Shown here: positions 1 to 64,000 of the stretch, one piece after another | Layout of the letters: each line of letters begins with the position of its first letter | Position numbering within the stretch: position 1 is the first letter of the stretch | NCBI RefSeq assembly: GCF_001403635.1 | Contig: NZ_LN879468.1 | Location: forward strand, 682,001-746,000 | DNA length: 64,000 bases | Direction of reading: 5' to 3' | Source of the DNA: Clostridium massiliamazoniense | Lineage (GTDB): Bacteria; Bacillota; Clostridia; Clostridiales; Clostridiaceae | The notes under the pieces: model-generated | What the model was told of the DNA's origin: nothing | What the model saw: only the letters and a program-made list of their open reading frames with translations | Database searches by the model: none | Translations under genes and position numbers: made by a program

Positions 1-786
1 ACTTACATCATATTGTGGTGAAAGCTCATTTATATCAAATCCAACTATATTTAAGTCTTTTAAACTTAATATTGCATTTAATAATTCTTTAAATTGAACT
101 CCACCTGGTTCTGGAGTACCTGTTCCTGGAAATACTGATGGATCTAGTACATCTAAATCTATAGTTACATAAACAGGTTTTTCTTTTAACTTATCCACAA
201 TTACATCTAATGTTTCTAAATTAAATTTATTTGTATATACATGATCTTTACCCCAAGCAAATTCTTCCTTATCTCCTGAACGTATACCAAATTGGAATAT
301 TTTATTATCTCCAACTAAATCCCATACTCTATGAAGTACAGTAGCATGTGATAATTTTTGACCTAAATACTCTTCTCTTAAATCTGCATGTGCATCAAAA
401 TGAATAATATGAAGATCTGGATATTTATTCACAACACTTCTTACTGAACCTAAAGTTACAAGATGTTCTCCACCAATCATAGCTGGTATTTTACCATCTT
501 CAACAACTTGCTTTGAAAAATCTTCTATATCTTTTAGTGCTCTTTCTGAACTACCAAATGGTAATTCTAAATCTCCACCATCAAATATTTTGTAATCATA
601 TAAATCTTTATCTTGATATGGACTATAGCTTTCAAGACCAAAAGAATCATTTCTCATAGTTTGACTTGCAAATCTTGTTCCTGGTCTAAATGAAGTAGTT
701 GAGTCAAATGGAGCTCCAAATACAACTATACTTGCTTCATCATATTCAGCTTCACATCCAATAAAAGTACTTACATTTCTATTCAT
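1..786 (-). CDS. speB: Agmatinase (agmatine ureohydrolase), 3' end outside window
   Basis: Agmatinase hydrolyses agmatine to putrescine and urea. The 262 visible codons carry the binuclear manganese motifs of the arginase/agmatinase family: GGEH, HFDAHADLR and DLDVLDPS. The reading frame is open to base 1, so the C-terminus lies outside the window. It starts at an ATG (786) inside the end of speE, an 8-nt overlap, which implies translational coupling. It is the last visible gene of the speD-adc-speE-speB operon and uses the product of the decarboxylase two genes upstream. Family assignment is firm; the choice of agmatinase over other ureohydrolases rests partly on the operon. Confidence 0.93.
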   Translation of the reverse strand, partial: MNRNVSTFIGCEAEYDEASIVVFGAPFDSTTSFRPGTRFASQTMRNDSFGLESYSPYQDKDLYDYKIFDGGDLELPFGSSERALKDIEDFSKQVVEDGKIPAMIGGEHLVTLGSVRSVVNKYPDLHIIHFDAHADLREEYLGQKLSHATVLHRVWDLVGDNKIFQFGIRSGDKEEFAWGKDHVYTNKFNLETLDVIVDKLKEKPVYVTIDLDVLDPSVFPGTGTPEPGGVQFKELLNAILSLKDLNIVGFDINELSPQYDVS

Positions 787-1636
787 TTGCTGCATCCTCT
801 AACATTTTCTTAACGTAGTTTGGTAAAGCAAATGCTCCTTTATGAAGATCTGTGTTATAATATTTAGTTTCTATTCCTAAATCATTCCACTTTTCTATCC
901 CTTCATTATTGATTGGATCATGTTTTTTAGAAGCAAATCCAAATAACCAATGTCCTGATGGGTATGTTGGTATATGTGCTTGGTAAACTCTACAAACAGG
1001 GAATAATTCTCTTATTCTCTTATGAGCTCTTCCCATAGACTTAGCATATGATTCATAATATGGACTTTCATGTTGGTTAACAAGTATTCCTTCTTCAGTT
1101 AAAGCTTTAAAGCAGTTTCCATAGAATTCTTTAGTGAATAGTCCTTCTCCTGGTCCAAATGGGTCAGTTGAATCAACGATTATTAAGTCATATTTATTTT
1201 CTATTGATCTAACAAATTTTAGACCATCTTCAAAGTATAAAGTTACTCTTTCATCATCTAATTGACTTGCTGTTTGTGGTAAATATTCTCTACAAACATC
1301 TACAACTAACTTATCTATTTCAACCATATCTATTTTTTCTATAGATTTGTATCTAGTAAGTTCTCTTACTGTACCACCATCTCCAGCACCAATAACTAAA
1401 ACATTTTTAATATTTGGATTTGTAGCCATAGGAACGTGTACTATCATATCATGATAGATAAACTCATCCTTCTCTGTTACCATCATTAATCCATCTAAAG
1501 TAAAGAATGTACCAAATTCTTTTGATTTAAATACATCTATTGCTTGGAAATCACTTTTTCCGCTATATATTTGTTCATCAACCTTAATTGAGAAACGAAC
1601 ATTATCAGTATGTTCTTCTGTGTACCATAATTCCAT
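779..1636 (-). CDS. speE: Spermidine synthase
   Basis: Transfers the aminopropyl group from decarboxylated S-adenosylmethionine to putrescine, giving spermidine. The protein (285 aa from the chosen start) has the N-terminal beta-strand domain and a Rossmann methyltransferase-like fold with GAGDGG near residue 85 and the DSTDP substrate loop near residue 155. The ATG at 1636 opens MELWYTEEH, like known SpeE proteins. A TTG four codons upstream abuts the AAGGAG sequence and is less likely. It overlaps speB by 8 nt and lies 19 nt downstream of the decarboxylase gene. Confidence 0.95.
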   Translation of the reverse strand: MELWYTEEHTDNVRFSIKVDEQIYSGKSDFQAIDVFKSKEFGTFFTLDGLMMVTEKDEFIYHDMIVHVPMATNPNIKNVLVIGAGDGGTVRELTRYKSIEKIDMVEIDKLVVDVCREYLPQTASQLDDERVTLYFEDGLKFVRSIENKYDLIIVDSTDPFGPGEGLFTKEFYGNCFKALTEEGILVNQHESPYYESYAKSMGRAHKRIRELFPVCRVYQAHIPTYPSGHWLFGFASKKHDPINNEGIEKWNDLGIETKYYNTDLHKGAFALPNYVKKMLEDAANE

Positions 1637-1655
1637 TTTAAACTTCAACTCCTTA

Positions 1656-3107
1656 TTAAATTAAAACTTTTATATAATTTATATCCATGTCCTCTGGACC
1701 TGTAACTGAACTACCCTTTTGCTTTGAGTATTCAATAAACTCTATAGCTTCTGCAGTTATAAGCTCTCCTGGAGCTAATATTGGTATACCTGGAGGATAG
1801 CACATTACTGATTCTCCTGATATTCTTCCCTCTGCATCTTTTAATAATATGCTTTCCTTTTCAGCATAAAATGCTTCTTTTGGAGAAACTTTAACTATAG
1901 GACTTATATATTCATGGTCTATTAAATCCTTTTTATCTCCTGAATGTAATCTTTTGATTTCATTTAATGCAGCAACAAGTCTTTCAATATTAGTGATTCT
2001 ATCACCAACAGAAATAATTGCTAATACATTTCCTACATCACCAAGCTCTAATTGAATTCCATATTCATCTCTTAATAAATCATATACTTCAACACCTGCA
2101 AGACCTACGTTTAAAGTATTAACAATTAGCTTAGTTTTATCAAAAGCAAATACATCATTTTTATTTACTATTTCTTCTGAAAAAGCATAATAACCTTCAA
2201 TTTCGTTTATTTCATTCCTTGCATAGTCTGCCATTTTTATAATATCTTTAACTATATCTTTACCACGAAGTGCTAAATTTCTTCTAGCAATATCTAAAGA
2301 AGATAATAGAAGATAAGAAGCACTTGTACTTTGTGTTAAATTTATTACTGTTCTTATATAATCTGGATTCACTCTATCAGTATTACATAAAAGCATTGAA
2401 CTTTGTGTTAATGATCCACCCGTTTTATGGATACTTACAGCAGCCATATCCGCACCAGCTTTCATAGCTGAAATTGGTAAATCATCACCAAAATAAAAAT
2501 GAGTTCCATGAGCCTCATCTGCAAGAACATACATATTATGTTCCTTAGCTATTTTTACAATTTCCTCTATATCTGAACAAATACCATAATAAGTTGGATT
2601 ATTTATAAAAATCGCCTTAGCATCTGGATTTTCTTTTACAGCTTTTTTAATATCTTCTACAGACATTCCTAAAGATATTCCTAATTCATTATGAATCCCA
2701 GGATTTATATAAACCGGTATAGCTCCTATTAGCACTAGTGCATTTATAGCTGATTTATGAACATTTCTTGGCATTATTATTTTATCGCCTTCCTTACATA
2801 CGCTCATAATCATACTTTGAACCGCAGATGTAGTTCCATTAACCATAAAGAATGCTCTTTTACATCCAAAAGCTTCAGCCGCTAATTCTTCCGCATCTTT
2901 TATTACTGATACTGGATGAAGCAGGTTATCTAAAGGTTTCATTGAATTTACATCTACAGATAAACACTTTTCTCCTAAAAATTCTTGAAGCTCTGGGTTA
3001 CCTCTACCTTGTTTATGTCCTGGAACATCAAAAGGAACTATTCTATTTTTTTTATATTGATTTAAAGCTTCATATATAGGTGCTCTATCTTGTGTAAGCT
3101 TTGCCAT
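1656..3107 (-). CDS. speA: Arginine decarboxylase, short Orn/Lys/Arg fold-I type
   Basis: PLP-dependent decarboxylase of 483 aa, the short form without the N-terminal wing domain, as in Bacillus SpeA. The PLP lysine is K228 in SIHKTGGSLTQSS and DEAH (residues 197-200) supplies the cofactor aspartate. Family members act on arginine, lysine or ornithine. The agmatinase gene in the same operon makes arginine the best-supported substrate, giving agmatine. AAAGGGGTG precedes the ATG at suitable spacing. The gene sits between speD and speE with short gaps, so it is probably co-transcribed with them. Confidence 0.93.
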   Translation of the reverse strand: MAKLTQDRAPIYEALNQYKKNRIVPFDVPGHKQGRGNPELQEFLGEKCLSVDVNSMKPLDNLLHPVSVIKDAEELAAEAFGCKRAFFMVNGTTSAVQSMIMSVCKEGDKIIMPRNVHKSAINALVLIGAIPVYINPGIHNELGISLGMSVEDIKKAVKENPDAKAIFINNPTYYGICSDIEEIVKIAKEHNMYVLADEAHGTHFYFGDDLPISAMKAGADMAAVSIHKTGGSLTQSSMLLCNTDRVNPDYIRTVINLTQSTSASYLLLSSLDIARRNLALRGKDIVKDIIKMADYARNEINEIEGYYAFSEEIVNKNDVFAFDKTKLIVNTLNVGLAGVEVYDLLRDEYGIQLELGDVGNVLAIISVGDRITNIERLVAALNEIKRLHSGDKKDLIDHEYISPIVKVSPKEAFYAEKESILLKDAEGRISGESVMCYPPGIPILAPGELITAEAIEFIEYSKQKGSSVTGPEDMDINYIKVLI

Positions 3108-3137
3108 TATACATACACCCCTTTCAATATATTCTTT

Positions 3138-3944
3138 TTAGTAAAGATTTTTACCAGCATGAATTTCTATCATTTCTTTTGATAGTCTATCTCTTATCTC
3201 CATTCTTTTACTTGGAGTTAATTCATATGGATCTGTATTGAAAAGGTAATTTCCAAGTTCTATTTCCTTTATCATCATCTTTGTATGATAAATGTTAGAT
3301 TGATACACATTTATATCTGTTGCATCATATTTTTTAAGAGTATCCTTATCTATAAAATCTTGTATAGATGTTATATCATGATCAATAAAACATTTTTGCC
3401 CATTTACATCTCTAGTAAATCCTCTAACTCTATAATCTATAGTTATTACATCTGAATCAAAACTACCAATTAAATAATCTAAAGCATTTAATGGGGAAAT
3501 TTGTCCACATGTAGAAACATCTATGTCAACCCTAAAAGAGCTTATATCTTTATTTGGGTGAAATTCTGGATAAGTGTGTACAGTAAGGTGACTCTTATCT
3601 AAGTGACCAGCAACCGTTTCCCTTGTTTTTAAATAAGAAAGGTCTCCTTTATTACAAGAAGAATCTATTAAATTAAAAGGTAATGCTTCCTCTGTTATTA
3701 ATAGATTAACACTAGCACCTTGTGGCTCATAATCTTGCTTTGAAATATTTAATACATGAGCCCCTATCATCTCAGTGACATCACATAGTATTTTTGTTAA
3801 ACGTTCTGAATTATATTGTTCATCTATGTATTTAATATAATCCTGTTTCTCTTTTTCTGTTTTTGCATAACACACATCATAAATATTAAAACTTAAAGTT
3901 TTTGTTAGATTATTAAAGCCATATAGACGAATTTTTTCGTTCAA
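3138..3944 (-). CDS. speD: S-adenosylmethionine decarboxylase proenzyme, E. coli type
   Basis: Makes the aminopropyl donor for spermidine synthesis. The proenzyme cleaves itself before a serine to create a pyruvoyl cofactor; the site is DKSHLTVHTYPE, with serine near residue 118. The N-terminus (IRLYGFNNLTK) and length (268 aa) match the long E. coli-like class rather than the short Bacillus class. I chose the TTG at 3944 because GAGG lies six bases upstream; a GTG at 3956 is possible and would add four residues. It is the first gene of the polyamine operon. Confidence 0.93.
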   Translation of the reverse strand: MNEKIRLYGFNNLTKTLSFNIYDVCYAKTEKEKQDYIKYIDEQYNSERLTKILCDVTEMIGAHVLNISKQDYEPQGASVNLLITEEALPFNLIDSSCNKGDLSYLKTRETVAGHLDKSHLTVHTYPEFHPNKDISSFRVDIDVSTCGQISPLNALDYLIGSFDSDVITIDYRVRGFTRDVNGQKCFIDHDITSIQDFIDKDTLKKYDATDINVYQSNIYHTKMMIKEIELGNYLFNTDPYELTPSKRMEIRDRLSKEMIEIHAGKNLY

Positions 3945-4023
3945 CCCTAACCTCACAACCTTTCGATAAAATTGATTTTAAATTTTTGCAATATCTTTTT
4001 AATTTTCTTTTTGCAATAAATCT

Positions 4024-4029
4024 ATTATA
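4024..4029 (-). promoter_or_regulatory. Candidate -10 box of the polyamine operon
   Basis: Read on the minus strand this is TATAAT, about 80 bases upstream of the speD start, in a very AT-rich gap. The hexamer 17 bases further upstream (TATCCA) matches the -35 consensus poorly, so the call rests on the -10 box and its position. Confidence 0.4.
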
Positions 4030-4136
4030 GACTACTAATTTTAATTTGGATATAGTATTTTTTATAAAAAGTTTATAATATTAAAATTTTAATATCAACC
4101 CCTCTCTTTATTTAGAATTATTAAAAAAATACAAAA

Positions 4137-4170
4137 AAATAATCCATTTTTACCCTTAAACGGATTATTT
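4137..4170 (-). terminator. Hairpin terminator after the Nudix gene
   Basis: AAATAATCC pairs with GGATTATTT across a 16-nt loop. On the minus strand the stem is followed by a T-rich run, and the hairpin lies about 40 bases past the Nudix stop codon. It separates that gene from the polyamine operon. The plus-strand side also ends in T residues, so it may work in both directions. Confidence 0.65.
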
Positions 4171-4208
4171 TTCTATTTTTATATAAAATTTTTAATTTTA
4201 AAATTTAA

Positions 4209-4589
4209 CTATTTGGAATAAAAGAATTCTTTTAAAATATTTTTGTCGACTTCCTTAATTTCATATTTTTCCAATTCTTTTTTATTAATCCACTTTATTT
4301 TTTCGACATTATTGTTACATATAACACGCTCTTTTATAATTCCAGTATAAACCATTAATAATTTTTCATTGATTTCTTCTTCTTTTATTTTTTTTAAATC
4401 AAACACTGTTATTTTCAAATCATCGTTTACAGCCCTATTTGCACATTTTTCATCAGTTTCTCTTGCTTTTAACTCTCCAGATACTAAAGACCATCTTACC
4501 TCTTCTCCTCTCTTAGCCTTTTTTTGAATTATTAATACATTATTAAAGTCATCTTTTATAATAATCTTACATAAATCACCTTTTGCCAT
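4209..4589 (-). CDS. Nudix-fold protein with degenerate Nudix box
   Basis: 126 aa. The N-terminal half reads like a Nudix hydrolase: VLIIQKKAKRGEEVRWSLVSGE, then a Nudix box at residues 38-60. The box keeps G38, E44 and R52, but the catalytic REUXEE helix reads RAVNDD: the first glutamate is alanine and the next two are aspartates, and the late glycine is lysine. Nudix enzymes normally bind magnesium through those glutamates, so this protein may be inactive, altered or a ligand sensor. It is monocistronic, with GGAGG ten bases before ATG and its own terminator. No specific function can be assigned. Confidence 0.75.
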   Translation of the reverse strand: MAKGDLCKIIIKDDFNNVLIIQKKAKRGEEVRWSLVSGELKARETDEKCANRAVNDDLKITVFDLKKIKEEEINEKLLMVYTGIIKERVICNNNVEKIKWINKKELEKYEIKEVDKNILKEFFYSK

Positions 4590-5205
4590 AAATAAAATAC
4601 CTCCATATACACAAATAAAATGTTCAAATAAATTTTAGCTTTTATTACTTTCTGATTAAATTATACTATATAAATTTATCTACACTATTAAAATTACTTT
4701 AATATATTTAAACATTTTCTAAAACTTATAGTTTCTTATTTATTAACAACATCTTATTCAAAGTAAATTTTCATTCAAAAATCAATTCATAATTTGCAAA
4801 ATTATATAAAAAGTTTTATTATATATATTGAATATTAACAAAATTATACTTGATTTTTATGTGATTTTTTATTTAAAATTTATCTCGAGTTTAACCTATA
4901 AATATATAATTATTTCAAATTAATTTAGATATAAAACTTAAGTCAGATAGAATTTTGACTCTAGCTGTATTTTAGCCGAAGTTATCTAAAAAACTGTTTC
5001 CGTTTATCTTAGGCTTATAAAAGACTTAAGTATTACAAAAACTAATGATCAAAAAATAAAATTATTTTATTAAAGATTATAATATCTTTCAATTATATAA
5101 GGTTATATTAACTTCTCTTGATGAATATACAAATACACTCATCAATTAGTAGATAGATAAAATCATAAGTTGTAGATAGATAAAAATAAGTTAAGGAGAA
5201 ATTAA
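4590..5205. other. Intergenic region between divergent genes
   Basis: This 616-bp gap separates the Nudix gene (minus) from the TPR gene (plus). It is very AT-rich and holds one T2 repeat copy (4933-5062). Near 5150-5185 the string TAGATAGATAAAA occurs twice about 20 bases apart, just before the ribosome binding site AAGGAG of the TPR gene. I see no gene in either strand. Confidence 0.6.
4933..5062 (+). repeat. T2 two-hairpin repeat, copy 1
   Basis: Shares with the copies at 8251 and 33081 the string TTTTGACTCTAGCTG, then a GAAGTTATCTAAAAAACTGT segment, a self-complementary centre (TATCTTAGGCTT with AAGACTTAAGTA), and the end ACTAATGATCA. The arms differ from the other copies but remain largely pairable. 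It lies about 145 bases upstream of the TPR gene, in the same orientation. It could be transcribed in that gene's leader; this is inference. Confidence 0.75.
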
Positions 5206-6558
5206 ATGGATATTTCTAATAAAAAATTAAAAAAAGCCTATACATTTTACCAAACTGGAAGACTTAAAGAGGCACTAAGTCTCTGTGAGAAAATACTAGA
5301 AAAAGAAAGCTGTGATGAAGATGCTTTAGAATTAGAAGGAAAAATTCTTAAAGACCTTGGAAGATTAGAAGAAGCTATTATCACTTGGAAAATCAATGCA
5401 GAATATAACGATAATGAAGACGCTAAAAATAGCTTAGCTTCTGTTGATGAAGAGAAAAAGCAACATACTTTAAGTTATGAAAACTTAAGCCAACTTATAA
5501 GTGAAGCTGCAAATAACGATAATAACGATATTCAAAACAACTTCATAGATTCACCAAAAGTAGAGGTAGAAGTAGAAATAAGTAGTACTACTAGAGTTAA
5601 AGAAGAAGTTGAGACTCCTACTGTAGATGAAAAAGTTGAGGAACCTAAAGTTGAAAAAGTAAAAGATAACAGTGCTGAAATAAAAGTTACTTCAACATCT
5701 AAAAAAGTTACCGATTCTAATAAAAATAAAAATTTAAACTCTAAAACAACAACTGTAGAAAAAACAAATTCAAAACCTATAGAAGAATTTAATCCTCAAA
5801 ATTATGGGACTGCCACTAAAAAATCATCAAAAAAATTACTTTACAGTACTGCTGGAGTTATTATTATCATAATTGCTATTATAGCAGCAATTTATGCTTC
5901 AACTAGTGCTAATCATAAAAAAAGCACTACTCCACAGGTAGAAAATTCACAAAGTAAAGAAACACCAAAAACAGATACTACTAATAAAACTCCTGCACCT
6001 GAAGTTGCTAAACCAGCTCAACTTACAGATGAACAAGGACAAGCTCTTATTAATGAACTTACTACATTAGCTGAATCTAATTCTATTGATGGTGTAAATA
6101 AGTTACTTCAAGAAAATCCTATTAGCGTAATTCCTGAAAAATATGTCAGTGATTATAATAATGCGGTAGGATTTATGGAAACTCAAGGAGTTAACTATTA
6201 CTATGAAAAAGAAATATCAGCTTATAATAATAAAAATTATCAAGAAGTTATAAATTACTTTAATTCAGCTAAACCTTACTATAAAAACTTTAAAGCAGCT
6301 CCTACTATGTTATTCTATGCTGCATCTAGCTATAGTGCATTAAACCAAAAAGAAAATGCTATGAATGCATATAAGGAGTATTTAAAAGAATTCCCTAATT
6401 CAGAATATTATACTCAGGAATGTTTATATAACTTAGCTATGTATTATAATCAAACTAATGACTTAACACAAGCTAAACAATATGCTTCTGAATTAGCTAA
6501 TAAATTCCCAACTTCAATGTATAACAATACTAACATAGAAAATATTTTAAAAAAATAA
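5206..6558 (+). CDS. Membrane-anchored TPR protein
   Basis: 450 aa. An N-terminal pair of TPR-like helices (about residues 5-75, AYTFYQTGRLKEALSLCEKI) is followed by a low-complexity E/K/T-rich linker. A single membrane helix lies at about 211-231 (AGVIIIIIAIIAAIYAS). The outer part is a second Thr/Pro/Lys linker and a C-terminal TPR block of BamD-like repeats. By the positive-inside rule the N-terminal part is cytoplasmic and the C-terminal part lies outside. Such proteins often act as scaffolds, but I cannot name a partner. AAGGAG precedes the ATG; a T1 repeat hairpin follows the stop. Confidence 0.85.
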   Translation: MDISNKKLKKAYTFYQTGRLKEALSLCEKILEKESCDEDALELEGKILKDLGRLEEAIITWKINAEYNDNEDAKNSLASVDEEKKQHTLSYENLSQLISEAANNDNNDIQNNFIDSPKVEVEVEISSTTRVKEEVETPTVDEKVEEPKVEKVKDNSAEIKVTSTSKKVTDSNKNKNLNSKTTTVEKTNSKPIEEFNPQNYGTATKKSSKKLLYSTAGVIIIIIAIIAAIYASTSANHKKSTTPQVENSQSKETPKTDTTNKTPAPEVAKPAQLTDEQGQALINELTTLAESNSIDGVNKLLQENPISVIPEKYVSDYNNAVGFMETQGVNYYYEKEISAYNNKNYQEVINYFNSAKPYYKNFKAAPTMLFYAASSYSALNQKENAMNAYKEYLKEFPNSEYYTQECLYNLAMYYNQTNDLTQAKQYASELANKFPTSMYNNTNIENILKK

Positions 6559-6584
6559 AATATAATTTTAAAACAATAAAGGAT

Positions 6585-6809
6585 GAGGATGTATCAAATT
6601 ACAGATACATCCTCTCTGCCTTTTATCTAGCTATATAGGTTCATCATTTGTGACCACTTACTTACGTAAAGAAGCTCTAATATTTTTTCTACAATAGTTT
6701 CTAGTGCTAGTTCAATGGTCACAGCATTTTGTACCTATATAGCTATCTCGGCAAATGAAAAAATATATTTATAAAAGTAATATAAATTAAGTGATTGTTT
6801 GATACAACC
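6585..6809 (+). repeat. T1 terminator-type repeat, copy A, with nested M element
   Basis: Starts 26 bases past the TPR stop codon. GAGGATGTATC (6585-6595) pairs perfectly with GATACATCCTC (6604-6614), followed by CTGCCTTTTATCT. The element continues to a terminal TTTGATACAACC near 6809, an imperfect third copy of the arm. An M element (6628-6745) interrupts it, so this copy is longer than copies B and H. It probably terminates the TPR gene. Confidence 0.85.
6628..6745. mobile_element. M element (MITE-like palindrome) inserted in T1 copy A
   Basis: Ends are inverted repeats: TAGCTATATAGGT on the left and ACCTATATAGCTA on the right, extending inward as imperfect repeats through GTGACCA and TGGTCAC. 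It contains no coding sequence. T1 copies B and H have the uninterrupted TATATAGCTATC sequence at this point, so they serve as empty sites. CTATATAG occurs on both sides of the insert, consistent with a target duplication, though the palindromic target makes the exact edges ambiguous. Confidence 0.8.
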
Positions 6810-6850
6810 CAGTCCTTTTATTTAATCATATAATCTTATTAATTTTTACT

Positions 6851-8131
6851 TTATTTAAATATCTTATTAAGTACTAAATTAAGAATCACTCCTACTAATG
6901 CAGCTAAGCTTAACCCTGATAAAGATACATTAGTTGTTATTTGTATTCCTATTGGTGCACTCATAAACACTCCTGAAAGTCCAACAAATAGTATTGCCCC
7001 CATAACTATTATATTTTTCACATTAAATTTGATATTTTCATTCTTTATAGTTTTTACTCCAACTATCGCAATCATAGAAAATAATATTAAACTTATTCCA
7101 CCCATTACTGGTGAGGGAATGGATTTAACTATTGCACCAAATTTTCCAATGAAACTAAGCATTATTGCAAATACTGCTGTTATTCTAAGCAATGAAGGAT
7201 CATAATTTTTTGTTATTGCTAAAACTCCAGTATTTTCACCATAAGTTGTATTAGCTGGACCACCAATAAATGCTGAGGCCATAGTTGCAAGACCATCTCC
7301 TAATAAAGTTCTATTTAATCCTGGATCTTCTATAAAGTTTTTACCAACAACTTGTCCATTTGTTGTTATATCTCCTATATGTTCCATAAAAACTGCTAAA
7401 ACTACTGGAACTATTACCATTATAGCTCCACTATCAAATTTAGGTAATGTAAAATGTGGAATTGATAGTACTGTAGCATTTTTTATGGTCATCAAATCAA
7501 CTTGCCCTAATAATAAACTTAATAGATATCCTACAAATACTGCTAATATAATTGATATTTGTGAAAGGAATCCCTTAGAAAATTTTCTAATTCCTAGAGC
7601 TGTTATTAAAGTTACTAATGATAAACTAACTGCTATAATAGCACTTTTATCTCCACTAACTAAAGATTTAACCCCTGCCATATCTAAAGCTGTTGGTACT
7701 AAGTTAAGACCTATTACTATAATCATTGGTCCAACTACCTGTGCTGGTAAAATATCCTTTATTTTTTTCACTCCAATTTTTTTAATAAACAAAGAAACTA
7801 TTACATAGATTATACCTGCTATAAAGATTCCGCCTTGAGCATATCTCAAATCTCCATAGCTTGCTGCAACTACAGATATAACTGGTATAAATGCAAAAGA
7901 AGAACCTAAAAATACAGGAACCTTTCCCTTTGTACAAAAATGAAATATTAGTGTTCCAAGCCCAGCAGCAAATAATGCTACTGATATATCAAGACCTGTT
8001 AAAATTGGTACTAATACAGTGGAGCCAAACATAGCTATAAGATGTTGAAATGCTAAAACTCCTCTAATTACTTTTTCCTTAACACTCTTCTGTCCTAAAG
8101 ATTTCACTTTCATTTCTTTAATTTCTTGCAT
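6851..8131 (-). CDS. uraA: Uracil permease, NCS2 family
   Basis: 426 aa, about 12-14 hydrophobic segments, with NCS2/UraA features: AFQHLIAMFGSTVLVPILTG near the N-terminus, and GENTGVLAITKNYDPS and SPVMGGIS towards the C-terminus. It would import uracil by proton symport. The specificity is supported by a PyrR-binding loop in the leader (8188-8201), which also points to repression when pyrimidines are plentiful. The start has GGGGGA seven bases before ATG. Xanthine and uric acid carriers belong to the same superfamily but would not be expected behind a PyrR site. Confidence 0.93.
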   Translation of the reverse strand: MQEIKEMKVKSLGQKSVKEKVIRGVLAFQHLIAMFGSTVLVPILTGLDISVALFAAGLGTLIFHFCTKGKVPVFLGSSFAFIPVISVVAASYGDLRYAQGGIFIAGIIYVIVSLFIKKIGVKKIKDILPAQVVGPMIIVIGLNLVPTALDMAGVKSLVSGDKSAIIAVSLSLVTLITALGIRKFSKGFLSQISIILAVFVGYLLSLLLGQVDLMTIKNATVLSIPHFTLPKFDSGAIMVIVPVVLAVFMEHIGDITTNGQVVGKNFIEDPGLNRTLLGDGLATMASAFIGGPANTTYGENTGVLAITKNYDPSLLRITAVFAIMLSFIGKFGAIVKSIPSPVMGGISLILFSMIAIVGVKTIKNENIKFNVKNIIVMGAILFVGLSGVFMSAPIGIQITTNVSLSGLSLAALVGVILNLVLNKIFK

Positions 8132-8153
8132 AAAAAAATCCCCCTATATTATA

Positions 8154-8222
8154 AGACTTTAAGGAGAACCTAAATCCTCCTTTTTGTAACCTCACTGGAT
8201 TACATTAAAAAGGTGAAAGTCT
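8154..8222 (-). promoter_or_regulatory. PyrR-binding attenuation leader of uraA
   Basis: On the minus strand the loop AATCCAGTGAGGTT (8201-8188) fits the PyrR RNA-binding consensus ARUCCNGNGAGGYU at every position. It caps a stem in which CCTTTTT and GTAA pair with TTAC and AAAAAGG (8213-8179). AGACTTT upstream can pair with AAAGTCT downstream (8222-8216 with 8160-8154), enclosing the whole structure. A second hairpin, AAGGAG with CTCCTT, lies just downstream. No T-run clearly follows it, so the control may be transcriptional or translational. Confidence 0.85.
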
Positions 8223-8250
8223 CTTAAAGATCACTTACTTCTAGAAGGTT

Positions 8251-8391
8251 TATAAACTAAGACTTAATCTACATAGAGTTTTGATTCTAGCTGAATTAAA
8301 TCAAAGTTATCTAAGAACCTGTGTCTGTTTAACTCCAGCTTATAGAAGCTTTAGTTTTACAGACACTAGTCATCAGATAAAAAATATTTAT
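8251..8391 (+). repeat. T2 two-hairpin repeat, copy 2
   Basis: Typical copy: AAACTAAGACTTAAT, then a small hairpin (TTTGATT with AATCAAA), then a larger one whose base is TGTGTCTGT with ACAGACACTA and whose top pairs CAGCTT with AAGCTT. It ends in TAGTCATCAGATAAA. It abuts the PyrR leader of uraA, so the uraA promoter must lie inside or beyond it. Confidence 0.8.
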
Positions 8392-8525
8392 TTCTATTTA
8401 AAATTAATATTTTCTTATAAGCCTCACAGGACCTATTTAAAGAACTTTCCATTTCTTTATTGAATTATAACATTAGTTAAAATAGCTGTATATAAATTTC
8501 TTGTTAACTTTTTATAAACTATCAC

Positions 8526-8789
8526 TTATAATACACTTTCAAAAACTATGATAAATATTATTAAAAGACCTAATACTATAGAAAAATCTCCTAACAATCC
8601 ATCAAATTTACTTCCATCAGACTTCATTATATATAATAACCCACTTAAAGCTTGAGATATTCCTAAAAATAATATAGCTAATTGAAATTCTATTATTCCT
8701 CCAAAGGCTAATAATACTAATATAATACTTATAGCATCAACTACTATAGTAGCAATAGGTATTAACTTATTTTTAAATGTTTCTTTCAA
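8526..8789 (-). CDS. Small membrane protein, function unknown
   Basis: 87 aa with three hydrophobic segments (about residues 12-30, 34-54 and 66-86) joined by short charged loops; SDGSKFDG lies in the second loop. The start is a TTG with AAGGG six bases upstream. It stands alone between uraA and the next minus-strand gene, with about 120 bases upstream. I do not recognise the family. Confidence 0.7.
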   Translation of the reverse strand: MKETFKNKLIPIATIVVDAISIILVLLAFGGIIEFQLAILFLGISQALSGLLYIMKSDGSKFDGLLGDFSIVLGLLIIFIIVFESVL

Positions 8790-8912
8790 AACAATCCCTT
8801 CTTATTAAATAAAACTCATATACTATAATTATTTTAAAATTCTTCTTACTATTACAAAAATTAAAGGGATATACCAAAATAAATTGATATACCCCAAATA
8901 AGTTAACTTATA

Positions 8913-9254
8913 TTATTTTTTTATTCCAAAGTTAGGATTAACTTTTGGGAATAATTGATTATAAAAATTATCAAAGCCATCATCTTCATAAACTACTTTA
9001 CTTTCATCATTTACATAGAAATTATTCATTGTTTGAATAATTAAATCAAACTTTTTAATATCACTTTCTTCTAAAAGTATTTTATAAAGGTAAGCTAAAT
9101 GATTTTGCATATGTTCTTGAATTTGCTTTACTTCATCATCATTTAATTTTCCCTCTTTATAAAAATCTTTAATTGGTCCATTTCTATATATAAAATATGC
9201 TGATGCCTTAGTTATTCTTTCTATATAATCTGGAACACTGCTTTTATTATCCAT
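8913..9254 (-). CDS. Small soluble protein, function unknown
   Basis: 113 aa, mostly predicted helical, no signal peptide or membrane segment. Recognisable stretches are YIERITKASAYFIYRNGPI and IQTMNNFYVNDESKVVYEDD. The ATG at 9254 has GAGGAG seven bases upstream; a longer frame starting at 9269 would begin inside that ribosome binding site. It follows hemL by 66 bases with no hairpin between them, so it may be read through from the hem operon. I cannot assign a function. Confidence 0.7.
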   Translation of the reverse strand: MDNKSSVPDYIERITKASAYFIYRNGPIKDFYKEGKLNDDEVKQIQEHMQNHLAYLYKILLEESDIKKFDLIIQTMNNFYVNDESKVVYEDDGFDNFYNQLFPKVNPNFGIKK

Positions 9255-9320
9255 AATAAATCTCCTCATATATTCTTAGATAAACATTCTTATTATTTCA
9301 TCTATTATTTCAATTCCTTC

Positions 9321-10601
9321 TCAGTCATTATATCTGAAACTTTTAAAAGCTTCTAAAAACTTATCTATATGTTTTTCTTCATGAACTACACTTAAAAACA
9401 TAGCTTCAAATTGTGATGGAGGTAAATTAAATCCATTTTCAAGCATATGTAAAAAATATTTTTTATACATCTCTTCATCACAAGTTTTTACGTCATCATA
9501 ACTCTTTACATCTTCTAACTTTGTAAAGAATACTGTCATCATAGCTCCTACTCTATTTATTACCATAGGAATATTATTTTCTTTAGCTATATCTAACATT
9601 CCCTTTTCTAACTTCTCTCCAAGTTTATTTATGTGTTCATAATATTCTGGATGTGAATGTAATTTCTTTAAAGTTTCATATCCTGCTGCCATTACTACTG
9701 GATTTCCTGACATAGTCCCTGCTTGATATACTCCACCTACTGGTGATAATTTTTCCATAATTTCTTTTCTTCCACCATAAGCTCCACATGGTAATCCACC
9801 ACCCATGATTTTTGCAAAGGTTACTAAATCAGGTTTAACATTAAATAAACTTTGAGCTCCTTTATATGCTACTCTAAATCCACTCATTACTTCATCATAT
9901 ATTAATAATGAACCATATTTATCACAAAGTTCTCTTAATTTTATAATAAACTCTTCATTCGCTTTAATTACTCCCATATTTCCTGCTACAGGTTCAAGTA
10001 TTATAGCAGCAATATCATCTCCATATTTTTCGAAAAGCCCTTCAACTTGTTCTCCATCATTATAAATACCTATTAAAGTATTTTCTATGCTCTCCTTAGG
10101 AACTCCTAAAGAACCTGGAATCCCATTAGTTAAAACTCCTGAACCAGCTTCTATTAAAAATCCATCAAAATGTCCATGGTAACATCCTGCAAATTTTATT
10201 ATTTTTCTTTTTCCAGTATAACCTCTAGCAAGTTTTATAGCACTCATAGTAGCTTCTGTTCCTGAGTTAACCATTCTTATCATCTCAATATTATCTACTG
10301 TTTCAGAAATAAATTTTGCCATTTCTAATTCTAATTTAGTAGCTGCTCCAAAGGCTATTCCTTCATTAATTTGTTTTTCCATGGCTGAAATAACATCTTT
10401 ATCACTATGACCAAGAAGCATTGGACCCCAAGCTAAAACAAAATCTATATATTCCTTTCCTTCTTCATCAGTTAATATTGCCCCATTACCTGATTTAATT
10501 ATTGGTGGATTAATTCCTATATTGTTAAAAGCTCTTACTGGACTATTAACACCTCCTGGAATATATTTTTTTGATTCCTCAAATATTTCTCTATTATTCA
10601 T
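9321..10601 (-). CDS. hemL: Glutamate-1-semialdehyde 2,1-aminomutase
   Basis: Converts glutamate-1-semialdehyde to 5-aminolevulinate, the second step of the C5 tetrapyrrole route started by HemA. 426 aa, class-III aminotransferase fold: [24 protein letters not shown], and the PLP lysine near residue 264 in [17 protein letters not shown]. The ATG at 10601 has AAAGGAG eight bases upstream; a TTG six codons earlier overlaps that site. It is the last pathway gene of the operon, 25 bases after hemB. Confidence 0.96.
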
Positions 10602-10626
10602 TAGTTCTACTCCTTTCAATAAAATA

Positions 10627-11595
10627 CTATTTTTCTTTTATCCACTTAGCTGCATCTAATGCATAATATGTTATTATTATGTCCGCTCCTGCTCTTTTCA
10701 TTGATAAAAGCATTTCCATAGCTATTTTTTTCTCATCAACAAGTCCTGCCTTAGCAGCTGCTTTAACCATTGCAAACTCTCCACTTACACTATAAGCTGC
10801 TACTGGAACGTCTATACGTTCTCTTACATCTCTTATTATATCTAAATAAGAAAGAGCTGGTTTTACCATTATTATGTCAGCACCTTCTAATAAGTCATTT
10901 TCAACCTCTACAAAGGCTTCCTTTCTATTGCCAGGATCCATTTGATAAGTTTTTCTATCCCCAAAACTTGGAGTTGAATGTGCTGCTTCTCTAAATGGTC
11001 CGTAAAATGCTGATGCATATTTAGCTGAATAACTCATTATTGAAACATTCTTAAATCCTTCTTCATCTAAAGCTTCTCTTATAGCTAAAACTCTACCATC
11101 CATCATATCTGAAGGTGCTACCATATGTGCTCCTGCTCTTGCATGAGATACTGCTATTTCTTTAAGTTTTTCTAAAGTTTTATCATTATCTACATAATCA
11201 TTTTCTAATATTCCACAGTGACCATGATCAGTATATTGACACATACATATATCTGTTATTATTAATAACTCATCAGTTATTTCTTTTATTTTTCTTATAG
11301 CCTTTTGAACTATACCTTCATCACTATATGCCTCTGATCCAACACAATCCTTATGATTTGGAATCCCAAATAATATAATTCCCTTAACTCCAGATTCTAC
11401 AACTTCATTTATGATTTCTTCTAATCTATCTATAGACCAATGGTAATTTCCATCTAAAGAGCTTATTTCTTCTTTTATATTTTCTCCTTCTACAACGAAT
11501 AATGGAAATATTAAATCATTTTCTGATAAAGTATTTTCTCTTACTATATCTCTTACTAAATTATTTACTCTTAATCTTCTAGTTCTTTTTATCAT
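10627..11595 (-). CDS. hemB: Porphobilinogen synthase (5-aminolevulinate dehydratase)
   Basis: Condenses two 5-aminolevulinate molecules to porphobilinogen. 322 aa, TIM barrel. The catalytic lysines are visible in [10 protein letters not shown] and, upstream, in the [16 protein letters not shown] segment. The Cys cluster [14 protein letters not shown] marks a zinc-dependent type. AAGGGGT lies unusually far (about 12 bases) from the ATG. It sits between cobA-hemD (77-base gap) and hemL. Confidence 0.96.
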
Positions 11596-11672
11596 AACTT
11601 TTGAGCTACCCCTTAGGTAGTCTCATTCACCACCTTTTGTTTTATTGAATCTATATAAAGACTATACAAAAT

Positions 11673-13154
11673 TTAGTCTTCTACACTACTTTTCCAAAAA
11701 TTCATAATCTCTTCTATGAATGCATCTCCATGATGTTTCTTACAAACATATGCTGTATCTATTCCATTTTTAATTAATTCTTCATTGGTTTTTGGTCCCA
11801 TAGCTATACTATGCTTTTCTTTAAGTTTTTCTAAACCTATTATTTTTATCATATTTTGAACTGTGCTAGGACTTGTATACAATACCATATCAACATTAGC
11901 AAATGCATTTATATTTTTAAGACTTCCACATACTGTGTCATAAATATTAACTCTATGAACCTCTAAGCCCATCTCACTTATAGAATCATATAGAAAATCA
12001 CGAGCTAAGGATGATGCTGGTATAAGAACTTTTTCTCCAACCTTAAGTTTTGATTTTAAATCATCAAATAATCCTTCTGCTACAAAGCTTTTAGCTACTA
12101 AAAATGGTACTATACCTCTCTTTATTAAAGCTTCATCTGTGGCTTTTCCTATAACAGAAAACTTTGCTTTAATATCTCTTATATCATAACGTTCTTTTAT
12201 TAAAGCATCAAAAAAGTTATTTACACCATTTACTGAAGTAAAGATTATATGATCATAATCTTTTAAGTTATTTAAGTAAGGTTTTATATTTTCTAAAGTC
12301 GGTTTTATTTTTATTGAATTTATTTCTGTAACTTCAGCTCCTAATTTTTTTAGCTTCTTTTTAAGAGGCGTAGCTTGTTCCTTGGTTCTTGTAATGCATA
12401 TATTAGCTCCAAAAAGAGGCTTATTTTCATACCAAAGTAATTCCTCTCTTAGGTTTACAACTTCTCCAACCACTATTATACATGGAGATTCTATTTTTGC
12501 TATCTTTGCTTTTTCTTCTATATTATCTAATGTTCCAACCACTGTTTTTTGTTTTGAAGTGCTTCCCTTCATAACTATAGCACAAGGAGTATTTTTATCC
12601 TTTCCATGGTTAATAAGATTATCTCTTATAAGTGATAAATTACTAAAGCCCATCATAAATACTAAAGTTCCATTTTCCTTAGCTAAAGCCTCAAAATTAA
12701 CAGTTGAATCCTTAGCTGACTTTCCAGTTACTATATGAAAACTTTGAGCAATCCCTCTATGAGTTATTGGAATTCCTGCATAATTTAAAACAGAAATAGG
12801 TGAAGTTACAGCTGAAATAACCTCAAATTCGTGATTATTTTCCTTTATGGCAATAACTTCTTCTCCACCTCTTCCAAAGACATAAGGGTCTCCCCCTTTT
12901 ACTCTTCCAACAGTATGCCCTTCATTTAATAACTTTACTATTAGTTCATTTATTTCTTCTTGAGTTTTTGAATGAGCGCCTGGCTCTTTTCCACAATAAT
13001 ATACTTCACAATTATCATTTATATAATTTAAAACATTATTTGAAACTAATCTATCATAAAGCACTGCTGTACATTCTTTTAAAGCTTCTATGGCTTTTAA
13101 AGTTAATAATTCTTCATCTCCAGGTCCAGTTCCTATAATATACGCTTTTGACAT
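11673..13154 (-). CDS. cobA-hemD: Fused uroporphyrinogen-III methyltransferase and uroporphyrinogen-III synthase
   Basis: 493 aa, two enzymes in one chain. The N-terminal half (about 1-240) is the SAM-dependent CobA/SumT methyltransferase: IGTGPGDEELLT, VKGGDPYVFGRGGEE and GIPITHRG. The C-terminal half (about 248-490) is HemD, which closes hydroxymethylbilane to uroporphyrinogen III: ICITRTKEQA, FTSVNGVNNFF and YTSPSTVQNM. The fusion converts hydroxymethylbilane directly towards precorrin-2. AGGAGG precedes the ATG, 12 bases after hemC. Such fusions are known in clostridia. Confidence 0.95.
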   Translation of the reverse strand: MSKAYIIGTGPGDEELLTLKAIEALKECTAVLYDRLVSNNVLNYINDNCEVYYCGKEPGAHSKTQEEINELIVKLLNEGHTVGRVKGGDPYVFGRGGEEVIAIKENNHEFEVISAVTSPISVLNYAGIPITHRGIAQSFHIVTGKSAKDSTVNFEALAKENGTLVFMMGFSNLSLIRDNLINHGKDKNTPCAIVMKGSTSKQKTVVGTLDNIEEKAKIAKIESPCIIVVGEVVNLREELLWYENKPLFGANICITRTKEQATPLKKKLKKLGAEVTEINSIKIKPTLENIKPYLNNLKDYDHIIFTSVNGVNNFFDALIKERYDIRDIKAKFSVIGKATDEALIKRGIVPFLVAKSFVAEGLFDDLKSKLKVGEKVLIPASSLARDFLYDSISEMGLEVHRVNIYDTVCGSLKNINAFANVDMVLYTSPSTVQNMIKIIGLEKLKEKHSIAMGPKTNEELIKNGIDTAYVCKKHHGDAFIEEIMNFWKSSVED

Positions 13155-13166
13155 GTATATTTCCTC

Positions 13167-14045
13167 CTAAACTTCATTAATAATCTTTCTTCCTAACATT
13201 TTTCCAAGTTCTATATGGTTGTCTAAGCTTCCTAATATATCTTTTTTTATGATTTTTCCGCCCACTTCATAGGTTCCTATTAAATATAAATCCTTATCTT
13301 TTATTTCACTATATACTCCTATTAAACTGTGACAACCACCATTTAATTCCTTCATAAAGCTTCTTTCTGCTTCAACTCTCATTCTAACAACTTTATCATC
13401 TAGGGCTTTAAAGAAACTATTGTTTACACCATTTTTTAAACATTCTACACCTAAAGCACCTTGACCAACTGCTGGTAAAAATATAGTTGGGTCGAAATAA
13501 TCTGTTATTATAGATTCCATTTCTAATCTTTTTAATCCAGCAGCGGCTAAAATTATACCGTCTAAATTTTCTCTTTCTATTTTTTCTATTCTTGTTTGTA
13601 CATTACCCCTTATTGGGACAATCTCTAAATCACTTCTAAGTAATTTCAACTGTGCTGCTCTTCTTATACTACTTGTTCCTATTCTTGCATTTTTTCTAAG
13701 TTCATTAAAGTGTATACCATTCATTGAAACAAAGGCATCTCTAATGTCATTTCTTTCTGGAATAGCAACTAATTCAAATTCCTCTCCTAAATCATAAGGA
13801 ACATCCTTCATACTATGAACTGCTCCATGTGATGTTTTATTTAAAAGGGACATTTCTATTTCTTTAACAAATAAGCCCTTTCCACCAATTTTATCTAATG
13901 TTACATCTAGTCTTTTATCACCTTCTGTAAGAACCAATAATTTTTCAAAAGTTTCCTCTGGGAATTTTTCTTTTAAAAGACTTATTACTCTATCAGCCTG
14001 CCATTGAGCAAGCTTACTCTTTCTAGTTCCTATAATTAATGACAT
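13167..14045 (-). CDS. hemC: Hydroxymethylbilane synthase (porphobilinogen deaminase)
   Basis: Polymerises four porphobilinogens into hydroxymethylbilane. 292 aa from the chosen ATG, beginning [16 protein letters not shown] as expected for HemC. The cysteine in [10 protein letters not shown] carries the dipyrromethane cofactor; HSMKDVP and [12 protein letters not shown] are further family motifs. The frame stays open upstream to 14099, overlapping the previous gene, but that extension is not family-like. GGGG lies nine bases before the chosen start. Confidence 0.95.
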
Positions 14046-14082
14046 CTTAATCAACCCCAATCTATTACTCTTTTTCTTAATT

Positions 14083-14724
14083 TTAAATTTCATTATCAAA
14101 AAACATTTTAATAATTAATTTTTCTTTTCCTTTATCAAAGAAAAACTTAAAATCATTACTACATATAAAATCTATTATTATTTTCTTACTTTCATTATCT
14201 AAATTTTTAGCTTCTTTTCTTATTTTAGATACACATAAAACAAAATCATCGTACTCTAAGAGTGTTTCTTTAATTTTTTGAAGTAGAAGCCTACTTAATT
14301 TAGGAACCGCTACTTTTGTATTAACTGAATACATGATATTTTTTAATTCACCTTGACTTTGCATTACTGCTAATCCATTTTTATAATCTGTGCAATCAAT
14401 GTAAATTTTAAAAGCCTCATTGCAATGATTTATAATTTCTCTTCTAACCTCATGATCATCTATAGCTATTATTATTATATGATATTTATTTATTATATCT
14501 TTGTAATAGCTTTTTTTAATTATAGTTATTCCCTTTAAGGTTTTTAAATCATTCTCAATTTTTTCTCCTATAACTGTTACACTAATTCCTTTTGCAGTAA
14601 GAGATTTCGCCTTTATTAAAGCAGCCTTTCCTCCACCTATTATTAAAATAGAAGCATTTTTTGATATGCTTAATCCAAAAAAATCTATTTCTCTAGAAAT
14701 ATTTTCTTTATAACTCTCAAGCAC
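14083..14724 (-). CDS. Precorrin-2 dehydrogenase-like protein (SirC/Met8 type)
   Basis: 213 aa. The NAD-binding motif [15 protein letters not shown] (about residues 28-42) and [11 protein letters not shown], then [19 protein letters not shown], fit the precorrin-2 dehydrogenase / sirohydrochlorin ferrochelatase family. It would oxidise precorrin-2 to sirohydrochlorin and might insert iron or cobalt. It overlaps the end of hemA by 40 bases, so the two are translationally coupled. Metal choice cannot be read from sequence. The symbol sirC would be reasonable but is not certain. Confidence 0.85.
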
Positions 14725-15884
14725 CCTTCATCACTTCCTTTTAGTCTTTCTTCTTTTAGAAGTTCAATTGCTCTGTTAGTATATGTATTAACTATGCTTT
14801 TAAATAATTTTTCTGCAACCTCATTATCATGTTCATTAGAGCTTTTATTTTTAAAGCTTTGAAATCTCTCCATCCAAACTTCATCGCCCTTGATCTTTAT
14901 TTCTCTTATAAGGCTACTAATATCTCTTAATTGTTCCCATTCTAAATATTCTTTTAAAGCATCTTCTAATAAATATTTATTTTCATTCATTCTCTCTATT
15001 CTTAGCTTTTTATTCTCATCATCTAGCATACTTATTTCATCAATGTCATAAAGCTCTACTCCTTTGACTTCCTTAACATTGATATCTATATCTCTAGGAA
15101 CTGCTAAGTCGAATATTAACATTGCTTTTGAAATATTTTCTTTTCTTACAATACTATGTGGTGCAGATGTTGCTCCTATTATACATTCCACATCCTTTAT
15201 GTATTCATCCTTTTCACCAAAATTAAGAGCCCTTACTCTTTTATCTGATATTACATCCTTTAATACTTCTTTATTTCTAACCACAATATACAAAAGCTCT
15301 GTAGATTTATTTGCTAAAATATTAGTACAAACAGCTTTTCCAATTTCACCAAAACCCATAAGCATAAATTTTGTTTTTCCAGTTTTAAAGGCCATATTTG
15401 TTACTATAGATGCTGATGACACTGGTATTTCATACATTTTACATTGTGTTCTAAACTTTTTACCACACCCTATTGCTATTTCAAATAATTTTTGTAATCT
15501 ATTACAAAGTGCTCCTTCTTCTTTAGCAACAGCATAAGCATTTTTTATTTGACCAAGTATTTGATCTTCTCCTAATATTCTAGACTTAAAACCACATACA
15601 ACTTCTAGTAAATGACTATAAACTTCCTCCTCTTTTTTGTAAAAAACATATTTAATTAAATCTAAATCCCATTTTAACTCTTCAAAAACCTTTCTTAATA
15701 TTTCTTCACCATATAAAGAGCTATTAAAATAAATTTCTGTTCTATTACAAGTATTTAATATTACTATGCCTTCTGCAAAATCCTTAAATTTATTTAAATA
15801 AATTTTTTGTGTACTCTCCTTTAAAGATAATTTTTCCCTTATGTCTAACTTAGTATTATCTTTAATGCCTATTAATTGAATCAT
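14685..15884 (-). CDS. hemA: Glutamyl-tRNA reductase
   Basis: First committed step of the C5 pathway: reduces glutamyl-tRNA to glutamate-1-semialdehyde with NADPH. 399 aa. The catalytic cysteine is C46 in NTCNRTEIY; GEDQILGQIKNAY and the NADPH motif MGFGEIGKAV follow, then a C-terminal dimerisation helix. GAAAGAGG precedes the ATG. It is the first gene of the tetrapyrrole operon. No heme-specific genes (hemE onwards) follow in the window. Confidence 0.96.
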   Translation of the reverse strand: MIQLIGIKDNTKLDIREKLSLKESTQKIYLNKFKDFAEGIVILNTCNRTEIYFNSSLYGEEILRKVFEELKWDLDLIKYVFYKKEEEVYSHLLEVVCGFKSRILGEDQILGQIKNAYAVAKEEGALCNRLQKLFEIAIGCGKKFRTQCKMYEIPVSSASIVTNMAFKTGKTKFMLMGFGEIGKAVCTNILANKSTELLYIVVRNKEVLKDVISDKRVRALNFGEKDEYIKDVECIIGATSAPHSIVRKENISKAMLIFDLAVPRDIDINVKEVKGVELYDIDEISMLDDENKKLRIERMNENKYLLEDALKEYLEWEQLRDISSLIREIKIKGDEVWMERFQSFKNKSSNEHDNEVAEKLFKSIVNTYTNRAIELLKEERLKGSDEGCLRVIKKIFLEK

Positions 15885-16213
15885 TTCTAATCCTCTTTCA
15901 CTTAAGTTATAAAATTTAATAAATCATTAAATTGTTTTTTTATCTATGTTTAATTTTATTATATATCACCTCTTTTGTCTATTTTATCTAATAGCTTGTT
16001 TCATTGTTATATCCTTTCTTCACAAATTAAAATAAATATTATTGTGTTTTTATATAATTTATTATTACAAAATAACGTAAAAACTGAATGGACTCTATCA
16101 AATCAACACCTTAATTTACATTACTTTTATAAATATATTTTTTTCATCTGCCGAGATAGCTATATAAAAGCAGAGAGGATGTATCTGTAATTTGATACAT
16201 CCCCTCACTTGCA
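15885..16213. other. Intergenic region upstream of hemA
   Basis: Contains a minus-strand TATAAT (15963-15958) that could serve the hem operon, without a convincing -35 box, and T1 copy B at its right-hand end. I looked for a cobalamin riboswitch and saw none of its conserved box. The rest is AT-rich with no coding signal. Confidence 0.5.
16090..16204 (-). repeat. T1 terminator-type repeat, copy B (no M insertion)
   Basis: Near-complete copy in reverse orientation. The hairpin is GAGGATGTATC with GATACAT plus CCCCTC (bulged), 16175-16207. CATCTGCCGAGATAGCTATATA shows the joined sequence that copy A has interrupted. The far end, GGACTCTATCAAATC at 16090, is the distal inverted arm. The hairpin lies just past the stop of the minus-strand gene ending at 16214, so it probably terminates that gene. 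Confidence 0.8.
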
Positions 16214-16828
16214 CTATTTTCTTTTTAAAACAAGAAAAGTTAAATCATCAAATAATTTATTTTTCTTTCCCTTAAGATTTCCTAGTAAAAATGGACATAA
16301 AACAACTGGTCCTATACTACCTGTTATTATATCTTTCATTGTATCAAGTAAACTTCCTCCTTGAGAACTCAACCCTAAAAGTTGATCACCTGCAAACTCC
16401 CATATTTCCCAAAGAGCTGTCATTGCTATGGCAAATAATACACAATAAGTAACAACTAATGTTGGATTAACATTTTTAACTTCACCTTTATTTTGTACAA
16501 TAAATACAACATAAGCAACTAAAAATATTATAAAACCTGAAAGAGTATGTAAAAATGTATCCCAATGAGGAACTTTTCCATAAAATCCATTAAGTCTACC
16601 TAAAAACATTGATACAAATATAAAAAATTGAACTAAAAATTTCAAAAATGTAGTAGCATTAAAATTAAATATTTTCATAAGCACCCTTGGCGCTGCAATA
16701 ACTACTAAAGTTAGTACGCCATTTAAAGAATACATATACTCCTTACTAATCACTCCATAAATAACATAGCCTAAAGTTCCTATATACATAAGAAATTCTA
16801 AAACCTCATCATAACCTATTCTTTTCAC
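16214..16828 (-). CDS. Integral membrane protein, DUF2238/YjdF-like
   Basis: 204 aa with five or six hydrophobic segments. Conserved polar motifs lie between them: [24 protein letters not shown] and [14 protein letters not shown], a pattern I associate with the YjdF/DUF2238 family. The buried His, Asp and Glu residues suggest a metal- or lipid-binding site, but function is unknown. It overlaps the upstream GIY-YIG gene by 20 bases, so the two form an operon. Confidence 0.7.
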
Positions 16829-17093
16829 AAAAAGCCTCCTTATAATTTATTTCCCTTTCAAATATAAGTTTAAGTTTTTTTTCTCTTGTCATCTTTTTAA
16901 TTTCATGTTCTCTCCTAAGAGCATCTCCCTTCTCATTAAAGCATTCATAATAAAGTAATTTAACAGGTAATCTACCTCTAGTATATTTAGCTCCTTTACC
17001 TTTATTATGAGTATCTATTCTACTTTTTAAATTTGTAGTCCATCCTGTATATAGAGTTTTATCAAAACATTCTAGTATATAAACATAATTCAT
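16809..17093 (-). CDS. GIY-YIG domain protein, UPF0213 type
   Basis: 94 aa, essentially one GIY-YIG nuclease domain: [23 protein letters not shown], in which the GIY and YIG elements read YVY and YTG, followed by [10 protein letters not shown] and the acidic/basic helix [16 protein letters not shown]. Stand-alone proteins of this kind are linked to DNA processing, but their role is poorly known. It is the first gene of a two-gene unit with the downstream membrane protein. Confidence 0.85.
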
Positions 17094-17216
17094 CTTAAAA
17101 CACCTTTAAACTTAAATTTATCGCTTAATATCATTAGATTTTTTCAACCAAATTATAACATACTTTTTTTGAATTTTTATTAACATCTTTTTATAAATAT
17201 AATAATAGAAGATGTC

Positions 17217-17360
17217 TCATAATAGAACTATTTTCCATCCATTTATAGTTGATTTTGCTATGCTGTATTCACTACTTATTTCTGTTACACTCATTCCAGA
17301 ATTGTATAAATCAGAAATCATTTCTTTATATTCATCTGTATAATTTTTACCTCTACCCAT
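17217..17360 (-). pseudogene. Remnant of IS3-family transposase orfA
   Basis: 47 codons from ATG (17360) to a stop (17217) give MGRGKNYTDEYKEMISDLYN and, after SGMS, VTEISSEYSIAKSTINGW. This is the helix-turn-helix start of an IS3-type OrfA, which is normally about twice as long and followed by an OrfB integrase. No orfB is present. Upstream, the minus-strand string AGTGGACACATTTAATCGAA near 17400-17422 resembles an IS end. The piece is therefore a decayed fragment, not an active element. Confidence 0.75.
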
Positions 17361-17430
17361 AGTAGAAACACATCCTCTGTAACTAAATATAATTTTACTT
17401 AGTTCGATTAAATGTGTCCACTATTTTATA

Positions 17431-18174
17431 CTAATACCAATATTTATCTAAAATTTTTTTAACATCATTACGTCTTTCTACAAATACTTCCTTTGCTCTT
17501 TGTAAATCCTCCTTAAGAAATTTAGTTTTTATTATATTTTTATAAAAGCCACTTTCATTGAGTGCTTTAACACCAACATACTCTTTTGCTGAATATAAAT
17601 ATAATTCTATAATGTATTTTTCAGTACTTAAATCATCTGTTTTGCTAAAAAAAGAATAGTAGTCATATAAAAGATTAGTTGTATAGTGATACCAGTATAT
17701 ACTTTCATCATTTTCTTTTATTTTTTCTTCTAAATTGCTAGGTTCATAGTATTCAACACATTCTTTCAATAATTCAAATGCTAATTCATCATTTAAGTAA
17801 AATCCTAGTCTATCTATTAAATTTATAGCATCTAAGCGTATATAACTTGCTTCTTTTAATTCATCAGTATAATATTTATCTACCAAAAATTTAGCCCTCT
17901 CAACTATTTCATCAATTCCCTCTCTTGTTAATTCTTTCTTATTTATTTTTATTTCTCTTTTCTTTTTATATTCTTCTGGATTTAAAACACTTTCTGTAGA
18001 TAAACTCTGTAGAGAATCTTTTGTTATTTTTTCAAGACCAAATTTTTCTTCAATTTCAGCACATTTTGCTTCATCTATTTCTAATACATTTGATGATTTT
18101 TCAGAATCACTAGTGCATCCTATAAAACTAAACCCTATTCCCAAAATAACAAATGATATAACCCATCTTTTCAT
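17431..18174 (-). CDS. Putative lipoprotein, function unknown
   Basis: 247 aa. The N-terminus MKRWVISFVILGIGFSFIGC has a positive end, a hydrophobic core and a lipobox ending in Cys20, so it is probably lipid-anchored on the outer face of the membrane. The mature part is helical and rich in charged and aromatic residues. Its stop codon lies within about ten bases of the IS3 remnant's end, so the native C-terminus may have been lost. The family is not recognised. Confidence 0.75.
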   Translation of the reverse strand: MKRWVISFVILGIGFSFIGCTSDSEKSSNVLEIDEAKCAEIEEKFGLEKITKDSLQSLSTESVLNPEEYKKKREIKINKKELTREGIDEIVERAKFLVDKYYTDELKEASYIRLDAINLIDRLGFYLNDELAFELLKECVEYYEPSNLEEKIKENDESIYWYHYTTNLLYDYYSFFSKTDDLSTEKYIIELYLYSAKEYVGVKALNESGFYKNIIKTKFLKEDLQRAKEVFVERRNDVKKILDKYWY

Positions 18175-18476
18175 AATACATCTCCCTTAAATTCAATAAT
18201 TTTTTAATATTATATATTAATTAGAATTACTTTTGTTTAGAAAGCACTTCTTTTCATAATTATTTAACTATTAGTATTATCACTATTGAAATATGAAATT
18301 TATATAATAAAGGATATAAACTTAATTTTTTTAAATAAACACTGTAGTAAATAATTCCCTAATCTGAATATGTAATAATCAATATTTAAAGTACCTTCTA
18401 AATTTTGTATCAAAAAAATACTGTATCATTAAGACACAGTATTTTTTGATTATTTTTTAAAATTATATTTATTTAA
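18175..18476. other. Intergenic region with one terminator
   Basis: About 300 AT-rich bases between the lipoprotein gene and the formate/nitrite-type channel gene, both minus strand. Apart from the hairpin at 18413-18447 I see no gene or repeat. Confidence 0.5.
18413..18447 (-). terminator. Terminator after the formate/nitrite transporter gene
   Basis: AAAAAATACTGT pairs perfectly with ACAGTATTTTTT (12 bp) over an 11-nt loop, 30 bases past the stop codon. The T/A tracts are part of the stem, so it can work in both directions. Confidence 0.85.
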
Positions 18477-19268
18477 TTAATTATTGACCTTACTTGCAGC
18501 TTTCTCTTTTGCAATAAAATAAAGAGGTAAGGCCATAAATAAAGTTCCACCTATAAAGTTTCCTACAGACACCCAAAGAAGATTGTGTCCAGCTCCTAAA
18601 AATGATATGGCATAAGAACTATGCTCCATAAATAAAGGCATTGAAAATAATGTCATATTTGCTATACTATGCTCAAATCCAGCTGTTATAAAAGTATATA
18701 AGCACCAAAATATCATTATAAGCTTTCCTGATTCACTTTTTAATTTATAGGAAAACCAAGCTGATAAGCATACTAAAATATTACACAAAATTCCTTTAAA
18801 AAATAAATCCATTGCTGGAGTATTCATTTTTAACTCAGCTGATTTTAATATATATTCTGTAACATAAGGCGTTGCTGCATTAGCCTTTACATATAAAAAG
18901 GCTGCTATAACTGACCCTATAATATTTCCAATATAGCTTGCTAATAATATTTTAATCATGTCCATAAAAGTAACCTTTTTATATAAAGAACCTATAGACA
19001 TTATTAAAGAATTACTAGTAAATAAATCTACCCCTACCATTATTACTAAACTAAGTGCAACACCAAAAGATACTCCCATAACAATTTTTGTTCCAGCAAC
19101 ATTTCCATGGTCTAATATACCACCTACAGTATATAGTAACATAACACCTAATCCAACAAACATTCCACCAAGAGCAGCCATGATTATATACCTAATCTTG
19201 CTATCATTGAAAATGGTTACTTTCTTTTTTGCAGAATGACAAAGCGCATTCATTTCTTCTGTAAACAT
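18477..19268 (-). CDS. Formate/nitrite transporter family channel (FocA/NirC/HSC type)
   Basis: 263 aa with six membrane helices and the FNT signatures: LFTSNSLIM in the second repeat region, KGILCNILVCLSAW, and AGFEHSIANM. Family members pass formate, nitrite or hydrosulfide as pentamers in the cytoplasmic membrane. Clostridia have all three kinds, and nothing adjacent settles the substrate. It is monocistronic, with a good promoter and its own terminator. Confidence 0.9.
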   Translation of the reverse strand: MFTEEMNALCHSAKKKVTIFNDSKIRYIIMAALGGMFVGLGVMLLYTVGGILDHGNVAGTKIVMGVSFGVALSLVIMVGVDLFTSNSLIMSIGSLYKKVTFMDMIKILLASYIGNIIGSVIAAFLYVKANAATPYVTEYILKSAELKMNTPAMDLFFKGILCNILVCLSAWFSYKLKSESGKLIMIFWCLYTFITAGFEHSIANMTLFSMPLFMEHSSYAISFLGAGHNLLWVSVGNFIGGTLFMALPLYFIAKEKAASKVNN

Positions 19269-19302
19269 ATTTGTCCCCCTAAAAATTTTAAAATCCCCAT
19301 TT

Positions 19303-19348
19303 ATTATACTATTAATAAATTAGCTTTACAACATTTAACTTAAGTTAA
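19303..19348 (-). promoter_or_regulatory. Promoter and candidate operator of the FNT channel gene
   Basis: On the minus strand, TTGTAA (19331-19326) and TATAAT (19308-19303) are spaced by 17 bases. Four bases upstream of the -35 box lies a perfect 14-bp palindrome, TTAACTTAAGTTAA (19335-19348). Its position suits an activator, possibly redox- or anaerobiosis-linked given the gene. The identity of any regulator is unknown. Confidence 0.55.
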
Positions 19349-19370
19349 CTTATTAATATATTATAAACAA

Positions 19371-19410
19371 AAATAGACTTAGAAGCCTTTACAGCACTCT
19401 AAATCTATTT
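19371..19410 (-). terminator. Terminator after the second HTH-TPR regulator
   Basis: AAATAGACTTAGA pairs with TCTAAATCTATTT with a small mismatch, over a 14-base loop, 15 bases after the stop at 19426. Confidence 0.65.
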
Positions 19411-19425
19411 CATATGATTATTATA

Positions 19426-20682
19426 TTAAATATCTTCGCTTTTTTCTAAGCTCATGGCTAAAGTAAGATACTTTATAGCCTCTCTAAGTTCACCAATAAC
19501 ATGGTACATTTCTGCCATTTCCATGTATCTTTCTTTTTTCTCTTCCATTGAAGCAAATCTTATTAACATATCAGTAGCTAAATTCATGTTCATTTCCCAT
19601 TGAATTAAACTCTTTTGTAATCTATGTATTTTTGCTTTATAAAGATAACTTCTCTCTATAAAGAAATGGTTATCTAATTTTATAGATACTTCCAAAGCTT
19701 CTTCACAATACTCTTTTGCTTTATCTATACTGTTATAACTTATTAATCTATTAATAATTCCTAATAATATTTGTATATAAGAAAAACTTTCTATATCCTT
19801 AACATTTTTCTTAGTTTCCTCTAGCAATTCTATTGCCTCTTGAGTTTTTTCTGCTTCAAAATAATTATCAGCTATTAATAATGCCATACTATTATAATAT
19901 AAATTAAATTCACCATTAAAATTCAAGTAAGCATCTAATTCTTTCTTGTAATCTTCTTTTAATTTCATATTTATAGCTGCTAATAATCCATTAATTATTG
20001 CTAAGGAATTCTCACTTAAATCTAAATTCAAATCTATTAAAGCTTTTAAAGTCTCTTTTGCTTTAATGTAATCATCCATATTGTAGTAAGAAAATGATAA
20101 CCAAATAATATTTTTAGCATATTCTTCTCTATATTCTTCTACACCCTTTAACTCTAATTGAGTTTTAGACATATTAAAATATGTAGCTGCATCACTAAAA
20201 TTTCTTCTAGATAAGAAGTAAAATGCTAAATCTTCATAATAAATTTGTTTTCCATCTTCAACTAAATCTTGTATTTCATTATATATATTTGTAATACTCT
20301 TTATCTCTTCTATTTTTTTTCTTTTAGTATATGCTTCAAATAATATATGAATAAATTTAAAAGATAATTCATTGTAATCCTTAGCTAAACAATAATCTAA
20401 TCTTTCTTTTATATCTTCAAAATCTTTTTCTGTAAGGCTTTTTTCTTTGTAGCTTTTTATACTTGCTTCAAGTTCCATAATATCATTATGAAGTAAATAT
20501 TCTATATTTAGCTCTAACCTTTCTGCAACCATTTTTAGTATCCACTCATCTGCTTTTACTTTATCATTTTCAATACAACTCATTTTTGATATTGAAATAT
20601 CAGATTTACAAAGTTCTTTTAATGTTACACCCTTATAAATTCTTGCTCTTTTTATCTTTTCCCCTGTTGATAAGAAGTTCAT
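19426..20682 (-). CDS. HTH-TPR transcriptional regulator (RNPP/Rgg-like), second of a pair
   Basis: 418 aa. An N-terminal Xre-type helix-turn-helix (about residues 5-60, GEKIKRARIYKGVTLKEL then ISKMSCIENDKVKADEW) is followed by a long run of TPR-like helices. This is the layout of RNPP regulators such as PlcR or Rgg, which bind short peptides with the TPR region. I found no obvious signal-peptide gene nearby. The ATG at 20682 has GGGTGAT upstream. It lies 24 bases after a paralogue, so both are probably co-transcribed. Target genes are unknown. Confidence 0.82.
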   Translation of the reverse strand: MNFLSTGEKIKRARIYKGVTLKELCKSDISISKMSCIENDKVKADEWILKMVAERLELNIEYLLHNDIMELEASIKSYKEKSLTEKDFEDIKERLDYCLAKDYNELSFKFIHILFEAYTKRKKIEEIKSITNIYNEIQDLVEDGKQIYYEDLAFYFLSRRNFSDAATYFNMSKTQLELKGVEEYREEYAKNIIWLSFSYYNMDDYIKAKETLKALIDLNLDLSENSLAIINGLLAAINMKLKEDYKKELDAYLNFNGEFNLYYNSMALLIADNYFEAEKTQEAIELLEETKKNVKDIESFSYIQILLGIINRLISYNSIDKAKEYCEEALEVSIKLDNHFFIERSYLYKAKIHRLQKSLIQWEMNMNLATDMLIRFASMEEKKERYMEMAEMYHVIGELREAIKYLTLAMSLEKSEDI

Positions 20683-20706
20683 ATTTATCACCCATCTACT
20701 TTACTA

Positions 20707-22008
20707 TCAATTTTTTATTATTCCTATTTTTCTAAGACTCTCTATTCCTTTATCTAAATACTTAGCTGATTCATAATCTCTCTTTAATTCTAAATAGAAT
20801 TTACCTAGAGTTATTGATATTTCTGCCTTTCTCTTTTCTAAGCCATATTTATCTGCAATATGAATCATATCTAAAAGAATAAATTCAGCTTTTTCCTTAT
20901 TATCTTCTAAGGAAGCAACTCTGTAGCATAAATTATTATAATCTAAAATTCTCTCTATATCGTCATTTTTTAAACTTTCCTTTATTGCTAGTAACATTTC
21001 ATTACACTTTTCTATATTTTTTAATTTGATGTAGTTTTCACAAATATCTATTAATGTTTCTACAAGTTTATCATCTCTATTATCACTTCTCATTTTCTTA
21101 GCTTTTTCATAATGACTAAATGATTCCTCTATATTATCAAATTCATAAAATAATCTTCCTAATGAGTTTTCTATAGATGCAATATCTTTTTCTTGTTGTA
21201 ATTCCTTAAATATACCTAAGCTTTTTTTAGAATATGTTATAGCATTTTCTAAATCTCCAGCTCTATTATATTCATCACTTAATAAGGCTAAAGCTTCGGC
21301 ATATCTCTTTCTATCATATATTTTCTCAAATTCTTCCTTTGCTAAGAAAGCAAAATTTATAGCTTGCCTAATATCTTCCATTAAGAAGTAAGTTTTTGAT
21401 AAATAATAATAAATTTGACCAAGTAAAGTATCCTCAGTTAATTTATTATTTACATACACTTTTTCAGCCTCTTTTAAATATGAATTTGAAGAATGGTATG
21501 CTTTTGCCCTAAGACTTATTTTTCCTGCTTTTAAGTAAGTGTTAACTATGTCAACATTACTACCTGTTTTTATAAACAATGCATTAGCAGCAAGGAAAAA
21601 TTGTTGAGCTAAGGCAAATTCATCTTGATTTAAATATACTTCAGCTCTTAAGTATAAATTCTTTGCTTTTCTATATTCTAAATTATATTTTTCAGCGTAA
21701 TATAATGCACTTTCAATATGTTGTTCAGCCTTTAAAACATTACCTTCTAATAAATATCTTTCAGCTGTTTGTTCAAAAAATAAACATATTTTTTCTGCTT
21801 GTGTTTTTTCTGACTCCATTAAATACTCTACGGAAGTATCTAAAGTATTAGCTAAATATTCAAGTAAATCCATAGATGGATTACTTCTTCCTGATTCAAC
21901 TAAACTTATTTGCCCTGGAGTTATTCTTTCCCCTGCTAAATCCTTTAGGGTCATGTTTAATTCTTTTCTTCTTCTTTTTATCTTTTCACCCAATGATAAT
22001 ATTTCCAT
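20707..22008 (-). CDS. HTH-TPR transcriptional regulator (RNPP/Rgg-like), first of a pair
   Basis: 433 aa. The helix-turn-helix (residues 5-60) is closer to consensus than in its neighbour: GEKIKRRRKELNMTLKDLAG and ITPGQISLVESGRSNPSMDLL. About nine TPR repeats follow, including NIVNTYLKAGKISLRAKAYH and YAEALALLSDEYNRAGDLEN. AAAGGATGAG precedes the chosen ATG. The pair probably arose by duplication, and the proteins could form heterodimers. A peptide ligand is inference from family knowledge. Confidence 0.84.
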   Translation of the reverse strand: MEILSLGEKIKRRRKELNMTLKDLAGERITPGQISLVESGRSNPSMDLLEYLANTLDTSVEYLMESEKTQAEKICLFFEQTAERYLLEGNVLKAEQHIESALYYAEKYNLEYRKAKNLYLRAEVYLNQDEFALAQQFFLAANALFIKTGSNVDIVNTYLKAGKISLRAKAYHSSNSYLKEAEKVYVNNKLTEDTLLGQIYYYLSKTYFLMEDIRQAINFAFLAKEEFEKIYDRKRYAEALALLSDEYNRAGDLENAITYSKKSLGIFKELQQEKDIASIENSLGRLFYEFDNIEESFSHYEKAKKMRSDNRDDKLVETLIDICENYIKLKNIEKCNEMLLAIKESLKNDDIERILDYNNLCYRVASLEDNKEKAEFILLDMIHIADKYGLEKRKAEISITLGKFYLELKRDYESAKYLDKGIESLRKIGIIKN

Positions 22009-22143
22009 ATTCAACTCATCCTTTAAACTGTTCTATTATTAAATATACTGACTTTATTAAATTATAACACATATTTCTAGTGTTTTTTGCATTTATTCTT
22101 TAAGTTTTTTTTAATAAAATTAGAATTTTTCAAAATGCCTATA

Positions 22144-22182
22144 AAAAAAAGAGAAATTTTTTAAAAAAACTTCTCTTTTTTT
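22144..22182. terminator. Hairpin terminator in the gap before the HTH-TPR operon
   Basis: AAAAAAAGAGAA pairs with TTCTCTTTTTTT over a 15-base A/T loop. It lies between the minus-strand gene ending at 22369 and the start of the HTH-TPR operon, so on the minus strand it would stop transcription of the upstream genes. Confidence 0.75.
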
Positions 22183-22239
22183 ATTAACTCAATTTTAAAG
22201 GAATCTTATATAAGTATTTTACTCTTTAGTTGTATAATT

Positions 22240-22373
22240 TTTTTCTGATAGCTAGAGGCTGTAATACTCCTATCTTCTATAAGTAGGAGCTAAACATCCT
22301 CACGCTTCTAGATAACTTTGACTAAGCATTCAAATGGAATCAAAACTCCTCCTGAATTAAGTCTACGTTTATC
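22240..22373 (-). repeat. T2 two-hairpin repeat, copy 3 (reverse)
   Basis: Read on the minus strand: ATAAACGTAGACTTAATTCA, then TTTTGATTCC with TTAGTCAAAG, then a strong hairpin, CTCCTA with TAGGAG, enclosed by GAGGATGT with ACAGCCTC. It ends CTCTAGCTATCAGA. Its first bases contain the stop codon of the small gene ending at 22369. It therefore lies in that gene's 3' untranslated region. Confidence 0.8.
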
Positions 22374-22542
22374 TTATCTTTGACATCATTTGATCGTAGC
22401 CATCTCCTAAAGCACATAAAGCAACTCTACTAGCTTTTTTTATTTTTCTTTGGGTCTTTCTATCTAGGGTTGGAACCATCATAACACCTATAGTTGCTCC
22501 AACTATAGTTCCTGCTGTTATTCCCATTAGTACTTTTCCCAT
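22369..22542 (-). CDS. Small YtxH-like protein
   Basis: 57 aa: a glycine-rich hydrophobic N-terminus (MGKVLMGITAGTIVGATIGV) likely to span or enter the membrane, then a basic helical tail (DRKTQRKIKKASR). The form resembles YtxH/gas-vesicle-like small proteins, though it is too short for a firm call. GAGGTG sits six bases before the ATG at 22542. The stop codon falls at the edge of a T2 repeat, so the C-terminus may have been set by that insertion. Confidence 0.65.
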   Translation of the reverse strand: MGKVLMGITAGTIVGATIGVMMVPTLDRKTQRKIKKASRVALCALGDGYDQMMSKIR

Positions 22543-22636
22543 ATTTAACACCTCTTTTTTAATTTATTTCAGTGTTATTTTTACCATTATATCGTTACTT
22601 ATGTTAGTGTATTTTTGGAATATAACTTAATATTTC

Positions 22637-23269
22637 TTATTTCAAAAGTGCCTCTTTTGCTAATAAATCTGCCATATCATTATATTTATTTCCGCTATGG
22701 CCTTTTATTTTTTTAAATGAAACTTTTACTTCTTTCATTTTCTCTTGCATATATGCATTATATTCCTTTGTTAATTCTCTATTTCTCTTCCAAGTTCCTA
22801 AAGCCCAACTTTCCACACCTTGATAATCATAACAAATTGTTATTGCCTTTAAATTATTATTCAATGCATATTCAACTGCCTTCATAGCTCCCATTACTTC
22901 TCCAGCTACATTCCTAAGAGCTATAGAATCTTCATTATTTCCAATGCCCTTATCTGTATGTATAACATCTCCATCTTTAATTACAACTAATCCATAAGAA
23001 AAATTATTCTTAACTTCCATGAAGCTACCATCTACATAAATATTAATACCCTCAAGTGTTTCTTCTGTATTTTCCTTAACTTTAGAACTTGCAACTCTTC
23101 CTTCGCTATTTATTTTAAGAAATTCCTTAGCATCTTCTATATTTTCAAAACTTTTATATATAGCACCCTTAGCACCTATAACCTCCTTTTGACACTCTGG
23201 CCAACTTTCTAAAATCATAGGAACTCCTGATTTACCAACTGCTACTGCATAATACTTCTTTTTAGCCAT
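22637..23269 (-). CDS. rnhA: Ribonuclease H with N-terminal viroplasmin (hybrid-binding) domain
   Basis: 210 aa. Residues 1-50 form the RNA/DNA-hybrid-binding domain (KKYYAVAVGKSGVPMILESW ending in AKEFLK), joined to an RNase HI domain. The catalytic acidic residues fit INIYVDGSF (D), GEVMGAMKA (E), CYDYQGVESWA (D) and NDMADLLAKEA (D). It would cleave the RNA strand of RNA-DNA hybrids, including R-loops and primers. It follows the DUF1232 gene's operator region and is probably monocistronic. Confidence 0.93.
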   Translation of the reverse strand: MAKKKYYAVAVGKSGVPMILESWPECQKEVIGAKGAIYKSFENIEDAKEFLKINSEGRVASSKVKENTEETLEGINIYVDGSFMEVKNNFSYGLVVIKDGDVIHTDKGIGNNEDSIALRNVAGEVMGAMKAVEYALNNNLKAITICYDYQGVESWALGTWKRNRELTKEYNAYMQEKMKEVKVSFKKIKGHSGNKYNDMADLLAKEALLK

Positions 23270-23290
23270 AAATAATCTCTCCTTAATTTA

Positions 23291-23328
23291 AAAGGACTGT
23301 ATTCTAAAAAAATTAGATACGGTCCTTT
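23291..23328 (-). terminator. Terminator after the DUF1232 gene
   Basis: AAAGGACTGTAT pairs with ATACGGTCCTTT (one G-T pair) over a 14-base loop, directly after the stop at 23338 on the minus strand, and between it and the start of the RNase H gene. Confidence 0.8.
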
Positions 23329-23337
23329 GCTTTTTAA

Positions 23338-24399
23338 TTATGTTAAAGCATCTATTACATCATAAATCTTATTTAAATTTTTTGCACCTGTAAAGCCTGA
23401 AATATATTCCACAGCTTGTTTAAGCACAATAACAAGTTCATCTTTTCCTTGCCAATTTTCTAAAAGAACATTAGTATCAACATCTGACATTATTCTTTCT
23501 AATGCAAATAAAATAACTGCTAATTCATCTAACTGACCTAAAACAGGTATCTTGTCTGGAATTAAATCAAAAGGAAGTACAGTATATCCAAAACTTAATC
23601 CTAAAGCTATTCTTGTTTTTTTAGGAACACGCTTATCTTTAATAAGTCTACATATAAGAGCAATTAAATCTGGAATAAACATTATAAAATCACTATATGC
23701 TTTAGCATTGTTTGGTATATTTTTTACTATTGCATCTCTACTATGACTATAAACATCCTCAGTTTTTTCTATATTTATATTATAGACATAATCTGAATCA
23801 TTTAAATCATCACTTTCTAGGTTTTCCTTTTCCCTTTTCTTTAAAGGTTCCTCTTCTTTCTTTTCATTAGAATCTTTAACCTTTTCTTCTTTTATATTAT
23901 CTAATTCAGCTTCTTCTTCAACACTTATAGATGGCTTATTAGCCATTTCTGGTAAATTAACATTTATATTAGATACTGCAACATCTAGTTTTCCATTAGC
24001 CACTCTAGCCTCTGTTAAATCTAAATTTATAAATTTCATATCTTTTATAATCTTTTTTATATCAATTTTGATTTTATCTTCAACTATTTCTATACCCTTT
24101 TCTTTAAATCCCTTTAAAGCTATCTTTAAAGCTATTTTTCTAAATACTTTTAGTATACCAATCTTCATAAATGAAGCCTTTTTAAAGCCTAATGTTAATA
24201 TATTATTCTCTACTCCAACAACCTCAACCGAAGCACTAAATCCCAATGAAATAACTTTTTTAAATGACCCAGCTACTTTTAAAGAATTTCCTTCAAAAAT
24301 TATTTCATTTAAATTCAGTCCCTCTATTTTCATAAAATCATTTACCATTGATTTTATATCATCAGCACTTAAAGAAACTGTAATTTGCGATATATTCAT
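23338..24399 (-). CDS. DUF1232 (YkvA-like) protein with N-terminal beta domain
   Basis: 353 aa. Residues 1-150 form a lipid-binding-like beta-rich domain, followed by an acidic linker (about 160-200). The C-terminal DUF1232 domain includes LPFDLIPDKIPVLGQLDE near residue 275, a short conserved motif of small membrane-associated proteins. The N-terminal 140 residues align with the neighbouring gene at 24426, including the shared GSFKK/GTIKK and VSNI/LSNI ends. Function is unknown. The two genes are probably one operon. Confidence 0.75.
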   Translation of the reverse strand: MNISQITVSLSADDIKSMVNDFMKIEGLNLNEIIFEGNSLKVAGSFKKVISLGFSASVEVVGVENNILTLGFKKASFMKIGILKVFRKIALKIALKGFKEKGIEIVEDKIKIDIKKIIKDMKFINLDLTEARVANGKLDVAVSNINVNLPEMANKPSISVEEEAELDNIKEEKVKDSNEKKEEEPLKKREKENLESDDLNDSDYVYNINIEKTEDVYSHSRDAIVKNIPNNAKAYSDFIMFIPDLIALICRLIKDKRVPKKTRIALGLSFGYTVLPFDLIPDKIPVLGQLDELAVILFALERIMSDVDTNVLLENWQGKDELVIVLKQAVEYISGFTGAKNLNKIYDVIDALT

Positions 24400-24425
24400 A
24401 TATACTCCTCCTCATATTCTAACTT

Positions 24426-24818
24426 TTAACCAATTTTTTTAAGAGCTAAAAGCTTGTCTTCACTTATATTACTTAAGATCATTAATAACCCATCATCTAG
24501 CACTTCTATATCTTCTAAAGTTCCAATTCCTAAATTTAAAGATTCTAATAATTTATATCCATCTATTATTATTTTTTTACCATTTATCATAATTCCTTTA
24601 TCTTTAAATCTACTTATATTGGTTCCTTCTAATACTTTCTTTACTTTAGAAAATATATCTATTTTTAGTGATGTTACTTTTTTTATTTCCAGGGTAATAC
24701 TTCTTTCATCAAAGGTCTTTATTTTTAAAAGAATATTTCCATCTAAAGAAAAGAGTTTTTTTATAGTTCCTCTTACCTCTAAAGAACATTCCTTTGGTAA
24801 AAATTTAATATTTTTAAT
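24426..24818 (-). CDS. Paralogue of the DUF1232 N-domain; no standard start codon
   Basis: An uninterrupted frame of about 130 codons ends in TAA at 24426-24428. It reads IKNIKFLPKECSLEVRGTIK and continues to DGLLMILSNISEDKLLALKK. It has no ATG, GTG or TTG at its beginning: AGGAGG (24837-24832) is followed by AATAGTTTAGTTATT. ATT at 24818 is a possible start (13 bases from GGAGG), as in infC; a mutated TTG (TTA, 24824) is another. Codon use and homology to the next gene support a real or recently lost gene. It overlaps nothing else. Confidence 0.65.
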   Translation of the reverse strand: MKNIKFLPKECSLEVRGTIKKLFSLDGNILLKIKTFDERSITLEIKKVTSLKIDIFSKVKKVLEGTNISRFKDKGIMINGKKIIIDGYKLLESLNLGIGTLEDIEVLDDGLLMILSNISEDKLLALKKIG

Positions 24819-24989
24819 AACTAAACTATTACCTCCTATTATTTTTTAACTATTTCCTTTAGTTCTCTTTCTCTTAATAAAATTTTATCCCCTCTCATTT
24901 TACTAATACCTTCCTAAATTACCATACTATATACCCATTTTAGTATAAACTATTTTTTTTATTTTTTAAAGAGAATTCCCAATGTAAAA

Positions 24990-25019
24990 AGGACTGTATG
25001 CACTTTTTCATACAGTCCT
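24990..25019 (-). terminator. Terminator after pepF
   Basis: AGGACTGTATG pairs perfectly with CATACAGTCCT (11 bp), loop CACTTTTT, seven bases after the pepF stop on the minus strand, preceded on the plus strand by an A-run that gives the T-tail. Confidence 0.85.
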
Positions 25020-25026
25020 AAATATT

Positions 25027-26820
25027 TTAAATTAATTCTTCAAGCATATCTAAAAGCTCATTAAATCTTTCTAAAGTAGCCTCTAATGGCTTAGATGTAG
25101 TCATATCAACTCCACCATCTTTTATAGCATCTATTGGATATTTAGATCCACCAGCTTTTAAAAATCCTTTATACTTTTCTATATTTTCTTTGTTTCCTGT
25201 TAATATAGCTTTACTAAAAGCAGATGCTGCTGCATAACCTGTTGCATATTGATAAACATAGAAATCTGAATAGAAATGAGGGATTCTCGCCCATTCTATA
25301 GCAATTTCTTCATCTATTACTATATCTTCTCCAAAATACTTTTTATTAAGCTCTAACCATAATTCATTTAAATCCTTTGCTGTTAAAGCTTCTCCCTCTT
25401 CAATTTTTTCATGGGTAATTAACTCAAATTCTGCAAACATAAGCTGTCTAAACACTGTAGTTCTAATTTGTTCTAATTCTTGATTTATTAAATATAGTTT
25501 TTTTCCTTTATCATTTTCATCATTTATTAATTTATTAATCAATAATATTTCATTAGTTGTGGATGCTATTTCAGCACTAAATAATGTATAGTTTCCATAG
25601 ACATATGGTTGATTTTCTCTTGAATAATATGAATGAATTGAGTGTCCCATTTCATGTGCTAAAGTTGATACATCATTTAAGCTATGATTATAGTTTAAAA
25701 GTACATAAGGCATTGTATCATAGCTTCCCCATGAATAAGCCCCTGTTCTTTTACCTTTATTTTCATAAACATCTACCCATCTATTTTTTATACCTTCTTT
25801 AAAGATAGCTATATAATCTTCTCCTAGTGGTGCTAATCCACCTTCTACTATTTTTACTGCTTCATCATATTCTATTTCTTCTGAAGTATTTTCAACAACT
25901 GGTACATATAAATCATACATATGAAGTTCATCTAATTTAAGAAGTTTTTTCTTTATACCTACATATCTATGAAGAGTATTAAGATTCTTTCCTATAGTTT
26001 CTATTGCATTATAATAAACCTCTAATGGTATATTATTTGGACTTAAGGATGCATCTAAGGAATTTTTGTAATTTCTTGTTTTACTATTAAATATAAAAGT
26101 TTTTATAGAACTTACTAAACTAGTTCCTAAAGTATTTTCATATTTTTTGTATTCATTAAATAATCCTTTAAAAGCATCTTTTCTTACTTCTCTATTTTTA
26201 CTTCTAATAAAGTTGCCATAGTTACCTTCTGTTAAATCAACCTCTACACCATTTTCATCCTTAATTTTTGTGAATTTCATATCTGCATTAGTTAGCATTT
26301 CATATATATTTTCAGAAGCATTTAAACAATCTGATGCTGATGCTAAAAGAGCCTCCATTTCATCACTTAATATGTGGCTTTTACTTTTTAATAAACTTCT
26401 AAATAAGAAATCATATACCTTTAGCTCTTCATTACTATTAATAAATCCTATTAGTTCATCCTCTTCTAAAGCTAATATTTCTGGTTCAAAATAAGAGTTA
26501 TAACTTCCGAAAACAGCCATAAAGCTTTCTATTTTACTTGCTATAGCTTGGAAATCACTATTAGTAGTATCTTCATGACTTTTCATAGTAGCATATACAT
26601 ATAATTTTTCTAATTTTCTAGATAACTTTTCATTTAGTTTTAAATACTCTAATATACTTTCTCCATTGTTTAAAGTACCCTTAAACTTTTTTATTTCCTC
26701 TGATTCACTTTTTAAGCTTTCAAAATCCCTTTCCCAAGCATCTATACTAGGATATACTTTTTCCATATCCCATTTATATAATTCTTCAATTTCACTTCTT
26801 TTCTTTAATTCTTTACTCAT
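25027..26820 (-). CDS. pepF: Oligoendopeptidase F (M3B metallopeptidase)
   Basis: Cytoplasmic zinc peptidase that cleaves short peptides. 597 aa, the usual family length. The zinc site is HEMGHSIHSYYS at about residue 389, with the downstream glutamate in FSAEIASTTNE. The N-terminal helical domain (KLSRKLEKLYVYATMKSHED) is typical of M3B. The gene is monocistronic with its own terminator. Confidence 0.94.
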   Translation of the reverse strand: MSKELKKRSEIEELYKWDMEKVYPSIDAWERDFESLKSESEEIKKFKGTLNNGESILEYLKLNEKLSRKLEKLYVYATMKSHEDTTNSDFQAIASKIESFMAVFGSYNSYFEPEILALEEDELIGFINSNEELKVYDFLFRSLLKSKSHILSDEMEALLASASDCLNASENIYEMLTNADMKFTKIKDENGVEVDLTEGNYGNFIRSKNREVRKDAFKGLFNEYKKYENTLGTSLVSSIKTFIFNSKTRNYKNSLDASLSPNNIPLEVYYNAIETIGKNLNTLHRYVGIKKKLLKLDELHMYDLYVPVVENTSEEIEYDEAVKIVEGGLAPLGEDYIAIFKEGIKNRWVDVYENKGKRTGAYSWGSYDTMPYVLLNYNHSLNDVSTLAHEMGHSIHSYYSRENQPYVYGNYTLFSAEIASTTNEILLINKLINDENDKGKKLYLINQELEQIRTTVFRQLMFAEFELITHEKIEEGEALTAKDLNELWLELNKKYFGEDIVIDEEIAIEWARIPHFYSDFYVYQYATGYAAASAFSKAILTGNKENIEKYKGFLKAGGSKYPIDAIKDGGVDMTTSKPLEATLERFNELLDMLEELI

Positions 26821-26870
26821 AAAAACATCCTTTCTTTATCTTATTATTTTTTTATCATTTAATTATAAAA

Positions 26871-26935
26871 CTATGAAACTGTTTATCTCTTACTTATAAA
26901 AAATAAAAATATTATAACTTCTAGTCGTCAAATAA
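26871..26935 (+). repeat. T2 repeat, degenerate right half
   Basis: ATGAAACTGTTTATCTCTTACTTATA and the following CTTCTAGTCGTCA match the right half of the T2 consensus, with several changes that weaken the stem. It lies upstream of pepF, in the opposite orientation. Confidence 0.5.
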
Positions 26936-26947
26936 AATTTTAATTAA

Positions 26948-26986
26948 GGGTTGCATCAATATTCTCTAAAAATTTTGACACAACCC
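26948..26986 (-). terminator. Terminator after the acidic protein gene
   Basis: GGGTTG and TCAA pair with TTGA and CAACCC around a two-base internal loop, then a 15-base loop. It lies 50 bases past the stop at 27037. Confidence 0.6.
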
Positions 26987-27036
26987 CACTAATATTATTT
27001 AAAAGTTGAATATAAATAAAGATTAATTATATGTTA

Positions 27037-27435
27037 TTATTTATATTCTTCTTCTTTTCCTTTAATGTTTTCAAATACTTCTTTCATATTTTTATCTATT
27101 AAATTACAAAGTTCTCTTATTTTATCTCCCATAACTTTGTCATCCTCTACATAATCAAAATTAATAATCCATGTAGGATTATACTCTTCATCATCTTCCT
27201 CTATTTCATAACCTTTACTTACAAAATCATCTATATTAAATAAATCAAAAATCGCGCTAAATTCCCACTCTTCAACATCTTCCTTAGTGTCAAAAATTAA
27301 AGTAACTTTCTCATTATAAACAAATAATCTTTTTACATATTCTCTTCCTTCTTCTACAGTATAGCTTCCTAATTCTTTTCCTAAGAACCCAGTTTCACTA
27401 TCCCTTTCCATTAAAACTAATGATGAAAATTCCAT
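27037..27435 (-). CDS. Small acidic protein, function unknown
   Basis: 132 aa, strongly acidic with many Glu and Asp. Segments such as FSSLVLMERDSETGFLGKEL and VTLIFDTKEDVEEWEFSAIF look like beta strands and helices of a small alpha/beta fold. The ATG at 27435 has AAAGGA eight bases upstream; the ATG three codons earlier lies too close to it. It stands alone between terminators. I do not recognise the family. Confidence 0.7.
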   Translation of the reverse strand: MEFSSLVLMERDSETGFLGKELGSYTVEEGREYVKRLFVYNEKVTLIFDTKEDVEEWEFSAIFDLFNIDDFVSKGYEIEEDDEEYNPTWIINFDYVEDDKVMGDKIRELCNLIDKNMKEVFENIKGKEEEYK

Positions 27436-27928
27436 ATATATCATCCTTTCTATTAATCTCTTAAATACTGTTCTACTTTATTTTTATTATTACTATAATT
27501 TACTATAAATAAATAAGTTATACCCTTATATGTAAATAAAAAACTTCACCTTATAAATTTTCTTAAATTTTAAAAGTAGTTTTAATTTTAGTTCGATTAA
27601 AAGTTAGTTTATATTTTTAATACTAACTTTAATTTCTATTAAGGTAAAACTTTAATTTCTTAATGATTAAGTATAAAATAAGTGGTTATACTTTATAATA
27701 TTTGAAATTTAATTTATAGTAAAATTTAGTTTCTTTAACATATTAACAAATAAAATCTAATAAATCTACTCAAATAGAACTATTTGGAGTGAAAAAGAGT
27801 TAATCTTTTCTATTATTTCTATACATTAAAATTTGCTTATTGCAAATAATTCGCATTTTCTGTTATAATCTAACTGCAATATGTGAGATTAATAAGAAAT
27901 ATTTAAAATTAAATTAGGAGTGGGTTAC
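27436..27928. other. Intergenic region upstream of the zinc transporter genes
   Basis: About 490 AT-rich bases between divergent genes. The only clear signals are the promoter and the zinc-box palindrome at 27840-27869. No further gene or repeat was seen. Confidence 0.5.
27840..27869 (+). promoter_or_regulatory. Promoter with candidate Zur operator of the zinc ABC genes
   Basis: TTGCAA (27840) and TATAAT (27864-27869) are 18 bases apart. Overlapping the -35 box is the 7-1-7 inverted repeat TGCAAATAATTCGCA (27841-27855), the Fur-family box layout. Binding there would block RNA polymerase. The zinc specificity is inferred from the downstream genes and the convergent Fur-family gene. Confidence 0.7.
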
Positions 27929-28594
27929 GTGATAAATATAAAATCTCTTTGCTTCTCTTATGATGGAAGCGAAAATTATAATTTAAATAATATAAATTTA
28001 AAAATCCCAAGAGGACATTACATATCTGTTGTTGGTGAAAACGGGAGTTATAAAACTACTTTTATAAAATTATTAGTAGGTTCTTTAAAGCCATCTTCTG
28101 GCTCTATTGAAAAAAACATAAAAAGTATAGGATATGTTCCTCAAAGATCTGATAACTTTAATTCAGAATTTTCAATTACAGTTTATGAAATTCTAAAAAT
28201 CCATTTAAAGTCTTTAAAATTAAAGGATTTGCAAGAAATTGATAGAGTACTTGATATAGTCCATATGAAAGAATTTAAAAATTCTCTTATTGGTAATTTA
28301 TCAGGAGGTCAACAACAACGAATATTTATAGCTAGAGCTCTTTTAGGTTCTCCAGAACTTTTAGTTTTAGATGAACTTTCTACTGGAATAGATGAAAAAA
28401 CTCAACTTGAAATTTATGAATTACTTAGTTCTCTTAACCAAAATAATAATTTAACTATAATTTCTGTTGAACACAGCAAGGAGAAAGCCCTTAAATACTC
28501 CTCTAAGATTATTGAACTTTCCCTTGGAAATTTATCTTTTTATAGTAAAGAAGAATATAAAAATAAGTTAGATTTAATAAGGAGGGAATTATAG
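27929..28594 (+). CDS. znuC: Zinc-type ABC transporter ATPase
   Basis: 221 aa from the GTG at 27929, which has AGGAG eight bases upstream; an earlier GTG at 27920 overlaps that site. The Walker A reads GENGSYKTT (residues 36-44): the glycine before the lysine is tyrosine. Signature LSGGQQQR and Walker B LLVLDE are intact, and the glutamate and H-loop (VEHS) are present. Many Firmicute zinc/manganese ABC ATPases carry alanine here, so the change may be tolerated. The permease gene follows at once. No solute-binding protein is adjacent. Confidence 0.86.
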   Translation: MINIKSLCFSYDGSENYNLNNINLKIPRGHYISVVGENGSYKTTFIKLLVGSLKPSSGSIEKNIKSIGYVPQRSDNFNSEFSITVYEILKIHLKSLKLKDLQEIDRVLDIVHMKEFKNSLIGNLSGGQQQRIFIARALLGSPELLVLDELSTGIDEKTQLEIYELLSSLNQNNNLTIISVEHSKEKALKYSSKIIELSLGNLSFYSKEEYKNKLDLIRREL

Positions 28595-28596
28595 AT

Positions 28597-29394
28597 ATGC
28601 TTGAAATGTTTCATTTTGAATTTATGCAAAATGCCTTTTTTGCCGGAATACTTTTAGCTATACTTTGCCCCCTTGTCGGTTTATTTTTAGTCTTTAAAAG
28701 ATATTCTATGATAAGTGATACCTTATCTCATTCTTCTTTTGCAGGAATAGCCTTAGGTCTTGTTCTTGGTTTAAATCCAATACTTACTGCCTTTGGTTTT
28801 ACAATTTTAGCTGCTATAGTTATAGAACTTTTAAGAAATTATTATAAAAAATATGCTGAACTTGCTATGTCTATAATTTTAACCTTCAGTCTAGGTATAG
28901 CTATTATTTTAGTAAGTTCAGGAAAATCAGCTATTAAAGTAGATTCCTTCTTATTTGGAAGTATATTAACAGTATCTAAAACAGATTTAATATTAATTAC
29001 AATAATAGCTATTTGCACCTTTATAACAATTTACTTTTTATATCCTAAACTTCTTTATACAACCTTTGATGAAGAAGGGGCTAGAATATCAGGAATAAAT
29101 ACTAAATTTATAAATTATTTATTTACTATAATGGTTGCTGCAACAATTTCTGTATCTATAAGAGTAATGGGAATATTAGTTGTTTCTTCAATTATGATAA
29201 TCCCTGTTGCTTCAGCTATGCAACTAAGAAAAAGCTTTAAAGAAACATTAATATACTCTATTTTATTTGGAATAATTGATGTTATAATAGGTCTCTTTTT
29301 ATCATATAACCTAGATAGTGCACCTGGAGGAACAATAGCTCTTGTGTCAGTATTCTTCCTTATACTATCAATAATTTTCAATAGAAAGAAATAA
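28597..29394 (+). CDS. znuB: Zinc-type ABC transporter permease
   Basis: 265 aa, eight predicted membrane helices, of the metal ABC-3 permease family (ZnuB/AdcB/MntB). Recognisable parts are FLVFKRYSMISDTLSHSSFAG and RISGINTKFINYLF, and near the C-terminus DSAPGGTIAL. The ATG follows the znuC stop with a GGAGGG site. A T1 repeat hairpin follows within 11 bases. The metal is inferred from the zinc-type box and from the nearby Fur-family gene. Confidence 0.87.
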   Translation: MLEMFHFEFMQNAFFAGILLAILCPLVGLFLVFKRYSMISDTLSHSSFAGIALGLVLGLNPILTAFGFTILAAIVIELLRNYYKKYAELAMSIILTFSLGIAIILVSSGKSAIKVDSFLFGSILTVSKTDLILITIIAICTFITIYFLYPKLLYTTFDEEGARISGINTKFINYLFTIMVAATISVSIRVMGILVVSSIMIIPVASAMQLRKSFKETLIYSILFGIIDVIIGLFLSYNLDSAPGGTIALVSVFFLILSIIFNRKK

Positions 29395-29404
29395 AAAAAA
29401 TGAG

Positions 29405-29465
29405 GAGGATGTATCAAATTACAGATACATCCTCTATGCCTTTTATCTAGCTATATAGGCATATG
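29405..29465 (+). repeat. T1 terminator-type repeat, copy C (truncated)
   Basis: GAGGATGTATC pairs with GATACATCCTC (29405-29434), 11 bases after znuB. It continues through ATGCCTTTTATCTAGCTATATAGGC and then breaks off. It joins a T2 fragment in the opposite orientation (29480-29513). Confidence 0.8.
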
Positions 29466-29479
29466 AAAAAATATATTTA

Positions 29480-29513
29480 TCTGATAGCTAGAGGCTGTAA
29501 TACTTCTTTCTTT
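29480..29513 (-). repeat. T2 repeat fragment at the 3' end of the Fur-family gene
   Basis: CTGATAGCTAGAGGCTGTAA is identical to the distal 20 bases of T2 copy 3. It sits between T1 copy C and the Fur-family stop codon. The two fragments together form a chimera with neither full element. Confidence 0.6.
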
Positions 29514-29929
29514 TAGTTTTCTCTCTTCTCAGAGCACTCTTCACATATTCCTTTTAATTTCAAATCATGTTCCACTAATTTAAACCCAACTTTTTCTTTT
29601 AACATTTCTTCAATTTGATTCATAGGACATGGTATTTCAACCTTCTTATGACAAAGACTGCACTCTAAGTTATGCTTATGACTCTCTCTTTTTATCCTGT
29701 AATTTGCCTTGTTATCTCCTAAAAATATTTTTTCAACTAAACTTTTATTTTCAAATAAATCTAGAGTTCTATAAACTGTTGATAAATTTATATTATCATC
29801 TTTTTTAGCTTCTCTATATATATAATCAGCACTTAAACTATCCTTACTTTTTAATAAAATATCATAAATTATTATTCTAGATTTTGTTACTTTTATATTA
29901 TTATTTTTTAATATCTCTTTTATATCCAT
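29513..29929 (-). CDS. zur: Fur-family regulator, probably Zur
   Basis: 138 aa. An N-terminal winged helix (ITKSRIIIYDILLKSKDSLS-like; TVYRTLDLFENKSLVEK is the recognition part) precedes the dimerisation domain with CSLCHKKVEIPCPM and CEEC, the structural zinc site. It would repress zinc-uptake genes when zinc is bound. The convergent znu genes with a 7-1-7 box support Zur over Fur or PerR. The gene is monocistronic; a minus-strand TATAAT lies at 29969-29964. Confidence 0.82.
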   Translation of the reverse strand: MDIKEILKNNNIKVTKSRIIIYDILLKSKDSLSADYIYREAKKDDNINLSTVYRTLDLFENKSLVEKIFLGDNKANYRIKRESHKHNLECSLCHKKVEIPCPMNQIEEMLKEKVGFKLVEHDLKLKGICEECSEKREN

Positions 29930-30215
29930 AATTAAAACTCCTAATATAGTATGTTATTTATATATTATACCATATAAATAAGTATCTAAATTTAATATTT
30001 TATAACAGCTTGTTTAAAGGCATTGTAACTTCTTATCATTCATATTAATTTATATTGACTACTTTTTCTTATGCACTTTCAATAAAAATAATTAATATTT
30101 TTCTAAATTTTATATTGATTTAAAGAATAAAATATACTATATTAATTAATGAAGTATGTTTTATTTTAAATAGTATAGCATATATAATTTTTGAAATTGG
30201 AAAGGGAGTATTCTA

Positions 30216-31421
30216 ATGAATTGTATAATAGCTCAATCTGGTGGACCTACAACTGTTATAAACTCTAGTGTCTACGGTGTAATAAAAGAAAATTTTGATT
30301 TAAATCTATATGAAAATGTTTATGGTGGTGTTAATGGTATAGAAGGTATTCTAGCTAAAAAAATAATAAATCTTTCTTCTATTGACCAAAATAAACTAGA
30401 AATTTTTAAAAATTCACCTTCCTCTGGATTAGGCTCCTGTAGATATAAGCTTAAGGATTTTTCAGAAAACGAAGAAGAATATAAAAAGCTTATCTCTATT
30501 CTAAGAGAGTATAAAATTTCTACATTCTTTTATGTAGGTGGTAATGACTCTATGGATACTATAGCAAAACTTAGTACCTATGCTATAGCTAAGGATATAA
30601 ATATTAAGTTCATTGGTATACCTAAAACTATAGATAATGACTTAAAATATATTGACCATACCCCTGGTTTTGGTAGTGCTGCAAAGTTTATCTCAACTTC
30701 AGTTCTTGAAACTTACTTAGATTCTAAAGTTTACAGTAATAATGGTATCTTTATATTAGAATCTATGGGAAGAGATACAGGTTGGTTAGCTGCTGCTGCT
30801 TCTCTTGCAAAAATTAAAGGAACTAGCTGTGTAGATTTAATTTATCTTCCTGAAAGCTCATTTTCTTTAGATAAATTTATAAAAGATGTACAAAAAGTGT
30901 ACAATGAAAAACACTCTGTATATATAGTAGCCTCTGAAGGATTAAAAAATAAAGATGGTGAATTCTTATCAGCTACCAAGTCAGAAACCCACGATAATTT
31001 TGGTCATAGCCAATTAGGTGGAGTTGGTTCAATATTAAAAGCTGTAATATTAAAAGCTAATATTACAAAGAGAGTAAAAGTTCTTGAACTTGGTGTTTTA
31101 CAAAGATGTTCTATGCACTGTGCTTCTGAAACTGATTTACACGAAGCGGAACTTGTTGGAAGATACGCTTTAAAAAATTCTATGAATTGTACTAATGGTC
31201 TTATGGTATCTATTAAAAGAATTTCAAACTTACCATATAAGTCTGAACCAATATTTATAGAAGCTAATAAAGTTGCTAATAACATAAAATATTTTCCTAC
31301 TGAATGGATAAATGAAGAAGGTAATGGTGTAACTGAAGAAGCTTTAGCTTACTTAACTCCACTAGTAGAAGATTTAGACTCTACTAACACTTTACCAATC
31401 TATGAAAGCTTTGCTATATAA
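30216..31421 (+). CDS. pfp: Pyrophosphate-dependent 6-phosphofructokinase
   Basis: Phosphorylates fructose 6-phosphate, here most likely with pyrophosphate. 401 aa. The phosphoryl-donor loop reads GGNDS (residues 108-112), with Asp where ATP enzymes have Gly, and PKTIDND (136-142) has the lysine typical of pyrophosphate enzymes. MGRDTGWLAA is also typical. The use of pyrophosphate saves ATP and is reversible. AAAGGGAG precedes the ATG. A perfect terminator follows. Confidence 0.9.
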   Translation: MNCIIAQSGGPTTVINSSVYGVIKENFDLNLYENVYGGVNGIEGILAKKIINLSSIDQNKLEIFKNSPSSGLGSCRYKLKDFSENEEEYKKLISILREYKISTFFYVGGNDSMDTIAKLSTYAIAKDINIKFIGIPKTIDNDLKYIDHTPGFGSAAKFISTSVLETYLDSKVYSNNGIFILESMGRDTGWLAAAASLAKIKGTSCVDLIYLPESSFSLDKFIKDVQKVYNEKHSVYIVASEGLKNKDGEFLSATKSETHDNFGHSQLGGVGSILKAVILKANITKRVKVLELGVLQRCSMHCASETDLHEAELVGRYALKNSMNCTNGLMVSIKRISNLPYKSEPIFIEANKVANNIKYFPTEWINEEGNGVTEEALAYLTPLVEDLDSTNTLPIYESFAI

Positions 31422-31443
31422 TAAAATTAGTAATTTAATAATT

Positions 31444-31488
31444 AAGGACTATCTCAAACTTCTTATTTATCTTTTTGAGATAGTCCTT
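31444..31488. terminator. Bidirectional terminator between pfp and the class-V aminotransferase gene
   Basis: A perfect 15-bp stem, AAGGACTATCTCAAA with TTTGAGATAGTCCTT, over a 15-base loop. It lies between convergent genes, with A/T runs on both sides. Confidence 0.88.
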
Positions 31489-31514
31489 TAAATAATACTC
31501 CCCTAGGTCATCTT

Positions 31515-32807
31515 TTAACATTTTTTCGAAATATCTTCTAATATACTTAAAAACTTATTTATTTCCTCAAAATCGTTATACATAGCTAAACTCGCTCTAA
31601 TCATTCCAGGTCTTGGAATAGTCGGATCTTTAATATATTTATAGGTTTCTGCATCAGTCATTTCTAGCAACCTTTTTGTGTAAGGCTGTGCACAAAAACA
31701 TCCATGTCTTACTGCTATAGCACCATCTTCAGCTAATTTATTAGCAAGATCTTCATGATATATCCCTTCCATGTTAAATGCTATTACACATAATCTATGA
31801 ACCACTTCTTTGTTTCCGTAAATTATTACCCTTGGTATTTTTTCTATTTCAGTTAAAAAATAATCCCTTAGCTTACATTCGTGATTCATTATTTTTGAAA
31901 AGCCGATTTTATTAATTGTTTTTAGTGCAGCTACTAAGGCAACCACTCCTAAAAAATTTGGAGTTCCTGCTTCAAACTTTGATGGAGCCTCATGCCAATA
32001 AACTTCATTATCAAAAACCATGTCTACTGCACCACCACCCTTTAACATAGGTTCTTTCCTATTTAATTCTTCTTTCAATCCAATTACTACTCCAGTTCCA
32101 AAAGGTGCATATATTTTATGAGCTGAAAAAACTAAAAAATCAATATAGTCATCCTCTTTAACTCCTTCCATTTTTATTGGTTCATGAGCTACAAGCTGTG
32201 CTACATCAACAATTATTTTAGCACCATAACTATGCACTGTTGATGCTATTTTATTTATAGGGTTAATAAATCCTGTTACATTAGAAGCTCCTGTTATAGT
32301 TACAAATTTTATTTTTCCATTAGCCTGTTTTAATTTATCCTCAATATCACTTATATTTATTTCTCCTCCCTTATCCACATCTACATATAGCACTTTAGCT
32401 ACATATCTCCAAGGTAAATCATTAGCATGATGTTCCATTTTTGTGCTTAAAACTTGGTCATCTTTTGATTCTATCAAAACATTTGCTAAAAGATTTATTC
32501 CCTCAGTAGTATTTTTAACATAAATTACTGTATATTTATCTTTGTTTTTTATATTAAAAAAATCTAAAATTATTTCTCTCGATCTTTCATAAAGATTGGT
32601 ACACTTCTGGCATTTTATCCCACTCCCTCTACCAATAGAAGCATAATATTGCAAATATTCATTTACATAATGTTCTACTGATTTAAAGGCAGGAGTTGTA
32701 GCACCATTATCAAAATTAATAGGAATTACTTTAGTGCCATTTTTAAGTGGCACATAATCTTCTATTCCAACAAATAAATCTCTAAAATCATTTCTATAAA
32801 AAAACAT
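31515..32807 (-). CDS. Cysteine desulfurase-like aminotransferase, class V
   Basis: 430 aa from the ATG at 32807, with GGAGG eight bases upstream. The PLP lysine is in FSAHKIYAPFGTG and the likely catalytic cysteine in RHGCFCAQPY, the SufS/Csd pattern. Such enzymes release sulfur or selenium from cysteine or selenocysteine. N-terminal residues (INFDNGATTPAFKSV) fit a SufS-like enzyme. No suf or isc partner is adjacent, so the physiological role is open. Confidence 0.85.
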   Translation of the reverse strand: MFFYRNDFRDLFVGIEDYVPLKNGTKVIPINFDNGATTPAFKSVEHYVNEYLQYYASIGRGSGIKCQKCTNLYERSREIILDFFNIKNKDKYTVIYVKNTTEGINLLANVLIESKDDQVLSTKMEHHANDLPWRYVAKVLYVDVDKGGEINISDIEDKLKQANGKIKFVTITGASNVTGFINPINKIASTVHSYGAKIIVDVAQLVAHEPIKMEGVKEDDYIDFLVFSAHKIYAPFGTGVVIGLKEELNRKEPMLKGGGAVDMVFDNEVYWHEAPSKFEAGTPNFLGVVALVAALKTINKIGFSKIMNHECKLRDYFLTEIEKIPRVIIYGNKEVVHRLCVIAFNMEGIYHEDLANKLAEDGAIAVRHGCFCAQPYTKRLLEMTDAETYKYIKDPTIPRPGMIRASLAMYNDFEEINKFLSILEDISKKC

Positions 32808-33244
32808 ACTACCTACCTCCACTATATTTTATTCAAAATAGCACCATATAGTTACCATTTATATGATTTCCCTTATTAACTTTCTAGTAATTTGAACTTA
32901 AGATTCTTTATTAGTATAATTATTAAGTAATATATCTTTAGTTATTTTTACTTAATAGCTATTTTAAAAATATATTCTCAAAATATATTTTTAAAAAGTT
33001 ATAATATTTTATACCTAAAGATTATTACTCTATAAAAAACAAATTAAAATGACTTAATTTGTTTTAAAGATTATAGACTTTATATAAACTAAGACTTAAT
33101 TCACATAGAATTTTAACTCTAGCTGAAATTTAGTCAAAGTTATTTAAAGAACTGTGTCTGTCTATGTCTAGTTTATGGAATATTGAAAACAGACACTAGT
33201 CATCAAATAAAAATCTCTTAGGATTTAAAGGAGTTAAATATATT
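32808..33244. other. Intergenic region with T2 copy 4
   Basis: About 430 AT-rich bases between divergent genes. Apart from the T2 repeat at 33081-33215 I see nothing distinctive. The repeat ends about 30 bases before the ABC-F start codon, with AAAGGAG between them. Confidence 0.5.
33081..33215 (+). repeat. T2 two-hairpin repeat, copy 4
   Basis: Very like copy 2: AAACTAAGACTTAATTCACA, TTTTAACTCTAGCTGAAATT, AGTCAAAGTTATTTAAAGAA, then CTGTGTCTGT with ACAGACACTAG as the base of the larger hairpin. The central stem is weaker than in copies 2 and 3. It lies immediately upstream of the ABC-F gene in the same orientation. Confidence 0.8.
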
Positions 33245-35179
33245 ATGATAATTTTAAGTTGTAAAAATGTAAAAAAAAGCTTTGGTATAGATGAAATTTT
33301 AAAAGATGTAAATTTTTCAATCAATGAAGGAGACAAAGTAGGTTTAATCGGTTCAAATGGAGAAGGTAAATCAACACTTTTTAAAATATTAACAAAAGAA
33401 CTTGAATTTGATTCTGGTGAACTATTTATAGATAAAAGTAAGTCTTTAGGGTATTTATCGCAAAATCTTTCCTTAGACAATAATAATTCTATATATTCTG
33501 AAATGCTTTTAGTTTTTTCTGATTTAATATCCTTAGAAGAAAAACTTAGAACTTTAGAAGTTAAAATGGGAGAACCTTATGACCCTAGTAAAGAAGCTTA
33601 TCACAATAAATTAATAAAGGATTATACAACGTCTCAAGAACTTTTTGAACATAGAGGTGGTTATACATATAAAGGTGAAATTTCTCGTGTTTTAAAAGGC
33701 TTAGGTTTTAATGAAAGTGATTATGATAAAGAAATTTCTTTGCTAAGTGGTGGTCAAAAAACAAGAGTTGCCCTTTGTAAATTATTATTATCTAAGCCTG
33801 AAATACTACTATTAGACGAACCAACAAACCACTTAGACCTAGCTGCTATTGAATGGCTTGAAGAATATTTAAAAGCATATAAGGGTACTATTCTTGTTAT
33901 ATCCCATGATAGATTCTTCTTAGATGCTGTAACAAACGCTACTTTCGAATTAATTTCTGGAAAAGTTAATACTTACAATGCTAGTTATACAAAGTTCTTA
34001 GAACTTAGAGAAAAGGATATAGAAGTTAGATTGAAAGCTTATAATCTTCAACAAGCTGAAATAAAAAGACAGGAAAAAATAATAGAAAAATTCCGTTCCT
34101 TTAATAGAGAAAAAAGCATTAGAGCTGCTGAAAGTAGAGAAAAAGCTCTTGAAAGAATGGAACTTGTTGAAGCTCCTGAAATCATAAGAAGAGCATCTAA
34201 TATAAAATTTGAGGCACCTATAAAAAGTGGTAATGACGTATTACATGTTGAAGATCTTTCAAAAAGCTATGGTGAAAAAGTACTATTTAAGAATATTTCC
34301 CTTGATTTAAAAAGAGGAGATAAAGTAGCCTTAATAGGTGAAAATGGAAGAGGTAAAACAACTTTATTTAAAATATTGCTAGATAAAATAAAAGCTGATT
34401 CAGGAAATTTTTCTTTAGGTAAAAATGTTTTTGTAGGTTATTATGACCAAGAACAGTCAGATTTAGATTTAAATAAAACAATTTTAGATGAAGTTTGGGA
34501 CAGTTTCCCTAAAATGACTACCACAGAAATAAGAAATGCTTTAGCATCATTTCTATTCACTGGTGATGATGTTTTTAAAACTATTGATAAATTAAGTGGT
34601 GGAGAAAAATGTAGAATAAATTTATTAAAATTAATGCTATCTAAATCAAATTTCCTTCTACTTGACGAACCTACAAACCACCTAGACATAATTTCTAGAG
34701 AAGCCTTAGAAGAAGCAATCTTAAGTTATGATGGAACATTAATGGTTATATCCCATGATAGATACTTCTTAAATAAAGTTATATCTAAAATACTAGAACT
34801 TTCTGAAGATAATATTACTACTTATTTAGGAAACTATAATTATTATTCAGATAAAAAGGCAAATCCAAATAGATTTGAAACTTTTAACGAAGAAATTAAT
34901 AGTGGTAAAACTAAAACACAAATTCAAGAAGAGAAAAAGAAAAGAAGAGAAAAAGAAAAACAAGCTAAGTCTCTTTCTTTAAAAATAAAAAATATAGAAA
35001 AAGAAATAGCCTCAAAAGAAGAAGCTCTAGTAGGTTTAAATGAAGAACTTTGCAAAGAAGAAATTTATTCAAACCCTAAAGAAAGTGAACGAGTTCATGG
35101 GCTAATAGCTACTATAGAATCAGAAATCCAAGATTTATATACCGAATGGGAAGAAACAACTCTACTTTTAGAAGAGTAA
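33245..35179 (+). CDS. ABC-F ATPase, Uup/YdiF-like
   Basis: 644 aa, two ABC domains in one chain without membrane segments: Walker A GSNGEGKST and GENGRGKTT, signatures LSGGQKTRVAL and LSGGEKCRINL, and both LLLDEPTNHLD motifs. A charged inter-domain linker (about 235-300) and a C-terminal coiled coil follow, with KKRREKEKQAKSLSLKIKNI. This class acts on ribosomes rather than transporting solutes. It is not clearly one of the antibiotic-resistance types. The start has AAAGGAG 11 bases upstream. Confidence 0.88.
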   Translation: MIILSCKNVKKSFGIDEILKDVNFSINEGDKVGLIGSNGEGKSTLFKILTKELEFDSGELFIDKSKSLGYLSQNLSLDNNNSIYSEMLLVFSDLISLEEKLRTLEVKMGEPYDPSKEAYHNKLIKDYTTSQELFEHRGGYTYKGEISRVLKGLGFNESDYDKEISLLSGGQKTRVALCKLLLSKPEILLLDEPTNHLDLAAIEWLEEYLKAYKGTILVISHDRFFLDAVTNATFELISGKVNTYNASYTKFLELREKDIEVRLKAYNLQQAEIKRQEKIIEKFRSFNREKSIRAAESREKALERMELVEAPEIIRRASNIKFEAPIKSGNDVLHVEDLSKSYGEKVLFKNISLDLKRGDKVALIGENGRGKTTLFKILLDKIKADSGNFSLGKNVFVGYYDQEQSDLDLNKTILDEVWDSFPKMTTTEIRNALASFLFTGDDVFKTIDKLSGGEKCRINLLKLMLSKSNFLLLDEPTNHLDIISREALEEAILSYDGTLMVISHDRYFLNKVISKILELSEDNITTYLGNYNYYSDKKANPNRFETFNEEINSGKTKTQIQEEKKKRREKEKQAKSLSLKIKNIEKEIASKEEALVGLNEELCKEEIYSNPKESERVHGLIATIESEIQDLYTEWEETTLLLEE

Positions 35180-35186
35180 TATATTT

Positions 35187-35332
35187 AAGGTGCTGTATCA
35201 AATCAGCACCTTGATAGAAACTGTTATAGAAAAAATATTAGAGCTTCTTTACGTAGTGAGTGGTCACAAATGGTGAATCTATATAGCTAGATAAAAGGCA
35301 GAGAGGATATATCTGTAATTTGATACATCCTC
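35187..35332 (-). repeat. T1 repeat copy D with remnant M element
   Basis: Reverse orientation. One end is a hairpin, AAGGTGCTG with CAGCACCTT (35187-35212), straight after the ABC-F stop; the other is GAGGATATATC with GATACATCCTC (35303-35332), near the dut stop. Between them a half M element is visible (AAGCTTCTTTACGT... and GTGGTCACAAATGGTGAA, ending in CTATATAGCTAG), the other half being deleted. It separates convergent genes. Confidence 0.75.
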
Positions 35333-35361
35333 TTTTATTTCATGACTATTGTCAGTAATAT

Positions 35362-35826
35362 TTATTTTGTTCCTGTAGTTCCAAAGCCTCCACGATCTGA
35401 ATTTCCAAAGGATTCTACTTCTTCAAATTCAATTTCAGGCATAACTTCCATTATTCTAAATTGTCCTATTTTATCTCCTTTTTTTATCCATGTACCTTCT
35501 TCTTCAACACCATCTACAATTCTTACATCCTTACATTGCAAACAGTATACAGGCATATGCCATTGATCATTATCTCCTATATAAGAATCATCAATTACTC
35601 CAACACTATTACTAGCTATTATCTTCCATGTTTTAAAAGTTGAACTTCTTGGTGCAAGGTGACCTTCCCATCCTTTAGGTAACTCTAAAGCAAAGCCTAA
35701 TGGAATCATTGCACCTTCCCCTACCTTTACAAAAACATCTTTATTTGCAAATACATCAATCCAATTTCCCTTAGCTATTTTTTCTAATTTAGTTGCACCT
35801 TCAAAATACTTTATTCTAATTTTCAT
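35362..35826 (-). CDS. dut: dUTP diphosphatase (dUTPase)
   Basis: Hydrolyses dUTP to dUMP, preventing uracil incorporation into DNA. 154 aa. The five trimeric-dUTPase motifs are visible: motif 2 APRSST, motif 3 NSVGVIDDSYIGDN, motif 4 GDKIGQF and motif 5 DRGGFGTTG. Its length exceeds the usual because of a short insertion around KDVRIVDGVEEEGTW. The gene is monocistronic. Confidence 0.93.
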   Translation of the reverse strand: MKIRIKYFEGATKLEKIAKGNWIDVFANKDVFVKVGEGAMIPLGFALELPKGWEGHLAPRSSTFKTWKIIASNSVGVIDDSYIGDNDQWHMPVYCLQCKDVRIVDGVEEEGTWIKKGDKIGQFRIMEVMPEIEFEEVESFGNSDRGGFGTTGTK

Positions 35827-35919
35827 ATGTAATTATATCCTTTCTTATTATTAAATTTTCTTTACTATTATTTTATTCTACTTTTAAATTATCATTATAA
35901 CATATTATCCTTTAAACCT

Positions 35920-35951
35920 AAATAAGGGAAGACTATAGTCTTCCCTTATTT
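35920..35951 (-). terminator. Terminator after the Cys-rich protein gene
   Basis: A perfect 32-bp palindrome, AAATAAGGGAAGACTA then TAGTCTTCCCTTATTT, 38 bases past the stop at 35990. It has no real loop of its own but can fold with a small one. Confidence 0.82.
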
Positions 35952-35989
35952 AATTAAAATTGTTTTGAAATCCCAAACACACAAAATTA

Positions 35990-36661
35990 TTATCTACATC
36001 TACATCTACATTTACAGCAGCACATAGCTTTTTTAACTGCTGCATTAACAGCTTTATTTATAGCTCTCATAGTACATTTATCTACTAATCTTCTTCTCTT
36101 GTGAACTATAATCATTCTTTGGTTTCTATGACCTGGTCTTATGGCAAAATGAGCTGATGGGTAATATTGTGCACATTCAAATAAACATGGGTCTAAGTCT
36201 TGCTCTACTCTGTATATTCCATCTTCTAAGCAAGTAAATGTTGCAGCACCGTTTTCATCTGTTTTTTTAGTTCCTATTAATTTTTCACATCCACGATCTA
36301 CTTTATATAAACTAACTGGAGCATTTTCTAATGGTTCACCTTGAGCACAATCTAATCTAGAAACAAGATTTAAAGTACCACTTTGTGGAACTCTTTTACA
36401 TGGATCTGGTCTCCAAGTTTGTTCACAATCTAATCCATTATCAATATATTCTCCATCGTCGTCACAAGGATCGTCATCATAATCATCATCTTTATCGCAT
36501 TTGCATTTACATTTGCAATGACGGCTATTATTATTATTATTGTTATTATCTTCCTCAAAATCGTTGTTTGGGTCTCCAAAACAAGGATCCATTGCTCCAA
36601 AATCATTATCTAAAAATCCATCGTTATCATTATGGCAATTCATATATTCTTCAAAATTCAT
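35990..36661 (-). CDS. Cys-rich acidic/basic protein with a beta-sandwich-like core
   Basis: 223 aa with three parts. The N-terminal 70 residues are rich in Asp and Asn, with a run of seven Asn, then CKCKCKCD and DDDYDDDPCDDD. The middle (about 93-190) looks like a small CnaB/transthyretin-type beta domain: SGTLNLVSRLDCAQGEPLEN then TKKTDENGAATFTCLEDGIY. The C-terminus is basic and ends CCCKCRCRCR. No signal peptide is visible. A spore-surface or metal-binding role is a guess; AGGAGG precedes the ATG. Confidence 0.75.
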   Translation of the reverse strand: MNFEEYMNCHNDNDGFLDNDFGAMDPCFGDPNNDFEEDNNNNNNNSRHCKCKCKCDKDDDYDDDPCDDDGEYIDNGLDCEQTWRPDPCKRVPQSGTLNLVSRLDCAQGEPLENAPVSLYKVDRGCEKLIGTKKTDENGAATFTCLEDGIYRVEQDLDPCLFECAQYYPSAHFAIRPGHRNQRMIIVHKRRRLVDKCTMRAINKAVNAAVKKAMCCCKCRCRCR

Positions 36662-36764
36662 CACTATACCTCCTAAAGCACTTTATTTGCTTTACTTAAT
36701 ATATATATATGTAATTACCATTTATTTGGTACCTATTTTCTTCAATTTAATAACTTTTTTTACA

Positions 36765-37322
36765 TTATTTATTTAACCTTTCGACAATTTCTTCACTTAA
36801 TCTTCTATACAGATTTGCTTTTGTAGCTAAAACAACTGATAATGCTAAATTCTTCTCATATTCATCCTTAAATTCCATACTATCTAATTCCTTAGAATAA
36901 TTTATTATTTCCTCTTCAAATTCATCTACTTGCTTTACTCTAATATTATTTATATTATTATAAACCCCTTCTAAATCTAAGTTATTTCTACCATTTTCAA
37001 TATCTTCTACCATTGGCTCTAATAATTTTTGTATATCATTTATAGATAATATACCTTTTAATTCATAAATTAAAGAAACTAATAATATATGTTCCTTACT
37101 ATACTTTTTTTTCTTTACCGGCATTAGAAGTTTACCCTTAACATAGTTATTTATCATTGTTTTAGTTAATATTTTATCATCTTCTTTTCTTTTTAATCCT
37201 TCTAATTTATTATCAAACAATTGTATTACTTGATCCATATATAAATCTATATCTGGTATATCATTTAAATCTATATTATTTATCTTATTTACCTTCTTCA
37301 CTAGTTCCTCTATATTTTCCAT
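36765..37322 (-). CDS. DUF1836 family protein
   Basis: 185 aa, mostly helical. The segment LTKTMINNYVKGKLLMPVKK and KYSKEHILLVSLIYELKGIL fit the DUF1836 family, which has a MerR-like winged-helix start. A DNA-binding role is therefore possible but unproved. AGGAGAT lies five bases before the ATG at 37322. It is monocistronic. Confidence 0.78.
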   Translation of the reverse strand: MENIEELVKKVNKINNIDLNDIPDIDLYMDQVIQLFDNKLEGLKRKEDDKILTKTMINNYVKGKLLMPVKKKKYSKEHILLVSLIYELKGILSINDIQKLLEPMVEDIENGRNNLDLEGVYNNINNIRVKQVDEFEEEIINYSKELDSMEFKDEYEKNLALSVVLATKANLYRRLSEEIVERLNK

Positions 37323-37436
37323 TTTCAATCTCCTATTCTAAACCAAAATTATCTTAATAAAATAATTATATACTATGAAATTATTTTTACAATATAAAGT
37401 TTTTAAAACTTATTTATTAATATTTTAAAATATATA

Positions 37437-37465
37437 TTGACTTCATAATACTTTAATAAGATAAT
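37437..37465 (+). promoter_or_regulatory. Promoter of the HlyIII-like gene
   Basis: TTGACT (37437-37442) and GATAAT (37460-37465), 17-base spacing, 60 bases upstream of the start codon. Confidence 0.72.
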
Positions 37466-37525
37466 ATAACTATTATTATAAGTAGTTTTTAAAACTAGAT
37501 ATTTTAAAAAAATTAGGAGGATTTT

Positions 37526-38176
37526 ATGAATAAGATTTTTAGAGAACCTATAAATGGTCTGTCACACTTATTTGGAGCTATTTTATCATTGGCAGCTCTT
37601 ATAACAATGATAATAAAAGTTTCATTATTTGGTTCTAATTTAACTTTAGAATTTATATCTGTATGTACCTTTGGAATAAGTTTAATATTATTATATAGTG
37701 CATCTGCTACTTACCATCTTGCTATTGCTTCAGAAAAAATTTTATTATTTTTAAGGAAATTAGATCATTCTATGATTTTTCTTCTTATAGGTGGCACTTA
37801 TATACCTTTTTGTTTATTAGCTTTAGATGGTGCTCTTAGAATTGTTTTAACCTCAATAATAGTGTTACTTACTATTGCAGGAATTATATTTAAATTATTT
37901 TGGTTTAAATGTCCTAGATGGCTTTCTACATCACTTTATATTGGAATGGGTTGGATAGCAATTTTTATCATATATCCCCTTTACAATTCTATTTCTCTAT
38001 CTGGAGTGTTATGGTTGCTTTTAGGAGGAATATTATACACAATTGGAGGAATTATTTATGGTCTAAAGCCTAAGTTCCTAGAATTTAAATTTTTAGGATT
38101 TCACGAAATATTTCATATTTTCATATTATTAGGAAGTCTATGTCACTTCATAGCTGTATTCTTCTATTTACTTTAA
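37526..38176 (+). CDS. PAQR/hemolysin-III family membrane protein
   Basis: 216 aa with seven membrane helices. Conserved features are EPINGLSHLFGA at the N-terminus, SATYHLA and the paired HEIFHIF and CHFIAV near the C-terminus, whose histidines bind zinc in this family. The family name comes from an early haemolysis report; the fold suggests a membrane ceramidase-like or receptor-like activity. I would not call it a toxin. AGGAGG precedes the ATG. Confidence 0.88.
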   Translation: MNKIFREPINGLSHLFGAILSLAALITMIIKVSLFGSNLTLEFISVCTFGISLILLYSASATYHLAIASEKILLFLRKLDHSMIFLLIGGTYIPFCLLALDGALRIVLTSIIVLLTIAGIIFKLFWFKCPRWLSTSLYIGMGWIAIFIIYPLYNSISLSGVLWLLLGGILYTIGGIIYGLKPKFLEFKFLGFHEIFHIFILLGSLCHFIAVFFYLL

Positions 38177-38251
38177 TCATAGAAAAGAGATTATTTCAGA
38201 CAATTTCTAAATATATCATTTTATAGTTATTTTTCTTCATCTACCCAAATT

Positions 38252-38333
38252 TAATCTAGAAGCATGAGACTGTTTATCTCCTACTTATAGAAGATAGGAA
38301 TATTACATCCTCTAGATATCAGATAAATCTATA
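38252..38333 (+). repeat. T2 repeat, right half only
   Basis: AATCTAGAAGCATGAGACTG then TTTATCTCCTACTTATAGAA and GATAGGAATATTACATCCTC match the right half of copy 3. The stem CTCCTA with TAGGAA and GAGaCTGT with ACAtCCTC is largely preserved. The left half is missing. Confidence 0.68.
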
Positions 38334-38342
38334 TGAAAAATT

Positions 38343-38379
38343 AAAGGTTGTATGTCCATACTTCGGACATACAACCTTT
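38343..38379. terminator. Bidirectional terminator between HlyIII-like and LysR genes
   Basis: Perfect 15-bp stem, AAAGGTTGTATGTCC with GGACATACAACCTTT, loop ATACTTC. It lies between convergent genes, seven bases past the LysR stop. Confidence 0.88.
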
Positions 38380-38385
38380 TAAATA

Positions 38386-39252
38386 TTATTCAAATTCTTT
38401 TGATTTTTTTATAAAACTACATATAGTTTCTGATAAAAACTTATCTTGATGATATATTAATTTAAAATCTCTTTTTATATTTTCTTCATCTATTATGTTA
38501 AGAACCTCTACATCACCTTTTTCTAATTTTGATGAAACTGCTCTAAAAGGAACACATGATATTCCAAGACCAACTTCTACTAATTTTATTATAGCCTCTA
38601 CATTTCCAAGTTCCATTGAAATTTTATATTCTATATTTTTTGAATTTAAATAATTTTCTATGATTTGTCTAGTTCCACTTCCCTTTTCTCTCATTATGAA
38701 TCTATTTAACAAATCATGTTCATCTTTTTCTTTTACACCTTTAAACCCTATGAAAACAAGCTCATCTTTCCAACTATAATCAACTACTAATTCTTTGGAT
38801 AAAACATTTCCTTCTATAAATCCAATATCAACTTCATTGTTTAAAAGTTTATTTTCAACCTCTTCAGAATTTCCTATAGTTATAACTATATCTATATTTT
38901 TATTTTCATCTAAAAATTCCTTTATTATTTTTGGTAAAAAACAAGATCCTATAGTTGTACTTGCACCTATTCTTATTCTTCCTTTTATATTATTTTTACA
39001 ATCATTAAGTAAAGTAAGTGCTTCATTATGTAAATTCAACACTCTATTCACATACTTTAAATACAATTCTCCTTCATAAGTTAAGTATAATTTTTTACCT
39101 ATTCTATCAAAAAGTCTTGCACCTGTTTCTGTTTCAATCTCCTTAATTGCTTGACTTACTGAAGGTTGACTTATATAAAGCTTTCTTCCAACTTCAGTCA
39201 TGTTTAATGTTGTAGCTGTTTCATAAAATATTCTTAACTTTCTAAAGTTCAT
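38386..39252 (-). CDS. LysR-family transcriptional regulator
   Basis: 288 aa. The N-terminal winged helix reads LRIFYETATTLNMTEVGRKL then ISQPSVSQAIKEIETETGA, followed by the periplasmic-binding-like effector domain (IGASTTIGSCFLPKII, VDIGFIEG). The ATG at 39252 has AGGAG upstream. It is followed closely downstream on the other side only by its terminator, and upstream by a small membrane protein gene. Its target genes cannot be read from the window. Confidence 0.92.
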   Translation of the reverse strand: MNFRKLRIFYETATTLNMTEVGRKLYISQPSVSQAIKEIETETGARLFDRIGKKLYLTYEGELYLKYVNRVLNLHNEALTLLNDCKNNIKGRIRIGASTTIGSCFLPKIIKEFLDENKNIDIVITIGNSEEVENKLLNNEVDIGFIEGNVLSKELVVDYSWKDELVFIGFKGVKEKDEHDLLNRFIMREKGSGTRQIIENYLNSKNIEYKISMELGNVEAIIKLVEVGLGISCVPFRAVSSKLEKGDVEVLNIIDEENIKRDFKLIYHQDKFLSETICSFIKKSKEFE

Positions 39253-39265
39253 ATACAAACTCCTA

Positions 39266-39568
39266 TTATTTTTTATTAACTTCCTCGTAATCTACATCTA
39301 TTATAGGTCCATTGTAATCATCATTTGCTTTATTGCTTTTTCCTTCTCCACCCCTAATATTTGTATTATAATAAGTAGTCTTGTTACTTTGATTTTCAAA
39401 TTCATTCATCTTTTTTAATATTTTTCTCTTAGTATATGCAATATATCCCCATATACCTAATCCTATAGCTGCACTTCCTATGATTATATATGGTAATACA
39501 AAGAAAAACACCTTACAAACTACTATTATAAGTATAATTGATATTATTATATTCAATGCATTTTTCAT
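39266..39568 (-). CDS. Small membrane protein, function unknown
   Basis: 100 aa. Two hydrophobic helices near the N-terminus (about residues 3-45, IIISIILIIVVCKVFFFVLP) are followed by a charged Asn/Lys-rich tail. GAAGGG lies before the ATG at 39568. It lies 13 bases upstream of the LysR gene, so both may share a transcript. No family recognised. Confidence 0.7.
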   Translation of the reverse strand: MKNALNIIISIILIIVVCKVFFFVLPYIIIGSAAIGLGIWGYIAYTKRKILKKMNEFENQSNKTTYYNTNIRGGEGKSNKANDDYNGPIIDVDYEEVNKK

Positions 39569-39705
39569 AAAAATCCCTTCATTCATATAACGTTTTTATT
39601 TATTATATCATAGTAATATTATTTTTAAAATGATATTAATTTTAATAAAATTTAAATCTTAAGCAAATAATAAATTTAAAAGTATATTAAAAGGTGGGTT
39701 TTACC

Positions 39706-40398
39706 ATGTTAAAAAAATTATCAATATTTATTTTTTCGTTTTTTTTCATTGTTTTTAATCAAATAACCTATGTTTATCCCTTAGAAAATCAACCTAAAGT
39801 AATTTATTTAACCTTTGATGATGGACCTAGTAGTAATACTGATAAAATCCTTGATATTTTAAAAGAAGAAGAGGTTTGTGGCACATTTTTTTTAATGGGT
39901 AAACTTATTAATAATAGTCCTACTACTGTTAAAAGAATCTTTGACGAAGGCAGTGCTATAGGATTACATTCTTTTAGCCACGAAAGATGTATATATAATT
40001 CTAAAGAAAAATTTTTAGAGGAAATGCTTAAAACTCAAAAGATAATTGAAAATATAATTGGAGAAAAAGTTTGTATAATTAGATTTCCTTTTGGAACAAA
40101 TAATATGTCATTTAAGCTTAAAAATGATTGGGTAACTTTACTCCATGAAAATTCTCTTAAAATTTATGATTGGACTCAAGATACTGGTGATGGAACCAAT
40201 GTTAATCTTGCACCTAACTTAATATTCAAAAATTCTATATCTAAAGATAATAATATTGTTTTATTAATGCATTGTGCTGAAGCTAATAATAATTCTGTAA
40301 AAGCCTTACCAGAAATAATAAAATATTACAAATCTAAAGGTTATGAATTTAAAACAATCACTCCTGATACTCCAGAGTTGTATAAAGTAAAAAAATAA
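39706..40398 (+). CDS. Secreted or anchored polysaccharide deacetylase
   Basis: 230 aa. The N-terminus (MLKKLSIFIFSFFFIVFNQI) is a signal peptide or anchor. The NodB domain has TFDDGPSSNTD (motif 1, metal and catalytic Asp) and HSFSHE (motif 2), then RFPFGTNN. It probably removes acetyl groups from cell-wall or sporulation peptidoglycan, like PdaA. AAAGGTGG precedes the ATG at 39706; the longer GTG frame is unlikely. A second deacetylase lies at 52.5 kb. Confidence 0.9.
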   Translation: MLKKLSIFIFSFFFIVFNQITYVYPLENQPKVIYLTFDDGPSSNTDKILDILKEEEVCGTFFLMGKLINNSPTTVKRIFDEGSAIGLHSFSHERCIYNSKEKFLEEMLKTQKIIENIIGEKVCIIRFPFGTNNMSFKLKNDWVTLLHENSLKIYDWTQDTGDGTNVNLAPNLIFKNSISKDNNIVLLMHCAEANNNSVKALPEIIKYYKSKGYEFKTITPDTPELYKVKK

Positions 40399-40427
40399 AT
40401 TATCTAAAACATCTTCCTTTAAAATAA

Positions 40428-40474
40428 AAAGAGTATTCCTAAAGAGAAATAAAACTCCCTTTGAAATACTCTTT
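40428..40474. terminator. Terminator between deacetylase and amidase-like genes
   Basis: AAAGAGTATT pairs with AATACTCTTT over a 27-base loop followed by GTTTTTT. Convergent genes, so it may serve both. Confidence 0.65.
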
Positions 40475-40488
40475 GTTTTTTATAAGTA

Positions 40489-41016
40489 TTATTCACTAGT
40501 AATAGCATTCACTATATTAGTTGCTATAGCATTAAGTTCATCTTTTCTACACCGTTCTATTGATTCTTCAAAGAAAAGCCTTATTATTATAGTAGGCATA
40601 TTATTATGTGATATTAAATAATTCTCCCCTAACTTTACACCTCTATCATAATAATTTAAAGTTGAAACTTCCTTCAATATTTTTTCTGCAAATTTGAAAG
40701 CTTTTCCATAACCACTAACCCAACATTCTATAGCTTTCTTATGATATAAATGAAAAGAAAATTCTAAATGCAAAGATGAATTTAATTTATTTATATTCCT
40801 TACTCTATAACTCAGAGAATCTCCTACAAAATTAAATTTTTCATTCCATGGGGTACAGTCTATAGCCTCATATCCCAATGCATTTAATTTCTCAATTACT
40901 AGATTTAATACTTCCTTTGTGTATTGCTCTTCTAATCTATTACCTATAGAATCAGCATTTGGATAGCATTTATATCCTGCATCTAAACTTATTGTCGATC
41001 CATTCACTAAATGCAT
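40489..41016 (-). CDS. Amidase_3-like protein with altered active site
   Basis: 175 aa, beginning at an ATG with AGGAGGG five bases upstream. The layout follows phage-endolysin-type N-acetylmuramoyl-L-alanine amidases: ISLDAGYKCYPNADSIG, RLEEQYTKEV, SLHLEFS and IIIRLFFEE. The first zinc ligand His appears as Tyr15 (AGY for GH) and the late catalytic Glu as Arg146 (IRLFF for IESFF); the middle His83 remains. It may be inactive or bind without cutting. No signal peptide, no holin nearby. Confidence 0.7.
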   Translation of the reverse strand: MHLVNGSTISLDAGYKCYPNADSIGNRLEEQYTKEVLNLVIEKLNALGYEAIDCTPWNEKFNFVGDSLSYRVRNINKLNSSLHLEFSFHLYHKKAIECWVSGYGKAFKFAEKILKEVSTLNYYDRGVKLGENYLISHNNMPTIIIRLFFEESIERCRKDELNAIATNIVNAITSE

Positions 41017-41094
41017 ACTATCCCTCCTAGCGATTTTAGGACTTTGTTTATATACTATAGTATGCATAAGTGTTCTTTAAGTAACCATTTAATT

Positions 41095-41733
41095 TTACAT
41101 TATTTTACTGATTGACATTACATTATTATTTACTTCATAAACAAAATTTTCATTTAAAGTATTAACAAAAGATTTTATCCAAGCATTTCTAAGTTCATAG
41201 AAATTACTTACATCTCCACCTACTTTATCCCAGAATACTTTGTGTAAACATCTTTGAGCTGACCACTCTATTTTATCTTCTGATGAGCTTAAAATTTGAT
41301 TTATTCTATCACAAGGCATTCCTTCTAATATGTAATCATTCATAGCCTTATAAATATCTTCTGCACTTTCTACATCAGAAATATTTTCTATGTAACTTTT
41401 AGCATTTTCTATTCCTTTGTTTTTATATATTTCTAATAAATTAGCTTTTAAATTTTCATTTGCTTTTAATATTTCAGTAGTGTAAAAAGCAACTCTTCCT
41501 TCTGCTGAATTTATAGCTTCTTGTAACCAACCATGTATATTGCTTTCATCTATTAATTTATCTAAAGGCTCATCCTTAAGTTTTTCTCCAAATCTCTCAT
41601 TAGCCTCTTTAACTAATTTATCTATATCAATTGAATTTACTTTTGCTAAAGCCAAAGTATCCTCTTCTAATCCTTCAAACCACTTTATTTTTTCAAATAA
41701 CCAAAAATGTATTTTACCTAAAAATAGACTCAT
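41095..41733 (-). CDS. Helical soluble protein, function unknown
   Basis: 212 aa, predicted almost entirely helical, with many Lys/Glu pairs and no signal peptide or membrane segment. Recognisable strings include HFWLFEKIKWFEGLEEDTLA and EGMPCDRINQILSSSEDKIE. AGGAGG precedes the ATG. It lies upstream of the amidase-like gene (78-base gap) in the same direction, so they may be co-transcribed. No family recognised. Confidence 0.72.
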   Translation of the reverse strand: MSLFLGKIHFWLFEKIKWFEGLEEDTLALAKVNSIDIDKLVKEANERFGEKLKDEPLDKLIDESNIHGWLQEAINSAEGRVAFYTTEILKANENLKANLLEIYKNKGIENAKSYIENISDVESAEDIYKAMNDYILEGMPCDRINQILSSSEDKIEWSAQRCLHKVFWDKVGGDVSNFYELRNAWIKSFVNTLNENFVYEVNNNVMSISKIM

Positions 41734-42096
41734 ATTTATTCCTCCTTAGTAATCATGTAAAAATTTCCTAATAGCTATGTTTTTAATATTAAATAACTAT
41801 AATTATTGCTTTTATCAAAATATTTTACTTGCTTTAAAATAAATTTAAATTTCTTTTTATATGTCATATTATATACTATAAAGCTTTTTTATTCCGTATC
41901 CTTTGTTACCAAATTATATAGGTAATCTTTATTTTATATATAGAAGAAAAACTTACTGCATTAAATCAACTTCTTTATAACTTTTGTACCTTAGGTAAAC
42001 TATGAAATGTTAAACCTATATAACTAATTTAAAAGCAAAAGGGATATATCTATAAGTTCGATACATCCCCTAAGCTTTTTTAATATATAAATTAAA
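41734..42096. other. Intergenic region with T1 hairpin
   Basis: About 360 AT-rich bases before the gene ending at 42097. The only feature I see is the short T1-type hairpin near the right end (42041-42069). Confidence 0.5.
42041..42069 (-). repeat. T1-type hairpin, copy E (hairpin only)
   Basis: GGGATATATC pairs with GATACATCCC with one mismatch over a 9-base loop, 28 bases past the stop of the small gene ending at 42097. The rest of T1 is not present. Confidence 0.6.
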
Positions 42097-42252
42097 TTAT
42101 TCTTCTTCCACTTCTATTGTATTTTCAACAAATTCATCTTCTTGATTTTCTTCTAAATTTTCATTATTTTTTTTGTCATAAGCAATAGCTGCAGCAAATG
42201 CAGTAGCTGCTGCTAATAACATTAGTGCTTTACCTTTTTTTATTTTAAACAC
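42097..42252 (-). CDS. Small protein with hydrophobic N-terminus and acidic tail
   Basis: 51 aa from GTG (42252): MFKIKKGKALMLLAAATAFA followed by an acidic tail (ENLEENQEDEFVE). The basic start plus hydrophobic stretch suggests a membrane anchor or signal sequence. GGTG lies six bases before the GTG. It is too short to appear in most reading-frame lists but has a ribosome binding site and a terminator-like hairpin. Function unknown. Confidence 0.55.
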   Translation of the reverse strand: MFKIKKGKALMLLAAATAFAAAIAYDKKNNENLEENQEDEFVENTIEVEEE

Positions 42253-42344
42253 AAGCTTCACCTACCTTAACTAAATAAATATATAATTTATAGTTCTTTA
42301 ATATTTTTTAGGTATTTATTATGGGCTTATACTCTAATAATATT

Positions 42345-42437
42345 TTATCTAATAGTTAGGTACTATATCTTTTTAATTCATATATAGTCTCAACCTTCTA
42401 GATAAGTCCAATTAACTCAGTACAAACTACTAAGTTT
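42345..42437 (-). repeat. T2 repeat, degenerate copy
   Basis: TCTAATAGTTAGGTACTATA, then ATATATAGTCTCAACCTTCTAGATAAG, matches the reverse T2 pattern with many substitutions. The paired arms have largely decayed, so this looks like an old copy. Confidence 0.42.
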
Positions 42438-42480
42438 ATACTTACTATTATACCCATTTGAGCTCTCTTATTCCATTATT

Positions 42481-43434
42481 TTATAATATTTTTTTCGATT
42501 TCCATTCCATTTCATTAACCATTGATGATATTTTTTCAAAACACATTTCTGGATGTATTGTCTTCTCATGTGCTATAGTTAATACAGACATTGACATTGC
42601 AAACTTAACTATTTCTTCTATAGGAAGATTATTCATGTAACCATGTCCCATTCCTGCTACAAAAGAATCTCCAGCTCCTGTAACATTAACAACATCTACT
42701 TTTCCAGTTCCTATTTTTCCACAATTATCTTTATCTTTATAGAATATTCCATCAGCATCTAAGCTTATAAATACTCTTTCAATTCCAAGTGATAAGAAAT
42801 AATTACTAGCATTTATTAAATCCTCTTCATCTATAATAGGAAAACCAGCTAATATTTCAGCTTCATGTCTGTTTGGTTTTATTGTATGGAAATACTTTAT
42901 TAAATGTTTTACATTCATAGCTTTTTCCGCTGAAACTGGATCTAATATAAACTTAGTGTTTTTAAATTTCTTAACCATATACTCCATTATTTCTGGATTA
43001 TCAGCATCAAGAACCACATATTCTGCATTTTCTATTATTTCTGCCTTCTCATCTATAAATTCAGTACACATTTCATCTATACTTTTCATATCTGCTATGG
43101 CTGAAACCATTTCTCCATTTTCATCTAATATAGCTAAATATGTTGGTGTTGATTTACCTTTTAAGATTAATGAATCTGACATATCATAACCATGTTCTTT
43201 TCCATGAGCCATTATAGCTTTTCCATTTTCGTCATCACCTACGATAGATATAAACTTTACATTTACTCCTACTCTAGCCATATTTTCTGCTATATTTCTA
43301 CACACACCTCCAAAAGACATCTTTACCTGTCCAGGTGTTGAATTGTAAGATCTATATTTAGTCTTACTAAATCCAAATATATCTATTATTGAAGCCCCAA
43401 AAACTAATATATATGGTTCTCTTCCTGTGTTCAT
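42481..43434 (-). CDS. PfkB-family sugar/nucleoside kinase
   Basis: 317 aa, ribokinase fold. The C-terminal GAGDSFVAGM motif contains the catalytic Asp, and the N-terminal FGASIIDIFGF and GGVCRNIAENMARVGV are typical. Residues near the start resemble pseudouridine kinases, but no pseudouridine glycosidase is adjacent. It could equally be a ribokinase or an inosine-type kinase. GGAGG precedes the ATG at 43434. Confidence 0.85.
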   Translation of the reverse strand: MNTGREPYILVFGASIIDIFGFSKTKYRSYNSTPGQVKMSFGGVCRNIAENMARVGVNVKFISIVGDDENGKAIMAHGKEHGYDMSDSLILKGKSTPTYLAILDENGEMVSAIADMKSIDEMCTEFIDEKAEIIENAEYVVLDADNPEIMEYMVKKFKNTKFILDPVSAEKAMNVKHLIKYFHTIKPNRHEAEILAGFPIIDEEDLINASNYFLSLGIERVFISLDADGIFYKDKDNCGKIGTGKVDVVNVTGAGDSFVAGMGHGYMNNLPIEEIVKFAMSMSVLTIAHEKTIHPEMCFEKISSMVNEMEWKSKKIL

Positions 43435-43494
43435 TAACATTCCCTCCAAAATATCTAATTTATCAAATATCTATTATTTAAATTAAATTTAATA

Positions 43495-43683
43495 TTACTT
43501 AAATTGGTTTAAATTCTTATTATATTCAAATCCAGCTTTCCCCAAAGTTTCTTCTAATTGTTTTCTATCTATATTATTATCATCACATAAGCTATCTAGA
43601 GAACCATAAAAATCTCTAAGCTTTAAGTTTATAATACTATATAACATTAAGGGATCCATTTCCTTAAAATTACTAATTTCCAT
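43495..43683 (-). CDS. DUF4250 family small protein
   Basis: 62 aa, the usual length of DUF4250, with MEISNFKEMDPLMLYSIINL and NIDRKQLEETLGKAGFEYN. GGAGG precedes the ATG at 43683, eight bases away. Function unknown. Confidence 0.75.
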   Translation of the reverse strand: MEISNFKEMDPLMLYSIINLKLRDFYGSLDSLCDDNNIDRKQLEETLGKAGFEYNKNLNQFK

Positions 43684-43890
43684 TTTGTTATCCTCCAATT
43701 AGAAATTTAATTTCTCTTATTTTAAATTTAATTTTATTTATTTTCTATTATATATTACTTCAATGACTTCTACAAATATTTTATATTTTTTATTAACAAA
43801 TTTAATAAAAGTGCATATATTATTATTATCTAATTGCTTTTTATTCTCAAAACTCATACTATCACTTGTTATTTTATTTTTCTCAAAGAA

Positions 43891-43915
43891 AAGGGCTATG
43901 TTCACCATAGCCCTT
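43891..43915. terminator. Terminator after the 63-residue gene
   Basis: AAGGGCTATG pairs with CATAGCCCTT over a 5-base loop, followed by a T-run on the plus strand and A-run before it, so it works in both directions. It lies just past the stop at 43923. Confidence 0.8.
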
Positions 43916-43922
43916 TTTCCTT

Positions 43923-44108
43923 TTATTTCACTTCTTTTATTGATTTTATTATTTCAGACTCTATTAACTCTGATTTAGAAAACCCTTTTTTAAAGTATCT
44001 TATTTGTTTATACTTTATTCCACCCATTTCAAAATCTAAAACATCAATTCTATCACCTTTATAAACTACCTTTTCATTTTTACCTTTTAATTCTATAATT
44101 AATTCCAT
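43923..44108 (-). CDS. Small protein, function unknown
   Basis: 61 aa, basic and acidic mixed (ELIIELKGKNEKVVYKGDRI). It looks like a small beta-rich soluble protein. GGAG lies about seven bases before the ATG at 44108. It is followed by a good terminator and preceded by a small membrane protein gene in the same direction. No family recognised. Confidence 0.6.
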   Translation of the reverse strand: MELIIELKGKNEKVVYKGDRIDVLDFEMGGIKYKQIRYFKKGFSKSELIESEIIKSIKEVK

Positions 44109-44126
44109 TTTCAATTCTCCTATTTT

Positions 44127-44291
44127 CTATTTTTTATTTCTAATTATTCTAAAACCAATTAAAACGCCTAAAACTATTAATGAAACTAAAATTACTATAC
44201 TACCTTCATAAAAAAAGTATATTAATAGCCCTATTATTAATCCTAGAAATCCTAGTGCTGCTGGCCATATATATTGTTTAGCTTTATCCAA
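44127..44291 (-). CDS. Small two-helix membrane protein
   Basis: 54 aa from a TTG at 44291: MDKAKQYIWPAALGFLGLII then a second hydrophobic helix (GSIVILVSLIVLGVLIGFRI) and a basic end. GAGG lies ten bases upstream. A GTG three codons earlier lies against the ribosome binding site and is unlikely. It is short and lacks an ATG, so it is easy to miss. The two downstream minus-strand genes may share its transcript. Function unknown. Confidence 0.55.
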   Translation of the reverse strand: MDKAKQYIWPAALGFLGLIIGLLIYFFYEGSIVILVSLIVLGVLIGFRIIRNKK

Positions 44292-44393
44292 TCCATCCAC
44301 ACCTCTATTCTAAAATCTTAATGAATTCTATTCCATTATGCCATTTTTATTGATATATTTGAATAAGAATATTAAATTTAGGAGGTTATAAAA

Positions 44394-45107
44394 ATGACTT
44401 TAAATTTAGCTCATAGAGGATTTTCTTCTAAATATCCTGAAAATACAATGAAAGCTTTTATAAAATCTATTGAGGAAGGACATTGCCATGGCATTGAATT
44501 AGATGTTCAACTATCTAAAGATAACATCCCTTTAATACTTCATGATGAAACTTTAGACAGAACAACAAATGGAACTGGTTTTCTTAAAGATTTTACTTAT
44601 TCAGAATTAAGAAAACTAGATGCTGGTCAAGGAGAAAAAATCCCTTCTTTAGAAGAATTCTTAGAATTTGCAAAGGATAATAATATTTATATAAATTTAG
44701 AACTTAAAAATAGTATAATCAACTATAAAAACCTTGAAAATATTGTGCTAAATAATATATATAAATTTGGATTAGAAGAAAAAGTAATTGTTTCTTCCTT
44801 TAATCATCTATCTATGATAAAAATTAAAGAATTAGATAAATCTATAAAAACAGGTCTACTTTATGATTGTTGGCTTAATAATCCTGCTGACTATTGTCTT
44901 AGTTGTGGTGCAGATGCTCTTCATCCTCATTATTCTTCTATTCTTGACAAACAATACCTACAAAACATACTTAATAAAAATATTTCTGTCAATTGTTATA
45001 CAGTAAATGATGAAGAAGACATGTCAAAGCTTATAAACTTAGGTGTTTCCTCCATTATTACAAACCACCCTGATAAGTTAAACCAATTACTTAAGAAAGG
45101 TCTTTAA
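44394..45107 (+). CDS. Glycerophosphodiester phosphodiesterase
   Basis: Hydrolyses glycerophosphodiesters to glycerol 3-phosphate and an alcohol. 237 aa, TIM-barrel fold with the GDPD motifs: AHRGFSSKYPENTMKAF, then HDETLDRTTNGTG and LELKN. No signal peptide, so it acts inside the cell, like UgpQ. AGGAGG precedes the ATG. The PHP gene follows two bases after the stop. Confidence 0.92.
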   Translation: MTLNLAHRGFSSKYPENTMKAFIKSIEEGHCHGIELDVQLSKDNIPLILHDETLDRTTNGTGFLKDFTYSELRKLDAGQGEKIPSLEEFLEFAKDNNIYINLELKNSIINYKNLENIVLNNIYKFGLEEKVIVSSFNHLSMIKIKELDKSIKTGLLYDCWLNNPADYCLSCGADALHPHYSSILDKQYLQNILNKNISVNCYTVNDEEDMSKLINLGVSSIITNHPDKLNQLLKKGL

Positions 45108-45109
45108 TC

Positions 45110-45889
45110 ATGTTTGATTTACACTGCCATTCTAATAATTCTTTTGACTCAAAGGAATCTATAAACAACATGGTTCTTTCTGCCATAGATAAAAATATTA
45201 AATATATAGCTTTTACAGAACATTATTCTTCAAATAAAAATAAAAAAACTTATGGACACTTTAATAAGAAAAAATTTGAAGACGATATATTAAAAGCTTC
45301 ACAACTATCTAATGAAATAACTATATTAAAGGCATTGGAAATTTGTGAACCACATTTAGAAAATCTAGAATCCATTGATTTAAACGGATTTGACTTTACC
45401 ATTGGTTCTATTCACAATGTTGGTTCCTTAAGCTTAAGAAATTTATGTAGTAAATATAATAAAATAGATGCCTATAATATTTATTTCGAGGAATATTTAA
45501 AAATGGTTACATTAGGTGGTTTTAATATTGCTGCTCACTTAGATTTAATGAACAGATATGCTTTTGATACTTTAGGTAATTACGATTTTAATCTTCATAA
45601 AGATATTATAGAAGAAATTCTAAAAAAAATTATTTCTAATGATATAGCTCTAGAAGTAAACTGTTCAGGATTAAGAAAATCTCTTAATTCTTTACATCCA
45701 TCTCTTGAAGTTTTAAAATTATATAAATCTTTAGGTGGAGAACTTATTACCATAGGTTCTGATGCTCATAAAGCTAGTGATATATTTTGTGGTTGTAATT
45801 ATGGATTAGAAGTAATAAAAAAATTAGGCTTTAACTATATTTATACCTTTGAAAAATTTCAAAGAAAAAAACACAAAATAAAAAATTAA
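45110..45889 (+). CDS. PHP-domain phosphatase, HisJ-like
   Basis: 259 aa. The PHP metal motifs are present: DLHCHSNNSFDS, then FTEHYS, SIHNVGS and GSDAHK near the C-terminus. The family includes histidinol-phosphate phosphatase (HisJ/HisK) and some polymerase-linked nucleases; the small size and the FTEHYS layout favour a HisJ-like phosphatase. AAAGG lies inside the end of the preceding gene. No histidine-synthesis genes are near, so the substrate is open. Confidence 0.85.
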   Translation: MFDLHCHSNNSFDSKESINNMVLSAIDKNIKYIAFTEHYSSNKNKKTYGHFNKKKFEDDILKASQLSNEITILKALEICEPHLENLESIDLNGFDFTIGSIHNVGSLSLRNLCSKYNKIDAYNIYFEEYLKMVTLGGFNIAAHLDLMNRYAFDTLGNYDFNLHKDIIEEILKKIISNDIALEVNCSGLRKSLNSLHPSLEVLKLYKSLGGELITIGSDAHKASDIFCGCNYGLEVIKKLGFNYIYTFEKFQRKKHKIKN

Positions 45890-46144
45890 TAGTATTTTCA
45901 GAATATATCTCATTAATAAAATATGAATTTATTCTATGTTTATACAGATAATTTAATATTTTTTAAAGAGATATATTGAATTATTATTAAAAGAAAACAT
46001 TTAAATATATGTTTTGATAAAAAGTTTTTTAAATTTTTATTATTTATTATTTTTTTTGCACACAGAATCGAAATAAAGTGATATAATTAAAACGCATTAT
46101 TCATACATATACAAATTAATTTTTATGTACGGAGGTTTATGATA
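45890..46144. other. Intergenic region with the ddl promoter
   Basis: About 250 AT-rich bases after the PHP gene. The only signal seen is the promoter at 46056-46087. No hairpin terminator is obvious after the PHP gene. Confidence 0.5.
46056..46087 (+). promoter_or_regulatory. Promoter of ddl
   Basis: TGATATAAT at 46079-46087 is an extended -10 box. A possible -35, TTGCAC (46056-46061), is 20 bases upstream, longer than ideal, which fits the need for an extended -10. Confidence 0.55.
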
Positions 46145-47104
46145 ATGATGAAAGTTGGAGTTTTAATGGGTGGAATATCTTCTGAAAGAGAAGTTTCACT
46201 AGATAGCGGAAATAATGTTATTGAACATTTAGATAAAAGCAAATATGAAGTAATTCCAGTAGTAATTGACAAGAAAACAGATGTAATAGAAAAGGTTAAA
46301 GATTTAGACTTTGCTCTATTAATGTTACACGGTAAATTTGGTGAAGACGGAAGAGTTCAAGCTATACTTGAAACTTACGAAATCCCATACTCAGGATGTG
46401 GCGTATTAGCTGGTGGTTTAGGTGTTGATAAAGACATAACTAAACAAATCTTACGTTACAATAACATAAGAACAGCTGACTGGTTTGTTGTTAAATCAGT
46501 AGAAGAAATAGATTACGCTAAAATCGAAGAATATGGTTATCCTGTAATGGTTAAACCAGTTAATGGTGGTGGAAGTGTTGCTACTTTTATAGTTAAGAAA
46601 AAAGAAGATGTTGAAGCTGCTGTTCTTGACGGTTTAAAATGGGACGAAGAAATCATGATAGAAAAGTTCTTAACTGATGCAACTGAAATAACTTGCCCAG
46701 TTGTAAACGGAAAAATGACTTCTGTTATAGCTATAGAACCAAAAGGAGAATTCTTCGATTACGAATCAAAATATACTGCTGAAGGTTCAAAGAGATATGT
46801 TGTTGAACTTCCAGAAGAATTACACAAAGAAGTTGAAGCAATGGCTGTAGGAACTTACCACGCTCTTAAAACTAGCGTATTAACAAGAGTTGATATGCTT
46901 ATAAAAGATGGTGTTCCTTATGTATTAGAAGTTAATACATTACCAGGAATGACTAAAAACAGTTTAGTTCCTGTAAGCTTAAAACATTTCGGTATCGAAA
47001 TGGGTGAATTCTTAGATATGGTTATCGAAGAATCAATCAAAGTTAGAAAAAGAGCATATGACTTAGATAACGCTAGAAATAATGGTGTTGAAGTTATAAA
47101 ATAA
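46145..47104 (+). CDS. ddl: D-alanine-D-alanine ligase
   Basis: Joins two D-alanines for peptidoglycan precursor synthesis. 319 aa from the ATG at 46145 (GGAGG nine bases upstream; an ATG at 46139 is too close). ATP-grasp motifs: MGGISSEREVS, LHGKFGEDG, YPVMVKPVNGGG, EVNTLPGMT. The codon choice is unusually rich in C-ending codons, as in highly expressed genes. A T1 hairpin follows 14 bases later. Confidence 0.95.
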   Translation: MMKVGVLMGGISSEREVSLDSGNNVIEHLDKSKYEVIPVVIDKKTDVIEKVKDLDFALLMLHGKFGEDGRVQAILETYEIPYSGCGVLAGGLGVDKDITKQILRYNNIRTADWFVVKSVEEIDYAKIEEYGYPVMVKPVNGGGSVATFIVKKKEDVEAAVLDGLKWDEEIMIEKFLTDATEITCPVVNGKMTSVIAIEPKGEFFDYESKYTAEGSKRYVVELPEELHKEVEAMAVGTYHALKTSVLTRVDMLIKDGVPYVLEVNTLPGMTKNSLVPVSLKHFGIEMGEFLDMVIEESIKVRKRAYDLDNARNNGVEVIK

Positions 47105-47117
47105 TTTTTTAGTATAG

Positions 47118-47175
47118 GAGGATGTATCGAATTACAGATACATCCTCTTTGCCTTTTATCTAGCTATATAAAAGA
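47118..47175 (+). repeat. T1 terminator-type repeat, copy F (truncated)
   Basis: GAGGATGTATC pairs perfectly with GATACATCCTC (47118-47147), followed by TTTGCCTTTTATCTAGCTATATA and then unrelated sequence. It lies 14 bases past the ddl stop, convergent with the next gene. Confidence 0.8.
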
Positions 47176-47217
47176 TTATTCCCCTTTAATATTTTTATTA
47201 TTCTAAAAATATTTTGT

Positions 47218-47505
47218 TTAATAAAAAATATTAAATCCTTCATAATAGAAATTAGTTTCTAAAAGATATCTTATAAACTCTGGATCGTCCGTAGCATAAA
47301 CTCCATTCTCTATAACCTCATAAGCAACTCCACAATAAATTAATGCTCCTATGGGTATTGCTTTAACAGGAATTGAATTTAAACATATAATTGCTGTTCC
47401 TGCTCCTATTAGGCTATAAATAACAATTCTTTCCATAGTAATATATTTTTTTATTTGTTTCTTTACCCTCCTTGGTGTGGGTATAGTAATTGCTTTAACT
47501 ATCAT
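47218..47505 (-). CDS. Small membrane protein, function unknown
   Basis: 95 aa with a basic N-terminus and two hydrophobic segments (about 27-46 and 48-64). The C-terminal 30 residues are acidic and aromatic (ATDDPEFIRYLLETNFYYE). No strong ribosome binding site is visible, so the start is uncertain. Family not recognised. Confidence 0.6.
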   Translation of the reverse strand: MIVKAITIPTPRRVKKQIKKYITMERIVIYSLIGAGTAIICLNSIPVKAIPIGALIYCGVAYEVIENGVYATDDPEFIRYLLETNFYYEGFNIFY

Positions 47506-47617
47506 ACTTAATATTCCATATTTACATACTATCTTTAAATTATATTATTTCAACACATTAATTAAGACCAATTTTCCTTAAAAGCTTTCCATAAATATAT
47601 TTAAGAATAGCTAAAAG

Positions 47618-47658
47618 GCAGAGTGAATGTACCTATAATTTTCATACATCACTCTGCC
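47618..47658 (-). repeat. T1-like hairpin, copy G
   Basis: GGCAGAGTGAATGTA pairs with TACATCACTCTGCC with two mismatches. It ends 12 bases past the TtcA-like stop, so it acts as that gene's terminator. The sequence keeps ATGTA and TACAT of T1, but the stem base is different. Confidence 0.65.
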
Positions 47659-47670
47659 CTATAAAAATTT

Positions 47671-48696
47671 TTAAAGTTCTTTTACTTCTTCTAAAGAAAG
47701 TCCTGTTTTTTCAGCTATTACAGCTGGTTCTAAAACATCTAAAAGATTTTTAGCTATTTTTATTTTTTCTTTTTTTGCTTCTTCTTTAGCTATTTTTTCA
47801 TACTTTAATCCTGTAACTGGCTCAAGTAAACTATCTTTATCATAAAAATCTAAATAGGAATAGTCTTCTCCATCAATTTGCCACCCAAGTATAGAATCAA
47901 CACTTACATTTTGAGCTGCTCTAAATATAGATTTATCAACTCCGTTAAAGTTTTTCTTGAATTCTTCTATCATATCTTTTATTTCAAATCTCTTATTTCC
48001 TATTTTCTTAGCTGCTACCATACAAGCACAATTAAGAGGCCAAATTCCTGATCTTTGAGTAAAATTCTTTATGTATTTTTCTTCTATGTAATACATAGGT
48101 CTTATAAGCTCTATATCATCAAAGTTTGTAGCCTTTAACTTTGGTAACATGGTTTTAAAGTTTCCACCATAAAGTATGTTAAGCATTGTTGTTTCTATTA
48201 CATCATTGAAATGATGTCCTAAAGCAAGCTTATTACACCCAAGCTCTTTAGCTTTTGCATATAAAGAACCTCTTCTCATTCTTGCACACATATAACAAGG
48301 ATAATCTTGTGCTATTTTATCAACCACTGTAAATATACCTGAATCGTAAATATGTACTGGTATATTTAAATACTCACAGTTATCCTCAAGAAGTTTTCTA
48401 ATATGTGGATGATACCCTGGGTCCATTGCTATAAATTCAACATCAAATTTAACTTGTCCATGCTTTTGTAGTTCTTGAAATAATTTTGCTAAAAGCAGAG
48501 AATCCTTTCCTCCTGAAATAGCTATAGCTACCTTATCTCCCTCTTCTACTAATTTGTAATCCTTTATAGCTTTTATAAATTTTGACCATATTTTCTTTCT
48601 ATATGATTTTACTATACTTCTCTCTATATCTGCTAAGGGTATTCTTTCATTAAAAGGAACTAAAACTTCACATCCTTCACCTGCTATACCGCTCAT
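47671..48696 (-). CDS. TtcA-like tRNA 2-thiocytidine synthetase
   Basis: 341 aa, PP-loop ATPase fold: SGGKDSLLLAKLF (residues about 60-72). A Cys pair in YPCYMCARMRRGSLY and another in LNCACMVAAKK could hold an iron-sulfur cluster, as in TtcA, which makes 2-thiocytidine in tRNA. The family also includes TtuA-like enzymes with other tRNA targets. GAGGTG precedes the ATG. It is monocistronic. Confidence 0.84.
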   Translation of the reverse strand: MSGIAGEGCEVLVPFNERIPLADIERSIVKSYRKKIWSKFIKAIKDYKLVEEGDKVAIAISGGKDSLLLAKLFQELQKHGQVKFDVEFIAMDPGYHPHIRKLLEDNCEYLNIPVHIYDSGIFTVVDKIAQDYPCYMCARMRRGSLYAKAKELGCNKLALGHHFNDVIETTMLNILYGGNFKTMLPKLKATNFDDIELIRPMYYIEEKYIKNFTQRSGIWPLNCACMVAAKKIGNKRFEIKDMIEEFKKNFNGVDKSIFRAAQNVSVDSILGWQIDGEDYSYLDFYDKDSLLEPVTGLKYEKIAKEEAKKEKIKIAKNLLDVLEPAVIAEKTGLSLEEVKEL

Positions 48697-48998
48697 TTAA
48701 TCACCTCACTGAATTTCTTTTTAAACTTAGCTTTTATTATAGCAATTATAATTTTAATTTACAATAAAATGAGAGCTAATTTGAATTTGGCTTATTATTC
48801 TAAAGAAAAAAATATATACAATTCATATATATAATCCTCATTATTTTTAAATCTCTCAACTTTATCAACATATTTAATACTTTAAATAATATTTTTACAG
48901 CTATATTATCATACTAATATTAATCCTTATTTATAAAGTTAAAATTCTGTGGTAAAATATGTAATTATAAAATATATAAAAAAGTTGGGGTGTTATTT
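48697..48998. other. Intergenic region between divergent genes
   Basis: About 300 AT-rich bases. A weak extended -10-like TGTGGTAAAAT lies upstream of the ACT gene. I see no gene or repeat. Confidence 0.45.
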
Positions 48999-49268
48999 AT
49001 GAAAGCAATAGTTACTGTTGTTGGAAAAGACAGAGTTGGTATTATTTTTGAAGTTTCTAAAATACTTTCTGAAAATAATATAAATATTTTAGACATAAGT
49101 CAAACTATATTAGACGGATACTTCACTATGATGATGATAACAGATATTTCAAAATCCTCTAAAGATTTAGATTCAATAAGAAACATCTTAAAGGACTTTT
49201 CTAAAAAAGCAGCTTTAGATATATCAATTCAACATGAAGATATATTTAATTCTATGCATAAGATTTAA
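48999..49268 (+). CDS. ACT domain protein, UPF0237
   Basis: 89 aa, a single ACT domain with two betaalphabeta halves (KAIVTVVGKDRVGIIFEVSK, ILDGYFTMMMITDISKSS). Small ACT-only proteins of this family bind amino acids or similar ligands and often pair with the UPF0210 gene, as here. The ATG at 48999 is preceded by TTGGGG. The stop is 12 bases before the next start. Confidence 0.85.
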   Translation: MKAIVTVVGKDRVGIIFEVSKILSENNINILDISQTILDGYFTMMMITDISKSSKDLDSIRNILKDFSKKAALDISIQHEDIFNSMHKI

Positions 49269-49280
49269 GGAGGATTATAA

Positions 49281-50633
49281 ATGATTACACAAAATGAAGT
49301 ACTTGAAACCCTCTCAATGATTAAAGAACAAAATCTAGATGTTAGAACAACAACTCTTGGTTTATCTTTACTTGATTGTGCCAATGATAATATGGATAAA
49401 CTTTGTAATAATATTTATGATAAAATCACAAAAACAGCTGAAAACCTTGTTAAAACAGCTGAAGACATTGAAAAGGAATTTGGTATACCAATAATAAATA
49501 AAAGGATTTCTGTAACTCCTATTTCTATAGTTGCTGCTACTACTAAATCATCTTCTTATGTTCCCATAGCAAAGGCCATGGATAAAGCTGCAAAAGAAGT
49601 TGGTATTGATTTTATAGGTGGTTTTTCTGCCTTAGTACAAAAAGGATTTACAGAAAGTGATTTAACCCTTATTAATTCCTTACCTGAAGCTTTAAAAGAA
49701 ACAGATATTGTTTGTTCATCTGTTAATGTTGGCTCAACTAGATATGGAATAAATATGGATGCTGTTAAGCTTCTTGGAGAAACCATAAAAAAAACAGCTA
49801 GTATAACACCTGATGGTTTTGGTTGTGCTAAACTTGTTGTTTTTTGTAATGCTGTAGAGGATAACCCTTTTATGGCAGGTGCTTTTCATGGTGTAGGTGA
49901 AGCTGAAAAAGTCATAAATGTAGGCGTTAGTGGCCCGGGTGTTGTTAAAAGAGCTCTTGAAGAAGTAAAGGGAGAAAATTTTCAAACCGTTGCTGAAACA
50001 ATAAAGAAAACTTCCTTTAAAGTTACTAGAATGGGGCAACTTGTAGCAAGAGAAGCTTCTAAGCGTTTAGATATTCCCTTCGGAATAGTAGACTTATCCT
50101 TAGCACCAACTCCGGCTGTTGGTGATTCAGTAGGAAGAGTATTAGAAGAAATGGGATTATCAAACTGTGGTACTCATGGAACTACAGCTGCTCTAGCCCT
50201 ATTAAATGATGCAGTAAAAAAAGGTGGTTTAATGGCTTCTTCTTCAGTAGGTGGTTTAAGTGGTGCTTTTATTCCTGTATCTGAAGATGAATGCATGATA
50301 GAACAAGCTAAAAATGGATTCTTAACTTTAGAAAAGCTTGAAGCAATGACCTGTGTATGCTCTGTTGGTCTTGATATGATTGCCATTCCAGGCAAAACAA
50401 CAGCTAGCACAATCTCTGGAATAATTGCTGATGAAGCTGCTATTGGAATGATAAATAATAAAACTACAGCAGTTAGAATAATTCCTGTTCCTAATAAGGA
50501 TGTAGGAGACATGGTTGAATTTGGTGGTTTACTTGGTAGTGCCCCTATAATTAAAACTTCACCTGGAAATTGTGATTTGTTTATAGAAAGAGGGGGAAGA
50601 ATCCCTGCACCACTTCACTCTTTAAAAAATTAA
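49281..50633 (+). CDS. UPF0210/DUF711 (PFL fold) protein
   Basis: 450 aa, the typical length of UPF0210. The fold resembles pyruvate formate lyase, but no glycyl radical motif is present. Recognisable segments: [45 protein letters not shown], and [14 protein letters not shown]. Its biochemical role is not established. AGGAGG precedes the ATG and the ACT gene is directly upstream, so they form an operon. Confidence 0.87.
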
Positions 50634-50650
50634 ATTTCTACTATGCTTTT

Positions 50651-50697
50651 TTATAAAACGCTTTTATGTTATAATACAATGTAAAAGCGTTTTATAA
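50651..50697. terminator. Large palindrome between the DUF711 gene and the ABC-F gene
   Basis: TTATAAAACGCTTTTA (50651-50666) is perfectly complementary to TAAAAGCGTTTTATAA (50682-50697), loop of 15 bases. It lies 18 bases past the DUF711 stop and could terminate that transcript. Its loop contains TATAAT (50670-50675), which could be the -10 box of the next gene. Confidence 0.72.
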
Positions 50698-50748
50698 TGG
50701 CTTATTAAAAATAAACATTATACATATGAAAGGAATTGAAGCGATTTA

Positions 50749-52332
50749 ATGATTACGGTAACTAATGTAAGTTTAAGATTCGGTGAAAGAAAATTATTCG
50801 AAGATGTTAATTTAAAATTTACTCCAGGAAATTGTTATGGTGTTATTGGTGCTAATGGTGCTGGTAAATCAACTTTCCTAAAAATACTAGCTGGAGAAAT
50901 TGAAGCTAATACTGGAGATGTCTCTTTAGCTCCAAACTCAAGAATGTCTGTACTTAAGCAAGACCATTTCCAATATGATGACTGTGAAGTATTAAAAACA
51001 GTTATGATGGGAAATGAAAGATTATTTCAAATTATGGAAGAAAAAGATGCCCTATATGCAAAAGCTGATTTTTCAGATGAAGATGGTATAAGAGCTTCTG
51101 AACTTGAAGGCGAATTTGCTGAAATGGGTGGTTGGGAAGCTGAATCAGATGCTTCCTCATTATTACAAGGTTTAGGAATCGGAACAGAACTTCACTATAA
51201 AACTGTTGGTGAATTAACAGGTGATGAAAAAATTAAAGTTCTTTTAGCTCAAGCTTTATTTGGTAAGCCTGATGTACTTATCCTAGATGAGCCTACTAAC
51301 CACTTAGATATTAAAGCTATAGAATGGCTTGAAAACTTCCTTGCTAACTTTGAAGGAACAGTTATAGTTGTATCCCACGATAGACACTTCTTAAATATGG
51401 TATGTACTCATATTTGTGATGTTGACTTTGGTAAAATAAAACTTTATGTTGGAAACTATGACTTCTGGTATGAATCAAGTCAATTAGCTTTACAAATGGC
51501 TAAAGATCAAAACAAGAAAAAAGAAGAGAAAATCAAAGAACTTCAAAACTTTATTGCTAGATTCAGTGCTAATGCATCTAAATCTAAACAAGCAACTTCA
51601 AGAAAGAAACTTCTTGATAAAATAACTCTTGATGATATTCAACCATCAAGCAGAAGATATCCATTCGTTGGATTTAAACCAGAAAGAGAAGTTGGTAACG
51701 ACGTTCTTATGGTAGAAGGTTTAACAAAAACAGTTGATGGTGTTAAAGTTCTAGATAATGTTAGCTTTATCCTAGGAAGAGAAGATAAAATAGCATTCGT
51801 TGGAGATGAAATAGCTATCACTACTCTATTCCAAATCCTTATGGGAGAAATGGAACCAGATGCTGGATCATATAAGTGGGGTGTAACAACTTCACAATCA
51901 TACTTCCCTAAAGACAATACAGAATACTTTGAAGATTGCGATTTAACTCTTGTTGATTGGCTTAGACAATACTCAGAAGAGAAATCAGAAAGCTACTTAA
52001 GAGGATTCCTTGGAAGAATGTTATTCTCTGGAGAAGAAGCTTTAAAACAAGCTAAAGTATTATCAGGAGGAGAAAAAGTAAGATGTATGTTATCTAAAAT
52101 GATGCTTAGCTCAGCTAACGTTATTATCTTAGACCAACCTACAAACCACTTAGACCTTGAATCAATAACAGCAGTAAATAATGGTCTTATGGATTATAAG
52201 AGCGTAATATTATTTGCTTGTCACGATCACCAATTCGTTGAAACAATTGCTAATAGAATAATTGAAATAAATGATGGTGCTGTTAAGTTCAATAAAGAAT
52301 GTACTTACGATGAATATTTAGAAGCTAAATAA
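50749..52332 (+). CDS. ykpA: ABC-F ATPase, YkpA/YbiT type
   Basis: 527 aa, two ABC domains, no membrane segment. Domain 1 has Walker A GANGAGKST but signature LTGDEK instead of LSGGE. Domain 2 has signature LSGGEKVRC and Walker B LDQPTNHLDLE, but its Walker A is GDEIAITT, with no lysine. From memory YkpA of Bacillus shows the same losses, so they are family-typical. Such proteins act in translation. C-ending codons are common, as in a well-expressed gene. A T1 hairpin follows. Confidence 0.88.
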   Translation: MITVTNVSLRFGERKLFEDVNLKFTPGNCYGVIGANGAGKSTFLKILAGEIEANTGDVSLAPNSRMSVLKQDHFQYDDCEVLKTVMMGNERLFQIMEEKDALYAKADFSDEDGIRASELEGEFAEMGGWEAESDASSLLQGLGIGTELHYKTVGELTGDEKIKVLLAQALFGKPDVLILDEPTNHLDIKAIEWLENFLANFEGTVIVVSHDRHFLNMVCTHICDVDFGKIKLYVGNYDFWYESSQLALQMAKDQNKKKEEKIKELQNFIARFSANASKSKQATSRKKLLDKITLDDIQPSSRRYPFVGFKPEREVGNDVLMVEGLTKTVDGVKVLDNVSFILGREDKIAFVGDEIAITTLFQILMGEMEPDAGSYKWGVTTSQSYFPKDNTEYFEDCDLTLVDWLRQYSEEKSESYLRGFLGRMLFSGEEALKQAKVLSGGEKVRCMLSKMMLSSANVIILDQPTNHLDLESITAVNNGLMDYKSVILFACHDHQFVETIANRIIEINDGAVKFNKECTYDEYLEAK

Positions 52333-52339
52333 TAAAAAA

Positions 52340-52461
52340 GAGGATGTATCTATAATTTGATACATCCTCTTTGCCTTTTATCTAGCTATATAGCTATCCC
52401 AGCAGATGAAAAAATATGTTTATAAAAGTAATATAAATTAAGGTACTGATTTGATACATCC
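52340..52461 (+). repeat. T1 terminator-type repeat, copy H (complete, no insertion)
   Basis: GAGGATGTATC pairs with GATACATCCTC (52340-52369), eight bases past the ABC-F stop. It continues through TTTGCCTTTTATCTAGCTAT, the joined ATATAGCTATCC site, GATGAAAAAATATG and on to TGATTTGATACATCC, ending at 52461. The last arm is a third copy of GATACATCC, so the first arm can pair with either. It is about 122 bp long. Confidence 0.85.
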
Positions 52462-52502
52462 TTTTTTTTGCTTAAAGACTAAATAATACAAATTTTATTT
52501 TA

Positions 52503-53363
52503 TTAGTTGATTCTTTTAAAAATATATCCTTCTGAATTAAAGTAATCTATGATTTCTGGAAGCATTTCTACAGTTTTTTCTTTCCCTTCTCTATCATGCA
52601 TAAGAACAACTACATATTGTTTACCTTTTGCAGTTTTCTTCACATAATTTATCATTTCCTCTTTAGTATAGGGCTTTCCTTCAGCATCCCCATTTAAAGA
52701 ATTCCAATCTATATTTTTTATATTTTCTTCTTCAAACTTTTTATTGAGTTCTGGCAAATTTGGATCATGATAATACTTCCTGCTTCCATAGCCACCTGGC
52801 ATACGTATTAATATATTTTCACAATTTCTTTCTCCAATTAGTTCATTTAAAACTTCCTCTGTTTTTTTAACCTCTTCTAAAAATGAACCTACTTGAACTT
52901 TATTATTCTTATATATCTTTGAAAAATCATGACTATATGTATGATTACCTATACTATGCCCTGCTTCATATAATCTAAGTAATCTTTCCTTATTTTCTCC
53001 TAAAGATAATCTTTCTCCCACCACAAAAAATGTAGCCTTTACCCCTTTATCATTTAATATGCTTATTATTTTATCTGTATTAACACTTGGTCCATCATCA
53101 AAGGTCAAAAAAACAATTTTTTCATTTTTCAAAGGTCCTTCATAGATATTCTTTAACATTAATTTCACGTCATCTACATCAATAGCCTCATCCACTGTTG
53201 GCCCCCCACAAGTTACACCTTCTTTTGTAAAAAAGTCATCTCTTTTCACTGTGAAATTTTTGTATCCTAAATTTAAACTACTAAGAATAAATCCTGCACA
53301 TAGTAAAATAACTATGTATTTTTTTAACTTTTTTTTACTAATAAATCTACTAATTACACTCAC
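52503..53363 (-). CDS. Polysaccharide deacetylase, membrane-anchored
   Basis: 286 aa. An N-terminal hydrophobic segment (about residues 15-32, IVILLCAGFILSSLNLG) is an anchor or signal. The NodB domain has FLTFDDGPSVNTD, HTYSHD, then RMPGGYGS and the late LMHDREGKE. It would deacetylate GlcNAc or MurNAc residues in the wall or a polysaccharide. It is monocistronic, with T1 copy H as the convergent terminator. Confidence 0.9.
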   Translation of the reverse strand: MSVISRFISKKKLKKYIVILLCAGFILSSLNLGYKNFTVKRDDFFTKEGVTCGGPTVDEAIDVDDVKLMLKNIYEGPLKNEKIVFLTFDDGPSVNTDKIISILNDKGVKATFFVVGERLSLGENKERLLRLYEAGHSIGNHTYSHDFSKIYKNNKVQVGSFLEEVKKTEEVLNELIGERNCENILIRMPGGYGSRKYYHDPNLPELNKKFEEENIKNIDWNSLNGDAEGKPYTKEEMINYVKKTAKGKQYVVVLMHDREGKEKTVEMLPEIIDYFNSEGYIFKRIN

Positions 53364-53484
53364 CTTCTATCATAAAAGCCATGAATTGCTTTTTTCATTG
53401 ATCCTAAATTAAGCCTCATTTTATTATTTAAATAAAAGGATAAATATATTCAATATACCTAAATGTATTTATTGGTAAAAAATT

Positions 53485-53532
53485 AAGAGTAAAAGTGTTA
53501 ATTATAAAAATTATAATAACATTTCTACTCTT
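53485..53532. terminator. Terminator after the GH1 gene
   Basis: AAGAGTAAAAGTGTTA pairs with TAACATTTCTACTCTT with two mismatches over a 16-base A/T loop, 13 bases past the GH1 stop on the minus strand. Confidence 0.68.
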
Positions 53533-53544
53533 TAAAATTACTAC

Positions 53545-54930
53545 TTAAAACCCATTATTTTCTGAAACTTCTTTTATCCAATAACCAGATTTTTTTACCT
53601 TCTTCTCTAAAGTTTCTAAATCTAATGATATATATCCATATCTATTTTTATAAGCATTGCACCATGACCAACAATCTATAGGTGTCCAAAGGTGATATCC
53701 AAAACAATTTGACCCTTCTTCTATAGCCTTATGAAGCCACATAAGATGTTCTTTTATAAATTCAATTCTATAATCATCCTCTATTACTCCATTATCATTT
53801 TTAAATTTTTCTTCACCTTCAACCCCCATTCCATTCTCTGAAATATACCATTTTATATTACCATAATTTTCTTGAATATTTTTTCCTATATCATAAATAG
53901 CTTCAGGGTATATTTCCCATCCTCTATGTTTATTAATTCTCCTTCCTGGCATTATATAATTATCAAAATACTTATCAGGCATCCATCCTAAAGAGTTATC
54001 AAAGTTCTCCTCTTTAGCTTTAACTCTTCTTGGTTGATAATAGTTCACACCTAAGAAATCTATAGTGGATTCCTTTATAATAGCTAATTCTTCCTCTGTA
54101 CTTTCCCAAAGTACATCATCATTTTCCAATATTTCAATAAGCTCATCTGGGAATTCACCCTTAACAGCAGGATCTAAAAATAATCTATTGAAAAATAAAT
54201 CTGCAACCTTTGCTGCCTTTAAATCTTCCTCACTATTTGATCTTGCATAAGAAGGAGTTAAATTAACTATAATCCCTATCTCTCCACCATAATTTCCTTC
54301 TCTATATTCTTTTATAGCTAGAGCTGAAGCTAAAGAAATATTATAAGCTACTTGAACTGCTTTTTTTCCATTAACTATACATGGATAATGAAATTTATAA
54401 AGATATTGTCCTTCAACCACAACTATAGGTTCATTGAAAGTAGTAAAGTACTTTACTCTATCACCAAATAAATCAAAAACTGTTTTAGCAAATTTACCAA
54501 ATAACTCTACAACTTTTTTAGACTCCCATCCACCATATTTGTTATATAACTCTATTGGTAAATCGAAATGATGTAAGTTCATAACTATTTCTAAATTATT
54601 TTCTATTGCTTTATCTATAAGATTATTATAGAATCTTACTCCATCTTCATCTGGCTCTCCTGTTTCGAAATCCTTTATTAATCTTGTCCATTGAATAGAT
54701 GTTCTAAATGAATTAAGCCCTATTTCTTTTATCATATCTAAATCTTCATTATAGCTATTATAAAAATTAGAAGCAACATTTGGACCTACTCCATTGAAAA
54801 ATACTTCAGGTTCCTTATCAAACCAATAATCAAAAACACTATCATGTTTTTTATTAAATCGTCCTTCTGCCTGTGGCCCTGATGTTGCAGCTCCCCACCA
54901 AAAATTCTCTGGAAATTTATAATTCATCAT
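53545..54930 (-). CDS. Glycoside hydrolase family 1 enzyme, probably 6-phospho-beta-glycosidase
   Basis: 461 aa. The GH1 catalytic residues are in TFNEP (acid/base) and SENGMG (nucleophile). The phosphate pocket pattern WSWCNAYKNRYGY, with Ser, Lys and Tyr, favours 6-phosphosugar substrates taken up by PTS. No PTS gene is in the window. Several in-frame ATG codons exist near the start; GGAGG nine bases upstream supports 54930. A GntR regulator lies divergently upstream. Confidence 0.87.
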   Translation of the reverse strand: MMNYKFPENFWWGAATSGPQAEGRFNKKHDSVFDYWFDKEPEVFFNGVGPNVASNFYNSYNEDLDMIKEIGLNSFRTSIQWTRLIKDFETGEPDEDGVRFYNNLIDKAIENNLEIVMNLHHFDLPIELYNKYGGWESKKVVELFGKFAKTVFDLFGDRVKYFTTFNEPIVVVEGQYLYKFHYPCIVNGKKAVQVAYNISLASALAIKEYREGNYGGEIGIIVNLTPSYARSNSEEDLKAAKVADLFFNRLFLDPAVKGEFPDELIEILENDDVLWESTEEELAIIKESTIDFLGVNYYQPRRVKAKEENFDNSLGWMPDKYFDNYIMPGRRINKHRGWEIYPEAIYDIGKNIQENYGNIKWYISENGMGVEGEEKFKNDNGVIEDDYRIEFIKEHLMWLHKAIEEGSNCFGYHLWTPIDCWSWCNAYKNRYGYISLDLETLEKKVKKSGYWIKEVSENNGF

Positions 54931-54998
54931 TAAGCTCATCCTCCCTATATTGAGTACTAAATGGATTATAATATAAAAATCCCATTGATTTCAGTTTA

Positions 54999-55055
54999 TG
55001 TATAGACAACACTTTTTTATAAAATCACTATTTAAATCTAACTATTGTATATACA
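54999..55055. promoter_or_regulatory. Candidate GntR operators in the GH1-GntR divergent region
   Basis: Two similar palindromic sites lie about 47 bases apart between the divergent genes: TGTATAGACA (54999-55008) and TGTATATACA (55046-55055). The second is like the TTGTATATACAA boxes of TreR-type GntR regulators. Together they could repress both genes. Confidence 0.6.
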
Positions 55056-55093
55056 GTTTTTAGCATTTATAATAAATTTAGGGGTGATTTTAA

Positions 55094-55777
55094 ATGACGA
55101 GTAAAGAAATTTGTAAAGACATAATTGAAAGTATTATAAGTGGCGAAATACCTGAATGTTCTAAACTACCTTCTGAATCTTCACTTTCATTAAAATATAA
55201 TTGTAATAGACATACTATTAGAAGTGCACTTCAATATTTAATTGAAAGAGGCTATCTTTTAAAAATTCATGGTGGTTCTACTTATGTAAATAAAATTCCA
55301 ACAGAACATATATTAAGTCTTTCTTCAATGTTTGATTTGCATGGAGCAAAAACTTTAAAAAGTAAAGTTTTTTATTTTTCTAAAATTAAGCCCTCCCAAT
55401 TTATATTAGATAAATTAGCATTAAAAGAAGGACAAGAAGTTTTTAAAATAATTAGAGGACGATACATAGATGATACTATTCACCATCTTGAAGAAATTTA
55501 TATGCCTTATTCTCTTTTTCCAAAATTAAATGAATCCAATTGTTATGCTAGCTTACTATCTTATATTGAAGATCAATGTGGCTATGAAATAACCCATAGT
55601 ATAAAAACAATTGAAAGTACTCTATTAAGTGAAGATGAAGCTAGCCTTCTTAACCTAGAACAAAATAAACCTATATTACAAATTTCCAATATAGGTTACT
55701 TAACTACAGGACGAATATACGAGTATTCAATAAATAAGCATATAAATAAAAAAATAGAATTCTTTGCAAAACGCTAG
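55094..55777 (+). CDS. GntR/UTRA family regulator of the GH1 gene
   Basis: 227 aa. The winged helix (about residues 1-65, including LPSESSLSLKYNCNRHTIRS) is followed by a UTRA ligand-binding domain (IIRGRYIDDTIHHLEEIYM, LESI-like end). GntR/UTRA proteins sense phosphosugars. It is divergent from the GH1 gene, with two operator-like sites in the gap. GGGGTGATTTTAA precedes the ATG. M element copy I lies straight after the stop. Confidence 0.88.
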   Translation: MTSKEICKDIIESIISGEIPECSKLPSESSLSLKYNCNRHTIRSALQYLIERGYLLKIHGGSTYVNKIPTEHILSLSSMFDLHGAKTLKSKVFYFSKIKPSQFILDKLALKEGQEVFKIIRGRYIDDTIHHLEEIYMPYSLFPKLNESNCYASLLSYIEDQCGYEITHSIKTIESTLLSEDEASLLNLEQNKPILQISNIGYLTTGRIYEYSINKHINKKIEFFAKR

Positions 55778-55790
55778 TATATATAAATAA

Positions 55791-55980
55791 TAGCTATATA
55801 GGTTCACCATTTATGACTACTCACATACGTAAAGAAGCTCTAACATTTCCTCTACAATAGTTGCTAGAATTTTCAAACTCACTTCGTTCAGACAGTGAAA
55901 ATTCTAGCAACTTTTGATTAGAAATGAAGAGCTTCTAATTACTAGTTCAATAGTCATAGCATTTTGCACCTATATAGCTA
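55791..55980. mobile_element. M element (MITE-like), full-length copy
   Basis: A 190-bp near-palindrome. Ends: TAGCTATATAGG at 55791 and ACCTATATAGCTA at 55980. Inward, each arm has related blocks (CATACGTAAAGAAGCTCTAA and, inverted, ATGAAGAGCTTCTAA). The core is a perfect 15-bp stem, GTTGCTAGAATTTTC with GAAAATTCTAGCAAC (55860-55911), around a 22-base loop. It has no coding capacity. Copy A (6628) is shorter by a central deletion. Confidence 0.82.
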
Positions 55981-55992
55981 TCTTATTAAATA

Positions 55993-56031
55993 GAGGAGTA
56001 TATTTGTAAATGTTATTTTAATATACTCCTC
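55993..56031. terminator. Terminator between GntR and MATE genes
   Basis: GAGGAGTATATT pairs perfectly with AATATACTCCTC (12 bp) over a 15-base loop, seven bases from the MATE stop on the minus strand. It resembles T1 only in its GAGG start. Confidence 0.85.
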
Positions 56032-56037
56032 ATCATT

Positions 56038-57369
56038 TTAAATTCCTTCGTATTTTAATCTTCCATTTAGTACTTTAAATCTATAAACGATAAGTACTAT
56101 AAGACCTTTTGCAACACTTGATATAGAAATACTTATCCATATTCCATTTACTCCAAAATATTTCATTAATATAAGTGCTACAGGTATTCTTAATAAAGTA
56201 CAGCTTATACTTATAGTTGCAGGTATTTTAGGAAGACCTATTCCTGTAAACATACCATTAGATATTATTTCTACAGCTCCAAATACTTGTGATAATCCAA
56301 CTATAATTAAATAATCTGAAGCTATATTTAAAGTAGTGTTACTATTAGTTATAAAAATTCCTGCTAGTTGTTTTGAAAATATAACAAATATTAAAGTTAT
56401 AAATGCCCCATAGATAACACCTAGAAGTAAAGTTTTCATGTATCCATCTCTTATTCTATGTATTTTTTTAGCACCATAATTTTGTCCTGTATAGCTTGCC
56501 ATGGCTCCATTTAATCCACCCATTATTCTTAAATTTAAGGATTCTATTTGTATACCTACTCTTTGGGCTGCTATAGCATCTGCACCGTAGCTTGATATAA
56601 ATCTACCAAGTATTATAGTTACTAAAGTAAATAATGTTCTTTGAGTTGCTATAGGTATCCCTAAACTAACAACATCTTTTATTTTTTCTTTACTTATTCC
56701 ATTACACTTATGGAATCTAAATGGAGAATCCTTAAATGCTAAATATAAAATAAATACTAATAAATTTCCTATTAGTGTGGCAATAGCTGCTCCATAAACA
56801 CCTAAGTTAATTCCATAAATTAATATAGGGTCTAATATTATATTTACTATAATTCCTACAGCACTTATTTTAAGAGCTAGTTGATTATTTCCAAAACTAC
56901 TTAAAATTCTTGAAAATAACATATTGAAAAATGATAAGAAAAGGATTGGACCATTTAATGCTAAATAAACATAAGCATGTTCTCTAACATTTGCATCTCC
57001 AAAATCAAAAAATGCTATTAAATACTTTCCAAGACATAGAAGTATTAATGCATAAACTATCCCTATTAATGCAGTTAAAAAGATACCTACATTCATATAT
57101 TCCTTTATCTCATCTTGCTCTTTTGCTCCAATTGCATGAGCTATTTTAGTTCCTGCTCCAACCATAACTAGTGATGAAATTGAATACCCTAAAGAGACAA
57201 AAAAGCTTGATGTCCCAACTTCAGCAATAGCATCACTTCCTAGATGTCCAACCCAAAACATATCTATAAGACCGTAAGACATCTGAAGCATAGAACTTCC
57301 CATAATGGGTAAAGCTAAGGCTATAATAACCTTAAATACATTTCCAGTAGTTAAATCTACTTTTTTCAT
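56038..57369 (-). CDS. MATE family multidrug exporter
   Basis: 443 aa, twelve predicted helices. N-terminal LALPIMGSSMLQMSYGLIDM then FWVGHLGSDAIA and the later internal repeat GIPIATQRTLFTL are typical. It would export cationic drugs by sodium or proton antiport; natural substrates are unknown. GGAGGAAG precedes the ATG. A palindrome just upstream suggests control by a repressor. Confidence 0.9.
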   Translation of the reverse strand: MKKVDLTTGNVFKVIIALALPIMGSSMLQMSYGLIDMFWVGHLGSDAIAEVGTSSFFVSLGYSISSLVMVGAGTKIAHAIGAKEQDEIKEYMNVGIFLTALIGIVYALILLCLGKYLIAFFDFGDANVREHAYVYLALNGPILFLSFFNMLFSRILSSFGNNQLALKISAVGIIVNIILDPILIYGINLGVYGAAIATLIGNLLVFILYLAFKDSPFRFHKCNGISKEKIKDVVSLGIPIATQRTLFTLVTIILGRFISSYGADAIAAQRVGIQIESLNLRIMGGLNGAMASYTGQNYGAKKIHRIRDGYMKTLLLGVIYGAFITLIFVIFSKQLAGIFITNSNTTLNIASDYLIIVGLSQVFGAVEIISNGMFTGIGLPKIPATISISCTLLRIPVALILMKYFGVNGIWISISISSVAKGLIVLIVYRFKVLNGRLKYEGI

Positions 57370-57387
57370 TAGTTAAAACTTCCTCCA

Positions 57388-57487
57388 AACTAGAACTTAG
57401 TTTAGATATAAATTATAATTCCTTACTTAATCTAGAGTAACTTAAATAAATTTAAAAATACTAAAAACCCCTCTAAACCAAGTTCTA
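57388..57487 (-). promoter_or_regulatory. Candidate repressor sites upstream of the MATE gene
   Basis: AAACTAGAACTTAGTTT (57388-57404) is a perfect 6-5-6 palindrome against the ribosome binding site. TAGAACTTAGTTTAGA (57391-57406) recurs inverted as TCTAAACCAAGTTCTA (57472-57487) with one mismatch. The pair flanks a minus-strand TATAAT. This arrangement suits a MarR- or TetR-type repressor; no regulator gene is adjacent. Confidence 0.55.
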
Positions 57488-57660
57488 TATATTTTTATCT
57501 AATGATTAATATCTGTTAATACCTCATCATTCTATAAACCTAAAGCAAACAAACATACATCATTAAATAACTTAATTTTTAATTCATACAAATTAAGTCT
57601 AGATTAAATAATAATACGAAATTAAAAATAAATCAATAGTCTATATTTTCTATAGAAAAA

Positions 57661-57682
57661 AGAGGTTGCTTAAGCAACCTCT
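57661..57682 (-). terminator. Terminator after topB
   Basis: A 22-bp perfect palindrome, AGAGGTTGCTT then AAGCAACCTCT, followed on the minus strand by a T-run. It lies 15 bases past the topB stop. Confidence 0.88.
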
Positions 57683-57696
57683 AAACTTTTTCCATA

Positions 57697-59880
57697 TTAT
57701 TTAAAGTTTTTAAGTAAGTCTGCAAATGGATTATTTATATCTTCTTTAGCTTCCTTTTGCATTTTCTTCATAATTTTATTTACTTCTTTTTTATTTACTT
57801 TTTTATTATCTTCAAATCTTTTCTTGAATACAGATTCTTTTTCTCTAAAGTTACAATTTTGTCCTGGACAAACAAATATCTTTCCTTCTCCTTGTCCTCT
57901 AAGCTCAAGTTTCTTTTTACACTCTGGACATCTAGCATTTGTAAGTAATGACACTCTTTCTCTATGACCACATTCTCTATCTTGGCAAACTAGCATCTTT
58001 CCTTTTTTATCTTTTACTTCTAGAAGATATTTACCACACTCTGGACACTTAGTTCTTGTCATATTATCATGAACAAACTTAGAGTTATCTTGTTTTATTT
58101 CTTCAACTACTGCTACAGCATAGTTTCTCATTTCTGTTAAGAAAGTTTTTGGTGATATTTTTCCCTTTTCTATAAGCCCAAGTTTCTGTTCCCATTCTGC
58201 TGTTAATGTTGGAGTTTTTAACCCACTAGGAACTAAATCTAAAAGTTGTTTTCCCTTAGAAGTTAAGTAAATGTCCTTGCCTTTTTTCTCTAAAAGGAAG
58301 CTATTAAATAATTTTTCAATAATATCTGCTCTAGTTGCAACAGTTCCAAGTCCACCAGTTTGACCTATAGTTTTCTTAAGTGCTTCACTTTCTCCAGACA
58401 TATATTTAACTGGATTTTCCATAGCTGAAAGCAATGTTGCTTCATTAAATGGTGCTGGTGCTTTTGTTTTTCCTTCTATTAGTTTAGTAGCTGTTAATAC
58501 TACCTTTTCCCCCTTTAAGAATTCAGGAAGTGTTTGTTCTCTTATATCATCTCCATCTTCCTCTTCATTAAAGTCTGAGTAAAGTTCTTTAAATCCTTTT
58601 ACCTTTATTACTTTTCCCTTAGCCTTAAATCTTTCATTATTTATTCCAAGTTCTAAAGTAACCTCATCATACTCACAAGGAGGCATTAGAACACTTAAAA
58701 ATCTTTTAACTACTAAATCATAAACTTTTCTTTCCTTATCTGACATATGAGAAAAATTTGGACTTTGTTCTGTAGGTATAATTGCATGGTGATCACTAAC
58801 CTTAGAATTATCAACAAAAGCCTTAGTTCCTTTTATTGGATTTCTTGCAATATTTGCTGCGAACTTACTATAAGAACCAACACCACAAGCTCTTACTCTT
58901 TCCTTTAATGTTCCTACCATATCATCTGTTAAATATCTTGAATCTGTTCTTGGGTAAGTAAGAACTTTATGATTTTCATATAGTCTTTGCATTAATGATA
59001 AAGTTTCTTTTGGTGAATAAGAAAACATCTTATTGCAATCCCTTTGAAGCTCTGTTAAGTCATATAGCTTTGGAGCATAAGACTTTTTAGCACTTTTATT
59101 TAAAGATATTACTTCACCATTTTTTCCTTTAATAGAATTTAATATGTTTTCAGCACTTTCCTTAGAATATAATCTACTGTTATTGTTTTTATCTATCCAA
59201 GTAAACTTAATTCCTTTACCTTGAGCTTCTATAGTATAAAAACTCTTTGGCTTAAAATTCTTAATTTCTTTTTCTCTATAATCGATAATTGCTAAAGTAG
59301 GTGTTTGTACTCTTCCTGCTGAAAGTTGCGCATTATACTTACAAGTTAAAGCTCTTGTCGCATTTAAGCCAACAACCCAGTCTGCCTCTGCTCTTGCTGC
59401 TGCTGCTGAATATAAATTATTATATTCTGAACCATTTTTTAAGTTGTTAAATCCATCATTAATAGCTTTATCTGTTACAGATGATATCCATAATCTCTTT
59501 ATAGGCTTGTTATTTCTCGCTTTTTCTAATATCCATCTTGCAACAAGCTCTCCTTCTCTCCCTGCATCAGTTGCTATTACAATTTCTTTTATATCTTCTC
59601 TATTTATTAAAGACTTAACTCCATTAAATTGTTTCATTGTTTTCTTTATAGGGATAAGCTTCATATGTTTAGGTAACATAGGTAGATATTCCATCTCCCA
59701 ATGCTTCCACTTTACATCATAATTTTCTGGTGCTGCTAAAGTAACTAAATGTCCCATAGCCCAAGTTACAACATATTTATCTCCTTCTAAGCCAACACCA
59801 ATATTCTTCTTACATTTTAAAACTCTAGCAATATCTCTTCCTACTGACGGTTTCTCTGCTAATACTAATATTTTATTCAT
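57697..59880 (-). CDS. topB: DNA topoisomerase III
   Basis: Type IA topoisomerase that relaxes and decatenates DNA through single-strand passage. 727 aa. The TOPRIM domain (LAEKPSVGRDIARVL, ATDAGREGELVAR) is followed by the active-site segment with Tyr in TYPRTDSRYL at about residue 308. Near the C-terminus two Cys-rich zinc motifs (CPECGKYLLEVKDKKGKML and CPECKKKLELRG) are visible. The gene is monocistronic with a strong terminator. Confidence 0.95.
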   Translation of the reverse strand: MNKILVLAEKPSVGRDIARVLKCKKNIGVGLEGDKYVVTWAMGHLVTLAAPENYDVKWKHWEMEYLPMLPKHMKLIPIKKTMKQFNGVKSLINREDIKEIVIATDAGREGELVARWILEKARNNKPIKRLWISSVTDKAINDGFNNLKNGSEYNNLYSAAAARAEADWVVGLNATRALTCKYNAQLSAGRVQTPTLAIIDYREKEIKNFKPKSFYTIEAQGKGIKFTWIDKNNNSRLYSKESAENILNSIKGKNGEVISLNKSAKKSYAPKLYDLTELQRDCNKMFSYSPKETLSLMQRLYENHKVLTYPRTDSRYLTDDMVGTLKERVRACGVGSYSKFAANIARNPIKGTKAFVDNSKVSDHHAIIPTEQSPNFSHMSDKERKVYDLVVKRFLSVLMPPCEYDEVTLELGINNERFKAKGKVIKVKGFKELYSDFNEEEDGDDIREQTLPEFLKGEKVVLTATKLIEGKTKAPAPFNEATLLSAMENPVKYMSGESEALKKTIGQTGGLGTVATRADIIEKLFNSFLLEKKGKDIYLTSKGKQLLDLVPSGLKTPTLTAEWEQKLGLIEKGKISPKTFLTEMRNYAVAVVEEIKQDNSKFVHDNMTRTKCPECGKYLLEVKDKKGKMLVCQDRECGHRERVSLLTNARCPECKKKLELRGQGEGKIFVCPGQNCNFREKESVFKKRFEDNKKVNKKEVNKIMKKMQKEAKEDINNPFADLLKNFK

Positions 59881-59901
59881 AAAAATTCCTTCCTCACTGA
59901 A

Positions 59902-61320
59902 TTATATAGTTATTTTTTCTTTTAGTTCATTAAACAAATTGTCCTCTAAATTTTTAGCTTTAATATATTCAAGTCTTCTCTTTGAATAAAATTCTATTTT
60001 ATAATCACATATGGATTTTCTTTTTTGAAATATATTAACTCTTTTATTACATTCTAATAAACTGTATTTTTTAATAAAATACATTCTTTTTGTAAAGGAG
60101 CCACAACTTATAAATATTATATTTTCATCTATACAAAGTCCTGAATTTTTTTTCACCAAAAGTCTCCATATAAAAGTTATTAAAACAACTATAAATCCTA
60201 TTGGTGATTTAGTCAAAAAGAATATTATTAAGGCAAAAAGACTAGCCCAACTAAGCCAAGATGTATAAAAATTATTTCTAGCTCTTTTAGGTGCCTTCTC
60301 TATCTTACTTTCTACTATAAATTCAGGAAAAAGGTCTTTAAATATTTTCCTTAGTCTACGTTCTCCACATAAAGGAAATAACACATCTTCTTCCTTATAT
60401 CCATTTCCATATCCAACTGCTGAACACTTTATAGTGTATAAATTAAATAACTGGCTTATAATATTTTGTTCTAAAGTTATAGCATGTATATTATTTAATG
60501 CTATGGAATAATGTTTTCTAACTACTAAACCATATTCTATATAAATATAATTATTTTTTCTATAGATTTTATATTTATAATATTTACTTATTACTCCAAA
60601 TAACGATGCTAACATAATTATTAATGTTATTATGACCATTATTAAAAGAGTAAATAATATTATCATTATTAAGTTTTTACCTTCTAAAATCTTATTTTTT
60701 ATAAGCTCTAGTATAGTTTCTTTCAATTGCCTCGACATTTTTTCATCTGCATCATTTAGTAAACTATACATAGTGTATATTATACCTGCACCTAAAATAA
60801 GATTGCTCTTTAAAGTTAACAATAATGGCAAATCTAATTTTGTTATTTTATAAGTCAATTGTCCACTTACATCATAATTTTCAGTAGTGGCAAAATGCTT
60901 TTTATAATTAAAAGCTTTTTTAAATTTTTCTCTTTTATCTAAACTAAAAACCATTATTATATTAAAATTTCTATCTTTAGGTGATACACTTTCTATCTTT
61001 ATTCTACTTAAACCTAAAATCTTGTGAACTATATTTCTATCAAATTCCACTACAGAAATATTCTTAAGTGGTATTGTTAATTCTTCTCTCTCTAAAATAC
61101 CTTTTTTATATATCAAGTATTCACCATTAACTATAATATATTCATTATTCCATTTAAGAAAAACAAGTATCCCTATTAAAATCATAAGAAGCCAACTTAA
61201 TTTAATTCCATAGGCTAAGCTAGGAACTATTATGGCAACAATCATAGGCCAAACTTTTCTTACTAATTTATAGTAATATGAGAATATCATATACCAATGA
61301 TTTTTTGAATAGTATATCAT
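59902..61320 (-). CDS. YdbT-like membrane protein with PH-like domains (DUF304)
   Basis: 472 aa, with hydrophobic segments near 15-55, 170-190, 210-240 and 355-390 and several bacterial PH-like (bPH_2) repeats between them (LIYKKGILEREELTIPLKNI, IYIEYGLVVRKHYSIALNNI). The family resembles Bacillus YdbT. Its ATG overlaps the stop of the upstream gene as ATGA, so the two are translationally coupled. A role in lysis or peptide resistance is reported for relatives, but not shown here. Confidence 0.82.
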   Translation of the reverse strand: MIYYSKNHWYMIFSYYYKLVRKVWPMIVAIIVPSLAYGIKLSWLLMILIGILVFLKWNNEYIIVNGEYLIYKKGILEREELTIPLKNISVVEFDRNIVHKILGLSRIKIESVSPKDRNFNIIMVFSLDKREKFKKAFNYKKHFATTENYDVSGQLTYKITKLDLPLLLTLKSNLILGAGIIYTMYSLLNDADEKMSRQLKETILELIKNKILEGKNLIMIILFTLLIMVIITLIIMLASLFGVISKYYKYKIYRKNNYIYIEYGLVVRKHYSIALNNIHAITLEQNIISQLFNLYTIKCSAVGYGNGYKEEDVLFPLCGERRLRKIFKDLFPEFIVESKIEKAPKRARNNFYTSWLSWASLFALIIFFLTKSPIGFIVVLITFIWRLLVKKNSGLCIDENIIFISCGSFTKRMYFIKKYSLLECNKRVNIFQKRKSICDYKIEFYSKRRLEYIKAKNLEDNLFNELKEKITI

Positions 61321-61775
61321 TGTTCTGCCACCATACTTTTTAGTCTTATAGCTTTACAAACATCTTTTGCCATAGAATAATTTAAACATCTTATAGATCG
61401 TTTTCTTGCTGGAGTATAAATGTTAATTCTACTAAGCCCTAAAAAGTAATCTATAGGATCTCTAATTATAATGGCATACTTTACATGCTCCATTGGTATA
61501 TATATATGATTTCTAAAAAATACTCCATAATTAATTTGTATATATTCCTCTGTTATTTCATAATTATAAGCGAAATACTCTATTATAGGAAGAATAAAAA
61601 TTATTACCAATCCTAAAAAATTCATAACTTCTACTGCTCTAAAAGCAATCATAGAAAACCTATGGGGTATTAATTGATTAAAAGTTCCATAAAGAATATT
61701 TATAATTTGAAGAGAAAAAAATCTTACAATGATTATTTTTAATATATATAACTTGCTTAATTTATACTTCCTCAT
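61317..61775 (-). CDS. YdbS-like membrane protein with PH-like domain
   Basis: 152 aa: two hydrophobic segments (about residues 12-32 and 50-72), then a bPH_2 domain (ITEEYIQINYGVFFRNHIYI, LSRINIYTPA). This is the short partner of YdbT-like proteins. GGAGGG lies four bases before the ATG. It overlaps the next gene by four bases, which implies a stable pair or complex. Confidence 0.82.
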   Translation of the reverse strand: MRKYKLSKLYILKIIIVRFFSLQIINILYGTFNQLIPHRFSMIAFRAVEVMNFLGLVIIFILPIIEYFAYNYEITEEYIQINYGVFFRNHIYIPMEHVKYAIIIRDPIDYFLGLSRINIYTPARKRSIRCLNYSMAKDVCKAIRLKSMVAEQ

Positions 61776-61866
61776 CTTCCCTCCGCTTCTAGATAAACAC
61801 TTATTATATTATACAATAATATCAATATACTTAACAGTTAAGAATTAAAATAATACCAATAAAAAA

Positions 61867-61909
61867 ACAGCACCAAAGGATTTATACTTACTACTTCCCT
61901 TGATACTGT
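61867..61909 (-). terminator. Terminator after the helicase gene
   Basis: On the minus strand ACAG and CAAGG-type blocks pair with CCTTTG and CTGT around internal mismatches, followed by a T-run of seven. It lies about 50 bases past the stop at 61961. Confidence 0.55.
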
Positions 61910-61960
61910 ACTTTTAAAATATTAACCCATTAAATACATTTTATTGTTATGGAGTTAAAA

Positions 61961-63166
61961 TTAATTTTTCCTAAATGTCTTTTTACTAGTATTTGATTTT
62001 ACTTTCTTTTTCACATAAGGTTTCTTTTCTATTTTATCTACTATTTTACCTTCATAAATATATTTCTTTTGAACCTTTATACCTAATCTTTGTGTATAAG
62101 TTTGTATTAATTCTTCTTCTCCTGGTGTTGCTATAGAATAAGATATTCCTGATTTTCCTGCTCTTCCAACACGTCCTGATCTATGAAGATAACTCTTAGG
62201 ATCTACAGGAATGTCTAGATTTACAATATAATCTAAGCCTTTTATATCAAGACCTCTTGCTGCTATATCTGAAGCTATTAATACATTAAGCTTTCCTTTT
62301 CTAAAATCTTCAAGTGCTTTTTTTCTTTGTTCTTTTTTACCTTCACCAATTAATGATTCCACATTTATTTTAGTGTATCTTAATTTTTCTAAAGCTATAT
62401 TTACATCATAAGCTCCATTTAAAAATACTAATACCTTCTTTCCCTTTAATGCATGTATTAATTTTCTTAAATGTTCTAATTTTTCTCTTCTTTCAACTAC
62501 AAAATAATTATGTTCTATGTCCTTATTAACCTTATTTTTTTCTTTAACTTCCACATACTCTGGGTTATCTATTACTTTTTCTGCAATTTCAAGAGTTTTT
62601 CCTGTTAGCGTTGCAGATACTAATAACTTTTGAGTATCTCTCATAAGAGATTTTTTTATGGCATTTACTTCTTCTATATTTTTAAAATGAAGCAATTTAT
62701 CTCCTTCATCTAAAACTAAGATTTTAACAGTATGGGCAGATATTTTTCTTTTTTGTATAAGTTCTAATATTCTTCCACTTGAGCCTACTATTATTTGAGG
62801 TTTTTCCTTTAACTTTTCTATTTGTCTTTTTATATTTCCACTTCCAACAATAGTTGTTGAACTTATCTTTATCTTTGATAAGTTTCTTATTTCAACCATT
62901 ACATTATTTATTTGTGCTGCTAACTCATGTGTTGGAGCTAATATAATAGCTTGGGTTTCTTTCTTATTCTCATCTATTTTTTCTATTATTGGTAATAAAT
63001 ACGCTAAAGTTTTGCCAGTTCCCGTTTCTGATTGGCAAATTAAATTTTTCCCTTCTAAAACTAAAGGAATTGTTTTTTCTTGTATAGTAGTAGGCTCAGT
63101 TATCCCCATTTTTTCTAATGCATCTATTACTTCAACCTTTAAACTTAATTCTCTAAAATTTTTCAT
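61961..63166 (-). CDS. DEAD-box-family RNA helicase with DEGD motif II
   Basis: 401 aa. Motifs: Q motif EPTTIQEKTIPL, Walker A SETGTGKT, Ia PTHELA, motif II LDEGDKLL near residue 150, motif III SATLTG, and motif VI HRSGRVGRAG. Motif II reads DEGD where the family normally has DEAD. The basic tail (KKPYVKKKVKSNTSKKTF) probably binds RNA. It is monocistronic; AAGGAG precedes the ATG. Confidence 0.9.
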   Translation of the reverse strand: MKNFRELSLKVEVIDALEKMGITEPTTIQEKTIPLVLEGKNLICQSETGTGKTLAYLLPIIEKIDENKKETQAIILAPTHELAAQINNVMVEIRNLSKIKISSTTIVGSGNIKRQIEKLKEKPQIIVGSSGRILELIQKRKISAHTVKILVLDEGDKLLHFKNIEEVNAIKKSLMRDTQKLLVSATLTGKTLEIAEKVIDNPEYVEVKEKNKVNKDIEHNYFVVERREKLEHLRKLIHALKGKKVLVFLNGAYDVNIALEKLRYTKINVESLIGEGKKEQRKKALEDFRKGKLNVLIASDIAARGLDIKGLDYIVNLDIPVDPKSYLHRSGRVGRAGKSGISYSIATPGEEELIQTYTQRLGIKVQKKYIYEGKIVDKIEKKPYVKKKVKSNTSKKTFRKN

Positions 63167-63203
63167 TTTAATCTCCTTATGTAAAATTTATAACTAAAAA
63201 ATA

Positions 63204-63227
63204 GACTGTATCTATTCTGATACAGCC
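63204..63227 (-). terminator. Terminator after the azoreductase-like gene
   Basis: GACTGTATC pairs with GATACAGCC (one mismatch) over a 6-base loop, 52 bases past the stop at 63279. The T-run follows on the minus strand. Confidence 0.6.
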
Positions 63228-63278
63228 CTTATTATTTATATTTTAACATAGATTTAAAAAATTTGCTTAATTATCTTT

Positions 63279-64000
63279 TTAATACTCTTTAGCACTTTCT
63301 TCATTTAGAACCTTATCACTTTCCATTCTTTCATAAGATTGCATTTTTTCATCAGTTAATTCTTCTTCTGGTTCTTTCTTTGTGTCATCAACAGGATAAT
63401 CATTTTCTACTACTTCTTCATGATTTTTTTCTTCTTCTTTTATTACTGACTCATTTTCCTTATTATTTTCTTCTGCCTTGTGCTCTTGTTCTTCCTCTTC
63501 AGTAAAACTTTCTTTTTCTTTAGGTTCTTCTTCATCTTTATCCTCTTTTGCTCTGTAAGTAAAAGAACCATCTTCTTTTTTTAACTTTTTATGATACCCT
63601 TTCATCTTATCCATAAACTCCTTACTATCTTCACAAGCTTTATCTATAGCCTTACCAATTTTAAACATTGCATCTATTTCATCTTCTGCTGCTTCAATTG
63701 CATCTCTTCTCTCTTCCTTAGTGAATCCTGTACCATCAACTAATATTTCTTTGTATTTATCAATTCCCATAAATTTAACTATATCCTTTAAATAACATGA
63801 GCTATGATCAAGCATTCCTTTAAAAAGAACAGGAATATCTCCACCACTAGATTGAACAAAATAAAATTTTCTTTCTTTATCATCTAATAAGCCCTTGCAT
63901 TTCCTTTCAGAAATATCTATAGTTATACCATTTTGAATCACACAATCTAAATATTGTTTAAATGGTGCTGGAAAAAACAAACTCCACATAGGTGATGCAA
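63279..64000 (-). CDS. FMN azoreductase-like oxidoreductase with charged C-terminal tail, 5' end outside window
   Basis: The visible 239 residues start inside the protein. The first half resembles the C-terminal part of FMN-dependent NADH azoreductases or quinone reductases: SPMWSLFFPAPFKQYLDCVI, KGLLDDKERKFYFVQSSGGD and FMGIDKYKEILVDGTGF. About 100 extra residues follow, very rich in Glu and Lys (EDKDEEEPKEKESFTEEEEQ) and ending KVLNEESAKEY. A typical enzyme ends before that tail. Its role is unknown. Confidence 0.78.
   Translation of the reverse strand, partial: ASPMWSLFFPAPFKQYLDCVIQNGITIDISERKCKGLLDDKERKFYFVQSSGGDIPVLFKGMLDHSSCYLKDIVKFMGIDKYKEILVDGTGFTKEERRDAIEAAEDEIDAMFKIGKAIDKACEDSKEFMDKMKGYHKKLKKEDGSFTYRAKEDKDEEEPKEKESFTEEEEQEHKAEENNKENESVIKEEEKNHEEVVENDYPVDDTKKEPEEELTDEKMQSYERMESDKVLNEESAKEY

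Follow-up and report, generated by a model that had tools for sequence, protein, structure and literature searches.

A small family of dispersed palindromic repeats with a terminator-like end hairpin, positioned just behind stop codons in Clostridium massiliamazoniense

The 64,000-nucleotide stretch of Clostridium massiliamazoniense DNA analysed here, referred to below as the window, has a GC content of 27.3% and carries ordinary chromosomal genes. One of these encodes an ABC-F protein (50749-52332) with 78.3% identity to a Peptoclostridium acidaminophilum protein, its best match in a plasmid-only collection. Behind this gene lies a short repeat, here called T1, of which the window holds nine copies in total, seven clear and two diverged (42070 and 47650). 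The copies are AT-rich, non-coding and 53-232 nt long, and all of them fall in gaps of our gene list, which comprises 59 of the 67 mechanical open reading frames. The eight excluded frames are small (513-659, 8281-8463, 15975-16190, 17217-17360, 22369-22551, 43495-43698, 43834-44064 and 44127-44300); the excluded frame 15975-16190 overlaps the 16204 copy, and the retained frame 42097-42261 favours the 42070 copy. The nine copies are:

6585..6811, plus strand: T1 copy of 227 nt with hairpin, long nested palindrome and tail (fold z -7.3)
16090..16204, minus strand: T1 short form; its start is 10 nt downstream of the stop codon of open reading frame 16214-16828, also on the minus strand
29405..29482, plus strand: T1 short form, which from about 29471 passes into an incomplete copy of the second repeat family described below
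35188..35332, minus strand: T1 copy without the right half of the palindrome; its distal TTTGATA falls within the loop of a separate 9-bp hairpin
41880..42070, minus strand: diverged T1 in which the hairpin and traces of the palindrome arms survive; boundaries approximate and placed by hand (nhmmer E 0.002-0.011, left part)
47118..47170, plus strand: left end of T1 only, with hairpin and first arm
47595..47650, minus strand: probable T1, strongly diverged; extent set by hand
52340..52463, plus strand: T1 copy, an internally deleted short form, named in the first-pass annotation; hairpin 52340-52369, tail to TTTGATACATCC
55786..56017, plus strand (the 55791 copy): T1 that lacks the left hairpin and has the longest of the nested palindromes; left boundary approximate (fold -75.3 kcal/mol, z -9.2)

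T1 is largely real as a small family of dispersed palindromic elements, with a common anatomy, a consistent position behind genes, and short as well as long forms. With up to one mismatch allowed on both strands of the 64-kb window, the word GAGGATGTATC has 14 matches, compared with 0.67 on average and at most 4 in shuffled sequence (0 of 100 shuffles reach 14). All 14 lie inside T1 copies: they include both arms of six hairpins (6585, 16175-16204, 29405, 35303-35332, 47118 and 52340), and the remaining two are one arm of the diverged hairpin 42060 and a third arm at 52453. The copies share 50-200 bases beyond this word, and an nhmmer search of the window with the 6585 copy as query returned seven further places at E values from 5e-25 to 0.003, namely 35332, 16204 and 42070 on the minus strand, and 55791, 29405, 47118 and 52340. 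The minus-strand hairpin at 47621-47650 gave E values of 0.08 with the 6585 query and 0.029 with the 29405 query, and its membership in T1 is probable, not certain. In the 55791 copy the interior parts are retained (55791-56017, nhmmer E 1.8e-12 and 9.8e-08 with the 6585 query) and the left hairpin is missing, so that the hairpin is present in eight of the nine copies. The first-pass annotation had proposed at least eight places with a common hairpin or a clear variant of it; eight are counted here, 42070 and 47650 being diverged.

A fuller copy, as in 6585 and 55791, is about 230 nt long, and four parts of T1 can be told apart on the element strand. The left hairpin, GAGGATGTATC-(8 nt)-GATACATCCTC, has 11 pairs and in most copies the loop AAATTACA. 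It is followed by TNTGCCTTTTATC, by a nested palindrome that opens with TAGCTATATAGGT and closes with ACCTATATAGCTA, and by an AT-rich tail with a terminal TTTGATA; of 6585, 16204, 35332 and 52340, three have the ending TGATTTGATA. The long nested palindrome is carried by 6585 and 55791, is partial in 35332 and is diverged in 42070; fold z-scores are -9.2 for the 55791 region (235 nt, -75.3 kcal/mol), -7.3 for 6585 and -4.4 for the 52340 region. It is gone from 16204, 29405, 47118 and 52340, all of which keep the hairpin; besides 52340, 16204 and 29405 are short forms. In 52340 the first CTATATAG continues straight into the sequence found after the second CTATATAG of 6585, the junction that a deletion between these short repeats would leave. 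We infer that the long form is ancestral and that the short forms were derived from it.

The 52340 copy is distinct in its hairpin as well. Its stem is lengthened to 14 pairs by AAA/TTT flanks, and because the reverse complement of its loop, TATAATTT, matches AAATTACA at seven of eight positions, the hairpin is, to judge by the loop, inverted in place relative to the other clear copies. We read the inversion as a DNA-level event at the palindrome, as if the hairpin had flipped through its own palindrome. Candidate inverted ends are present in 6585, 16204 and 35332, with TATCAAA(T) towards the left end of the element and (A)TTTGATA towards its right end; in 52340 the hairpin is the inverted one. 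Visual inspection of the sequence flanking 6585, 16204, 35332 and 52340, where the element boundaries are uncertain, showed no target-site duplication, and the Pfam and NCBIfam matches listed for 39 distinct proteins of the 59-gene set (30 searched in Pfam and 10 in NCBIfam) include no transposase family.

The position of T1 relative to genes is consistent. Each of the nine copies has its 5' end 8-30 nt downstream of a stop codon on its own strand, and in eight of eight the hairpin too starts, by coordinate difference, 8-30 nt past that stop, the first-pass annotation having given a few to 60 bases; for 42070 this distance rests on the retained 54-aa open reading frame 42097-42261, the next upstream stop being about 411 nt away otherwise. 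Of the ten convergent gaps six contain T1, as do three of the 34 tandem gaps; the ten divergent gaps have none (Fisher p = 0.0005, convergent versus the rest). A test of uniform intergenic placement (p = 3e-11) was set aside as too generous, since convergent gaps are scarcely longer than the elements. Re-placing each element within its gap, at a random position and in either orientation, gave a product p of 9e-5, a value for which gap types and element extents were entered by hand and which owes most of its strength to the three copies in tandem gaps, two of which are diverged and were delimited by hand. The enrichment of T1 at gene 3' ends could reflect tolerance only.

The window also holds a second dispersed repeat family, with a motif near GTTTANCTCCNRCTTATAGAAG, in divergent, tandem and convergent gaps:

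about 4936-5052: second-family repeat
about 8232-8386: second-family repeat
about 22227-22385, opposite strand: second-family repeat
about 26870-26935: second-family repeat
about 33078-33213: second-family repeat
about 38241-38339: second-family repeat

Read from their coordinates, two of the seven places of this family are in convergent gaps, three in tandem gaps and two in divergent gaps. Given this spread over gap types, placement at 3' ends is not general for repeats in the window. One copy of the second family searched against phages and plasmids at E 0.01, and one pattern searched against viral contigs, gave no match. A partial copy at 29471-29512 directly adjoins the T1 copy 29405, and the two may either abut or have arisen by insertion of one into the other. 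Elsewhere, two inverted stretches of 104 nt (39796-39899 and 53017-53120), 72% complementary and both within open reading frames, possibly belong to paralogous genes.

The first-pass annotation had described T1 as a terminator-type repeat dispersed over the 3' ends of genes, a description that our analysis supports, with six of eight hairpins flagged as terminators and all nine copies just past stops. Using a lenient consensus, the terminator scan flagged six of the eight hairpins on the element strand (42070 and 47650 went unflagged) and three of the eight on the other strand. The six flagged hairpins have 11-14 pairs, and six hairpin sequences have folding energies of -14.5 to -17.2 kcal/mol. 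On the element strand T1 has a weak T tract: in most copies TTTT is separated from the 11-pair stem by about 5-6 nt, and four to six of the first eight positions are T. Read on the opposite strand, seven of the first eight positions are T in both 52340 and 35332, the 35332 stem having an A-C mismatch there. In the unflagged 47650 the stem is lengthened by GGCAGAG/CTCTGCC with one bulge, and TTTT follows directly.

In the six convergent gaps with T1 the scan flags no site besides T1, and none at all in 55778-56037, where the copy is without a hairpin; the T1 hairpin is therefore the sole flagged candidate in five of the six. The four T1-free convergent gaps have unrelated flagged hairpins in two cases (24990-25019 and 38343-38379) and none in the other two. 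Judging from these features, the left hairpin of T1 probably acts as an intrinsic terminator in the cell. Among terminator-like hairpins outside T1, those at 8866-8895, 63203-63228 and 24990-25019 have arms with GTATATC/GATAC-like or GTATG/CATAC words.

Substitutions in the stems bear on the RNA level. By reading, the seven hairpins other than 47650 show four single-sided stem changes (one in 16204, one in 35332 and two in 42070), and all four leave a G-U pair on the element strand. As A-C would be equally likely absent selection on that strand, the bias may be a weak hint of selection on the element-strand RNA, for the hairpin only and not for the inner palindrome. A column count gives six one-sided cells, all G-U or U-G and two of them in 47650; four of 88 cells are unpaired, all in 47650, whose columns are one base out of register. 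A stricter comparison of arms counted 3 versus 0 in the hairpins and 6 versus 4 in the inner palindromes. Folding is better on the opposite strand in three of the nine copies, 6585, 35332 and 55791, the two longest among them. Covariation in the hairpin was considered and discarded, as it was not above that of shuffles, 214 of 500 of which were as good. The direction of the wobble changes was likewise dropped as an argument, being weak in the hairpin and giving no signal in the inner palindrome.

Outside the window, BLAST with the 52340 copy against phages and plasmids at E 1e-5 gave no match. With the 6585 copy and E values up to 10, 105 plasmid and 99 phage records were returned, none covering 80% of the query; the best 20 of the 105 plasmid and the best 20 of the 99 phage matches cover at most 22% of it, nearly all in the AT-rich tail, and among the matches listed the best E values are 0.2 (plasmids) and 0.07 (phages). 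Six T1 patterns found 0 stretches in viral contigs. A 20-mer from five T1 copies (6585, 29405, 35332, 47118 and 52340) found one stretch in a collection of genome contigs, in Pseudoalteromonas; it was rejected as a relative, since its surroundings are unlike T1 by eye, and counted as chance. Because a 20-mer found in five of nine copies should give many matches in the same species, that collection presumably lacks the species. T1 is apparently restricted to a narrow lineage, which fits with the lack of a convincing match in the phage, plasmid, viral and genome-contig collections searched. Rfam has 0 matches in the window above the gathering threshold; at E up to 1 there are 15 matches in 52300-52500 and eight in 55770-56040, all far below gathering scores, and T1 was rejected as a known RNA family on those scores. 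A literature search returned no description of T1 among the matches listed, and of 21 papers containing one of its 11-mers, the 15 listed look unrelated by their titles and the starts of their abstracts.

The closest known functional analogue of T1 appears to be the pneumococcal SPRITE, with 30 dispersed terminator-like repeats in one Streptococcus pneumoniae genome (PMC3049150). SPRITEs have their strongest enrichment between convergent genes and near gene ends, are suggested to have been co-opted as terminators, and showed no similarity to the ends of pneumococcal IS elements (PMC3049150). Both families are small, dispersed, AT-rich and of narrow lineage, with a terminator-like hairpin and no partner IS identified, and both are enriched at gene 3' ends and in convergent gaps (for T1, six of ten convergent gaps versus three of 44 others). 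However, SPRITE has an 18-bp duplex, a long T-rich tract (about 48% U) and AAAA/TTTT ends (PMC3049150), whereas most T1 stems have 11-14 pairs, the T tract of T1 is weaker and its fuller copies include a nested palindrome. Since the stem, the T tract and the large palindrome differ, we do not file T1 as a SPRITE, from which it is set apart by the description of SPRITE and not by its sequence, but it appears to work like one.

T1 fits a MITE in size, base composition and placement, and a MITE review calls terminator formation by MITEs conceivable and cites SPRITE (PMC10969869). BOX, RUP, Correia/NEMIS and ERIC elements are, like T1, short and interspersed with strong palindromic folds, some with size variants, and for several of them terminal inverted repeats and target duplications are reported (PMC3049150, PMC2229807). 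In pneumococcus, BOX and RUP lie less predominantly in convergent gaps than T1 does in the window, with 16 and 23 there versus 70 and 65 upstream of a gene, and BOX has a mean density of 0.057 per kb (PMC3049150), compared with about 0.14 per kb for T1 in the window (nine in 64 kb).

On balance, T1 is probably a small, non-coding interspersed repeat of the MITE-like kind that is apparently confined to one lineage and whose end hairpin is an intrinsic terminator. Under this scenario copies would be dispersed by transposition in trans and would settle just behind stops, mostly in convergent gaps, where an added hairpin would be least harmful or beneficial. The left hairpin and the surrounding T-rich DNA would then terminate transcription of the preceding gene and, in some copies, of the convergent gene too. 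Short forms such as 52340 would have arisen by deletion inside the palindrome, in 52340 with a junction between the two CTATATAG repeats.

A clearly less likely alternative is that T1 is a purely parasitic MITE-like repeat that survives behind genes as harmless and has adopted no terminator role. The T tracts of T1 are weak and its copies differ in the parts that they keep, 47118 having the left end only and 55791 no hairpin, as such a repeat might. In pneumococcus, moreover, the enrichment of BOX, RUP and IS elements in convergent gaps has been read as possible tolerance of parasitic elements (PMC3049150). However, the hairpin is retained in eight of nine copies as the first thing after the stop codon, and the six T1-bearing convergent gaps have no other terminator-like site, the T1 hairpin being the only candidate in five. 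T1 could also be a structured 3'-UTR element that does not terminate transcription but stabilises or processes the mRNA, for instance as an RNase III site or an exonuclease barrier. Its palindromes are long and stable, and NEMIS and ERIC are reported to influence how adjacent transcripts are processed or how stable they are (PMC2229807). This role is rather improbable for T1: it is the palindrome that was lost and the hairpin that was kept in 16204, 29405, 47118 and 52340, and the convergent gaps with T1 show no other flagged terminator.

The first-pass annotation went further and proposed that 6585, 16090 and 52340 share a tail with a third GATACATCC, and that the first arm can pair with either the near or the distal arm. 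The shared tail is present in all three, but an exact GATACATCC is found only at 52340. The distal ends read GATACAACC in 6585, GATAGAGTCC in 16204 (minus strand) and GATACAGCACC in 35332; the end common to the named copies is TTTGATA, after the conserved AT-rich tail, and 29405 and 47118 are without a distal arm. The switching fold did not hold up, as forced distal pairing is less stable than the best fold in four of four copies tested: -28.4 versus -34.3 kcal/mol in 52340 (5.9 worse), -55.1 versus -61.6 in 6585 (6.5 worse), -24.6 versus -30.8 in 16204 (6.2 worse) and -29.3 versus -40.5 in 35332 (11.2 worse). An attenuator or riboswitch-like assignment was rejected accordingly, no conserved competing fold having been found, with the distal fold 5.9-11.2 kcal/mol worse and the arm missing in 29405 and 47118.

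That T1 is nonetheless a switching RNA, in which alternation of the first arm between near and distal partners makes a regulated terminator or 3'-UTR switch, is very unlikely. A distal helix is possible in 52340, with a duplex of -16.0 kcal/mol and eight T after it, and complementarity of the TATCAAAT/ATTTGATA type is present in 6585, 16204 and 35332. However, transcription reaches the near hairpin first, the third arm is exact in one of the three named copies, and the distal motif of 35332 sits in its own 9-bp hairpin. Because the distal fold is worse, the near hairpin is transcribed first and the distal arm is inexact or absent, we see no support for a switch; the third arm more probably represents a repeat at the end of T1 than an arm with a regulatory role.

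DNA uptake signals are expected singly and in coding DNA as well. It is most improbable that T1 hairpins are pairs of such signals acting as terminators, as in Neisseria and Pasteurellaceae, where closely spaced inverted uptake words form the same stem in many terminators of one genome (PMC1852404), since in the window all 14 matches to the T1 word lie inside T1 copies, none outside the elements, and the copies have long flanks of 50-200 bases in common beyond it.

Returning to T1 as a MITE-like repeat with a terminator at its end, it is possible but doubtful that it also works as a mobile terminator, spreading behind stops and replacing or supplying the terminators of a sizeable share of transcription units. 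If the density in the window held throughout, a genome of 3-4 Mb would have several hundred copies, an extrapolation from one window. Should the hairpins terminate transcription, T1 would be an example from beyond the streptococci of an interspersed repeat providing genes with terminators at their ends, and would indicate that terminators can turn over by copying and not by point mutation. The long, short and hairpin-less copies of T1 are natural variants that may show which part of the element matters.
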